Shown: piece after piece, positions 1-40,983 of the stretch
How positions within the stretch are numbered: position 1 is the first letter of the stretch
Layout: every line of letters begins with the position of its first letter
NCBI RefSeq assembly: GCF_001434055.1
Contig: NZ_AZCZ01000024.1
Location: forward strand, 1 to 40,983
DNA: 40,983 nucleotides
Source of the DNA: Levilactobacillus parabrevis ATCC 53295
GTDB taxonomy: Bacteria > Bacillota > Bacilli > Lactobacillales > Lactobacillaceae
Direction: 5' to 3'
Program-made: the position numbers and the translations under genes
The notes under the pieces: model-generated
What the model saw: only the letters and a program-made list of their open reading frames with translations
Database searches by the model: none
Told to the model about the DNA's origin: nothing

Positions 1-21
1 GAGGATAGGACGTTGCCACGC
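1..21 (+). rRNA. 5S rRNA, 3' end only
   Basis: The first bases carry GGATAGGACGTTGCCACGC, the usual 3' arm of Lactobacillaceae 5S rRNA (GAGGGTAGGACG..GCCACGC type). The gene runs in from outside the window. A tRNA follows 7 bases later, so the tRNA cluster is the tail of an rRNA operon. The exact 3' end is approximate. Confidence 0.8.
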
Positions 22-28
22 GATTTTT

Positions 29-101
29 GGAGGATTAGCTCAGTTGGGAGAGCGTCTGCCTTACAAGCAGAGGGTCACAGGTTCGAGCCCTGTATCCTCC
101 A
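29..101 (+). tRNA. tRNA-Val (TAC)
   Basis: The cloverleaf has acceptor GGAGGAT/ATCCTCC, discriminator A, and anticodon loop CTTACAA on stem TCTGC/GCAGA. CCA is not encoded. It is the first tRNA after the 5S end. Confidence 0.97.
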
Positions 102-104
102 TAT

Positions 105-177
105 GAGCCGTTAGCTCAGTTGGTAGAGCATCTGACTTTTAATCAGAGGGTCGACAGTTCGAGCCTGTCACGGCTCA
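105..177 (+). tRNA. tRNA-Lys (TTT)
   Basis: Acceptor GAGCCGT/ACGGCTC; anticodon loop CTTTTAA on stem TCTGA/TCAGA; discriminator A; no encoded CCA. Confidence 0.97.
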
Positions 178-223
178 TTCGTCTTCGGACGATGAGTAAT
201 TTGATACACATGATACTGACTAT

Positions 224-296
224 GCCGACTTAGCTCAGTTGGTAGAGCACCTGTCTTGTAAACAGGGGGTCGGAAGTTCGAATCTTCTAGTCGGCA
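224..296 (+). tRNA. tRNA-Thr (TGT)
   Basis: Acceptor GCCGACT/AGTCGGC; anticodon loop CTTGTAA on stem CCTGT/ACAGG; discriminator A. A 46-base spacer with a small CGTCTTCGGACG hairpin precedes it. Confidence 0.97.
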
Positions 297-305
297 TTTA
301 ATTTT

Positions 306-377
306 GCGGAAGTAGTTCAGTGGTAGAACATCACCTTGCCATGGTGGGGGTCGCGAGTTCGAATCTCGTCTTCCGCT
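306..377 (+). tRNA. tRNA-Gly (GCC)
   Basis: Acceptor GCGGAAG/CTTCCGC; anticodon loop TTGCCAT on stem TCACC/GGTGG; discriminator T. Confidence 0.97.
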
Positions 378-421
378 TAGTACCGAAAGGTATTAAGCAT
401 CATTAGTAAGTAACGTTTTTT

Positions 422-495
422 GCACCCATAGCGCAACTGGATAGAGTGTCTGACTACGAATCAGAAGGTTGTAGGTTCGACTCCTACTGGGTGCA
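422..495 (+). tRNA. tRNA-Arg (ACG)
   Basis: Acceptor GCACCCA/TGGGTGC; anticodon loop CTACGAA on stem TCTGA/TCAGA. A34 is expected to be deaminated to inosine. Confidence 0.97.
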
Positions 496-501
496 TTTTA
501 A

Positions 502-575
502 CGGGAAGTAGCTCAGCTTGGTAGAGCACCTGGTTTGGGACCAGGGGGTCGCAGGTTCGAATCCTGTCTTCCCGA
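502..575 (+). tRNA. tRNA-Pro (TGG)
   Basis: Acceptor CGGGAAG/CTTCCCG; anticodon loop TTTGGGA on stem CCTGG/CCAGG; discriminator A. Confidence 0.97.
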
Positions 576-603
576 TTAAATAAGAATATTTTATTTAACA
601 TTT

Positions 604-677
604 CGCGGTGTAGCTCAGCTGGCTAGAGCGTTCGGTTCATACCCGAGAGGTCGAGGGTTCGATCCCCCCCGCCGCGA
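604..677 (+). tRNA. tRNA-Met (CAT), probably elongator
   Basis: Acceptor CGCGGTG/CGCCGCG; anticodon loop TTCATAC on stem TTCGG/CCGAG. It lacks the GGGCTCATAACCC arm and the 1:72 mismatch of the initiator copies further on. It resembles Bacillus elongator tRNA-Met (GGCGGTG.., TTCATAC loop), so elongator Met is the most likely of the three CAT isoacceptors. Confidence 0.85.
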
Positions 678-691
678 TTTGGACTTGGACT

Positions 692-765
692 GGACCTTTA
701 GCTCAGTTGGTTAGAGCAAACGGCTCATAACCGTTCGGTCGTAGGTTCGAGTCCTACAAGGTCCA
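692..765 (+). tRNA. tRNA (CAT), probably tRNA-Ile2 read with lysidine
   Basis: Acceptor GGACCTT/AAGGTCC; anticodon loop CTCATAA on stem AACGG/CCGTT. By resemblance to E. coli and Bacillus Ile2 tRNAs this is the isoleucine AUA reader, whose C34 is changed to lysidine by TilS. An elongator tRNA-Met identity is the alternative. Confidence 0.8.
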
Positions 766-794
766 TTACCAGAAGGACTATTGTATTGTTTTAT

Positions 795-884
795 GGAGGA
801 TTACCCAAGTCTGGCTGAAGGGAACGGTCTTGAAAACCGTCAGGTGAGTAAAATCACGCGAGAGTTCGAATCTCTCATCCTCCT
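795..884 (+). tRNA. tRNA-Ser (TGA)
   Basis: A class II tRNA of 90 bases with a long variable arm. Acceptor GGAGGAT/ATCCTCC; anticodon loop CTTGAAA on stem ACGGT/ACCGT. Confidence 0.97.
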
Positions 885-902
885 TTGTTACTTTAATATT
901 AT

Positions 903-976
<74 letters not shown>

Positions 977-978
977 TT

Positions 979-1052
979 GGTCTGTTGGTCTAGTTGGTTA
1001 GGACGCCTCCCTGTCACGGAGGAGATCACGAGTTCGAGTCTCGTACAGACCG
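979..1052 (+). tRNA. tRNA-Asp (GTC), copy 1
   Basis: Acceptor GGTCTGT/ACAGACC; anticodon loop CTGTCAC on stem CCTCC/GGAGG; discriminator G. Confidence 0.97.
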
Positions 1053-1104
1053 TTGTTATGCTCGTCAGCAGAGGATAGCAACCATAATTATCTAAATGGC
1101 AAAT

Positions 1105-1177
1105 GGCTCGGTAGCTCAGTCGGTAGAGCAATGGATTGAAGCTCCATGTGTCGGCGGTTCGATTCCGTCCCGCGCCA
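1105..1177 (+). tRNA. tRNA-Phe (GAA), copy 1
   Basis: Anticodon loop TTGAAGC on stem ATGGA/TCCAT. The acceptor arms are GGCTCGG and CCGCGCC, which leaves a T:C mismatch at pair 4:69 (1108:1173). The other arms pair normally. The second copy has the same mismatch. Confidence 0.95.
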
Positions 1178-1198
1178 TTAAATATATCTCATTATATT

Positions 1199-1269
1199 GC
1201 GGGTATAGTTTAGTGGTAAAACCACAGCCTTCCAAGCTGTTGTCGCGAGTTCGATTCTCGTTACCCGCT
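1199..1269 (+). tRNA. tRNA-Gly (TCC), copy 1
   Basis: Acceptor GCGGGTA/TACCCGC; anticodon loop CTTCCAA on stem ACAGC/GCTGT; discriminator T; 71 bases. Confidence 0.97.
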
Positions 1270-1275
1270 TTATAT

Positions 1276-1350
<75 letters not shown>

Positions 1351-1354
1351 TTAT

Positions 1355-1442
1355 GGAGAAGTACTCAAGTGGCTGAAGAGGTGCCCCTGCTAAGGGTATA
1401 GGTCGCGGAAGCGGCGCGAGAGTTCGAATCTCTCCTTCTCCG
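1355..1442 (+). tRNA. tRNA-Ser (GCT), copy 1
   Basis: Class II tRNA, 88 bases. Acceptor GGAGAAG/CTTCTCC; anticodon loop CTGCTAA; long variable arm; discriminator G. Confidence 0.97.
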
Positions 1443-1451
1443 TTTAGTTAT

Positions 1452-1524
1452 GACCCGTTGGTCAAGTGGTTTAAGACACCGCCCTTTCACGGCGGTAACA
1501 TGGGTTCGAATCCCGTACGGGTCA
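1452..1524 (+). tRNA. tRNA-Glu (TTC), copy 1
   Basis: Acceptor GACCCGT/ACGGGTC; anticodon loop CTTTCAC on stem CCGCC/GGCGG; discriminator A. Last tRNA of the first duplicated block. Confidence 0.97.
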
Positions 1525-1546
1525 TTGTTACAAAATTTAATATTAT

Positions 1547-1620
<74 letters not shown>

Positions 1621-1622
1621 TA

Positions 1623-1696
1623 GGTCTGTTGGTCTAGTTGGTTAGGACGCCTCCCTGTCACGGAGGAGATCACGAGTTCGAGTCTCGTACAGACCG
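1623..1696 (+). tRNA. tRNA-Asp (GTC), copy 2
   Basis: Identical to the copy at 979; only the two spacer bases in front of it differ. Confidence 0.97.
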
Positions 1697-1748
1697 TTGT
1701 TATGCTCGTCAGCAGAGGATAGCAACCATAATTATCTAAATGGCAAAT

Positions 1749-1821
1749 GGCTCGGTAGCTCAGTCGGTAGAGCAATGGATTGAAGCTCCATGTGTCGGCG
1801 GTTCGATTCCGTCCCGCGCCA
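1749..1821 (+). tRNA. tRNA-Phe (GAA), copy 2
   Basis: Identical to the copy at 1105, including the T4:C69 acceptor mismatch. Confidence 0.95.
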
Positions 1822-1842
1822 TTAAATATATCTCATTATATT

Positions 1843-1913
1843 GCGGGTATAGTTTAGTGGTAAAACCACAGCCTTCCAAGCTGTTGTCGCGAGTTCGATT
1901 CTCGTTACCCGCT
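1843..1913 (+). tRNA. tRNA-Gly (TCC), copy 2
   Basis: Identical to the copy at 1199. Confidence 0.97.
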
Positions 1914-1919
1914 TTATAT

Positions 1920-1994
<75 letters not shown>

Positions 1995-1998
1995 TTAT

Positions 1999-2086
1999 GG
2001 AGAAGTACTCAAGTGGCTGAAGAGGTGCCCCTGCTAAGGGTATAGGTCGCGGAAGCGGCGCGAGAGTTCGAATCTCTCCTTCTCCG
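1999..2086 (+). tRNA. tRNA-Ser (GCT), copy 2
   Basis: Identical to the copy at 1355. Confidence 0.97.
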
Positions 2087-2095
2087 TTTAGTTAT

Positions 2096-2168
2096 GACCC
2101 GTTGGTCAAGTGGTTTAAGACACCGCCCTTTCACGGCGGTAACATGGGTTCGAATCCCGTACGGGTCA
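2096..2168 (+). tRNA. tRNA-Glu (TTC), copy 2
   Basis: Identical to the copy at 1452. Confidence 0.97.
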
Positions 2169-2190
2169 TTGTTACAAAATTTAATATTAT

Positions 2191-2264
<74 letters not shown>

Positions 2265-2269
2265 TATTT

Positions 2270-2343
2270 GGTCCGTTGGTCTAGTTGGTTAGGACGCCTC
2301 CCTGTCACGGAGGAGATCACGAGTTCGAGTCTCGTACGGACCG
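2270..2343 (+). tRNA. tRNA-Asp (GTC), copy 3 (variant)
   Basis: Anticodon arm as in the other two copies, but the acceptor is GGTCCGT/ACGGACC. Pair 5:68 is C:G here and T:A in copies 1 and 2, a compensatory change that keeps the helix. Last gene of the cluster. Confidence 0.97.
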
Positions 2344-2351
2344 TGAACAAA

Positions 2352-2378
2352 GTCTTCCTTGTTGGGGAAGGCTTTTTT
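2352..2378 (+). terminator. Rho-independent terminator of the rRNA-tRNA unit
   Basis: Stem GTCTTCC/GGAAGGC with a 7-base loop, followed by six T, 8 bases after the last tRNA-Asp. Confidence 0.9.
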
Positions 2379-2401
2379 GCTACTTAAATAGAGCCATGAA
2401 G

Positions 2402-2437
2402 AAGGTGTCGTCATCCGTTGGGGTGGCGACACCTTTT
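2402..2437. terminator. Inverted repeat behind the DUF2075 gene, possible terminator
   Basis: A perfect 9-bp stem, AAGGTGTCG/CGACACCTT, with a 16-base loop lies 7 bases past the DUF2075 stop. The T-run on the minus strand is short, so termination there is only a guess. Confidence 0.45.
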
Positions 2438-2443
2438 GCGATA

Positions 2444-3661
2444 CTAAGCTGTGGATGCGTGGAGGTAGTGGCGTAGACGTGAATCATGAGCATAGAGGTA
2501 GAGCCCTTTAACGCCACGTTTCATCAGGACGTTGATGGAGTTTAAGATCAGCTGTTGCTTAATTCGAGTGATTTCGGTTGGATCGGTTAAGTCGTCACGT
2601 TTCTTAAAGGCTTCGACATCAGTGTAACGATCGAGGTTAATCTGTAAACGGTCGTCCGTGTCTAGACTCACTGGGGGACCAAGAATGATTCCCACGTAGT
2701 TCAAGTCAAAGCCCTGACAGGTGTAAATGGAGCCAACTTCATTGATTGTTTGAGGCAATTCGGCCCAAGGGGTACTCGTATAGTTATATTGATCCCACGG
2801 TAAGCTGAACTTGCCCTCCGTGACGTAGTGCTTACCACCGTCCAGTGTCGAGGGGTAGCCTGAAGTGGCGACGATGCGCGAAAGACCAACCTCATTATTT
2901 CGTTGAACCACAGCCTGACGCATCTGCTCGGCGTCATCGAAGACACGTAGGTCATAGCCCGTCCCAACGTCTGTGGGTAACGGCCCAATACGTCGATGCG
3001 TGAAGTCGTTGATCCAGCGGACCAGGTCATCACTGGCCTGCATTCGAAATTGGTGGGTCAGGCGATACGTCGCGTGTGGGAAGGGGGCAACGAGTTGCGC
3101 TAAGTGTTGTTCCGTCCAAAAGCTCTTCATTCGTAACACCTGAGTCTCATCGAAGACGACAATGATCACCTTCGCTGTCGCTAGGAGTGAGCTGAGTTGA
3201 TTGTTCCCATAGAAATTATTATAGTGATCGGCCTGTGATAGAAGCAGGTGGGCTTCGTCAATGACTAACACGTCAGGTTGTACCTGACCCTTGGCTATCT
3301 GATTGATCAGGGAGGTTGGCCGTTGGAAGTCCTTCTTTAGTAAGTGTGGGTGATTGCCCGCAATCTCACGGTATACTTTGAGAATTTCTGGGTGGTTGAC
3401 CAGAAAGTAGTTCTTGGTGCCAGCGAGAGGAGAGGTTGTCTGTGTGCGCGCCGCAACTTGAAGCCGATTGAAGAGGTGAGACAGCACGACACTCTTGCCG
3501 GTTCCGGCATCTCCGTAAATGGTGAAAACGGCTGGTCCTGCCGTATTCAGGTGACTGGTCGTGAAGGTCAGAATCTGTTGAACAAGTTGCCCTTGCTCCG
3601 GTGTGAGTGGGAGGTCGGGTGAAATTTTAGCTGTTGCTGCATTGGTTGGCTGATTACGCAA
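2444..3661 (-). CDS. DUF2075 family P-loop ATPase (helicase-like)
   Basis: A 405-residue cytoplasmic protein of the DUF2075 family, related to superfamily 1 helicases and the Schlafen-type ATPase domain. Walker A is GDAGTGKS at residues 50-57, Walker B VLVIDEAH at about 131-138, then FDETQ at 170-174 and HQFRMQ at 203-208. A late YTCQGFDLNYVGI motif resembles helicase motif V/VI. Only the ATPase core is present, with no nuclease domain. Cellular role is unknown; nucleic-acid or nucleotide-dependent work is inferred. The start is TTG: AAAGTAGG lies 7 bases before it, while the nearby ATG is out of frame and only 2 bases from that site. It is transcribed alone, convergent with the tRNA cluster. 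Confidence 0.85.
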   Translation of the reverse strand: MRNQPTNAATAKISPDLPLTPEQGQLVQQILTFTTSHLNTAGPAVFTIYGDAGTGKSVVLSHLFNRLQVAARTQTTSPLAGTKNYFLVNHPEILKVYREIAGNHPHLLKKDFQRPTSLINQIAKGQVQPDVLVIDEAHLLLSQADHYNNFYGNNQLSSLLATAKVIIVVFDETQVLRMKSFWTEQHLAQLVAPFPHATYRLTHQFRMQASDDLVRWINDFTHRRIGPLPTDVGTGYDLRVFDDAEQMRQAVVQRNNEVGLSRIVATSGYPSTLDGGKHYVTEGKFSLPWDQYNYTSTPWAELPQTINEVGSIYTCQGFDLNYVGIILGPPVSLDTDDRLQINLDRYTDVEAFKKRDDLTDPTEITRIKQQLILNSINVLMKRGVKGLYLYAHDSRLRHYLHASTA

Positions 3662-3723
3662 ACCATCGCCTACTTTCTAGAAAGGATGAATACGCCTATT
3701 GTAACGCGAAGTTTGGCCAAATG

Positions 3724-3750
3724 AAAAGCCCTCCATCAACTGAAGGGCTT
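3724..3750 (-). terminator. Terminator of the ABM-fold gene
   Basis: Read on the minus strand, stem AAGCCCT/AGGGCTT is followed by TTTT, directly behind the stop at 3754. It separates this gene from the DUF2075 gene. Confidence 0.8.
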
Positions 3751-3753
3751 ACG

Positions 3754-4266
3754 TTAAGCGTGCTGTGAATCGTGTTTTTCTGGTGGTGCCATCTGGTAGG
3801 TGGCGGCGTGAAAGTTATTCAACGTCGTCGCGTACTTGGTGAATGGCGAGAATTTTGCGGATCGCCGCCAGATCATGAAGGCATCGCTGCTATCCCAGAT
3901 GGTCAGCAGGACGTATTCACCGCTATTTTTAAATTTTGACAGGACCAGCATGGCTGTCATCCCATTAGGCAGAGGTTCGGCAGCGAGTTTGTTGACCTCG
4001 CCTTCGAGAACCTTGCCACTTTCAACATCCAGGGTGAAGTAGTTGAAACTGAAGAAGCCGTGCCAATTTGGCTGACCGTGTTCGCTCTTGACCTCGTAGT
4101 CCAGATGGCTGGTGAAGACACTCGACTGGTCCGAAATATCCAGTAATTGTAGATCTTTGGCCCCACCGGTAGCTGCTAACAGAACAAACTGGCGGTCCGG
4201 GTTGCGTTTCACAATTCTATCCAGCAGATCTCTACTCCCAAACGTTAAAGATAATTGATGAAGCAT
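3754..4266 (-). CDS. ABM-fold (antibiotic biosynthesis monooxygenase / HmoB-like) protein
   Basis: About 170 residues. The C-terminal half (AMLVLSKFKN..YVLLTIWDSSDAFMIWRRSAKF) looks like the dimeric alpha-beta ABM fold found in IsdG/HmoB heme-degrading proteins and in Lactobacillus proteins annotated as antibiotic biosynthesis monooxygenase. The N-terminal half is the less conserved extension also seen in HmoB-size proteins. Heme degradation is not shown. Two ATGs lie at 4272 and 4266; AGGAGGG sits 0-1 base before the first but 6-7 before the second, so 4266 is chosen. It is divergent from yhfI with adjoining promoters. Confidence 0.7.
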   Translation of the reverse strand: MLHQLSLTFGSRDLLDRIVKRNPDRQFVLLAATGGAKDLQLLDISDQSSVFTSHLDYEVKSEHGQPNWHGFFSFNYFTLDVESGKVLEGEVNKLAAEPLPNGMTAMLVLSKFKNSGEYVLLTIWDSSDAFMIWRRSAKFSPFTKYATTLNNFHAATYQMAPPEKHDSQHA

Positions 4267-4296
4267 GCTCATCCCTCCTGACTTGGTTTCACTTCT

Positions 4297-4325
4297 ATTA
4301 TAAGGGTCTCACTGGCAAATGCGAA
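4297..4325 (-). promoter_or_regulatory. Promoter of the ABM-fold gene
   Basis: Minus strand -35 TTCGCA (4320-4325), 17-base spacer, perfect -10 TATAAT (4297-4302). Its -35 lies 3 bases from the -35 of the divergent yhfI promoter. Confidence 0.7.
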
Positions 4326-4328
4326 ACG

Positions 4329-4357
4329 TTTACACTCTACGGCTGGCGCGCTACACT
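4329..4357 (+). promoter_or_regulatory. Promoter of yhfI
   Basis: -35 TTTACA (4329-4334), 17-base spacer, -10 TACACT (4352-4357), about 30 bases before the start codon. Confidence 0.7.
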
Positions 4358-4387
4358 AGGAACAGAACAAAACGAGAGGATGATTCG

Positions 4388-5128
4388 ATGCAATTGACTG
4401 TATTAGGCTGTTACGGGGGCTACCCACACAACGGTATCGGCACGAGTAGCTACTTGATCACGAGTGGAGATTACCATCTGCTGTTGGACTGTGGAAGTGG
4501 GGCGCTGTTGGCCTTGGAAAAGCAACTGAGTCCACTACAATTAAACGCGGTGCTACTGACGCACTACCACCACGATCATACGGCCGATCTGGGGGTCCTG
4601 CAGTATGAATGGCAGCTGGCCCAAGGGGATAAAGCGGAACCACGCTTACCTATCTATGGGCACACGGCCGATCCGTTGAATTTTGGTAGCCTGACTTGGC
4701 CCGATTCAACGGTTGGTAAAGCGTATAACCCAGCGCAAACGCTCAAATTAGGTCCGTTAACGGTCGACTTTCTGCCAACCCATCATCCAGTCCCAGCGTA
4801 TGCGCCACGCATCACTGAGACGGCGACAGGGGCCACGTTGGCCTTTACGGCGGATACAGCGGCATTCGATGGCCTCACGGATTGGGCAAAATCGGCGGAT
4901 GTTTTGCTGGCCGATACCAACTTCTATGCCAACCATCAGGGGACGGCCTGGCACCTGACGTCAACCCAAGCGGGTGAATTGGCCAAGCATGCTGGTGTCA
5001 AGCGGCTTCTGTTGACCCATTTACCACAAACTGGGAATCTGCAGCAATTAGCAGCAGAGGCCCAGGAAGCGGCTGGTGAGGCAATTCCAGTCGAAGTCGT
5101 TAAGCCTCAATCCATTTATAAAATCTAA
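4388..5128 (+). CDS. yhfI: MBL-fold metal-dependent hydrolase, YhfI-like
   Basis: A 246-residue metallo-beta-lactamase-fold protein. The metal-binding motif HYHHDH is at residues 59-64 (HxHxDH). It opens with MQLTVLGCYGGYP and has LLLDCGSG near residue 32, as in Bacillus YhfI and RNase Z-like hydrolases. Later ligands are visible as PTHHP, FTADTA and LLLTHLP. The natural substrate of YhfI-type proteins is not known; a phosphodiester is a reasonable guess. The start at 4388 is preceded by GAGAGG at 9 bases and matches the family N-terminus; the longer frame upstream has no ribosome site. It is transcribed alone from a divergent promoter. Confidence 0.85.
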   Translation: MQLTVLGCYGGYPHNGIGTSSYLITSGDYHLLLDCGSGALLALEKQLSPLQLNAVLLTHYHHDHTADLGVLQYEWQLAQGDKAEPRLPIYGHTADPLNFGSLTWPDSTVGKAYNPAQTLKLGPLTVDFLPTHHPVPAYAPRITETATGATLAFTADTAAFDGLTDWAKSADVLLADTNFYANHQGTAWHLTSTQAGELAKHAGVKRLLLTHLPQTGNLQQLAAEAQEAAGEAIPVEVVKPQSIYKI

Positions 5129-5257
5129 TAAGAATTATTCGTTAAAAATTAATTGCACATTAATTAATTATTGACATATGTGTTGATTACCGTCATTGTT
5201 TCTGGGATTAATATACAAATGGATAGATACTGTTAATTAGATTATTGCTGAAAAAGT

Positions 5258-5286
5258 CTTTCAATCCTTCTGAAATGCTGTATAAT
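5258..5286 (+). promoter_or_regulatory. Promoter of spx
   Basis: A consensus -10 TATAAT at 5281-5286 has only a weak -35 (CTTTCA at 17 bases), 45 bases before the spx start. A separate TTGACA at 5172-5177 has no good -10 partner. A weak -35 would fit an activator-dependent gene, but that is a guess. Confidence 0.55.
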
Positions 5287-5330
5287 GAGTTTATTAAATC
5301 ATTTATACAAGGCAAGGGAGGAAAAAGATT

Positions 5331-5738
5331 ATGACAGTCACGCTCTACACATCACCCAGTTGTACATCTTGCCGCAAGGCTCGGATTTGGTTTGAAGAAC
5401 ATGGTATCGCGTATCGTGAACAGAATATCTTCTCCGAACCCTTAACCGTAGATCAGATTAAATCAATTCTGCGGCTGACCGAGGATGGTACCGAAGAGAT
5501 TGTTTCTAAGCGTTCACGGGTGTATCAGAATTTAACGGTCGACTTAGACGACTTGCCGTTGCGGCAACTCTACGATTTAATTCGCAAGAATCCAGGAATT
5601 CTACGCCGACCGATCATGGTGGACGACAAGCGACTCCAAGTTGGCTTCAACGAAGAGGAAATTCGTCGTTTCCTGCCCCGTGAAGTTCGGGAATTAGAGC
5701 TCGCTCGGGCCCAACGATTAGTTAATGGTAACGAATAA
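5331..5738 (+). CDS. spx: Spx-family transcriptional regulator (ArsC-like fold)
   Basis: A 135-residue homologue of Spx, which binds the RNA polymerase alpha C-terminal domain and redirects transcription in thiol-oxidative stress. The redox switch CTSC is at residues 11-14 (C10/C13 in Bacillus). The conserved [10 protein letters not shown] and [15 protein letters not shown] segments that contact alpha are present, and length matches the family. Start ATG has GGGAGG 10 bases upstream. It is followed by its own terminator and then mecA; in Bacillus MecA/ClpCP is linked to turnover of regulators and Spx is a ClpXP substrate, so the pair forms a stress-proteolysis neighbourhood. Confidence 0.95.
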
Positions 5739-5756
5739 GCTTAATTAGTTGCATCT

Positions 5757-5798
5757 AACTGGATTTGTGAGAGAATATTACTTGCAGTCCAGTTTTTT
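5757..5798 (+). terminator. Terminator of spx
   Basis: Stem AACTGGA/TCCAGTT with a long loop, followed by TTTT, 18 bases after the spx stop. Confidence 0.75.
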
Positions 5799-5885
5799 TG
5801 TTATCATTACTTTACAAGTAAAATAAAATGGCTAGAATGAGTAACAAGGACAATACCCAAACCCACGAGAAAGGGGTGTTATTCA

Positions 5886-6614
5886 ATGGAAATGGAACGA
5901 ATCAATGAAAACACGATTCGGGTGGTCATTGGCAACGATGATTTGAGCGAACGCGGTATTACCGTCTTGGATCTGTTGGGCAACCACAAACAAATCGAAG
6001 GCTTCTTCTATAGCATTTTGGAAGAGGTCGATATTGACCACCAATTTCAAGATAACGATGCGGTTACCTTCCAGGTACTACCAAATCGCAATGGTCTTGA
6101 ATTGTTTATCAGTAAAAATGCGGATGAGGACGATGCTACGGATGTGAACGTCACGGACGCTAGTGTCGACAGCAATCACCCCGATCAAGTGTCGGACCAG
6201 ATTAAGGCCCACTTGTTGGAAAAAGATGGGCAAAAGGATTTCTTCTCAAATTATAAGTCAACGACGACCAGCGGTGACTCGAACGACATCGAAGATTATT
6301 TGAACGATGACGGGCAACCTACGACAACGCGGGTGGTCCGGTTACACACGTTTGAGGACATGATTAGTCTGGCACGGGTACTGCATTTAGAAAATGCGGC
6401 GTCGAATCTGTATCAGTACAAAGGCGTCTACTATTTGGAATTGATTTTCTTCGTCAACGAGTCATCTCGCGAATCCATTAAGGATGAACTCTCGGTTGCG
6501 TACGAATATGGTGACAGCACCAAGGTTGCTCCGGACGTTTTGGCCGAACACGGGAAAATGATCATGGAACACAGTGCACTTGAACTGACGCGGTTCCACT
6601 TTTTAAGTGATTAG
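5886..6614 (+). CDS. mecA: ClpC adaptor protein MecA
   Basis: A 242-residue protein starting MEMERINENTIRV, the typical N-terminal substrate-binding domain of MecA (about residues 1-85). An acidic linker (DEDDATDVNVTD, about 80-125) leads to the C-terminal ClpC-binding domain (about 150-235, with VVRLHTFEDMISLARVL). MecA delivers substrates such as ComK or ComX to ClpC/ClpP and drives ClpC assembly. An AAAGGGG ribosome site lies 8 bases before the first ATG. It stands alone between terminators, downstream of spx as in many Lactobacillales. Confidence 0.95.
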   Translation: MEMERINENTIRVVIGNDDLSERGITVLDLLGNHKQIEGFFYSILEEVDIDHQFQDNDAVTFQVLPNRNGLELFISKNADEDDATDVNVTDASVDSNHPDQVSDQIKAHLLEKDGQKDFFSNYKSTTTSGDSNDIEDYLNDDGQPTTTRVVRLHTFEDMISLARVLHLENAASNLYQYKGVYYLELIFFVNESSRESIKDELSVAYEYGDSTKVAPDVLAEHGKMIMEHSALELTRFHFLSD

Positions 6615-6625
6615 TCTGTATTGGG

Positions 6626-6667
6626 AACGCTAGACCTTCTGTAAGTCAGGAGGTTTAGCGTTTTTTT
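6626..6667 (+). terminator. Terminator of mecA
   Basis: A 12-pair stem (AACGCTAGACCT with AGGTTTAGCGTT, one G:T) followed by TTTTT, 12 bases after the stop. Confidence 0.92.
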
Positions 6668-7092
6668 ATTTGTCAGAAATCTCAGAGTACTTGACGTTAC
6701 GGTCTCCTTAAAGTGGCTGATAATTGACTGGCGAGATTGAAATAAAAAATATTGAGATAGCTTGGGCGGCCTATAAATGCCGATACGTTAGGGGTACCCA
6801 CTTATCACACTATAATTATTTTTATATTAGTACTGGAACTTTTTCGTTTCGATGCTATACTATATTTAACAATATAAGTTAACACTTGGTGGAATGATGA
6901 TTACTGGATAGCCTAGTAAGTTAACCGGTAATACTAGCCATAATCATTTGGGGACTGTGGCAGATTAGCAAATCCATCACCCACCAAAATAATAAGAAAT
7001 AAAAATGTTGAATGAGTCGCAAGTGGCGCATGGGGTTGACTAGGGTTGCGCCGAGAGTTTTGCCTGATGAGGGTCGGGTGAAGGGAGTCTTG
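6668..7092. other. Intergenic region before the WxL lectin gene
   Basis: This 425-bp AT-rich stretch has no convincing gene. An extended -10 (TGCTATACT, TATACT at 6856-6861) could start the lectin transcript; its -35 is poor. The open frame that continues from 7012 lacks a ribosome site at its first ATG, so the leader is taken as noncoding to 7092. Confidence 0.6.
6853..6861 (+). promoter_or_regulatory. Extended -10 promoter element, candidate for the lectin gene
   Basis: TGC followed by TATACT, about 230 bases before the start. There is no recognisable -35, so the transcript would have a long leader. Confidence 0.4.
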
Positions 7093-9450
7093 ATGATGAA
7101 GTTGAGAAGCAAAATGTTAACGGTTGCAGGAACCGTGCTGGCTGGAATTGGGCTGGGCGTTTTTTGGAATACGGTTGTAGGGGAAGCTTTTACGACAAGC
7201 ATCGATTCCATAATGTCTTCGGAACCTAAAGGACTACACGTTAATGATCAAAATTATTTTACAATTCAAACGAAAATAGGTAATCCGGAGAGTGCGACAA
7301 CTATTCCAAATGCTGCGAAAATTCAAGACGGACCGAACGGGGATGCTGTTCAGGTTTCTTCATTAGGACAACAGAACTCCGGGGGAGCAATTTGGTCAAA
7401 AGGTAAGACTTTCGATATGTATCAGAACCAACGGGCTTCGATGTGGGTTTATGTAAATGGTGGAGATGTCAACGATAAACCCGGGGAAGGGATGGCTTTT
7501 GCCATACAAAATAGTAGTGACTCTGCCTTTTCTGGAACTGGAGAGTCTTTAGGTGTTTGGGGGGTTGATCCTAAGTCAAATGACAACACGATTGCACAAA
7601 CAGCGATTCAGCATAGTTGGGCAATTGAATTTGATACGAGGTTAAATCAAACGATGCCAGCTAGTAATCTAATTATTGCCGATACGACAGCCGATGCTTT
7701 TGATATTGGGACAGTGGATGATATAACTGGTAACAATACTTATAATGGGTTTGGTTACAATCCGACGAATGGAAAGAATGATATCCCACAGACAATTTGG
7801 GGTGAACATATCGCCTCAGATTCTCCGTCGAATACGGGGACTTATGTTCCAAGAACACAGTCTGGGAGAGTCCAAAATGGTTATGACTTTCTTGTTGTGC
7901 CCCATTATGATACAAAGAAGTATAACTATTATGGACTCAAACATGATGGCCTGCTTGAGACTGTTAGAAATGATCATTTTATATCTGATGGGGCTTGGCA
8001 TCATATCACTCTCAATTATGTGGCACCATCTGAGGGTAGTGATACAGGTCAGATGACTTATACTTTTGATGATAAGTATGCGGCGAACGGTGCTCCCAAG
8101 AAGACACAGTGGACTGCAACGGAGAATATTTCTTTGAAGGACCTTGACGTTACAGCGGAAAAGCCAAATGTGTATTGGGGGTTCACTGGAACGACTGGTG
8201 CTCCTGCTTCGGGAGAAACGACGAATTCAGGAACTGAGAATGCTTTGGTTGCGTTTGAGCAAGTTCCAGGACAGGCCAATGTTAATGCGACTACGGACTT
8301 AAAAGATGAAAAAACGGGAGATTCCGCTGATTCAACTCATCCGATTGGCGGTAATGATCGTGTAAAATTAACTTATAAATTGAATTATGAAAGTGGCGAA
8401 AATCCTTGGTCTGAGATTAAGAGTTCTTTGAACCTTCCGGCAAATATTGATTGGGATCAAGGACAAATCACCTACTCCGATGGTTCTGAGGGCTCAACTC
8501 TCAATACGAGCAGTATTAGCAATAATAAGTTGGACGTTAGTGTGAATGCTTTGAGTGATGCCCGAAAACAAGCGGTGATTACGCTTGAGGGGAAAGCTAA
8601 GAATGTATCGGCACAAGATGTGGCGAATACGACTTACTTTAGTGGGAAAAATGCTATTGCAACTGCTACGAGTAATACGTTTAAAATCAATCCGAGATCC
8701 TTTAGTATGAGTATCGACAAAGATTCTAGAAACGTTAATGTTAATGCGGACACGCCAGCTAAGATTACGGGGACGTTTTCTGCTAACGATACCAAAGTGA
8801 CAGCCGAGAACACCAAAATTGCGGCTCGGCTGACCTCTAAAGACGGAACAGTAACTGATATTGACTCTGATAAAATTTCTATTGTGAAGAATGGCGATGG
8901 GAGCTATAGCTTTACTATTCCTGTAGATAAAGTTCCGGCAGGTGATACGGCAGTCGATGTAGTTGCTACTAGTTCGGTGTCTAGTGGGTACACGGATGAA
9001 GATACAGCTAAGCTCCATGGTGGGACCGTTACCTTTGGTGCCACCAGTGGTAAAATCATCTTTAAAAAGACCGTTCTAACTGGGAAGGGCACAACAATTT
9101 CTCGGGATGATTCTAACGGTCCTTGGAGTTTGAATGTCGATAGTTCCCTGGCATCTGGGGCGTGGACACTTTCCGCTCGGACTACGGGGATGCATAGTGT
9201 CAACGTGCCTAGTCAGTCACTGGATGGTAATTTGATTTATAAAAATGGTGATGACGTGACGACTCTGAATACAGTTGATTCACCAATCATGACGAGTCCG
9301 CAGAGCACTGGTGCGCCAACTGAGACCAATATCGCTAGTGATTGGACTAATGATTCTGGCATTCTTCTCGATGTCAATGGGGGAGCCGTCAGCGACGACT
9401 ATATTGGTGAGATCACATGGACACTAGGGTCAGTGCCAAAAGTAAATTGA
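7093..9450 (+). CDS. Secreted L-type lectin with C-terminal WxL cell-wall domain
   Basis: About 785 residues. The N-terminus (MMKLRSKMLTVAGTVL..GLGVFWNTV) is a signal peptide. Residues about 45-255 form a legume-type lectin domain: GMAFAIQN, the hallmark WAIEFDT near 176, and HHITLNYV. Ig-like and Asn/Thr-rich segments follow (about 270-640). The last 110 residues are a WxL domain with WSL at 678, WTL at 691 and WTL at 776, eight residues before the end. WxL domains bind peptidoglycan noncovalently, so this is a surface carbohydrate-binding protein. AAGGGAG lies 5 bases before 7093 and 8 before a second ATG at 7096. Codon use looks more AT-rich than in its neighbours. No DUF916 partner gene is nearby. 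Confidence 0.88.
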   Translation: MMKLRSKMLTVAGTVLAGIGLGVFWNTVVGEAFTTSIDSIMSSEPKGLHVNDQNYFTIQTKIGNPESATTIPNAAKIQDGPNGDAVQVSSLGQQNSGGAIWSKGKTFDMYQNQRASMWVYVNGGDVNDKPGEGMAFAIQNSSDSAFSGTGESLGVWGVDPKSNDNTIAQTAIQHSWAIEFDTRLNQTMPASNLIIADTTADAFDIGTVDDITGNNTYNGFGYNPTNGKNDIPQTIWGEHIASDSPSNTGTYVPRTQSGRVQNGYDFLVVPHYDTKKYNYYGLKHDGLLETVRNDHFISDGAWHHITLNYVAPSEGSDTGQMTYTFDDKYAANGAPKKTQWTATENISLKDLDVTAEKPNVYWGFTGTTGAPASGETTNSGTENALVAFEQVPGQANVNATTDLKDEKTGDSADSTHPIGGNDRVKLTYKLNYESGENPWSEIKSSLNLPANIDWDQGQITYSDGSEGSTLNTSSISNNKLDVSVNALSDARKQAVITLEGKAKNVSAQDVANTTYFSGKNAIATATSNTFKINPRSFSMSIDKDSRNVNVNADTPAKITGTFSANDTKVTAENTKIAARLTSKDGTVTDIDSDKISIVKNGDGSYSFTIPVDKVPAGDTAVDVVATSSVSSGYTDEDTAKLHGGTVTFGATSGKIIFKKTVLTGKGTTISRDDSNGPWSLNVDSSLASGAWTLSARTTGMHSVNVPSQSLDGNLIYKNGDDVTTLNTVDSPIMTSPQSTGAPTETNIASDWTNDSGILLDVNGGAVSDDYIGEITWTLGSVPKVN

Positions 9451-9464
9451 TAAATTGTGTTGTA

Positions 9465-9495
9465 AATCCAACTTCAGCCGAGGCTGGATTTTTTT
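9465..9495 (+). terminator. Terminator of the WxL lectin gene
   Basis: AATCCA pairs with TGGATT around an inner AGCC/GGCT, followed by TTTTT, 15 bases after the stop. Confidence 0.85.
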
Positions 9496-9563
9496 GTGTA
9501 ATCGTTATCGCTGAGCTTAACCAAAAGTTAACGTGGAAAACCACTGGTGTTTTAAGCTTAACC

Positions 9564-9572
9564 TGCTATAAT
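9564..9572 (+). promoter_or_regulatory. Extended -10 promoter of the EAL-GT operon
   Basis: TGC plus TATAAT, 100 bases before the EAL start, with a poor -35. Just upstream AGCTTAACC occurs twice (about 9514 and 9555), with GTTAAC and a GTGGaaaaCCAC hairpin between, which may be a regulator site. Confidence 0.5.
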
Positions 9573-9671
9573 TATTTGGCGGACTAATTAGATAGATAGT
9601 AAATTATATTCTGCAAATCATTTTAAGAATGACGGATGGCTTGTTAAAATAGAATCTGGAGGTGTGAGCAC

Positions 9672-10475
9672 GTGAGCTTAGAACAATTGGAGAGTTACTT
9701 GTTGTGGGCAACAGCCGTTATGGCGGTGATTGTCGTGCTCACCATTATCATTTACTATTGGTATTCGCGGAAAAATTCAAACAATTATCTGGAAAACGAT
9801 GAGATCGAGTTGCGTTACTTTATTCAAAAACAGGTTGACTTTCGGGGTCAAACTACCGGTTACGAGTGTCTACTTCGTCAACATGAGTGGGACGATTCGT
9901 GGTCGTTGCCACAGAACCTAGATTCGTTGCCACTACAACGGGTTATTTTTCTACTGACGGACACCTTCAAGGCTTTGCCCGAGGAACCGATTACGTTATC
10001 GATTAATCTGGAGTATGACCAGATTATCAGTCCAGACTTCCGATATTTTGTTCGCTGGGCACTGTCTCGGATTGCGCCAATGAAGTTGGCGGTGGAGTTC
10101 ACCGCTACGGCCAATCAGCCAAAGTATAAGCGCTGGGTGTTTCGGCAGCGTATTCGTGAGGCCCGGCAGTACGGCATGCGCTTTGGGATTGATAACGTGG
10201 GATCATCCCTGAATAACTTGAAGAGTATCGAATGGATCTTGCCCGAAGTTGATTCACTGAAGTGTTCCATGCGGAGCTTCCGCAAGACTGATCCCAACGA
10301 ATGGTTGGATCTTAACTTGCAGTTCTGGAATCAGCTATCACAGGAAAACCACATTGAGTTAATCTTGATGGGGGTTGAAGACGAGCAGGACCAGCAGCTC
10401 GCAGATCAGTTAAAAATTAAGACGCGGCAGGGCTATCTTTTTGCCCGGCCCAGTAATCCTGGAATGAGGCGTTAG
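9672..10475 (+). CDS. Membrane-anchored EAL-domain protein (c-di-GMP phosphodiesterase or receptor)
   Basis: 267 residues: one transmembrane helix at about 11-30, then a cytoplasmic EAL domain. EAL enzymes hydrolyse c-di-GMP to pGpG. Visible motifs: ECLLR at 65-69 (ExLxR with the metal Glu), SINLEY with N112, E142, K197, GVE with E236, and QGYLFARP at 253-260. The usual DDFG is IDNVG here, so D174 is kept but the second Asp is N175, and the following Glu of the ELTE motif is Ala. Weak catalysis or a pure receptor role is therefore possible. GTG start with GGAGGTG 6 bases upstream. The next gene begins 2 bases after its stop; the operon points to control of a polysaccharide synthase. Confidence 0.85.
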   Translation: MSLEQLESYLLWATAVMAVIVVLTIIIYYWYSRKNSNNYLENDEIELRYFIQKQVDFRGQTTGYECLLRQHEWDDSWSLPQNLDSLPLQRVIFLLTDTFKALPEEPITLSINLEYDQIISPDFRYFVRWALSRIAPMKLAVEFTATANQPKYKRWVFRQRIREARQYGMRFGIDNVGSSLNNLKSIEWILPEVDSLKCSMRSFRKTDPNEWLDLNLQFWNQLSQENHIELILMGVEDEQDQQLADQLKIKTRQGYLFARPSNPGMRR

Positions 10476-10476
10476 T

Positions 10477-10986
10477 GTGCGTGATAAAAAGCAAGATCGG
10501 CAACAACTTTATTCGGATGCGTACTTTGAGAAGGGCCACTGGGGATTAAAGATTCGGCAGACCCTAATTGGCCTCTTGGGTTGGGTCTGCGTGTTTGTCC
10601 CCGTTATCATTACCGTGTTGTCCTTTTGGGCATCTTATAATCCAAAAATTATTCACCTCTGGTCGTATAATGAGGGGATTTTTGAAATTAAATTCATTGG
10701 AGTTCTGCTCCTGTTTGCCTTTGTGCTCGTATCCCTGTTTGCGGTGGGGATGACGATCATCCAGAACCGTAAACGTGATCGGGTCGTTGAACAGTGGCCG
10801 ACATTTAATCCCATTAATCAGCGCAAGCGTGAGACGCAACTCGGTAAGTTCATGGACGAACGATTCGGTGACCAGGAATTTCGAGAGAATGTCCGGCACT
10901 ACCAGGTTAAGCCAGAACAGAATCTAGATACGGATCAGATTCATAAATTGTATGAGCAACACGATTTAAATGATTTAGACGAGTAG
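10477..10986 (+). CDS. Two-TM membrane protein, likely PgaD/IcaD-like partner of the GT2 synthase
   Basis: 169 residues. I do not recognise the family with certainty. It has a short polar N-terminus, two transmembrane segments (about 27-50 and 71-95) joined by a short extracytoplasmic loop, and a charged C-terminal tail of about 75 residues. Its size, topology and place between an EAL gene and a processive GT2 gene resemble PgaD/IcaD, the small subunits of poly-N-acetylglucosamine synthases; this is inference from context. It starts at GTG with TGAGG 8 bases upstream inside the end of the EAL gene, so translation is probably coupled. Fourteen bases separate it from the GT gene. Confidence 0.7.
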   Translation: MRDKKQDRQQLYSDAYFEKGHWGLKIRQTLIGLLGWVCVFVPVIITVLSFWASYNPKIIHLWSYNEGIFEIKFIGVLLLFAFVLVSLFAVGMTIIQNRKRDRVVEQWPTFNPINQRKRETQLGKFMDERFGDQEFRENVRHYQVKPEQNLDTDQIHKLYEQHDLNDLDE

Positions 10987-11000
10987 GAGGTGTCATCGGC

Positions 11001-12329
11001 GTGTCCAATATCTTTATTGACAGTATTCTACGGGCGACTGTGGGAAAAACAGTTTTTAATGTTTTTCTGTTAATCTTGTGTCTATATCCCGTGGTCGGTT
11101 CCTTCTTTTGGTTCGCCGGTGCACTTTCTTACCGTTTCCTGAAGACTAATAAGCGGGACACGGCAGCTGCTGCCAGATACATTCCGGTAGAATATCAGCC
11201 AATGGTCACGATTATGATTCCTGCGCACAATGAGGAAGTTATGATTGAGGAAACGGTTACCTACTTATTTGAAGAACTGAATTACGAGAATTTTGAAGTT
11301 TTAGTGATGAACGATGGGTCGACCGACAAGACCGGAGCGATTATCACGCGATTGCAGGAGAAGTATCCGCGGTTACGGACGGTAGAGATTCTGAAGAATA
11401 AGGGAAAGGCCCACGCCTTTAACATTGGTATGTACTTTGCCAAGGGGGAGTATATCCTTAGCAATGATGCCGATACGATTCCAGAACCGGACGCGCTGAT
11501 GAAGTATATGAATTTCTTCATGAGGGATCGTGATATGAACACGTCGGCCGTGACTGCCAACATGGATGTTCAGAATCGAACGACCTTGCTGGGCAAGTCT
11601 CAGACCGTGGAGTTCACCAGTATCGTGGGCGTTATTAAACGTAGTCAGACCGCCGTCAACGACTCGATGTATGCCTACAGCGGGGCCAACACGTTGTACA
11701 AGAAAGATTTCTTGATCGACGTCGGCGGCTTTCGGCAGAACCGCGCTACTGAAGACATCAGTATTGCCTGGGACCACCAGATGCTGGGCGCCGTGCCACG
11801 CTTTGCCCCAAATATCATCTTTCATATGAATGTGCCGGAAACGATTCGTGACCTCTACCATCAGCGTAAACGGTGGGCACAGGGGGGAACCGAAGTCTGG
11901 TTGACTAATATTAAAAAGTTTCTGCGACACCCTGTTGAGCACCGGTACCAGTGGTCGATGTTTGTGGATTCCACGTTGTCGATCATTTGGTCGTTTTTCT
12001 TCACGATTACGTCGGTTGCTTTCGTTGGATTGATGCTGTATTTCCTATTGACAGGGAACTACGAGCGGCTGATGCATGGTATCGTGATTTCGTTCATTTT
12101 CGTGACGTTTGAAATGTTCGCCGGTTTCATGCAGTTACTGGCGGCGTTACTGTTGGATCACCACGGCGCCAAGATGAAGTATCTCTTCTTTGCGCCGCTG
12201 TACATGCTCTTTTATTGGATGGTCAACCCCATCACGGTGGTTATGACCTTTATTCCGGCACTGAAGACCATTCTGGGGTTTGGTTCGGGAACTTGGGTCA
12301 GTCCTAAGCGGCAGTCGATGAAGAAATAA
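11001..12329 (+). CDS. Processive family-2 glycosyltransferase (PgaC/IcaA-like membrane synthase)
   Basis: 442 residues: an N-terminal transmembrane helix (about 17-45), a GT-A catalytic domain (about 67-300), and three to four C-terminal transmembrane helices (about 320-430). The processive beta-glycan synthase signature is complete: NDGS with D105, the NDADT motif with D156/D158, TED at 250-252 and QRKRW at 288-292. This fits an inverting synthase that polymerises and exports a beta-linked polymer such as poly-GlcNAc. The product cannot be read from sequence. GTG start with TAGGAGG 10 bases upstream. It ends the operon, with no deacetylase or export genes following. Confidence 0.88.
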   Translation: MSNIFIDSILRATVGKTVFNVFLLILCLYPVVGSFFWFAGALSYRFLKTNKRDTAAAARYIPVEYQPMVTIMIPAHNEEVMIEETVTYLFEELNYENFEVLVMNDGSTDKTGAIITRLQEKYPRLRTVEILKNKGKAHAFNIGMYFAKGEYILSNDADTIPEPDALMKYMNFFMRDRDMNTSAVTANMDVQNRTTLLGKSQTVEFTSIVGVIKRSQTAVNDSMYAYSGANTLYKKDFLIDVGGFRQNRATEDISIAWDHQMLGAVPRFAPNIIFHMNVPETIRDLYHQRKRWAQGGTEVWLTNIKKFLRHPVEHRYQWSMFVDSTLSIIWSFFFTITSVAFVGLMLYFLLTGNYERLMHGIVISFIFVTFEMFAGFMQLLAALLLDHHGAKMKYLFFAPLYMLFYWMVNPITVVMTFIPALKTILGFGSGTWVSPKRQSMKK

Positions 12330-12521
12330 GACGCAAACATTGCGGTAAGTGACAGCAATCCAATCATTTTTGGTCGTTGCAATTTGGTATATACCGATAG
12401 CATACCATGTTTGCTGATGCCCGTGTGTAAAGTGTTTGTAAAGGTTATGGGGACATGGTACAAAAGTATTTTGACTACAAATAGACAGCTGGTTAATGGT
12501 TGCTAGCTAAAGAATAATATT

Positions 12522-12560
12522 AAAAAACCGGTGTATCCCAACTTTAATGGGACACACCGG
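12522..12560 (-). terminator. Terminator of the PAP2-mnmM operon
   Basis: A 13-base imperfect stem (CCGGTGT..CCCA with TGGG..ACACCGG) followed on the minus strand by TTTTTT, 37 bases past the mnmM stop. Confidence 0.88.
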
Positions 12561-12596
12561 CTTTACTAGTATCATAAGAAATTTGAGAAAAATCGT

Positions 12597-13163
12597 TTAC
12601 CGCCGTTCAATCGCAAGTAAGAACGGGGGATTATGCACCTGGTTAATGAAGCCGTACTGCAACACCTGGTAGACCCTTTGCGGCAACTGTTGGCAGAAGT
12701 CCACCACAGCATTCCGCTCCGTTTTGCCGCCGGGATGGCCGTAGTAGACAACCAGAATGATCCGACCACCGCGCGGCAGGTGTTTTAGCAATTCGGCCAC
12801 AGCTGCCAGGGTCGTGGTTGGCTGGGTGATCAGTGACTTGTCGCCGCCTGGTAGGTAGCCCAAGTTGAAGATGGCTCCGTTCACTGGCGTTTCAGCCGTG
12901 AGGTAATCCCCAACGTGTTCGTGGCCGGTCGCATGAAGCTCGACCTGAGATGCCAGTCCCGTCAACGTCAACTGCGTCTGTGTTTCCTTGAGTGCCGCCT
13001 CCTGAATGTCGAAGCCAATCACATGGCCCGTTTTGCCGACCAGACTCGCTAGAAAAATCGTATCATGGCCGTTCCCCACGGTGGCGTCGACGACCGTATC
13101 GCCGGGGCCGACACATTCACTGAGCAGGGCGTGACTGTAAGTTAAAGCATTAGGTAAGTTCAT
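12597..13163 (-). CDS. mnmM: Class I SAM-dependent methyltransferase, MnmM/YtqB family
   Basis: 188 residues of the YtqB family, earlier called putative rRNA methylases. Bacillus YtqB was renamed MnmM, the enzyme that makes the final methylation of mnm5(s2)U at tRNA wobble position 34 in bacteria lacking the MnmC methylase domain. The SAM-binding motif VVDATVGNGHDT is at about 24-35, the acidic end of strand 2 at FDIQEA, and the family-specific NLGYLPGGDK near residue 99. Start and upstream stop overlap as TAATG, so it is translationally coupled to the PAP2 gene. A tRNA-modifying enzyme close to leuS and 10 kb from a tRNA cluster is probably coincidence. Confidence 0.9.
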   Translation of the reverse strand: MNLPNALTYSHALLSECVGPGDTVVDATVGNGHDTIFLASLVGKTGHVIGFDIQEAALKETQTQLTLTGLASQVELHATGHEHVGDYLTAETPVNGAIFNLGYLPGGDKSLITQPTTTLAAVAELLKHLPRGGRIILVVYYGHPGGKTERNAVVDFCQQLPQRVYQVLQYGFINQVHNPPFLLAIERR

Positions 13164-13801
13164 TATAAATCATCTCCGTAACGCGTTAGATACCATTGGG
13201 TAACCGTCAACAGGACGAAGCCCGCTGACCAACCGGCGACCACATCGCTAGGGTAGTGGACCCCCACGTAGACCCGTGACAGGCCGATGATGACGATCCA
13301 CAGGCTTAGCACACCAATGAGTAGCCACCGCCAGCCGGTATGCCGGCGCAGTGACCAGCCAATCAGGACAATCACGGTACCCCACAGCAACATGGCCGTA
13401 ATGGAATGGCCGCTGGGAAAGCTGTAGGAGCTGGCCGCAACGAGTCGGTCAACGGTGGGCCGGTCGCGCCGGACCACGTGCTTAATGATACTGTTGCCGA
13501 TTCCCGCCCAGAACAGTACGTTCCAGCCAAGGAAGAGGGCGCCACGATACCGCCGGGCAATCACCAGGCCAGCGATGATCAGTAATGTTATCCAGGTTAC
13601 CGGCTGCGGATTGCCACTTTTAGTAATAGTGATGATCGTCTGCGTCAAGCCATGTGGCAACGGCTGGCGAACCCAGCTGATAATGGTGCGGTCAAACGCA
13701 GCTAGCCAGCTTTGTTGATAAACGACACCAATGAGATCGAGTAAAAAAACAATTCCAGCGGCCATGGTGAACCGCCAGCGAAGCTTAGAAATGGGTGGCA
13801 C
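13163..13801 (-). CDS. PAP2 superfamily membrane phosphatase
   Basis: About 212 residues with five or six transmembrane helices. The three phosphatase motifs are complete: KHVVRRDRP (KxxxxxxRP), PSGH, and SRVYVGVHYPSD (SRxxxxxHxxxD). Family members dephosphorylate undecaprenyl pyrophosphate or phosphatidylglycerophosphate on the outer face. I chose a GTG start at 13801: a perfect AAAGGAGG lies 8 bases upstream, whereas the ATG at 13843 has no ribosome site. First gene of a two-gene operon with mnmM, which starts at its stop codon. Confidence 0.88.
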   Translation of the reverse strand: MPPISKLRWRFTMAAGIVFLLDLIGVVYQQSWLAAFDRTIISWVRQPLPHGLTQTIITITKSGNPQPVTWITLLIIAGLVIARRYRGALFLGWNVLFWAGIGNSIIKHVVRRDRPTVDRLVAASSYSFPSGHSITAMLLWGTVIVLIGWSLRRHTGWRWLLIGVLSLWIVIIGLSRVYVGVHYPSDVVAGWSAGFVLLTVTQWYLTRYGDDL

Positions 13802-13913
13802 GAGGGTCGCCTCCTTTATAAGGTCAAAATTGTCGCGAGTCATAAATGATTCATGATCATCACTTTTGAGTAAATGAGCATCGATATTACTTTTTCGATA
13901 ATCAATCCTATTC

Positions 13914-13922
13914 AGTATAGCA
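13914..13922 (-). promoter_or_regulatory. Extended -10 promoter of the PAP2-mnmM operon
   Basis: On the minus strand TGC precedes TATACT (13914-13919), about 110 bases before the GTG start. The -35 is poor. Confidence 0.45.
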
Positions 13923-14033
13923 CATCGCTCAGGAGAAACCGCTAGCGGACAGCACCTGACGATTTAATTAACGGCGTCGGAAACGCGGTCGTTCCGTCCC
14001 AGCCAGAAAACTGATAAGAATCCCGTGAAACCC

Positions 14034-14062
14034 TTGCTTTTCCGGGGGTGGTTTGCTAAGAT
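14034..14062 (+). promoter_or_regulatory. Promoter of the leuS T-box leader
   Basis: -35 TTGCTT (14034-14039), 17-base spacer, -10 TAAGAT (14057-14062). Transcription would start near 14069, just before Stem I of the T-box. Confidence 0.65.
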
Positions 14063-14068
14063 GAAAAC

Positions 14069-14311
14069 AATTTGATTATTCAAAGACGTTGACGAGAAGT
14101 AGTAGTTCTGGTAGGTATTTAGAAAGCGGATGGTCGCTGCAAATCCGTTACTCCAGGGACGAACTTATCTCCGAGTCACTTCTGCCGCAAGGTGGGCGTT
14201 TGGCGACGTTATCAGCCGGAATGAGCCTCGAAGTTGTTTCGAGGAAATGTAGGTGGTACCGCGCTTAGACGCCCTGCAGGAGCCCATTTTGGGCTGCTGG
14301 GGGCTTTTTTT
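14069..14311 (+). promoter_or_regulatory. T-box riboswitch (leucine) upstream of leuS
   Basis: A tRNA-sensing leader. Stem I is closed by AGAAGT (14095-14100) with ACTTCT (14178-14183). The specifier is CTT at 14164-14166, followed by a purine as usual, or CTC at 14169-14171; both code for leucine. Stem III is CCTCGAA/TTCGAGG, followed by the T-box AGGTGGTACCGCG at 14251-14263. TGGT in the bulge would pair with ACCA, fitting the discriminator A of tRNA-Leu. Uncharged tRNA-Leu would stabilise the antiterminator and turn on leuS. Confidence 0.93.
14271..14311 (+). terminator. T-box regulated intrinsic terminator
   Basis: GCCC..CAG..AGCCCA pairs with TGGGCT..CTG..GGGC, followed by seven T. The 5' side lies just behind the T-box, so antiterminator and terminator compete. 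Confidence 0.9.
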
Positions 14312-14347
14312 GTGGCACGACGTTAATTGAGAAAGGGAGCGAAATTT

Positions 14348-16777
14348 TTGGCTTACAAACACCAAATTATTGAGCACAAGTGGCAACATTACTGGCGGGT
14401 CAACGAGACTTTCAAGACCGCTGACACCCAAACGAAACCAAAGTATTACGTCTTAGACATGTTCCCTTATCCTTCTGGGCAAGGGCTGCACGTTGGGCAT
14501 CCTGAAGGGTACACGGCAACCGATATTATGGCGCGTTTGAAGCGGATGCAAGGCTTCAACGTCCTGCACCCAATGGGTTGGGACGCCTTCGGTTTACCAG
14601 CCGAACAATACGCCTTGAAGACGGGGCACAACCCTAAGGACTTTACCGCGCACAACATCAAAAACTTTAAGCGACAAATTCGGTCCCTGGGCTTCTCCTA
14701 TGACTGGAGTCGTGAGGTCAACACGACCGACGAATCCTTCTACAAGTGGACCCAATGGATCTTCGAGCAACTCTACAAGAAGGGCTTAGCCTACGAAGAC
14801 AAGATCATGGTCAACTGGGCGCCTGACTTCATGGGTGGGACCGTTGTGGCCAACGAAGAAGTCATTGACGGTAAGACGGAACGTGGGGGTTACCCCGTTT
14901 ACCGCGTGCCAATGCGCCAATGGGTTCTGAAGATCACGGCCTACGCAGATCGTTTGATCGATGACCTGGACGACCTCGACTGGCCCGACAGCATCAAGGA
15001 AATGCAACGGAATTGGATCGGTCGTTCTGAAGGTGCTAGCGTCTTCTTCCCAGTCGATGGGCAAGAAGACACCAAGGTTGAGGTCTATACGACCCGTCCC
15101 GATACGTTATTTGGGGCAACCTACATGGTCTTAGCGCCGGAACACGCCTTGGTCGACCAGATTACGACGCCGGAACAAGCAGATGCTGTAAAGGCGTACA
15201 AGGCTGCTATTGAAAGCAAGTCTGACCTCGAACGGACCGACCTGAATAAGGATAAGACCGGGGTATTTACCGGTGCTTACGGCATCAACCCACTAAGTGG
15301 TAAGAAGTTGCCAATCTGGATTGGTGATTACGTACTGGCATCCTACGGGACTGGGGCCATCATGGCCGTACCCGCTCACGATGACCGGGATAACGAATTT
15401 GCTCAGAAATTCAATCTGCCAATTACCCAAGTTATCGCGGGGGATGACGATACCGATGTCCAAAAGGCGGCTTACACCGGTGATGGTGAACACATCAACT
15501 CCGACTTCCTGAATGGCATGGACAAGAAGACTGCCATCAAGGCCGCTATCGACTGGCTCGAAGAACATGACGCTGGGCACAAGCAAGTTAACTTCCGCCT
15601 GCGCGACTGGATCTTCTCCCGGCAACGCTACTGGGGTGAACCAATTCCCGTTATTCACTGGGAAGATGGCGAAACCACGTTGGTTCCTGAAGACGAATTG
15701 CCTTTGAAGCTGCCAGCAGCTAAGCAACTCGAACCTTCTGGTACCGGTGAGAGCCCACTGGCTAACCTGGACGACTGGGTGAACGTTGTCGACGAGAACG
15801 GGCGTAAGGGGAAGCGTGAAACCAACACCATGCCACAGTGGGCTGGGAGTTCATGGTACTTCTTGCGTTACATCGATCCACACAACGATCAAGCCATTGC
15901 CGATCCCGACAAGCTGAAGTACTGGATGCCAGTTGACCTTTACATTGGTGGGGCCGAACATGCCGTCTTGCATTTGCTCTACGCACGGTTCTGGCACAAG
16001 TTCCTCTACGACCTCGGTGTCGTTCCTACCAAGGAACCCTTCCAGAAGTTGGTTAACCAGGGGATGATCCTGGGGACTAACCACGAAAAGATGTCCAAGT
16101 CCAAGGGCAACGTCATCAATCCCGACGAAATCGTCGAGAAGGATGGGGCCGATACCCTGCGCCTGTACGAAATGTTCATGGGGCCATTGGAAGCTTCCAA
16201 GCCTTGGAGCACGGAAGGTATCAACGGTTCTCGGCGTTGGCTGGACCGAGTATGGCGGTTATTGATCGATGATAATAACCGTTTACGCGACCGGGTTACG
16301 ATGATCAACGATGGTAAACTGGACAAGATCTACAACCAGACCGTTAAGACGGTGAGTGAAGACCTCGAAGCCATGCACTTCAACGTGGCCATCTCACAAT
16401 TGATGGTCTTCGTCAATGAAGCCTACAAGGCTGACAGTCTCCCATTGATCTACATGGAAGGTTTCGTCAAGATGATTGCCCCAATCGTACCGCATATTGC
16501 CGAAGAACTCTGGTCATTGATGGGTCACGACGAGACGATTTCTTACGAGAAGTGGCCAACCTACGACCCTAAGCAATTGGTCGAAGACGTGGTTGAAATG
16601 GTTGTCCAAGTCAACGGTAAGGTCCGCGCCCACTTGAAGGTCGCTAAGGACGCTGCCAAGGATGACATTGAAGCCGCAGCATTGGCTGACGACACGGTCA
16701 AGATGCATACGGATGGCAAGACCATTCGTAAGGTGATCGTAGTGCCAGGCAAGCTGGTTAACATTGTTGCCAACTAG
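14348..16777 (+). CDS. leuS: Leucyl-tRNA synthetase
   Basis: 809 residues, class Ia, charges tRNA-Leu. The HIGH-type motif is HVGH within [13 protein letters not shown] (about residue 47), the CP1 editing domain spans about 220-410 with [12 protein letters not shown] and [15 protein letters not shown], and KMSKS is present as EKMSKSKGN. The anticodon-binding and C-terminal domains are complete, and length fits the family. The start is TTG at 14348: AAAGGGAG lies 8 bases upstream and it gives the family N-terminus [13 protein letters not shown]; the ATG seven codons earlier overlaps the ribosome site. Controlled by the leucine T-box directly upstream. Confidence 0.98.
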
Positions 16778-16805
16778 TCGTTATTAAATTTCAAATGGAT
16801 AACAT

Positions 16806-16850
16806 AAAGTGCCAGTCACTTTCCTAACGGGAGAGGACTGGCACTTTTTG
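16806..16850 (+). terminator. Terminator of leuS
   Basis: A perfect 12-bp stem, AAAGTGCCAGTC/GACTGGCACTTT, ending in a T-run, 28 bases after the stop. Confidence 0.93.
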
Positions 16851-16996
16851 ATTGGTATAATCGACTGTAGATGGTAGGTTCAAATTACTCAGAGATAACA
16901 TTGCAAAGTGATTATAAAACGATTAAAATTAGTTAATTATATAAGCCGTGGTCGTTGTATGAGAGCTTTTCAACTATATATGAGGGGGGCTTCGTC

Positions 16997-17755
16997 ATGT
17001 GGCGTAAGTTACGAATACTAAGTCAGTTTGAGTTGCGACAAACTTGGGATGACAAAGCCATTTTGTTTTACACGTTAATCTGTCCAACAATTTACTTTGT
17101 CATAGCTGACGTGAGCTCCAAGGGACAGCCGTTTGGCGCCCGCAATATTGCGTTTCAACTGCTGGGATATTGGGTTTATATCATTCTCGTCGGCGTACTC
17201 AATGGTTTTCAATTTGGACTGGTCAGTATGCGAGAAAGCAATTTCTTAAAGATGTTTACCATCATCGCTGGCGATAAGCGGTTGATTTTTTATAGCAACC
17301 TAATCGTTCAAATGGTCTTTGTCCAAGCTGAAATTATTTTGTTTGATATTTTTGTGTTAGTTTTAAATCCGTCCTCACTATTCCTGATTCCGATGATGAT
17401 TGGTGGTTTCTTCCTGAATTTCCTGTTGATACCAATCGTCGCTGGATTTACGAATTTTGTCTTACTCCTACCACTTAAAGTTAACCTGACCTCGTTGTTG
17501 ATGATGGGATATATCCTGCTAGCCATGCTGATTGTCAATCTGCCTTATCAGTCGGATTCGTTGCTTGGGGTTGTCTTAACGATACTTATGCCAAGTTCAT
17601 ATATGATCCAATTCTATAGTACGGGTCTGAATATGCTGGGGCAAGCAACACTGGTCAATGCAGGGCTCTTAGCCATTGTCGCATTATTTTATTTACTGGT
17701 TGGCTTCTATCCAGTTCGCCACATGAAGTTGCAGTCGAATACCAGTCGCTATTAG
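16997..17755 (+). CDS. ABC transporter permease
   Basis: About 252 residues with six hydrophobic segments, of the ABC-2 type (YIILVGVLNGFQFGLVSMRE, and LLMMGYILLAMLIVNL near the end). An amphipathic N-terminal stretch (MWRKLRILSQFELRQTW) precedes the first membrane helix, as in ABC-2 permeases. The substrate is unknown. The start at 16997 has GAGGGGGG 7 bases upstream; the longer frame from 16955 has no site. The ATPase gene follows 10 bases after the stop, so the two make one exporter. Confidence 0.85.
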   Translation: MWRKLRILSQFELRQTWDDKAILFYTLICPTIYFVIADVSSKGQPFGARNIAFQLLGYWVYIILVGVLNGFQFGLVSMRESNFLKMFTIIAGDKRLIFYSNLIVQMVFVQAEIILFDIFVLVLNPSSLFLIPMMIGGFFLNFLLIPIVAGFTNFVLLLPLKVNLTSLLMMGYILLAMLIVNLPYQSDSLLGVVLTILMPSSYMIQFYSTGLNMLGQATLVNAGLLAIVALFYLLVGFYPVRHMKLQSNTSRY

Positions 17756-17765
17756 GAGGTCACCT

Positions 17766-18437
17766 ATGGAAATACGAGATTTTTCATATCAGTTGCCGGA
17801 TGGCCGACAATTATTTCAGCATCTATCGGCCGTCTTTGACGCTGGAAAAATTAATATCTTATTGGGCGTAAATGGCGTGGGAAAGACGACGTTATTGGAT
17901 TTTATTGCCGGTGTCAGCGAGCGTCGTGATCTGCCGTTTGTGGGATTCCCGACAATGCATCAGGTCGCCTATCAGATGCAGGATGCGCCATTCACTGGTT
18001 CCGCTACGGTCGCGGATACCTTGAAGATGATGGTGGATCTCGATCAACCAGACGAACGTTTTACGGAAGATCAACTGCCGGTAAGTCTCCAAGAAATTGC
18101 GCATAGTCATTTCCGCGATTTATCCGGTGGACAGCGTCAATTGGTTATTCTGGAAGGGGTCTGTCAATTACGACGAGAGCTGTATCTGTTCGATGAACCT
18201 GAGAGTGGGTTGGATGTCAAAGTTGCGGTCAGCGTGCTTGATCGGATCCAGCAGCTAACAGCTAATGGGAAGACTGTGATTATGACAACGCATCAGTTTC
18301 GTAATTTGCCTACCGAAAATGTCAAAGTTTTGGTGCTCGCTGGAAAGCAGATTGCGTTCAGCGGGACGCCAAATGAATTGATGATGCGGACGGGAACGAG
18401 TAGTTTTGAAGAAGCTTATTTGAAAACAGACGCTTAG
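17766..18437 (+). CDS. ABC transporter ATP-binding protein
   Basis: 223 residues. Walker A GVNGVGKTT at 34-42, Q-loop near YQMQDAPF, signature LSGGQRQ at about 119-125, Walker B LYLFDEPESGLD at about 139-150, and the switch His in TTHQF. AGGAGG lies 6 bases before the ATG and overlaps the end of the permease gene region, so the genes are co-transcribed. With the ABC-2 permease it probably forms a small exporter; substrate unknown, and no peptide or immunity gene is visible next to it. Confidence 0.9.
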   Translation: MEIRDFSYQLPDGRQLFQHLSAVFDAGKINILLGVNGVGKTTLLDFIAGVSERRDLPFVGFPTMHQVAYQMQDAPFTGSATVADTLKMMVDLDQPDERFTEDQLPVSLQEIAHSHFRDLSGGQRQLVILEGVCQLRRELYLFDEPESGLDVKVAVSVLDRIQQLTANGKTVIMTTHQFRNLPTENVKVLVLAGKQIAFSGTPNELMMRTGTSSFEEAYLKTDA

Positions 18438-18444
18438 GAAACCC

Positions 18445-18480
18445 AAAAAATCAACTGCCACATTTGGAAGTTGATTTTTT
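18445..18480. terminator. Terminator of the ABC operon, possibly bidirectional
   Basis: A perfect 12-bp stem: AAAAAATCAACT with AGTTGATTTTTT, 7 bases after the ATPase stop. The A-run and T-run let it act for the convergent flavoprotein gene too. Confidence 0.88.
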
Positions 18481-18526
18481 AATAGCATTATTTGATTGGG
18501 AATAAGTGGTCAACAATTTCTCCTGA

Positions 18527-19291
18527 CTACCGCCGACGGTGCCGCACAAACGTAAAGAAATGTAAGATACTGGCCAGCAGCACGTAAAAGATAATGACAA
18601 AGCTGGCGTACGTCAGCCAAAATTTGCCGGCCGCAAAGACGCCGAACCACCAAGCCTGCAGGCCCATGGTAATCAACGCCATGATAGCAATCATGAAGAA
18701 GAGCAGTATGTAACGTTTCAAGGTATTATCATCCTTTCGTGGCCGGTCAGCAATCTTTTGAGAGAGGTGGCGACACTCCGCGAGCTTGTTCTCCCGCGGG
18801 GCGTGCGTCCCCCAAGTGCCGGTACCGACAAATTCACCGACTTTGATCAGACCAGCGCCAGTCAAAACGCGGTCAATCGTGACAAAGGTTTGGTCGGTGA
18901 TACCGGTAAAGAAGTTATCGGCCGAGCTGATGAAGCAGGTCGTCATACTCAGGTAATGTTTATCCTTATATTTGCCGGGTAGAGTATCGGCCTTCGAGGT
19001 CATCCGAACTAGCCGGAATCGCATGCAGTCAAAGAACTGCTTCATGACGCCGGGCATCCCACCCCAGTAGGTTGGGGCACAGATAATCCAGAAGTCGCTG
19101 GCAGCCATCTTGGCTTCAATCTCATCGAGGGCTGGGCAAGCCTTCTCTTTGGTATCCGGATAAATATCGTAATCACGCAGGAAAACCGTCTCGACCTCGG
19201 CTGAATCCGGCAAGCCGTCCAAGACCGCTTGGAGGTAGCCGGCCGTGATGCCGTGGCGCTCGTGACTTCCTAATAGTGCTAAGTAACGCAA
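18527..19291 (-). CDS. Flavodoxin-fold NAD(P)H-dependent FMN reductase with C-terminal membrane anchor
   Basis: 254 residues. Residues 1-185 match the NADPH-dependent FMN reductase/flavodoxin-like family: LALLGSHERHG (FMN phosphate loop), ICAPTYWGGMPGVMKQFFDCM near 70-90, and GTGTWG. The C-terminal 65 residues hold two transmembrane helices (about 194-212 and 222-243) and end in RHRRR, so the flavin domain is held at the membrane. Such a tail is not usual for soluble FMN reductases. Start is TTG with GTGAGG 8 bases upstream; no in-frame ATG lies nearby. Substrate unknown; a membrane-linked quinone or iron reductase role is possible. Confidence 0.78.
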   Translation of the reverse strand: MRYLALLGSHERHGITAGYLQAVLDGLPDSAEVETVFLRDYDIYPDTKEKACPALDEIEAKMAASDFWIICAPTYWGGMPGVMKQFFDCMRFRLVRMTSKADTLPGKYKDKHYLSMTTCFISSADNFFTGITDQTFVTIDRVLTGAGLIKVGEFVGTGTWGTHAPRENKLAECRHLSQKIADRPRKDDNTLKRYILLFFMIAIMALITMGLQAWWFGVFAAGKFWLTYASFVIIFYVLLASILHFFTFVRHRRR

Positions 19292-19327
19292 AGCAATCGC
19301 CTCACTTTTAAAATCTATGATGTCGGA

Positions 19328-19364
19328 TTGATGGCGCTGCTTAACTGGTTGGTAGCGCCATCAA
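19328..19364. promoter_or_regulatory. Inverted repeat in the leader of the flavoprotein gene
   Basis: A perfect 11-bp inverted repeat, TTGATGGCGCT/AGCGCCATCAA, with a 15-base spacer. A TATACT -10 on the minus strand lies just upstream (19378-19383). The hairpin would sit at the very 5' end of the transcript. No T-run follows, so it is not a terminator; operator or mRNA-stabilising hairpin are options. Confidence 0.5.
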
Positions 19365-19383
19365 TGACTATGTAACTAGTATA

Positions 19384-19589
19384 CCGCATTGGTGGAAAAA
19401 TCTTTAGGATTTGAGCTTTTTGGGGCGTTGGTTGGGTTTGGAGTGGAGGCTGCGTGCCTAGTTGGGAAGTCTGCTGGATTATTAGTATTGAATATGGGTC
19501 AGAAGATGTTGGCTTAGATCTATGTTGGCTTAGGGGAACTGTTTTGATGTTAAATTGGCTTGGAGATTGTTTTCTAAATTTATGTGGCC
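19384..19589. other. C-poor intergenic stretch with short direct repeats
   Basis: The plus strand is rich in G and T and poor in C. ATGTTGGCTTAG occurs at 19506-19517 and 19522-19533, and a weaker ATTGGCTTGG near 19553. No open frame with a ribosome site is seen. Confidence 0.5.
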
Positions 19590-19712
19590 GAAACGTACTC
19601 CAGCAGGCAGTCAGCTCCGCTTAGCCCCAATAAGGAAAAAGCCAGGCCCGGGCTTTTATCCTTATTGACGTTAATGCTCACTGACTCCCGCCTGCTTCCG
19701 CACTCTTTTACT
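19590..19712. repeat. Structured intergenic repeat, unit A
   Basis: First of two adjacent units about 123 bp apart. It folds into a long hairpin: AGCAGGC-AGTCAG (19602-19614) pairs with CTGACT (19681-19686) and GCCTGCT (19690-19696). The inner stem CAATAAGGA-AAAAGCC (19628-19643) pairs with GGCTTTT-TCCTTATTG (19651-19667). Unpaired blocks GAAACGT, ACGTTAATGCTCA and TTCCGCACTCTTT are shared with unit B. Confidence 0.85.
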
Positions 19713-19835
19713 GAAACGTGCTCCACAAGGCAGACTCCTGCGCTTAACCTCAATAAGGAAAAATCCAGACCCGGGATTTTGCCCTTAATGACGTTAATGC
19801 TCAGAGTCTAAGCGCCTTGTTCCGCACTCTTTGCC
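19713..19835. repeat. Structured intergenic repeat, unit B
   Basis: Same architecture as unit A with changed stem sequences: CAAGGC (19726-19731) with GCCTTG (19814-19819), AGACTC (19732-19737) with GAGTCT (19804-19809), and AAAATCC (19760-19766) with GGATTTT (19774-19780). The stems differ from unit A on both sides together, while the single-stranded blocks are the same. Confidence 0.85.
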
Positions 19836-19836
19836 A

Positions 19837-19874
19837 CAAAAAAGCCCTCGCGGACCAACCGGCCGGCGGGGGTA
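19837..19874 (-). terminator. Terminator of the gene at 19884
   Basis: On the minus strand a GC-rich stem (CCCCCGC with GCGAGGG, plus inner GGCC/GG pairs) is followed by TTTTTT, 10 bases past the stop. Confidence 0.75.
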
Positions 19875-19883
19875 CTGGATTAA

Positions 19884-20207
19884 TTATTGCAGTAATTCCG
19901 TTAAGATGGCGAAGAAGCGGTGCTTAACAACTTCATCTTCGCCAGCCTTTGAGAATTGGTAATTGAGTAAGTGACGGTCAAATTCGTGGAAGAAGACGTC
20001 AGCCATCGTTTGATAATCACTATCATTGGTCTGGTCGATCCGCTTAAAGCTACGCCATGTGGAATAAATCAATTGCGCGTCTTGAACCTGTGCTAACTCT
20101 GGAAAATGTTGACGGATACTTTTAGTCATCCGCACAACTTGCTTGGCTCTTTCCGGCGACATTTGCATTTCTGGAGCTGCGGTAGCCCCAGCTGCTACTT
20201 GTGTCAT
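19884..20207 (-). CDS. Small protein of unknown function
   Basis: 107 residues; I do not recognise the family. It is predicted helical and soluble, with a disordered N-terminus (MTQVAAGATAAPEMQM), then amphipathic helices such as ERAKQVVRMTKSIRQHF and QTMADVFFHEFDRHLLNY. AAGGAGG lies 9 bases before the ATG and a terminator follows the stop, so it looks like a real single-gene unit. Size and helical pattern would also suit a bacteriocin-immunity type bundle, but no bacteriocin gene is nearby and I do not claim it. Confidence 0.65.
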   Translation of the reverse strand: MTQVAAGATAAPEMQMSPERAKQVVRMTKSIRQHFPELAQVQDAQLIYSTWRSFKRIDQTNDSDYQTMADVFFHEFDRHLLNYQFSKAGEDEVVKHRFFAILTELLQ

Positions 20208-20330
20208 AATGGCATTCCTCCTTGAATAATCTGTTTCTTGACTATCTCCAGCATACCACTGTTCTCTGAATCCGGTAAAGCAAACTGCAATTGTGACGGC
20301 CTAGATTCCCAAATCTTTACCAAAAACTGA

Positions 20331-20359
20331 TATTTGCGACCAGCAAGCTATGGTATAAT
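20331..20359 (+). promoter_or_regulatory. Extended -10 promoter, probably the original murJ promoter
   Basis: TGG plus TATAAT at 20354-20359, with a weak TATTTG -35 at 17 bases. It reads towards murJ, but the IS element starts about 40 bases downstream. Confidence 0.5.
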
Positions 20360-20400
20360 ATTTGTTTGATTAGCTTGGCAGTTAGCTAAGTTCGGAGTAC

Positions 20401-20600
20401 GTTGAATTTGTCAACCACGCCCGTTTAAAAACGGACGCTTGTGAGAACCACACCCCACGGCATAGTGACCACAATTTGCTTAGATACAGCGCTAGCCTAC
20501 GAATAGGTCTTATCCGCTAATTACCAAAGCCTTTTAGGTCCGTAGGTTGCCAGACGGACTCGTTTCTTACAAGGTTGCTAAACCCTTAGCTAAAATGTTC
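20401..20600 (-). ncRNA. Candidate omega-RNA (TnpB guide RNA) at the element's right end
   Basis: In this family the guide RNA comes from the 3' end of tnpB through the right end, and the guide itself is the flanking sequence. Here the region from the tnpB stop to 20401 is noncoding, about 165 bases, and structured (CCGTCTGG..CCTACGG; GTCCGTT/AACGGGC; GTTGA/TCAAC). The guide would then be the minus-strand bases just below 20401. Ends are inferred. Confidence 0.5.
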
Positions 20601-21820
20601 TGTGCCGCATTATGATCACGTATATGGAATATCCCACAACTTGGACACGTCCACTTGCGATCAGCCAACGTCAACTTGTTTTTTCCGGCCATAACGTGCC
20701 CACAACGGCTACAAGTTTGCGTTGTATTTCGCGGACTGACAGTCAAAAATTTCCGACCATATAACCCAGCTTTGTAGGATAGCATAGCCAATAGTGTTCG
20801 CCAGCCAACGTCCGAAACGCTCATTGCCAAAGCGTGGTTCCGCAACATATTTTTACTCCGCAGTTCTTCAGCTACGACTAAATCGTGGTTTTTGATCAAG
20901 GTCGTAGAGACATGGTGCAGGAAATTCTTGCGTTTATTAGCGACTTTAAGCCGTAATTTAGCCACTAGTAACCGTTGCTTTTGATAATTCTTTGATTCTG
21001 ATAAACGTTGTTGGTTCTTCTTAGCTCGTCTAGCCCGCCGTGACAGTTTCCGTTGGGCTTTAGCTAGCTTTCCCTTAATCATTCGGTAGTAACGTGGATT
21101 AGCAATCACCTGTCCATTGGAGTCCGTCAGAAAATTATCAAGGTTTAGATCAATCCCAACTTTAGATTTCGTAACTCTTTGCTTGGCAGCGAAAGGGTGT
21201 CCCGAACCCATCTGCAGGGACACAAAGTAATGGCCGACAGCATCCATCGAAATTGTCGTTGTCCCGATTCTGATATCATCGGCTTGATCCAAAATCTTCG
21301 ATGGCAGTCCCTTAAAACGAAGACGCCCAAGCTTGGGTAGTTGTAGATGATGAGTATCATTTAGTCTTACGCTGCCATTACGCATAGTTGGCACTGCCAC
21401 TTTGGCACCGTAAAGACACGATGTTTGATAAGTTTGAGTATAACCACGCTTATGAAATTTAGGCGTCCCCGCCTGATGAACCTGGCGGAATAGCTTCCAG
21501 GCAGTCTTGTAATTTTTGATAGCGTTGGCTTTCATCAAGCTATCAAAATCTGGATGATTTAACCAACCATGAATATTGGAGATAGCAGTCGATGGATTCC
21601 TTAGACGTTCAGTCAGATCAGCGATTCGATTCAAGACAATTGTAATTGGAATCTTCACTTGCTTTAACCAGAACAGGTCATTGGTCATGTCATTCATCTG
21701 ATTATAAATGAACCGGCTAGCATCACTATTACGCTTAATCAGCCGTTTTTGTTCGGTTGAAGGAAAGACTCTAACCTTAACGCCACAATGGTAAGGTAAT
21801 TGGGCCATTGTCTTCGCCAT
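20567..21820 (-). CDS. tnpB: TnpB RNA-guided nuclease of an IS605-type element
   Basis: 417 residues, close to the 408 of ISDra2 TnpB. The RuvC catalytic residues are all visible: D224 in VGIDLNLDN, E318 in LVVAEELRS and D402 in RDHNAAQNI. The zinc ribbon CSRC..CPSC has C370, C373, C392 and C395. The N-terminal part (about 1-215, with GVKVRVFPSTEQ and KFHKRG) is the RNA and TAM-recognition region. TnpB is the ancestor of Cas12 and cuts DNA matching the omega-RNA guide, which keeps the element in the population. The start at 21820 has AGGAGGT 8 bases upstream; the longer frame to 21976 runs through the left end. Confidence 0.93.
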   Translation of the reverse strand: MAKTMAQLPYHCGVKVRVFPSTEQKRLIKRNSDASRFIYNQMNDMTNDLFWLKQVKIPITIVLNRIADLTERLRNPSTAISNIHGWLNHPDFDSLMKANAIKNYKTAWKLFRQVHQAGTPKFHKRGYTQTYQTSCLYGAKVAVPTMRNGSVRLNDTHHLQLPKLGRLRFKGLPSKILDQADDIRIGTTTISMDAVGHYFVSLQMGSGHPFAAKQRVTKSKVGIDLNLDNFLTDSNGQVIANPRYYRMIKGKLAKAQRKLSRRARRAKKNQQRLSESKNYQKQRLLVAKLRLKVANKRKNFLHHVSTTLIKNHDLVVAEELRSKNMLRNHALAMSVSDVGWRTLLAMLSYKAGLYGRKFLTVSPRNTTQTCSRCGHVMAGKNKLTLADRKWTCPSCGIFHIRDHNAAQNILAKGLATL

Positions 21821-21906
21821 AAGCTGCCACCTCCTCTTGCTTGATGGTAGCATATCATATGAGTATACTGTATCCATAGCGAAACGGCTTATAATAATAT
21901 TTATGA

Positions 21907-21957
21907 AGGTATCATATGAGCAAGGAAGCCGTAGAAAGCTACATTGCCAGTCAGTGA
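21907..21957 (+). pseudogene. Relic of tnpA (C-terminal codons only)
   Basis: About 16 codons after a stop read RYHMSKEAVESYIASQ and then TGA, which resembles the C-terminus of IS200/IS605 TnpA (typically ..V..E.V..YI..Q). It lies divergent from tnpB, where tnpA normally sits, so the transposase gene has been lost by internal deletion. Nearby TATCATATGAG occurs twice (about 21853 and 21910), which may mark the deletion endpoints. Confidence 0.5.
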
Positions 21958-21979
21958 ACGGCATAGTGGCATTCATCCC

Positions 21980-22008
21980 TTGTTTGAAAGCAAGGGATAA
22001 TTTATATT
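21980..22008 (+). promoter_or_regulatory. Possible hybrid promoter at the IS-murJ junction
   Basis: TTGTTT inside the left-end hairpin (21980-21985), 17-base spacer, TATATT at 22003-22008 at or beyond the element edge. It points to murJ, whose ribosome site begins about 8 bases later, so the leader would be very short. Confidence 0.4.
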
Positions 22009-22029
22009 AAATTGAAAGTAGGGTGTCAA

Positions 22030-23673
22030 ATGTCGGCAAGGTCTGATCAAACAGGAAATCAAACCGCGAGCGCGCAAGACCAAATGGTTGCTGGCTCGGC
22101 GTGGATGACCGCGGGAAGTATTTTTTCCCGGATTCTCGGCGCAATCTATATTATTCCGTGGAACATCTGGTTTGGGACATTCTTCCTGCAAGCCAACGCG
22201 CTGTATGGGAAGGGTTATAATATCTATAGCTTCTTCCTGATTGCGGCCATTGCCGGGGTGCCTTCCGCCATTGCCAAACAGGTGGCGCACTACAATGCCC
22301 TGAATGAATATGGCATCAGTGTGCGGTTGTACAAACGGGGGCTGGTAATCGCCATTCTAACCGGGGTGATTATTGCCTTACTGTTGTTCCTGGGGGCACC
22401 GCTATTTACCGGTGGCGATAAGAACCTGATTCCCGTGCTGCACTCGCTGGCCTGGGCCATTTTGATTATCCCCACGATGAGCCTGACGCGGGGCTACTTC
22501 CAAGGCTTCCAGCAGATGGCACCGTCCGCGATTTCCCAATTCGTTGAACAACTGGCGCGGGTTGCCTACATGTTGATCACGGCCTTTATTATCATGTACG
22601 TTTTGAAGGGCGACTGGGTTTCCGCCGTTTCGCAATCCACGTTGGCCGCTGCCATCGGGGCCTTGTGCGGGCTGATTGTCTTGGGTGTCTACTATTGGAA
22701 ACGGCGCGATTACTTCCGCGGCCTGGTTGCCGGCAGTAACGAGGAGTTAGTCGTTCCCGCCAAACAACTCTACAAAGAAATCATTGCCCAGGCTGTCCCA
22801 TTCATCATTTTGGGGGCCGGCATCACGATCTTCCAATTGATTGACCAATACACGTTCGCGCCAATCATGCATTTAGCGGGCAACTACTCGGATGCCTACC
22901 TGAACGACCTGTTCGCGCTGTTCGGGGTAAATGCCAACAAATTAATTATGATTACCATTTCATTGTCCTCGGCTCTGGCCGTGACGGTCGTCCCGTTGCT
23001 GTCCGAAGCCTACACGCGGGGCAATAAGCATGAAATCTCTGGTCAACTGACCAACGCCTTCTTGATGTTTGAATTCGTCATGATTCCCGCCGCCTTGGGG
23101 ATGTCAGCCGTTGCGCGCCCACTAAACATCGTGTTTTACGGGCAAACGCAGGAAGCCTTGGGTTCGTCAATTCTGGCGTTCTCATCGTACCTGTCGATTC
23201 TCTTGGGCCTTTACACGGTGGTTTCCGCGCTGATGCAGGGGATCTCACAGAACCGGCGTGCCGTACACTACTTTGCGGTCGGTACCGCGGTGAAATTCAT
23301 TGTTCAGTGGCCATTAGTCTACTTCTTGGGAGCCTTCGGGCCACTGGTTGCGACCGGAATTGGCTTGTTCGTGACCTGTTACCTAATCATTCACTCATTG
23401 GATATGCAGTTCGGCATCAACTACGCTACGATTGCCAAGAAGACTAACGGTATCCTGTTGGCCTCCCTTGGAACCTTTGCGATTGCACGGGTCGTTGTCA
23501 TGTTGGGCAGCTTGCTTGGTAGCAATGGTCGGGTCATCAGCTTCACGGTGACGGCGATTGCGGCCGTTCTCGGCGGGTATTTCTACGTCTACATGATGTT
23601 GAGGAGTCGGTTAGCCGATGCGATCATCGGTGGTCGTGTGGCTGGTCTTCGTCGGCGGTTGCATATTCGTTAG
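22030..23673 (+). CDS. murJ: Lipid II flippase MurJ (YtgP type)
   Basis: 547 residues and about 14 transmembrane helices, of the MVF/polysaccharide-flippase fold. Opening block GSAWMTAGSIFSRILGAIYIIPW and the neighbourhood (a RsuA-like gene directly behind, as Bacillus ytgP-ytzG) identify the YtgP branch, which moves lipid II across the membrane for peptidoglycan synthesis. Start at 22030 has AAGTAGGG 6 bases upstream. The IS605-type element ends about 30 bases before the start and lies between murJ and an older promoter at 20354. The next gene starts 11 bases after the stop. Confidence 0.88.
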   Translation: MSARSDQTGNQTASAQDQMVAGSAWMTAGSIFSRILGAIYIIPWNIWFGTFFLQANALYGKGYNIYSFFLIAAIAGVPSAIAKQVAHYNALNEYGISVRLYKRGLVIAILTGVIIALLLFLGAPLFTGGDKNLIPVLHSLAWAILIIPTMSLTRGYFQGFQQMAPSAISQFVEQLARVAYMLITAFIIMYVLKGDWVSAVSQSTLAAAIGALCGLIVLGVYYWKRRDYFRGLVAGSNEELVVPAKQLYKEIIAQAVPFIILGAGITIFQLIDQYTFAPIMHLAGNYSDAYLNDLFALFGVNANKLIMITISLSSALAVTVVPLLSEAYTRGNKHEISGQLTNAFLMFEFVMIPAALGMSAVARPLNIVFYGQTQEALGSSILAFSSYLSILLGLYTVVSALMQGISQNRRAVHYFAVGTAVKFIVQWPLVYFLGAFGPLVATGIGLFVTCYLIIHSLDMQFGINYATIAKKTNGILLASLGTFAIARVVVMLGSLLGSNGRVISFTVTAIAAVLGGYFYVYMMLRSRLADAIIGGRVAGLRRRLHIR

Positions 23674-23684
23674 GAGGGTGCGAG

Positions 23685-24389
23685 ATGAATATTGAACGTT
23701 ATTTAACGGAGCATCGGCAGGGCACGCCGCGGCAGATTTTGCGTCTGCTGCACCAACAGCGGGTGACAGTCAATGACGACGTGGTCGATTCACCACTGTT
23801 GACGGTGGCCAAGTCCGATCAGGTTCGTGTGGATGGCATGGCCGTTACTGGTCGTCAGCCGCAATACATGGTCTTCAACAAGCCGATTGGATTTCAGCTC
23901 AGTATGGACCCGACCAGTGCGCATAGCCTGGGAAGTTTGTTAAACACCTTGGATCAGATACGGCCACTCAAAGCACTGACAGACCTGCCTAAGGAGGCCA
24001 GTGGTTTGGTATTGGCTAGTGATGATGACCACTTTCTAACCGATGTTGATCTTCAGGAGTGGGTCAGTACCTTACGCGTTCAGCTCACGGGTGAGGTTGC
24101 CCAGTTGCCAAGTCTGGAAGGCGATATCACTTTCGAAGACATCCAAGTTGTGCCCGACACCCTTCACCAGTTGACGACGGTTACCGTCCGGACGCGTGAC
24201 TTGACCGTGGCGGTATCCACATTGATGGCGCTGAAGGGCGTCAATGGCCCTGTGAGCCGTGTGGCGTATGGTCCGCTACCATTACCGGTCGATCTGTCCA
24301 GCGCGTCCTACCGCGGCTTATTCCCGGCAGAAATCGATGCGTTGAATGGCCCGCTGGATAGCGATCTTTCGACTTCACATGAGTTGTAA
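23685..24389 (+). CDS. RsuA-family pseudouridine synthase homologue, catalytic Asp apparently lost
   Basis: 234 residues: an S4 RNA-binding domain (about 1-55, with RQILRLLHQQRVTVN and DQVRVDG), then a RsuA-type synthase domain starting VFNKPIG. The family makes pseudouridine in rRNA (RsuA: U516 of 16S). The active-site block is normally GRLDxxTxGLLLLTND. Here it reads TDLPKEASGLVLASDD, so Pro stands where the catalytic Asp is expected and Asp where the Arg is. The frame is intact and the rest of the fold is recognisable. It may be an inactive RNA-binding remnant, or the neighbouring D may serve. AGGAGGG lies 6 bases upstream of ATG; co-transcribed with murJ. Confidence 0.8.
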   Translation: MNIERYLTEHRQGTPRQILRLLHQQRVTVNDDVVDSPLLTVAKSDQVRVDGMAVTGRQPQYMVFNKPIGFQLSMDPTSAHSLGSLLNTLDQIRPLKALTDLPKEASGLVLASDDDHFLTDVDLQEWVSTLRVQLTGEVAQLPSLEGDITFEDIQVVPDTLHQLTTVTVRTRDLTVAVSTLMALKGVNGPVSRVAYGPLPLPVDLSSASYRGLFPAEIDALNGPLDSDLSTSHEL

Positions 24390-24418
24390 AAGGGTGTAGC
24401 TTGGTTTTCTAAACCAGT

Positions 24419-24602
24419 CGCCTGCGGCTGTCAGGGATTCCACCTGCTGTGGGGACCGGTCCAAGCCTGTGGGGTGGTCTTGAACCTCGACTTGAAGCCG
24501 TCAAAGTCGGACGTCTCCAAGCTCGTCCCATGACCTAACCTGACAGAAATCGTCAGCTAAGGTCATCGTCACGGCCGGCTCCATCCCTGACCTCCCCCGG
24601 CT
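24419..24602 (+). repeat. Structured interspersed repeat, copy 1 (full length)
   Basis: It starts CGCCTGCGGCTGTCAGGGAT and ends CCATCCCTGACCTCCCCCGG. GTCAGGGAT (24430-24438) pairs perfectly with ATCCCTGAC (24583-24591). Inside are CGACTT/AAGTCG and a hairpin ATGACCT..CTGAC/GTCAG..AGGTCAT. Related copies occur at 36520 and, reversed, at 40753-40891, with a fragment at 24897. Confidence 0.85.
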
Positions 24603-24715
24603 AAGCGTGGTTTTTAGCTATCAAATTGTTTTACAATGGTGGCGTTAAGCAGAAATCATCACCGCTTCTAACGTGTAATCGAATTGTTTTCTTTTAATAT
24701 AACCTTACTTAAACT

Positions 24716-24757
24716 AATCGGCGGCAAGCTCCTAATCGAGTTTGTCGCCGATTTTTT
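24716..24757 (+). terminator. Strong terminator downstream of the structured repeat
   Basis: A 14-pair stem (AATCGGCGGCAAGC with GTTTGTCGCCGATT, two G:T) followed by a T-run. It lies 327 bases after the last codon of the murJ operon, so it ends either that transcript or an independent noncoding one. Confidence 0.88.
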
Positions 24758-24896
24758 GAATCTTGTTAGAAACGTCAAATCTATAATTGGTCCATTGAAA
24801 CAGAATTTCAGATCTAGTACCGATGTTTTCAAGATGACATCTAGTCACGAATACTTGCTAGAACCAGGCCTATCTGGACTAAACGTTAACGTAGCC

Positions 24897-24920
24897 GGAA
24901 TCCTACCTGCCGCAGGCGAC
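24897..24920 (-). repeat. Fragment of the structured repeat, inverted relative to copy 1
   Basis: Minus strand GTCGCCTGCGGCAGG then AGGATTCC matches the 5' arm of copy 1 (GTCGCCTGCGGC..GGATTCC). It lies inside an 8-bp inverted repeat GGACTAAA/TTTAGTCC (24876-24883, 24929-24936) that overlaps the stop of the next gene. Confidence 0.6.
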
Positions 24921-24929
24921 ACGCACACT

Positions 24930-25262
24930 TTAGTCCGGTAAGATTTCCACGCGAACTAGCAAGTCGTCCTTGATCGTCATTCGGAAGGGACTGGTACCGT
25001 TGAAGCCGTTGCCCGTCACGTTAAGTTGAACCGTCCAAGTCATGGCATTGTCTTGCGTGAAGTCTTCCAGTTCGAAGTGCGATTGTTTGCCGATGTTGTC
25101 GGTTTGATTCCACTTGGCAATCTCAGTTGGACCGTTGTAGGTGGTACCCCAGTCGTCGAGGACGGCATCGGGCGTGAACTGGGCGACAAATTGGTCGCTG
25201 TCAGCGGCATTGGTTGCAGTGATAAAGGCAGCAATTGCAGCCGGTAAGGTTAAGTCATCCAT
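24930..25262 (-). CDS. NTF2-like / SnoaL-type small protein
   Basis: 110 residues with the SnoaL/NTF2 cone-fold pattern: an N-terminal helix (AAIAAFITATNAADSDQFVAQF), FTPDAVLDDWG, YNGPTEIAKWN, and a C-terminal beta sheet (TWTVQLNVTGNGFNGTSPFRMTIKDDLLVRVEIL). Family members are binding proteins, isomerases or polyketide cyclases; the substrate here is unknown. AAAGGAG lies about 8 bases before the ATG. It stands alone; only repeats lie downstream. Confidence 0.8.
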   Translation of the reverse strand: MDDLTLPAAIAAFITATNAADSDQFVAQFTPDAVLDDWGTTYNGPTEIAKWNQTDNIGKQSHFELEDFTQDNAMTWTVQLNVTGNGFNGTSPFRMTIKDDLLVRVEILPD

Positions 25263-25427
25263 AGTAGGTGCTCCTTTTGGTAGGGGGCAGTGATAGGGTT
25301 GCCCCAGAATTGTCTTTAGTATGCGTGACTAGACGCAGGCTGACAAGCAAAAACAACTGTTAATTATTTTCCGCATGGGTCGTTAGCTTGCTGGCGGCTC
25401 AATTGGATGGACCATTAACTGTAGGGC

Positions 25428-26258
25428 TTAGACCAGCGCCTCGTGAGCCTTCATAAACTGTGGCAGGACATCGATAATCTGGTGAGGTAAGACCACGTAC
25501 TGCTTTTCCGCCAATTCTTCGGCGATGGCACTATGGCTATACACAGCGGCCAGTACAGCATCGGTGTGATCTGTAAATTGAGCAACGAAGCCGCCGACCA
25601 TACCGGCTAGCGTATCGCCCATGCCACCAGTCGCCTGAGCGGGGGTGCCGAGTGGGTTTTCGTAGACCGCAGTCGGCGTGTAAATCTGGGTGCGATGAGA
25701 CTTGACGATGACCGTTGCGTTGAGCTTAGCCACAGCTGGCTGGTTGTTTGCGACGCTTTGATCGGCAATCGGGATGCCGCTGAGCCGCTGCCACTCCATT
25801 TGGTGGGGCGTAAAGATCAAGTGGGCGTTCGGTAAGGTCAGATTGTGCTGGGCGATCAGTGTAATGGCTGAGCCATCGATGACCACCGTTTGGGTTGGTT
25901 TGAGTGCACCAAAGGTTGTGTTCAACGCCATTAGTCCAGCTTCGTCGGTTCCCAAGCCGGGACCAATCACGACAACATCGGCCGGGCTGACCAAACTTTT
26001 CATTTGCTCATGATTGGTCATGTCGGCAAACATGGCTTCCGGCAACCGTGCGTGCAGACTGGTCTGATTGCTGGCATCGGTAATGGTCGTGACCAACCCG
26101 GCGCCGGCGTATACAGACGCTGCACTGGCCATTAAAATGGCGCCACCAAAGTTGCGGTTACCACCGACCAGGGTGACCCGCCCGTAAGTGCCCTTATAGC
26201 TGTCGGCAGGGCGTTGCCGAATCGTTTTGGACAAGATGGATTGCGAGAGCGTTTCCAT
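25428..26258 (-). CDS. nnrD: ADP-dependent NAD(P)H-hydrate dehydratase
   Basis: 276 residues of the YjeF C-terminal/ribokinase-like fold. It repairs hydrated NAD(P)H (NADHX) to NAD(P)H, using ADP in bacteria. Seen are VGGNRNFGGAILMASAA (25-45 region), VVIGPGLGTDEAG, TPHQMEWQRL and GTPAQATGGMGDTLAGMVGG with the catalytic Asp in GMGD. No epimerase (NnrE) domain is fused. AGGAGG lies 8 bases before the ATG. It is single and divergent from pepV, with an extended -10 (TGCTATACT, minus strand at 26291-26299) upstream. Confidence 0.93.
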   Translation of the reverse strand: METLSQSILSKTIRQRPADSYKGTYGRVTLVGGNRNFGGAILMASAASVYAGAGLVTTITDASNQTSLHARLPEAMFADMTNHEQMKSLVSPADVVVIGPGLGTDEAGLMALNTTFGALKPTQTVVIDGSAITLIAQHNLTLPNAHLIFTPHQMEWQRLSGIPIADQSVANNQPAVAKLNATVIVKSHRTQIYTPTAVYENPLGTPAQATGGMGDTLAGMVGGFVAQFTDHTDAVLAAVYSHSAIAEELAEKQYVVLPHQIIDVLPQFMKAHEALV

Positions 26259-26290
26259 GTGAATTCCTCCTCAAAATTGTTTTCGCTTTC

Positions 26291-26299
26291 AGTATAGCA
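26291..26299 (-). promoter_or_regulatory. Extended -10 promoter of nnrD
   Basis: TGC plus TATACT on the minus strand, about 33 bases before the start codon; no good -35. Confidence 0.5.
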
Positions 26300-26319
26300 T
26301 TTTAGTACCGGAAAACGGC

Positions 26320-26347
26320 TTACAATTCGGCGCGGTTATGCTAGAAT
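26320..26347 (+). promoter_or_regulatory. Promoter of pepV-usp
   Basis: -35 TTACAA (26320-26325), 16-base spacer, extended -10 TGCTAGAAT (TAGAAT at 26342-26347). Confidence 0.7.
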
Positions 26348-26406
26348 TAAGTTTAAGTATACTTTGGACATTGTTGTGGTCCGAAAAAATTAAAGGAGGT
26401 CCAATC

Positions 26407-27807
26407 ATGGCAATTGATTGGCAACAGTTATCTGAACAGTACCGCGAGGATTACGTCGCTGACCTGACGACTTTAGTCGGCATCGACAGTGCACGAGATG
26501 ATTCTAAGGCTACCGCAGACTACCCACTCGGGCCCGGTCCAGCAAAAGCTCTGATCGCATTTTTAGGATTAGCTGAACGTGACGGCTTTACCGTCAAGAA
26601 CCTCGATAATTTAGTTGGTTACGTTGAATTTGGTGAAGGTGATGAGACGTTGGCCATTCTGGGACACGCCGACACCATGCCCGGTGGTAAGGGCTGGCAC
26701 ACCGATCCGTTTACGTTGACCAAGAAGGACGGCAACTTGTACGGCCGGGGAACCTCTGATGATAAGGGACCTGCACTGGCTGCATACTATGGTTTAAAAA
26801 TGATGAAGGACCAAGGAATCAAGCCTACCAAGAAGATCCGGTTCATCATTGGGACCGATGAAGAGAGTGACTGGACGGGGATGCACCACTACCTCGATTT
26901 GGAACCCGCACCAACGTTGGGCTTCTCCCCCGATGCCGAATTTCCACTGATTAACGGTGAAAAGGGGAACGTCACGTTTGAAAGCCACTTTGCTGGATCT
27001 AACGGCGGGAGCGTGACCTTACGTGACTTCCAAGCTGGCCTGCGAGAAAACATGGTTCCACGGGACGCCGAAGCTACGGTTGAAACCCCCGATGCCGACC
27101 AAATGATGGCCGACTTCAAGACATTTTTGGCCGATGCACCGGTTACGGGAACGGTTGAACAGGATGCTGCTGGTTTGCATTTCGAAGTTATCGGGAAGGC
27201 CGCTCACGGGATGGAACCCAAGAATGGGATCAATGCCGGGACCTACCTGGCTCATTTCCTGACGACCTACGACTTTGGCGGCGATGCTGAGGACTTCTTG
27301 AGCCTGTTAGCGCATGATCTCCACGATGATTCTCGGGCCCACAAACTGGGCTTGGCCTTCACCGATGAAGTGATGGGTGACCTGACCATGAACGTTGGGA
27401 TTATGACGTTTACGGCTGATAAGGGTGGTCTCATCAACACCAACTTCCGTTATCCAACCGGAATTGGCGCTGCAGAAATCTTAGTTGGGCTGCAAAAGGC
27501 AACCGCCATGATGAATGTTGAAATCAAGCAAGGCCGCGAAATGGTCCCACATTACGTTGATCCAAGTGACCCAATCGTCACCACGTTGATGGACGTTTAC
27601 CGGCAACAGACCGGCGATACTGACGCACAGCCAGAAGTAGTTGGTGGTGGGACTTACGGTCGCCTGATGAAGCGTGGTGTGGCCTTTGGGGCGTTATTCC
27701 CAGGTACACAAGACACGATGCATCAAGCTGACGAGTTCCAACCAGAAGATGATTTAATCAAGGCGATGTCCATTTACGGGCAGGCGACCTATGAATTGAC
27801 GAAATAG
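26407..27807 (+). CDS. pepV: Dipeptidase PepV (M20 family)
   Basis: 466 residues, matching Lactobacillus PepV (about 470). It cleaves dipeptides with an unblocked N-terminus using two zinc ions. The metal sites are visible: GHADTMPGGKGWHTDPF, YGRGTSDDKGP, GTDEESDWTG, the H of KAAHGMEPKNG and a late DTMHQADEF. The lid domain lies between, about 190-370. Start at 26407 has AAAGGAGG 8 bases upstream; the frame before it crosses the promoter. A usp gene follows 33 bases later and is probably co-transcribed. Confidence 0.96.
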   Translation: MAIDWQQLSEQYREDYVADLTTLVGIDSARDDSKATADYPLGPGPAKALIAFLGLAERDGFTVKNLDNLVGYVEFGEGDETLAILGHADTMPGGKGWHTDPFTLTKKDGNLYGRGTSDDKGPALAAYYGLKMMKDQGIKPTKKIRFIIGTDEESDWTGMHHYLDLEPAPTLGFSPDAEFPLINGEKGNVTFESHFAGSNGGSVTLRDFQAGLRENMVPRDAEATVETPDADQMMADFKTFLADAPVTGTVEQDAAGLHFEVIGKAAHGMEPKNGINAGTYLAHFLTTYDFGGDAEDFLSLLAHDLHDDSRAHKLGLAFTDEVMGDLTMNVGIMTFTADKGGLINTNFRYPTGIGAAEILVGLQKATAMMNVEIKQGREMVPHYVDPSDPIVTTLMDVYRQQTGDTDAQPEVVGGGTYGRLMKRGVAFGALFPGTQDTMHQADEFQPEDDLIKAMSIYGQATYELTK

Positions 27808-27840
27808 GGTGTGAGGAGCACCCACAAGGGAGTGGTAAAG

Positions 27841-28338
27841 ATGTCCGAACGCTACGAGCGAATTCTAGTTGGGGTGGACGGTTCCCGGCAAGCCAAACGC
27901 GCGGTTGAAAAAGCCATCGCGGTTGCTGTCAGAAACGAAGCAGATTTAATTATCGTTACTATCATGACGGGTGGCGATTACGTTGGAATCGGCAACAATA
28001 CCAAAGTCGGTTTCGGCTTTGTGGACCAGGAAGTCATGGATGAGGCCCGCCAGCGTTCGGAACAGACCGTCGACGCGTACCGCAAGCAAGCGGAGGAGGC
28101 TGGGGTCAAACATGTTGAAACGTCCGTATTCTACGGACACCCCAACATTGACCTGGCCAAGACCTTGCCGCAGGAATACAATGCCGATTTGATCATGATT
28201 GGGGCTATTGGCTCCAACGTGGTCGAACGGATGTTGATGGGCTCCACTGCCAGTGCCGTCGTGACGAATGCCGTTACCGACGTGTTGATCGTCCGCACCG
28301 ATATGCAGAATCATTCCAGCAAGTTCAAGCGTGTCTAG
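27841..28338 (+). CDS. Universal stress protein, UspA family
   Basis: 165 residues. ILVGVDGS at the start and the ATP-binding loop GAIGSNVVERMLMGSTASAVV (G-x2-G-x9-G-S/T) mark the nucleotide-binding type of Usp. An insertion (NNTKVGFGFVDQEVMDEARQR) lies between strand 2 and helix 2. These proteins help survival under growth arrest and stress, often as dimers. AAGGGAG lies 8 bases before the ATG at 27841; a GTG 10 codons earlier has no site. Downstream of pepV, ended by its own terminator. Confidence 0.92.
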   Translation: MSERYERILVGVDGSRQAKRAVEKAIAVAVRNEADLIIVTIMTGGDYVGIGNNTKVGFGFVDQEVMDEARQRSEQTVDAYRKQAEEAGVKHVETSVFYGHPNIDLAKTLPQEYNADLIMIGAIGSNVVERMLMGSTASAVVTNAVTDVLIVRTDMQNHSSKFKRV

Positions 28339-28429
28339 GATTTACGGTTAAGATAGTTGTAAGTCAAAGATATGAGCTTGCAGCAGGTGTTCTTAATTGT
28401 TTGAATTTTAAAATGGTTAATTTTTATGG

Positions 28430-28464
28430 GAAGGCTGACTCGGTTGAGTTGGCCTTCTTTTTTT
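28430..28464 (+). terminator. Terminator of pepV-usp
   Basis: GAAGGC..ACTC pairs with GAGT..GCCTTC around a GGTT loop, followed by seven T. Confidence 0.88.
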
Positions 28465-28477
28465 GCCGTCTACTTAC

Positions 28478-28510
28478 TACTAATGTAATTTCCACCGATT
28501 TTGTCGCATC
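28478..28510. repeat. 33-bp intergenic repeat, copy 1
   Basis: Begins TACTAATGTAATTTC and ends GTCGCATC. It matches 36851-36883 at 29 of 33 positions. Both copies are intergenic and lie upstream of a regulator gene. Confidence 0.7.
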
Positions 28511-28620
28511 ATTTTATTGGGCTTATGTATTCTTTAATCTTGACAGGGTAAATCTAATCCTAGGGTTAGATAGGCGTGATTATCGAGAGAACTTTAAGAT
28601 CTATGAGTGGGTGATACTTA

Positions 28621-28668
28621 TTGACAGGCTCACAATATACAGTTAGACTATATATAGCTGAACTGTAT
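28621..28668 (+). promoter_or_regulatory. padR promoter with overlapping operator
   Basis: -35 TTGACA (28621-28626), 17-base spacer, -10 TAGACT (28644-28649). A perfect 8-bp inverted repeat, ATACAGTT (28637-28644) and AACTGTAT (28661-28668), brackets the -10 and start site, with a TATATA core. This is the usual layout of a PadR autorepression site. Confidence 0.75.
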
Positions 28669-28712
28669 AAAATTTGACTTTACATATTGAAAACCAGATC
28701 AGGAGAAGGAAA

Positions 28713-29024
28713 ATGGCACGAAATAAAAATTTACCGCTGACTGAAACGACATATTACATTCTGTTGGCGCTCACGCAGCCGCTCCATGGCTATGGGGCCA
28801 TTCAGGAGATTGAACGGCTTAGTCAGGGGACCGTCAAGATTGCGGCGGGTACGATGTACGGAGCAACGGAGAACTTGTTGAAGCTAAAATGGATCAAAGA
28901 GGTACCGAGCAGTGATAAGCGGCGCCGCGTGTACCGGATCACCGCGGCCGGACAAATAATCTTGCAATTAGAAACGCAACGATTACGGGGCTTGGGGAAG
29001 CTTGCCGAGAAGTTTGGCTATTAG
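28713..29024 (+). CDS. PadR-family transcriptional regulator
   Basis: 103 residues: a winged-helix domain starting LTETTYYILLALTQPLHGYGAIQEIE, then GTMYGATENLLKLKWI and the wing SDKRRRVYRITAAGQ. The short C-terminal helix is the dimer arm of small PadR proteins. AGGAGAAGG lies just before the ATG at 28713; the upstream codons lack a site. The next gene begins 13 bases after the stop and is a DUF2812 protein, the common PadR partner. The inverted repeat over its promoter suggests autorepression relieved by an unknown ligand. Confidence 0.92.
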   Translation: MARNKNLPLTETTYYILLALTQPLHGYGAIQEIERLSQGTVKIAAGTMYGATENLLKLKWIKEVPSSDKRRRVYRITAAGQIILQLETQRLRGLGKLAEKFGY

Positions 29025-29037
29025 GGAGGAGCAGGAC

Positions 29038-29652
29038 ATGAAAAAGTTTCACGTGTTTTTAGATCTTAATGACGAGGAAAACTGGATTAATGCCATTCAG
29101 GAGGGAGGGTACCGCTTGGATTGGGTGAATCCATATCTCCACTGTTATACATTTCAGAAGCTGGCGGACGCTGATCAGTTCAATCCGTATACCCGATTAG
29201 ACTTTCGGGATAGGGGAATGAAACGGCGTGCCTACCAGGACTATCGCCAACTCTTTAGCGATAGTGGGTGGCGGCTCATTGCCGGGAGTCGTCACGGCGG
29301 TATCCAATACTTCCAACAGAAGACGGCAGCATCGGATCGTGATATCTTTTCGGATGAGCGGTCCAGGGCCAGAAGTCGCCGACGGTTCACCCGCCTCAGC
29401 TTGTACTATGCCGTCTTTCTGTTGAGTTACGTTTTCTTCTATTGGCAGACCACGGATGACCTTAATTTCTTCGATGTTAAAAGTTGGTATCTCACGCCGG
29501 GACTGTGGCAGATGCAGGGCGAATGGTTCTGGAAGGCCGTTATCTTCGAGACACCGTTTGCTTTGATGCGCGTGGGGGTGTTTTACGTCTTCCTGATTGT
29601 CGGTCTCTATAACCTGTGTCGGGTGATTCGCAATTATCGTCGATTAGGGTGA
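29038..29652 (+). CDS. DUF2812 membrane protein, PadR operon partner
   Basis: 204 residues. A soluble N-terminal DUF2812 domain (about 1-90: KKFHVFLDLNDEENWINAIQ, GYRLDWVNPYLHCYTF, and GWRLIAGSRHGGIQYF) is followed by a basic linker (RSRARSRRRF) and two transmembrane helices (about 122-140 and 172-198). GGGAGGAG lies about 8 bases before the ATG at 29038. The family is widespread behind padR genes in Firmicutes and is thought to sense envelope or antimicrobial stress; the function is not established. Confidence 0.85.
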   Translation: MKKFHVFLDLNDEENWINAIQEGGYRLDWVNPYLHCYTFQKLADADQFNPYTRLDFRDRGMKRRAYQDYRQLFSDSGWRLIAGSRHGGIQYFQQKTAASDRDIFSDERSRARSRRRFTRLSLYYAVFLLSYVFFYWQTTDDLNFFDVKSWYLTPGLWQMQGEWFWKAVIFETPFALMRVGVFYVFLIVGLYNLCRVIRNYRRLG

Positions 29653-29690
29653 ATTGGGATACATATTTCAACCAAAATAAGGATTACTCA

Positions 29691-29726
29691 AAAAGCAGCA
29701 CGTTGAAATTTCAACGTGCTGCTTTT
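29691..29726. terminator. Bidirectional terminator, perfect palindrome
   Basis: A 36-base perfect palindrome (18-bp stem with no loop bases beyond the centre AAATTT), with A-run and T-run ends. It ends both the padR operon and the convergent gene at 29745. Confidence 0.92.
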
Positions 29727-29744
29727 GTTTAAGCTCATAGTCAA

Positions 29745-30071
29745 TTACAGACGGTGGATATCCAGGACACTACCAGTGTTGGCATCTGCGACAAATTGGT
29801 ATTGCACTAATTTGTCGTCCTCATATCGCGTGATACCACCATAATAAACGCGTGATTTAACCGCGAACTTCTGGAAAGGTACCGCATGTTTCTCAATCCA
29901 GGCGCCTTCAATGGGGGACTCTTGGCGGAACTGGTGCTTGACCTGCTCCAAAATGTTGTCGGGATTCAAGCGCGAGCCGCCACCAAAGAAGCGCGTGATG
30001 AAAATGCCCATTAAGCCTCCGACTACCCCGGTAAGGCTGAGTTGATACAGTTGTCCGTTTCTAGCAGTCAT
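29745..30071 (-). CDS. Small membrane-anchored protein, PepSY-like C-terminus
   Basis: 108 residues. One transmembrane helix with glycine pairs (LTGVVGGLMGIFITRFFGGG, about 13-32) is followed by an extracytoplasmic or cytoplasmic domain ending RYEDDKLVQYQFVADANTGSVLDIHRL. That ending resembles a PepSY repeat (..Y.F.vD..tG.vl.v), but I cannot assign the family firmly. AAGGAGG lies 7 bases before the ATG. Single gene that shares a terminator with padR-DUF2812. Confidence 0.75.
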   Translation of the reverse strand: MTARNGQLYQLSLTGVVGGLMGIFITRFFGGGSRLNPDNILEQVKHQFRQESPIEGAWIEKHAVPFQKFAVKSRVYYGGITRYEDDKLVQYQFVADANTGSVLDIHRL

Positions 30072-30461
30072 CCTACCGCCTCCTTAGCAGTTTATTTATG
30101 GGACGTGTAAACGTTCTATCTGCCCCTAGTATAGCAATGTTTAGGGGGAAGTTCCCGTAAAAAGGTAGAAAAGTTTGGAAAATAATGTTATCGCCAGTAT
30201 ACGCAGAGGTTGGCGAGGTGTAAAGCTTGAAATTCTTGACAAAGAATCATTGGAATCGGAGAAATATTTTCGAATGATTGGGTCATAATGTATAGTCAAT
30301 ATTTAGATTGATTTTGTTAGCAGTTAAGAATAACTTATAAGAGTCAAGTCGTTGGTTTGGAAAAATCACATCTTACCCAGTCAATTTTAAAAGCTTAGAC
30401 GTGCTTACCTGCAGATAACCAGCTTTCAAGTAACAAAAAGTAAGCAGATTAAGCTAAAATT
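30072..30461. other. Intergenic region between the small membrane protein gene and ytpP
   Basis: Nearly 400 bp, AT-rich, with no open frame carrying a ribosome site. A TTGACA at 30236-30241 has no -10 partner. AATCATT/AATGATT around 30246-30279 is a weak inverted repeat. I see nothing else in it. Confidence 0.6.
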
Positions 30462-30490
30462 TTGTAATCCCTCGGCCACATTGCTATAAT
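30462..30490 (+). promoter_or_regulatory. Promoter of ytpP-ytpR
   Basis: -35 TTGTAA (30462-30467), 17-base spacer, TGC-extended -10 TATAAT (30485-30490), 45 bases before the start. Confidence 0.82.
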
Positions 30491-30535
30491 GATGTTTGTG
30501 TATTTTTTAAAACTTAAATAAAGGAGTGCTTACTC

Positions 30536-30868
30536 ATGGAACAATTACCCAAAATGTCAGCCGCTGATCTGAAAGACGTCGTTAAAGACGGTAAGACCAT
30601 GTTATTCTTCTCTGCTACTTGGTGCCCGGATTGCGCCTTCATTAAGCCAGCAATGCCCGACATTGAAGCAGAATATCCCGATTTTAAGTTTATCGCGGTT
30701 GACCGCGACGAAAACATCGACTTGGCTGCCGAATTAAATGTCTTCGGTATCCCTAGTTTTATCGCCTTCTCAAATGGTGATGAAATTGGTCGATTAGTCA
30801 ACAAGGACCGCAAGACCAAGGCTGAGGTTGAAGAATTTATTAATTCATTAGCAGCCAACGCCGATTAA
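30536..30868 (+). CDS. ytpP: Thioredoxin-like protein YtpP
   Basis: 110 residues with a thioredoxin fold. The active site is WCPDC (C30, C33) instead of the classical WCGPC, and the cis-Pro is P73 in GIPSF. The CPDC motif and gene order ytpP-ytpR-sftA-murC match Bacillus YtpP, whose client proteins are poorly known. AAAGGAG lies 8 or more bases before the ATG. Twenty bases separate it from ytpR. Confidence 0.92.
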   Translation: MEQLPKMSAADLKDVVKDGKTMLFFSATWCPDCAFIKPAMPDIEAEYPDFKFIAVDRDENIDLAAELNVFGIPSFIAFSNGDEIGRLVNKDRKTKAEVEEFINSLAANAD

Positions 30869-30888
30869 ACCGTTGGAAAGGATCCCAC

Positions 30889-31539
30889 ATGTTAATTGCT
30901 AGTTATAATCCCCAAGAATTAGGGGACACTTTGATTGTTATCGTTGCTCAAGACACGCCCCAACAGGCACACACCGTTCGTGACGGCATCGCGCGAATTT
31001 ACGACGCCGAAACGGAAAAAACCTTAGGCTACAACTTCTTGGAAATTTCCAAGATCTTGCCTAACATCGGTGGCAATGGCCAAGTGATGTTGACCGTTGA
31101 CGAGGTTGCTGCTTTGAACGCCGCATTGGAAGACGCCGGCTTCAATGGTGAATTGGTCGCTGACACGGAATCGAAGTTCATTGTCGGTTACGTTAAGACG
31201 GCAACGCCACACCCAGATTCCGACCACTTGTTGGTGACGGAAACGGTCGTAGACAATGACCAGTCCGTTCAAATTGTCAGTGGCTCGCCTAACATGCAAG
31301 CCGATATCAAAGTTGTCGTTGCCAAGGTTGGTGCGATGATGCCCAACGGCCTGATCATTTGGCCAGGAGCCTTACGAGGCGTCGAAAGTGACGGGATGAT
31401 CTGCTCCGGTCGTGAGTTGCGCTTAGCCAATGCGCCACAACGGCCAGGTGCCTTGATTCTTCCCGATGACTATGAAGTTGGGGAACCGTTCGACTTTGAA
31501 CGGGGCCAAACAATCTTCATGGCACAAGAAAATGCTTAA
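30889..31539 (+). CDS. ytpR: YtpR family tRNA-binding (EMAP/OB-fold) protein
   Basis: 216 residues. The N-terminal half (to about 95) is specific to YtpR. The C-terminal half is a tRNA-binding OB fold like that in PheT and MetRS: FIVGYVKTATPHPDSDHLLVTETVVDN, QIVSGSPNM, VVVAKVGAMMPNGLIIWPGALRGVESDGMICSGREL. The role is unknown; tRNA or other oligonucleotide binding is inferred. AAAGGA lies 8 bases before the ATG. Co-transcribed with ytpP and ended by a terminator. Confidence 0.92.
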   Translation: MLIASYNPQELGDTLIVIVAQDTPQQAHTVRDGIARIYDAETEKTLGYNFLEISKILPNIGGNGQVMLTVDEVAALNAALEDAGFNGELVADTESKFIVGYVKTATPHPDSDHLLVTETVVDNDQSVQIVSGSPNMQADIKVVVAKVGAMMPNGLIIWPGALRGVESDGMICSGRELRLANAPQRPGALILPDDYEVGEPFDFERGQTIFMAQENA

Positions 31540-31550
31540 GAAACATTACG

Positions 31551-31586
31551 AAAGCGGGTTTGCCCTTGTCGGCAACCCGCTTTTTT
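31551..31586 (+). terminator. Terminator of ytpP-ytpR
   Basis: GCGGGTTTGCC pairs with GGCAACCCGC (one bulge), followed by six T. Confidence 0.9.
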
Positions 31587-31639
31587 GTGTACAATAGGGG
31601 AGATTGCCTTTAGCCAATTTGGGCTGGGTGGTCAGAAAG

Positions 31640-31861
31640 AATTTTAATGTGCGGTTTAGACGCGCTCACCGCTTCACGTTATCTCATGAAGCGGCTAAAA
31701 TGAGACTTAGTGACAAACACAATTAAATGAATTATAAAACTAGCTTTTTGCTAGACAAAAAATCAGGGAATGAGTTAACCAACCGCCAATCCAGGCGGTG
31801 TCTCCTCCCAAAGTCTTGAAATTCGGCAGGTGCGGTGTGCACCCGTCAAGGAGGAAGAAAC
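31640..31861 (+). promoter_or_regulatory. Structured leader of sftA with possible SD sequestration
   Basis: The leader has several hairpins: CCGCTTCA/TGAAGCGG, CTAGC/GCTAG, CCGCC/GGCGG and GGTGC/GCACC. TCCTCC at 31803-31808 is complementary to GGAGGA at 31850-31855, the sftA ribosome site, and CTTGA/TCAAG (31815-31819, 31846-31850) extends the fold. This could hold translation off. No known riboswitch class was recognised, and no clear promoter was found. Confidence 0.5.
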
Positions 31862-34800
31862 ATGGAGCACTATGATGGACCAGCTTTTTACCGAAAATTT
31901 GCGGTTAAGCCAAATCCCGAACAATTAGAAGACACCACGAATGAACGCGCCCAGCGCTCCGTTAAGCAACGACAGGAACGTAATGATCGATTGCGGCTTC
32001 GCGAGGAACGGGTAGCAAAGCGCGAGCAAGCATCGAAACAGGCTGCACCGGCTAAGCCACGGGAAACATCCGTTGCCAAGTCAACACCTGTCTCACAGGC
32101 CACAACACCAACGCCAAAATCCAGTGATGATGAGAACTATCGGCCATTTCAGATGACCCCGATTCCCAAGCAGTTGCATTGGTCGCACCCGACTTCCGAG
32201 TCGCGGCGGCGTTACCGGCGGTTAGTGGCGGAGTTGCATAAGGACGATAGCAGCTTTTTGTTGTTTGGGTCGGCTGCCGATGCGGCTGAACTCGAAAGTG
32301 CATCCGCAACTGACACAAAAGCAGCGTCGGATCAGACGTCTATGTCTATGTCGTCAGACGCATCGGTTACTGAGACTTCAGCTCCAGAAACAGCTGCTGT
32401 TGAGCCTAATACCATTGAAAAACAAACGGATTCCGGGGATGTTTCGACAACTGTTGCTGAAACGTCAACCGAGTCGACTAAAATTGCTGGCGAACCAGCT
32501 GACAGCGACAGTGAGGACGCTGATTCTGAATCAGACGATATGACCTCTGATAGCGAAGAGGTGGATGAAACAGTGTTAGATGGGTCATCAACTCCAGATA
32601 CCAACTCCGATAATCAATCCACTAATGACGCCGAAACAACGGCAAATACTGCGACCGAAGATGCTGACGAAGCGTCGGAAGCATCGTTTGAATCTGATGC
32701 CACTGATTCTGAAGCTGAGACAATCGCCAGTGAAGCGGCACCAACCGAAATTTTCTACCCGACGGCACCAATTGCTGATGCTGAAGCGACTGCATCGACC
32801 GAGCCTGCCAGCCAGGCAACCAGTACCGCCGTCAGTGGGGTAGGGGACTACCTGCCCGTGGGAACAGTCAAGACGACGGCTACTACGGCAGCGTCCACGC
32901 CGGCTTCTGATGTCTCACCAGTCAGTGAATCATCAACTAGTGAGGCACCAGTTGACGAAACGGTCTCAACCGAAGAAGATTCAACCGAAACAGCTCCTAA
33001 CACTTCTGAAACCAGCCAACCGGAAAGCACCGCCAGCCACGCCGCAATTGTGCGGTCCACGGCTCATTTAGTTGTGAGTTCAGCGGCGGGTGTTCCGGCC
33101 AGTGTGGCGTCCAATAGCGCTCACCCGGCTGTGATCCCAGATGCCACGGTGGCCACGACGCCAGATAAGGCGGCGATTAAACCCGCCGTTCAGCTGTCAA
33201 CCAACGTGGCGCCTACAAATACGCAGGCAACGACTGATTCAGCGGAACCGACCTCACAGACAAGTGACGCATCAAACCGACCTGCCGAGGTCAATCAACT
33301 CCTCGACCGGGCAACGGCAGACGATACTGCACCAGCTAGTTCGGCACCGCGACAGGTAAAGCCTAAGGCCAAACCATCGCGCGGTCTCGGCCACTCGCTT
33401 GGCGATATCATGCAAGAAGAGGGTAACGACCAGCGCAATCTGGCCCTATTTGATCGGCCAGAGATGTCGGATACGGTATCAGATACTGAAGAGGCAGATC
33501 AAACCGAACGCGGGTATCACTTCCCTGGCGTTGACCTGCTACCAAAGCCGGTCGTTCCCGACGAAGAAGCTCTCGACGAGTGGATCGAACACCAAGCCGA
33601 AGTCCTCGACGAGACGTTGAGCGCCTTTCATGTCGACGCCCACGTCAGTGACTGGACGGTTGGGCCGACTGTTACCCAGTTCCAGATCAGTCTGGCACTT
33701 GGGGTCAAGGTCAATAAAATTACGAACTTAAACGATGACTTGAAGCTGGCCTTGGCTGCCAAGGATATCCGAATCGAAGCGCCAATTCCCGGGAAGAGTA
33801 CGGTTGGAATCGAAATTCCGAACCTAAAGTCGCGGCCCGTCATGTTGTCTGAAATTCTGAATTCACCGGTCTTCCAGAAGAGCGAATCACCATTAACGGT
33901 GGCCCTCGGGGTCGACTTATTTGGGCAACCACAGGTCACCGATCTGCGGAAGATGCCCCACGGCTTGATTGCTGGGGCTACTGGGTCCGGGAAGAGTGTG
34001 TTCATCAACTCCCTACTGCTCTCGATTCTCTACAAGGCCACACCGGCACAGGTCAAGCTTCTGTTGATCGATCCGAAGGCCGTGGAAATGGCACCGTACG
34101 ATGCCTTGCCACACCTGCTGTCACCCGTTATTTCCGATCCGAAGGCCGCTGCGGCAGCTCTCAAGTGGGTCGTTACCGAAATGGACCAACGTTACGAGAA
34201 GTTGGCCGCTGCGGGGGTCCGCAACATCGAGCAGTTTAACGACCGTGCCGATGCCAATGACGAGCCATCCCTGAAGATGCCATACATCGTGATTATTATC
34301 GATGAATTGGCTGATTTGATGATGATGGCCGCCAGCGAGGTTCAAGACTACATTGTCCGGATCACGCAAAAGGCCCGGGCCGCCGGGATTCATCTCCTGG
34401 TCGCCACCCAACGGCCGAGTGTCGACATTGTCACCGGGACCATCAAGAACAACATTCCAACGCGGATTGCCTTCATGGTTTCCAGTCAGATCGACTCGCG
34501 GACGATTCTGGATACCGCTGGTGCCGAGAACCTACTGGGTCGTGGGGACATGCTGTACTTGGGTAACGGGGCCAGTCAACCAATGCGGTTGCAAGGGGCT
34601 TTCGTTGAATCCGAGGTCGATGCCATTACCGATTTTGTTCGGACGCAGGGTAAGCCGCACTATGCCTTTGAGCCGAAGGGCTTACTGCAACGCGAAACGG
34701 CTGAAGAAAATCAAGACGATTTGTTGCCAAAGGTCTTAGAGTACATTGCTCAGGAGAAGACCGTGTCGACCTCGAAATTGCAACGGGTCTTCTCGATTGG

Positions 34801-34936
34801 CTATAATCGCGCGGCCAATTTGATTGATGATCTGGAACAGCACCACTACGTCTCACCACAGCACGGGTCGAAGCCGCGTGAGGTCTACCTCACGCCGGAC
34901 GACTTAGGGAAAGATTTACCTGAGCCACACGACTAA
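31862..34936 (+). CDS. sftA: DNA translocase SftA (soluble FtsK/SpoIIIE family)
   Basis: 1024 residues. No transmembrane segment is present at the N-terminus, so it is the soluble SftA type and not SpoIIIE. Residues about 90-550 are a low-complexity linker rich in Ser, Thr, Glu, Asp and Ala. The motor follows: Walker A GATGSGKS at 705-712, Walker B VIIIDELADLMM near 810, and RPSVDIVTGTIKNNIPTRIAF. The last 65 residues are the winged-helix gamma domain that reads KOPS/SRS sequences (LPKVLEYIAQEKTVSTSKLQRVF). It pumps DNA away from the closing septum. AAGGAGGA lies 7 bases before ATG 31862. Located between ytpR and murC as in Bacillus. Confidence 0.93.
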   Translation: MEHYDGPAFYRKFAVKPNPEQLEDTTNERAQRSVKQRQERNDRLRLREERVAKREQASKQAAPAKPRETSVAKSTPVSQATTPTPKSSDDENYRPFQMTPIPKQLHWSHPTSESRRRYRRLVAELHKDDSSFLLFGSAADAAELESASATDTKAASDQTSMSMSSDASVTETSAPETAAVEPNTIEKQTDSGDVSTTVAETSTESTKIAGEPADSDSEDADSESDDMTSDSEEVDETVLDGSSTPDTNSDNQSTNDAETTANTATEDADEASEASFESDATDSEAETIASEAAPTEIFYPTAPIADAEATASTEPASQATSTAVSGVGDYLPVGTVKTTATTAASTPASDVSPVSESSTSEAPVDETVSTEEDSTETAPNTSETSQPESTASHAAIVRSTAHLVVSSAAGVPASVASNSAHPAVIPDATVATTPDKAAIKPAVQLSTNVAPTNTQATTDSAEPTSQTSDASNRPAEVNQLLDRATADDTAPASSAPRQVKPKAKPSRGLGHSLGDIMQEEGNDQRNLALFDRPEMSDTVSDTEEADQTERGYHFPGVDLLPKPVVPDEEALDEWIEHQAEVLDETLSAFHVDAHVSDWTVGPTVTQFQISLALGVKVNKITNLNDDLKLALAAKDIRIEAPIPGKSTVGIEIPNLKSRPVMLSEILNSPVFQKSESPLTVALGVDLFGQPQVTDLRKMPHGLIAGATGSGKSVFINSLLLSILYKATPAQVKLLLIDPKAVEMAPYDALPHLLSPVISDPKAAAAALKWVVTEMDQRYEKLAAAGVRNIEQFNDRADANDEPSLKMPYIVIIIDELADLMMMAASEVQDYIVRITQKARAAGIHLLVATQRPSVDIVTGTIKNNIPTRIAFMVSSQIDSRTILDTAGAENLLGRGDMLYLGNGASQPMRLQGAFVESEVDAITDFVRTQGKPHYAFEPKGLLQRETAEENQDDLLPKVLEYIAQEKTVSTSKLQRVFSIGYNRAANLIDDLEQHHYVSPQHGSKPREVYLTPDDLGKDLPEPHD

Positions 34937-35015
34937 GGTGCTATATCTTCATTGTAAGGTGAATAGTCCTCACTGCCCTTTAATCGGTCTCCGTCTTTTA
35001 AGGGGTGGGGGGATA

Positions 35016-35024
35016 TGCTAGAAT
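35016..35024 (+). promoter_or_regulatory. Extended -10 promoter of murC
   Basis: TGC plus TAGAAT (35019-35024), with TTTTAA as a poor -35 at 17 bases, 75 bases before the start. Confidence 0.55.
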
Positions 35025-35098
35025 GGAAAGAGAGTCACTCGCACGGTTTATTGAGTCAAGTGGCCTTTACCGCACAGAGTAGAAAAGAGGATCATTTA

Positions 35099-36430
35099 AT
35101 GGATAACGCAACGGTTTATCATTTTGTCGGAATTAAAGGATCAGGGATGAGTGCCCTTGCCCTGATTTTACATGATAAGGGATTCAAGGTTCAGGGGTCA
35201 GATATCACCCAGTACACGTTCACGCAACGTGGTTTGGAAAAGGCTGGTATCGATGTCATGGGCTTTGACGAAGCCAACATTCACGAAGGATTAACGGTGA
35301 TTGCCGGGAACTCCTTCACGGATGACCATCCAGAAATCAAGAAGGCCCGCGCTATGGGCTTACCCGTTTACCGTTACCATGAATTCTTGGGTCACTTGAT
35401 CGAAGGTTACACCAGTATCGGGGTTGCCGGTGCCCACGGTAAGACCAGTACGACTGGCCTGCTGTCACACGTCCTCAGCGGCGTGGCACCAACTTCATAC
35501 CTGATCGGTGATGGGACTGGGAAGGGGACGCCTAACGCGCGTTTCTTCGTTTACGAAGCCGACGAATACCGGCGTCACTTCCTGGCCACTAAGCCAGATT
35601 ACGCGATCATGACCAACATCGACTTCGATCACCCCGACTATTACACGGGCATCGACGATGTTTACAGTGCTTTCGAGACGTGGGCTAACCAGGTCAAGAA
35701 GGGAATTTTCGCCTGGGGTGATGATCCTGAGTTACGTAAATTAAAGACGGACGTACCGGTCTATTACTATGGGACCAGCGACCGTGACGACTTCCAAGCC
35801 AAGAACATCAAGCGTTCAACGACTGGGTCAACCTTTGACGTTTACCATGATGGCAAGAACTTAGGGAACTTTGAAATCCACCTGTACGGTGAACATAACG
35901 TGCTGAACAGTCTGGCCGTAATCGCCGTTTCCTACTTCGAAAAGGTCAACATGGATGAAATCAAGCGTGAATTGGCTGATTTCAAGGGTGTTAAGCGTCG
36001 GTTCACGGAACGGAAGCTTGCCGACATGACCATCATTGATGACTATGCGCACCATCCATCCGAAATCAAGGCCACGCTGGACGCTGCACGGCAAAAGTAT
36101 CCGGACAAGGAGATCATTGCGGTCTTCCAGCCCCACACTTTCAGTCGGACGATTGCCCTGATGGACGACTTTGCCAAGAGCCTGAACTTGGCCGACAAGG
36201 TCTTCTTGACCAATATCTTCAGCTCTGCGCGTGAAACGCAAGGCGCTGTCTCCAGCAAGGACTTAGCTGCTAAGATTGCCAAGGGTGGCGAAATCCTGAC
36301 GGTGGACAACATGTCGCCATTACTGGACTTCCACGATGCTGTCGTTGTCTTCATGGGTGCCGGTGACGTGCAGAAGTACGAACGGTCTTACGAAGAATTA
36401 CTGAGTCACTTATCTTTAAAGAACAACTAA
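35099..36430 (+). CDS. murC: UDP-N-acetylmuramate-L-alanine ligase
   Basis: 443 residues, the usual length. It adds L-Ala to UDP-MurNAc, the first amino acid of the peptidoglycan stem peptide. N-terminal Rossmann domain with [13 protein letters not shown], central ATPase with [15 protein letters not shown] (P-loop near 108-122), the [14 protein letters not shown] EADEY motif, [18 protein letters not shown] and [15 protein letters not shown] ribosome site lies 9 bases before ATG 35099; the 28 codons upstream cross the promoter. Adjacent to sftA as in Bacillus. Confidence 0.97.
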
Positions 36431-36448
36431 ATTAAATGATTTATCGTT

Positions 36449-36482
36449 GAGGTATCCGCCGGTCTGGCGGGTGCCTCTTTTT
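36449..36482 (+). terminator. Terminator of murC
   Basis: A 12-base stem, GAGGTATCCGCC with GGCGGGTGCCTC, followed by five T, 18 bases after the stop. Confidence 0.9.
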
Positions 36483-36519
36483 GTCTGATGGTGATGGTAG
36501 TTATGGTGGCGCTGGCGTA

Positions 36520-36628
36520 TCGCCTGCGGCTGCCAGGATTCTGCCTGCTGTGGGGACCGGTCAAAGCCGAGGTCCAACCAATTTGCAGTTAACGTCTAGC
36601 TAATATCTATGATTAGCTTTCAAATTGT
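36520..36628 (+). repeat. Structured interspersed repeat, copy 2 (3' arm missing)
   Basis: CGCCTGCGGCTGCC..GGATTC and TGCTGTGGGGACCGGTC match the 5' arm of the copy at 24419. The middle and 3' arm are absent. The flank TTAGCTTTCAAATTGT (36613-36628) matches TTAGCTATCAAATTGT at 24614-24629 at 15 of 16 positions, so this copy looks like an internal deletion. Confidence 0.75.
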
Positions 36629-36637
36629 ATCCGTTCA

Positions 36638-36749
36638 TGGTACTATTAGAGACGTAGATGTGTACCCATGGTCGGGTACATTCGAAAATCCTGGCAATTC
36701 GCGTTGTTGGGTAATGGCTCTCGGATTGCAAAATCCGGGAGCTTTTTTT
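36638..36749 (+). ncRNA. Candidate small noncoding RNA with own promoter and terminator
   Basis: TGG plus TACTAT (36641-36646) is an extended -10 with TTTCAA at 17 bases. A perfect hairpin TGTACCC/GGGTACA follows near 36661-36679. The terminator GCTCTCGGATT/AATCCGGGAGC with seven T ends at 36749. The transcript would be about 95 bases. No frame with a ribosome site covers it, and murC has already been terminated upstream. Confidence 0.5.
36717..36749 (+). terminator. Intrinsic terminator of the candidate small RNA
   Basis: 11-bp stem (one G:T) with a GCAA tetraloop and seven T. No protein gene precedes it. Confidence 0.93.
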
Positions 36750-36850
36750 CGTCAAAAACTTTGTCTGGTAGGTGGCACGTTTACAATTTGGAAGGTGTGG
36801 GGGAGCTGTTGCAGTTATCGTAACTATTTCAAAATTAGCCCTATACTAGT

Positions 36851-36883
36851 ACTAATGTAATTTCTAAGGATTTAGTCGCATCT
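36851..36883. repeat. 33-bp intergenic repeat, copy 2
   Basis: TACTAATGTAATTTC, then four variable bases, GATTT and GTCGCATC; 29 of 33 positions match 28478-28510. Confidence 0.7.
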
Positions 36884-37208
36884 TTTGGCAAAATAACTTG
36901 AAAAATCGTTTTAACATAGAAGTGGTTGTGAGGGTTAAGCAGAATGATTTGTCGTCGGGAATATAACTTTATAAGGCTGGTAGTAATTTATATCGCAATA
37001 TGCTATTAATATTATTGTGACTTTGACACCTAAATTAGTTGTGAGAAGTCAGCGCAGTTAACCGACTGCTAAACGATTATCTATTAAAATGGCAATTATT
37101 GAATGCGGTTTCAGAAGTGCTTCAGTTTGTCGAGGACATTCGTCCCGGAAAAACCACAAAAATACATAATTTTCACGTGAAAGCGGATACATTTGGAGAA
37201 CCGCGTCA
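36884..37208. other. Intergenic region before the Crp-family gene
   Basis: No gene is seen. TTGTGA occurs three times as direct half-sites (36926, 37015, 37039). TTTCACGTGAAA at 37171-37182 is a perfect 12-bp palindrome, 27 bases upstream of the -35, in a place where a Crp/Fnr-type regulator could bind. Confidence 0.5.
37171..37182. promoter_or_regulatory. Palindrome TTTCACGTGAAA, candidate operator
   Basis: Perfect 12-bp palindrome centred about 67 bases before the expected transcription start of the crp-family operon. Confidence 0.4.
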
Positions 37209-37237
37209 TTGGGCTTTCCGACTTATTTTGCTAATCT
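37209..37237 (+). promoter_or_regulatory. Promoter of the crp-phosphorylase-pnuC operon
   Basis: -35 TTGGGC (37209-37214), 17-base spacer, TGC-extended -10 TAATCT (37232-37237). Confidence 0.6.
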
Positions 37238-37262
37238 TATGTTGTAAGGAGCTGTTTGAGAA

Positions 37263-37925
37263 ATGATGAATGACTTGGCTGCGTTGGTGGCCCAGGAGCC
37301 CGTACTACAGCAGTTATTGCGGACTTGTCCGTTACATATTATCAATGCTTTTCAAATCGAGCATTACGCGGTGGATGAGTTTCAGTTTGATCAGGGGGCT
37401 CAGTATGACAACACGTATATTTTGGCCGCTGGTAAGGTTAAAATTTACCTGATGTCAGCTGGTGGAAAAGCCGTTGCGTTGGATATTTACGAAAAGGGAG
37501 CGTTTATTGGCGAGCAGGAAGCCTTGCTGGATAAGCCGTATAGTGCCTCCGTCGTGAATCTGACACCGGTGACGGTTCTCAGGATTCCCAATGACTTGTT
37601 TAAAACTTGGTTGAAGGAAGATCAACATTTTTCACAGGAATTAATTGTTAATTTGTCTGCGCAGATCTATACCTTAACTAACCGGACGGAACGTTACAGC
37701 CTGCATTCGGCGTTGGACCAAGCCATCTCGTATCTCATCTGGGCGACGCGGCGCAATCAAGTCGTGACGCGAACCAACCTGCTCAATGAGGTCGATACCT
37801 CCAGCCGGAATCTTAACCGCATCATCAAACAGCTACGGGACTTGGACGTCATTACGGTCGATAAGTCTCAAATCAGCGTCACAAATTTACCACAGTTGAT
37901 TACAATTCTAAGAAATGAGGGATAG
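37263..37925 (+). CDS. Crp/Fnr-family transcriptional regulator
   Basis: 220 residues: a cyclic-nucleotide-binding-type beta roll (about 30-120, GQ..ILAAGKVKIYLMSAGGKAVALDIYEKGAFIGEQEALLDKP), a dimer helix, and a C-terminal helix-turn-helix (TRTNLLNEVDTSSRNLNRIIKQLRDLDVI). The cAMP-contact residues of E. coli Crp (GEL..RAATV) are only partly kept (GEQEALL..SASVV), so the ligand is unknown. AAGGAG lies about 11 bases before the ATG. Only 2 bases separate it from the nucleoside phosphorylase gene, so it probably controls nucleoside uptake and cleavage. Confidence 0.9.
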   Translation: MMNDLAALVAQEPVLQQLLRTCPLHIINAFQIEHYAVDEFQFDQGAQYDNTYILAAGKVKIYLMSAGGKAVALDIYEKGAFIGEQEALLDKPYSASVVNLTPVTVLRIPNDLFKTWLKEDQHFSQELIVNLSAQIYTLTNRTERYSLHSALDQAISYLIWATRRNQVVTRTNLLNEVDTSSRNLNRIIKQLRDLDVITVDKSQISVTNLPQLITILRNEG

Positions 37926-37927
37926 AC

Positions 37928-38653
37928 ATGACTGAACCAGAACCACACACGCAATTATTGCCAACCATCAACACGGATAGTGCCATCATTATGGGGGATC
38001 CCGCTAGAGTCGAGCGTTCCAAGAAGTTCTTGGACGATGTCGAAGACTGGGCCTTCAACCGTGAGTACAAGTCGATTCTTGGGACTTATCAGGGCAAACG
38101 CATTCTGGTGATGTCCACCGGGATCGGGGCACCATCGACCGGCATCGCCATTGAAGAACTCAACAACGTGGGTGTGAAGAAGGTCATTCGTGTGGGGTCT
38201 GCTGGGGCCATGCAAGCCGGCATTGACCTCGGAAAGCTGATCATTGGTGAAGGGGTCGTCCGTGATGACGGGCTGACTGGCAAATACGTGCCCAACATTT
38301 ATCCCGCTGTGCCATCATTCCGGCTGATGGCTTTGGCGCACTACTACGCGCCCGAAGCTTTCTACGGCATTATTCGCTCTCACGACGGCTTCTACATGGA
38401 TGATAATGCACAAAACGAGGCCTTTTGGTCATCTAAGGGTATATTAGGGGCAGATATGGAATCCGGTGCTATGATGGTAATCGGGCGGCAACGGGGATTG
38501 GAGACGTTGTCGATCCTAAATAACGTAGTTCTGTATGAGGGTGATTTAGCTGCGGGGGTCAGTGACTTAACGAACGGGGACGACCTGATGGCCCAAGGCG
38601 AGACGGATTCGATCAAGTTGGCGTTAAATATCTTAAGTGACGATTCACTATAA
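37928..38653 (+). CDS. Nucleoside phosphorylase (uridine phosphorylase family)
   Basis: 241 residues of the PNP/UDP family, which split nucleosides with phosphate to base and ribose-1-phosphate. Phosphate-site GDPARVER near 22-29, VMSTGIGAPSTGIAIEEL, the RVGSAGAMQ core, and GADMESGAMMV with the catalytic region Glu-Ser-Gly that holds the ribose. The order of motifs fits uridine phosphorylase best, but the base specificity cannot be fixed. With pnuC behind it, nicotinamide riboside is another candidate. GAGGG lies 7 bases before the ATG; translation may be coupled to the regulator. Confidence 0.88.
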   Translation: MTEPEPHTQLLPTINTDSAIIMGDPARVERSKKFLDDVEDWAFNREYKSILGTYQGKRILVMSTGIGAPSTGIAIEELNNVGVKKVIRVGSAGAMQAGIDLGKLIIGEGVVRDDGLTGKYVPNIYPAVPSFRLMALAHYYAPEAFYGIIRSHDGFYMDDNAQNEAFWSSKGILGADMESGAMMVIGRQRGLETLSILNNVVLYEGDLAAGVSDLTNGDDLMAQGETDSIKLALNILSDDSL

Positions 38654-38697
38654 GTAACACGTGTCAAACCACATAGAACAAGTGAAAAGGGGAATGT

Positions 38698-39426
38698 ATG
38701 ATGGATAATGCCAAACAACACGGCTGGTGGTTTAACCAGCTCTTCACGAATTGGAAAAAGTTCGAAGTCATCTACGTGACAATTTTGATTCTGCTCCAAA
38801 TGGTCGTTTACGCGATCGTCCCAGATAGCTTCATCGGGATGATTTCCGGGGTCGGCGGGGTTCTGTGTCTGGTCTATGGGATGAAGGGCCGGAAGATTTC
38901 GTTTATCTTCGGTCTGATTCAGTGTCTGGCCATGACCTACGTTGCCTGGATCAGCCACGCCTATGGGTCCTTTGCTATGGATATTATTTATGTTATTTCT
39001 CAACCCATCGGCTGGTACATGTGGGGTCACGACGAAGCCACGCATTCTTTCAAGAAGAACACGCGGCGTTGGATCTTCATCGGTGCCTTCGTGGCGTGGG
39101 CCATTGGCTGGGTCGTTCTGGCCGCTTTGAATGGTCAGCTGCCATACTTTGACTCCGTCAACTTCGTGGTCAGCATCATTGCGCAGTTGCTCTACATTCT
39201 GAAATACAAGGAAAACTGGTCACTGTGGATCGTCGTCAACATCGCCAACGTTTTATACTGGGGGATTCTGACGGTTCAGATCCTGATTGGGGCCACGAGC
39301 ATTGGGAGCCTAGGGGCGAACCTATCACAAGTTGCCCTCCAAGCGGCTCTGCTGTTCAACTCGATTTACGCCAACCGCGTTTGGGCGAGAGGTGAAGCCG
39401 ATAATGAAGGTGGCGCCGGTAAATAA
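38698..39426 (+). CDS. pnuC: PnuC-type nicotinamide riboside / vitamin transporter
   Basis: 242 residues with about seven transmembrane helices in the PnuC (SWEET-like) pattern: a charged amphipathic N-terminus, WISHAYGSFAMDIIYVISQPIGWYMW in the substrate-site region, and NFVVSIIAQLLYILKYKENWSLWIVVNIANVLYWG near the end. PnuC carriers take up nicotinamide riboside, which is then trapped by phosphorylation. Two ATGs (38698 and 38701) follow AAAAGGGGA by 5 and 8 bases. Third gene of the operon with the regulator and phosphorylase; terminator behind it. Confidence 0.92.
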   Translation: MMDNAKQHGWWFNQLFTNWKKFEVIYVTILILLQMVVYAIVPDSFIGMISGVGGVLCLVYGMKGRKISFIFGLIQCLAMTYVAWISHAYGSFAMDIIYVISQPIGWYMWGHDEATHSFKKNTRRWIFIGAFVAWAIGWVVLAALNGQLPYFDSVNFVVSIIAQLLYILKYKENWSLWIVVNIANVLYWGILTVQILIGATSIGSLGANLSQVALQAALLFNSIYANRVWARGEADNEGGAGK

Positions 39427-39464
39427 TTGTTCGCAATATAAATTTAATAATTAAGAGTCTATGG

Positions 39465-39492
39465 GGGAACGGCGCGGGTCGTTCCCTTTTTT
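39465..39492 (+). terminator. Terminator of the pnuC operon
   Basis: GGGAACG/CGTTCCC with an 8-base loop and six T. Confidence 0.9.
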
Positions 39493-39517
39493 GCTGGGTT
39501 TGTGCGCGACAGATTAC

Positions 39518-39545
39518 TTGTATTTGGGGGTGGATTTGATAAAAT
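39518..39545 (+). promoter_or_regulatory. Promoter of the BI-1 family gene
   Basis: -35 TTGTAT (39518-39523), 16-base spacer, -10 TAAAAT (39540-39545). Confidence 0.65.
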
Positions 39546-39625
39546 GTATTCTAATAAACCCAGAAGTTGTGCCGCAATTGGGTGGCACTCAGCTGGGAAA
39601 GTTTTGATAAAAAAGGAGCGTTTCA

Positions 39626-40330
39626 ATGAACAACTATGAACAGCAACCCCGTCAAACGATTAATACCGAGGTCGGACTTAATGGTTTCATGACTAAGATG
39701 TTCGGGTGGATGGGCTTGTCTGTGCTGGTATCTGCTGTGACGGCTTTTCTCATGGCAACCCAGTTCAGCGGTGCCTTACAAAACCTCAACGGTGGAATGG
39801 TGATCTTGCCAATCATCGTGTGGTTCATCTTACCATTCGTGATTAGCGGACAATCTATGAAACGCCCAACGGTGGCCTTTGTGGGCCTCATGGTCTACGC
39901 GGTTGTCACCGGTGCGGTCTTCTCCATCTACACGTTGATGTACAACAATACATCGATTGCTGGTGCGTTTGTCTCCAGTGCCGCCGTCTTTCTGACGATG
40001 GCAACGATTGGGGTAACGACCAAGCGTGACTTGACCAAGATTGGAACGCAAGCCTCAGCAGCCTTGATTGGGTTGATTGTGGCCATGCTGATCAACATCT
40101 TCTTACGGAGTTCACTGATTGCCATGATCTTCTCTTTCGTCGCAGTGATCATCTTCGCGGCTTTGACCGCCTGGGACACCCAACGGATGAAGAAGATGTA
40201 CCTCAAGTACGGTGACCAAGTCTCAACGACGGGTCTTGCCGTCAACGGGGCACTGCAACTCTACTTGGATTTCGTCAACTTATTCTTACAACTGTTACAA
40301 ATCTTCGGCTTATTCGGCGGCAGAGACTAA
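39626..40330 (+). CDS. Bax inhibitor-1 (BI-1/YbhL) family membrane protein
   Basis: 234 residues with seven transmembrane helices. MFGWMGLSVLVSAVTAF begins helix 1; AALTAWDTQRMKKMY near helix 6-7 carries the family signature aspartate. The C-terminus (LYLDFVNLFLQLLQIFGLFGG) is the re-entrant helix 7 that closes the pore in Bacillus YetJ, a pH-dependent calcium leak channel. The physiological role in lactobacilli is not known. AAAAGGAG lies 8 bases before the ATG. Single gene with own promoter and terminator. Confidence 0.93.
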   Translation: MNNYEQQPRQTINTEVGLNGFMTKMFGWMGLSVLVSAVTAFLMATQFSGALQNLNGGMVILPIIVWFILPFVISGQSMKRPTVAFVGLMVYAVVTGAVFSIYTLMYNNTSIAGAFVSSAAVFLTMATIGVTTKRDLTKIGTQASAALIGLIVAMLINIFLRSSLIAMIFSFVAVIIFAALTAWDTQRMKKMYLKYGDQVSTTGLAVNGALQLYLDFVNLFLQLLQIFGLFGGRD

Positions 40331-40350
40331 TCGTCAGTAGGCAAAAAGTG

Positions 40351-40389
40351 AAAAGCGAAGCACTGGATATTGCTGGTGCTTCGCTTTTT
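40351..40389 (+). terminator. Terminator of the BI-1 gene
   Basis: A perfect 13-bp stem, AAAAGCGAAGCAC/GTGCTTCGCTTTT, 20 bases after the stop. Confidence 0.93.
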
Positions 40390-40752
40390 GTATCTCACAA
40401 TTTGTGACTGAGATATGGTAAATGGTTTTGGTGACTCTTGGAATAGTGCAGTGAAAGCCTTATGTGATGACGTTTGGGGAGATAGGGCTAGTCTTGTTGC
40501 CTGACTTGAGACCAATATTCGGCCAAAACTATCATCAAGCTAAATGCTGATATGGTAACTTGATGTATTATACAATCATCGAAAATGTAATGCTCACTAA
40601 ACTTGACATTACGCAAAGATTTGAGCGGTTTAATTTACAACAGATGGCTACCGGTAGCTTAGATTCGGATGGAATTTGATCATGAAAAACTGTGGATAAA
40701 CAACGTAACCAGTCTTGAATAACAACAAGATCTTTGGTGAGAGCTCTATGCA
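40390..40752. other. Gene-poor region at the window end
   Basis: AT-rich, with no frame that carries a ribosome site. A consensus TATAAT on the minus strand (40567-40572) has no -35. A minus-strand frame of 131 codons (40568-40963) runs through the repeat copy and has no recognisable domain. In another minus-strand frame the last bases of the window could be the C-terminus of a gene ending near 40949. Confidence 0.5.
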
Positions 40753-40891
40753 AGCCGAAGGAGGTCAGGATGGAGCTGGCCGTGAGCGTCATGTTGGCTG
40801 GCGTTCTGTGCCAACCTACTTCGGAGACGCGTGGTCTTCGTAGCTTTGACCGGTCCTCACAGCAGGTGGAATCCCTGGCAGCGGCAGGCGG
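40753..40891 (-). repeat. Structured interspersed repeat, copy 3 (inverted)
   Basis: Read on the minus strand it starts CGCCTGCCGCTGCCAGGGAT and ends CCATCCTGACCTCCTTCGGC, matching both arms of copy 1 at about 90 percent. The middle differs in sequence but again holds two hairpins (CTAC..AGAC/GTCT..GTAG and GGTTGGC/GCCAGCC). GTCTCC and AAG are kept in the first one. Confidence 0.82.
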
Positions 40892-40983
40892 GCATACATC
40901 TCTCAACCAATCTTTTAACGTTATTAGGCGATAAGGCAGTTTTTCATTAAAGATCAAGCGCAAATTGCAAGAACAAGTTAGTC

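Follow-up and report, generated by a model that had tools for sequence, protein, structure and literature searches.

The two tandem units at positions 19587-19831 of the window (the whole 40,983-nucleotide stretch of Levilactobacillus parabrevis ATCC 53295 DNA that was analyzed) belong to a dispersed family of long bulged hairpins that lie mostly at the 3' ends of genes and occur in seven families of Lactobacillales. The existence, fold, and placement of this family are firm. We regard it as a dispersed, non-autonomous, REP/BOX-like repeat of the order whose fold is probably needed for its spread. It is an order-wide variant of the dispersed structured repeats of the REP, BOX, and EFAR kind, unusual in its placement and in the rule by which its arrays grow. 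The first-pass annotation, which reported two hairpin units with compensatory stem changes at this place, was right in its observation and understated it. Lactobacilli thus carry an abundant folded non-coding element that has no Rfam model and alters gene 3' ends.

Structure, covariation, and strand of the unit

Both units are read on the minus strand, as are the two flanking genes. The first, gene-proximal (5') copy is a full hairpin at 19711..19831 (-), identified by nhmmer, by folding, and by R1, a covariance model made from 30 units, which matches 19710-19831 with 134 bits (E 2e-35). The second tandem copy, also a full hairpin, occupies 19587..19707 (-; R1 match of 121.3 bits, repeat search, and fold), and its stems differ from those of the first by paired changes. 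The units are arranged head-to-tail, and the repeat search pairs 19590-19680 with 19713-19803 at 84% identity and a spacing of 123. On either strand, the fold of both units was better than that of every one of 200 dinucleotide shuffles, with z values of -3.86 (plus) and -4.46 (minus) for 19585-19712 and of -6.30 (plus) and -5.00 (minus) for 19709-19836.

Upstream of the pair lies a gene for a 107-aa protein (19884..20207, -) that is present in all 35 genomes compared within the genus and whose product had no Pfam or NCBIfam match at E 0.001. Its likely intrinsic terminator, recognized by eye from the sequence and the orthologous loci, is at 19837..19877 (-), where a GC-rich hairpin is followed on the minus strand by GGGCTTTTTTG; it immediately precedes the element. 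The downstream gene (18527..19291, -) encodes an NADPH-dependent FMN reductase domain (PF03358). An A/C-rich stretch of the minus strand (19400..19586) separates the promoter region of this gene from the second unit and, judging from a comparison of loci L085 and L086, may contain the tail of the element; this stretch gave no by-eye alignment to empty sites.

The unit is one long bulged hairpin of 123 R1 model positions with six helices. On the minus-type strand, the family consensus reads AAGAGTG ... GCGNTTAG ... GAGCATTAACG ... apex ... GGGTTAAGCGSA ... CTGCC ... CACGTTTC, in which GCGNTTAG is the conserved bulge and AGAGTG...CACGTTTC are the conserved ends. Within ACGTTAATGCTCA, the letters GTTAATGC pair with GCTTAAC to form a conserved helix that carries a bulge, and the hairpin is closed by GTGY/RCAC, a short outer helix near both ends. 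The stem and block words quoted in the first-pass annotation are present where it placed them, and the stem differences between the two units are compensatory, as it described. What it called single-stranded blocks are partly unpaired, but part of this sequence is helical, namely the GTTAATGC paired with GCTTAAC and the closing GTGY/RCAC.

In two units alone, such compensation could have arisen by chance; 104 aligned copies exclude this. Of 3945 cells, 97.7% were paired, and 35 of 38 pairs had changed on both sides. The covariation score was 0.721, compared with 0.169 for shuffled and 0.056-0.078 for slid alignments; none of 500 shuffles reached any of five structure measures. Structure is favored both by fitting the alignment to the model and by relatedness among its rows, but the margin far exceeds these effects. 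The selected, covarying fold that had been proposed from two units is thus borne out. An aberrant copy was noticed at L084 1972-2094, where the inner conserved blocks are lost and the stems are very long and perfect, one of them containing AAGAGTGC...GCACTCTT.

The strand, which had been left open, is indicated here as the minus (gene-sense) strand by gene orientation and by an excess of G-U over A-C cells: in a sequence-only alignment of 243 copies, the minus-type strand had 322 G-U and 176 A-C cells, the cells being non-independent. One pair, which is G-U in 209 of 241 copies, was set aside from this comparison. The minus strand also has the lower folding energy, but we dropped this as proof of the strand because its shuffles were lower by about as much (means of -40.2 vs. 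-30.1 and of -34.5 vs. -25.4). We also rejected the unit itself as an intrinsic terminator, since the position profile of 180 copies has no T-run directly after the 123-nt unit; a separate terminator may follow.

Distribution of the family and comparison with known elements

In its own genome (2.6 Mb in 133 contigs), the repeat was found by blastn at 51 places. Within the genus, R1 had matches at E 1e-3 in 34 of 35 genomes, with none in G004 and one and three in G024 and G018, and in the search of Lactobacillaceae that the first-pass annotation had proposed it matched 165 of 301 genomes spread over 24 of 40 genera. Among 295 genomes drawn from the whole order, 49 matched at E 1e-6, 20 from the same family and 29 from six other families. 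Matches at E 1e-10 numbered 22, 39, 42, and 32 in four near-complete genomes, and ten of the 29 genomes, picked as matching, had 1 to 81 each at E 1e-5; per-genome counts in the genus and in these ten overstate the copies because weaker, opposite-strand matches to the near-palindrome are included. The matches listed by a pattern scan include L. brevis CP032931.1, Lactiplantibacillus, Paucilactobacillus, Furfurilactobacillus, Lacticaseibacillus, and unplaced Lactobacillus records. Copies were skewed to the origin half in contig C1 of genome G032 (31 of 41, KS p 0.0002), and no such skew was seen in G005, G030, and G034 (p 0.25, 0.28, and 0.21); the origin-proximity test took 132 of 135 positions. 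By-eye inspection of G030 alone gave no replichore orientation rule.

The window type gave no blastn match in collections of 72,556 plasmid and 50,697 phage sequences and no exact-pattern match in IMG/VR, and the L037 unit had no blastn match in the plasmid collection. However, a relative from another family, L400 (an R1 match), had blastn matches in 110 plasmids (107 of Enterococcus and three of Lactococcus), so the wider family extends beyond chromosomes. As for two further relatives, L388 had no match in plasmids, and L381 had one match of 41 bases, in Aerococcus tenax.

The first-pass annotation recognized no known family, and a scan of the window with Rfam 15 agreed, with no match at 19587-19831 at the gathering score. 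At E up to 10, the region 19400-20000 matched only Ocean-VII (15 bits, cut-off 53.5). Among 12 loci searched at E up to 1, a T-box match of 29.5 bits (cut-off 93) lay over the L080 copy, and among 11 loci mir-3914 and Plastid-psbA-4 lay over copies, both below their cut-offs. At L377 (1112-1199 (-) and 1662-1760 (-)), the repeat array follows the end of a group II intron (RF00029, 51.2 bits) and a stretch that resembles a tRNA 3' end, in which ARAGORN found no tRNA, and BsrC (RF01410, 62.3 bits, cut-off 38; 1112-1199) is found just past the array. These above-cut-off matches adjoin the copy and lie outside it. An Rfam identity of the repeat was rejected on these searches. The literature searched by title and abstract start, a scope with most subscription papers outside it, contained no description of this repeat family.

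REP is a palindromic unit of 20-40 nt, linked to RAYT (Y1) proteins, in the enterobacterial REP/BIME. The repeat resembles REP/BIME in being intergenic, present in many copies, folded as an imperfect hairpin, arranged in tandem arrays near gene 3' ends, and probably non-autonomous; unlike them, it has 123 nt, six helices, and a strong sense-strand bias, and on unit length (123 model positions vs. 20-40 nt) we rejected membership. A RAYT partner was also rejected, since the flanks of the genome's six Y1_Tnp places (up to 1.5 kb, some cut by contig ends) contained no repeat in a search at E 10. Among 717 ORFs within 1.5 kb of copies, called by a longest-ORF rule, none of the 14 most widespread clusters looked by eye like a transposase or recombinase: the largest (18 loci) consists of spurious ORFs inside the repeat, and the next (16 loci) resembles ABC transporters.

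MITEs are short, non-coding, near-palindromic, dispersed elements that are present or absent at orthologous sites. The repeat shares all of these features, its presence varying between orthologous sites, and has terminal inverted repeats in the GTGY/RCAC outer helix; unlike MITEs, it displaces a terminator, its internal helices covary, and no target duplication was seen by eye at two clean empty sites. Integron attC sites and Vibrio VCRs are repeated sequences of about 120 nt with variable paired stems around conserved bulges, and attC has the core sites RYYYAAC / GTTRRRY at its ends. Although size, repetition, and variable stems around conserved bulges are common to both, the arrays that we read have tandem units with no gene cassettes between them, and the ends, AAGAGTG and CACGTTTC, are not core sites; attC was rejected on these ends.

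EFAR are repeats of E. faecalis, and the module plan of BOX and RUP differs from that of the repeat here. Efa-1 of Enterococcus faecalis is a folded sequence of 163 nt in 65 copies, described as an adjacent stem-loop pair, and BOX and RUP elements of Streptococcus pneumoniae are named in the same text (PMC2267715). By description, BOX and RUP are likewise structured repeats scattered through intergenic DNA, in a different family of the order, and EFAR/Efa-1 are the nearest described repeats: Efa-1 is an intergenic, folded repeat of Lactobacillales, and the relative L400 matches Enterococcus plasmids, whereas the repeat here is one long hairpin.

Placement at gene ends and polarity of arrays

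The placement of the repeat was examined with 253 near-full copies, from which 19 inside an ORF call and six without an upstream ORF were dropped to leave 228. ORFs for this and the T-run counts were called by the longest-ORF rule, and in the placement, terminator, T-run, strand, and truncation counts identical sequences were collapsed and orthologous copies counted separately. The strand of the upstream gene was shared by 184 of the 228 copies and opposed by 44 (24:2 in G000, 22:4 in G031, and 23:9 in G032), and 104 of the 184 same-strand copies began within 12 nt of the stop codon, and 42 overlapped it. Of 226 copies with sufficient flanks, 79 were followed by a terminator within 100 nt, compared with 13 when a window of the same size was placed 300 nt further downstream, and 44 were preceded by one within 60 nt; 117 had a terminator on either side and six on both. 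Among 178 copies, 48 had TTTTT in the 25 nt before them and seven had it in a control window. The pair in the window has the after-terminator type of placement. In G032, two elements on opposite strands, one shortened and one full, converge on a single two-way terminator (L355, about 5150-5400); the corresponding place in G031 (L229) has a single full element. The copy at L010 1502-1625, with the element read on the plus strand, has a downstream tail in which CCAAA is repeated about seven times, resembling a slipped 3' tail.

Presence of the repeat varied between species. At the locus of the 107-aa gene, compared in 30 of the 35 genomes, four genomes (including that of the window) had full units, one had a remnant, and 25 had no element match at E 0.01. 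Two clean empty sites, both from the pair G031 and G032 (about 90% identical), were found, L337 for L234 and L254 for L230: the element with its own terminator stands exactly where G032 has a different terminator, and where the terminator is replaced no target-site duplication was seen by eye. At L247, the G032 counterpart (L313) is not clean and has about 800 other bases that end in another terminator; that of L232 is an unrelated stretch without a clear T-run; and at L241 and L237 the sites are common to both genomes, the G032 copy being shortened. In this clade, similarity between copies extends over about 178 nt, comprising hairpin, tail, and terminator. Judged from match ranges alone, the element occurs at one same site in the distant G020, G016, and G006 and is absent from the closer G011, G028, G005, and G022, a patchy occurrence that would reflect loss or recurrent insertion.

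Most striking of all is the polarity of truncation. Among 315 distinct matches at E 1e-5, 268 were full, 44 lacked the 5' part, one lacked the 3' part, and two ran into the end of their locus. Of the 44 5'-truncated units, 41 lay within 150 nt behind another unit, as against 17 of the 268 full ones. In G032 at the looser E 1e-4 (n=55), nine units lacked the 5' part and two the 3' part. Arrays thus seem to grow at the gene-proximal end. By eye, the unit that is full at L252 in G031 lacks its 5' part at L340 in G032, where a new full unit stands ahead of it; L340 has also undergone a later tandem duplication. Unit order is reciprocally swapped in L249/L317 and L053/L351, and L083 contains chimeric units, so unequal recombination also shapes the arrays.

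Proposed spread and decay, and alternative explanations

We propose that the 123-nt bulged hairpin, to which some clades add a tail of 45-55 nt and possibly an intrinsic terminator of their own, inserts new copies at gene 3' ends in the sense orientation, either just past the stop codon, where the terminator would be displaced, or just past the T-run of the terminator. A later copy would land at the same gene-proximal edge and remove the 5' part of the earlier one, and the outcome would be arrays headed by a single full unit, with older units lacking their 5' part behind it. The fold of the gene-sense strand would be required for spreading, recognized as single-stranded DNA or RNA by some enzyme, and active lineages would therefore preserve stem pairing even as the stem sequences drift. 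Resident copies would decay slowly and serve at most as a structure at the mRNA 3' end.

The changes in resident copies bear on the last of these points. In 15 orthologous pairs of G031 and G032, 25 single changes broke a base pair and 24 kept it (by G-U), while 64 double changes kept pairing and three broke it. Of the 64, 41 belong to three orthologous pairs that differ in array order. The other 12 had 44 single changes, of which 19 created or removed a G-U, 12 an A-C, and 11 another mismatch, while two went between G-U and other; the difference between 19 and 12 is weak. Single changes in residents thus look like slow decay. The first-pass annotation had held that this was not a decaying repeat, and on this point it does not stand: the repeat is dispersed, many copies are truncated, and single changes keep and break pairs about equally. 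Its interpretation as a whole keeps the structure, the covariation, the further copies, and the lack of an Rfam match, and loses this claim together with, in part, the single-strandedness of the blocks. The 12 orthologous pairs also had 23 kept double changes, confined to five of them. This is many beside 44 singles and may mean conversion, rewriting of an arm, or selective upkeep of resident copies in place. At L239/L367 and L246/L303, the double changes cluster in one stem.

A more specific form of the proposal, which we put forward tentatively, is a mobile 3'-end module that targets gene ends through the terminator or a resident copy, swaps the terminator, stacks polarly, and moves by a single-strand or RNA-guided route. 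The newest full copy would then be gene-proximal, older copies would lose the 5' arm, and some clades would carry their own terminator. Such a module could be a route of terminator exchange and, if a mobilizing enzyme is found, a transposition system that recognizes a long bulged hairpin.

Alternatively, the unit might serve the host as a 3'UTR RNA, a REP-type hairpin that stabilizes mRNA or assists translation termination or transcript termination and that spread by duplication and recombination. The sense orientation at gene ends between stop codon and terminator, the strand bias in pairing (G-U over A-C), and the 23 kept double changes are all consistent with this function. We nevertheless consider it unlikely, given that 44 of 226 copies have a terminator within the preceding 60 nt and would mostly lie outside the mRNA, that 25 of 30 orthologous loci have no match, and that single changes in residents broke pairs (25) about as often as they kept them (24). 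Less credible still is a DNA repeat driven by recombination, in which structure is incidental and arms are rewritten by quasi-palindrome correction or converted, with unequal crossing over. Chimeric and reordered units, the one-stem clustering of double changes at L239/L367 and L246/L303, and very long perfect stems such as those at L084 1972-2094 fit this explanation. However, arm correction would erase the conserved mismatches and bulges, both of which the aligned copies keep; no strand bias would be expected, yet G-U exceeds A-C; and the sense-strand placement at 3' ends is not accounted for. We lean toward a fold needed during spread over the host-function and rewriting explanations. It is very improbable that every copy is a gene for a small RNA that acts in trans and binds through the conserved bulges: the compact, RNA-like conserved fold with its bulges and conserved U-G pair would suit such a role, but copies number in the dozens, a profile of the 60 nt before 180 full copies has no position-locked promoter-like letters, and placement is tied to the end of the upstream gene. 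The family provides a ready covariance model and, for the spread of small bacterial repeats, a testable polarity rule.

Other features of the window were noted in passing. About 700 bases from the repeats, at 20567-21976 (-), is a TnpB RNA-guided endonuclease (NF040570), beyond whose 3' end a putative guide-RNA region may lie; no Y1 transposase place was found on the contig that bears it. A T-box leader at 14080-14279 (93.4 bits) is immediately 5' of an 816-aa ORF that by eye resembles leucyl-tRNA synthetase. Finally, a block of tRNA genes at 903-2343 has a period of 644 bases, with, for example, pairs at 979/1623, 1105/1749, and 1199/1843 and a triple at 903, 1547, and 2191.
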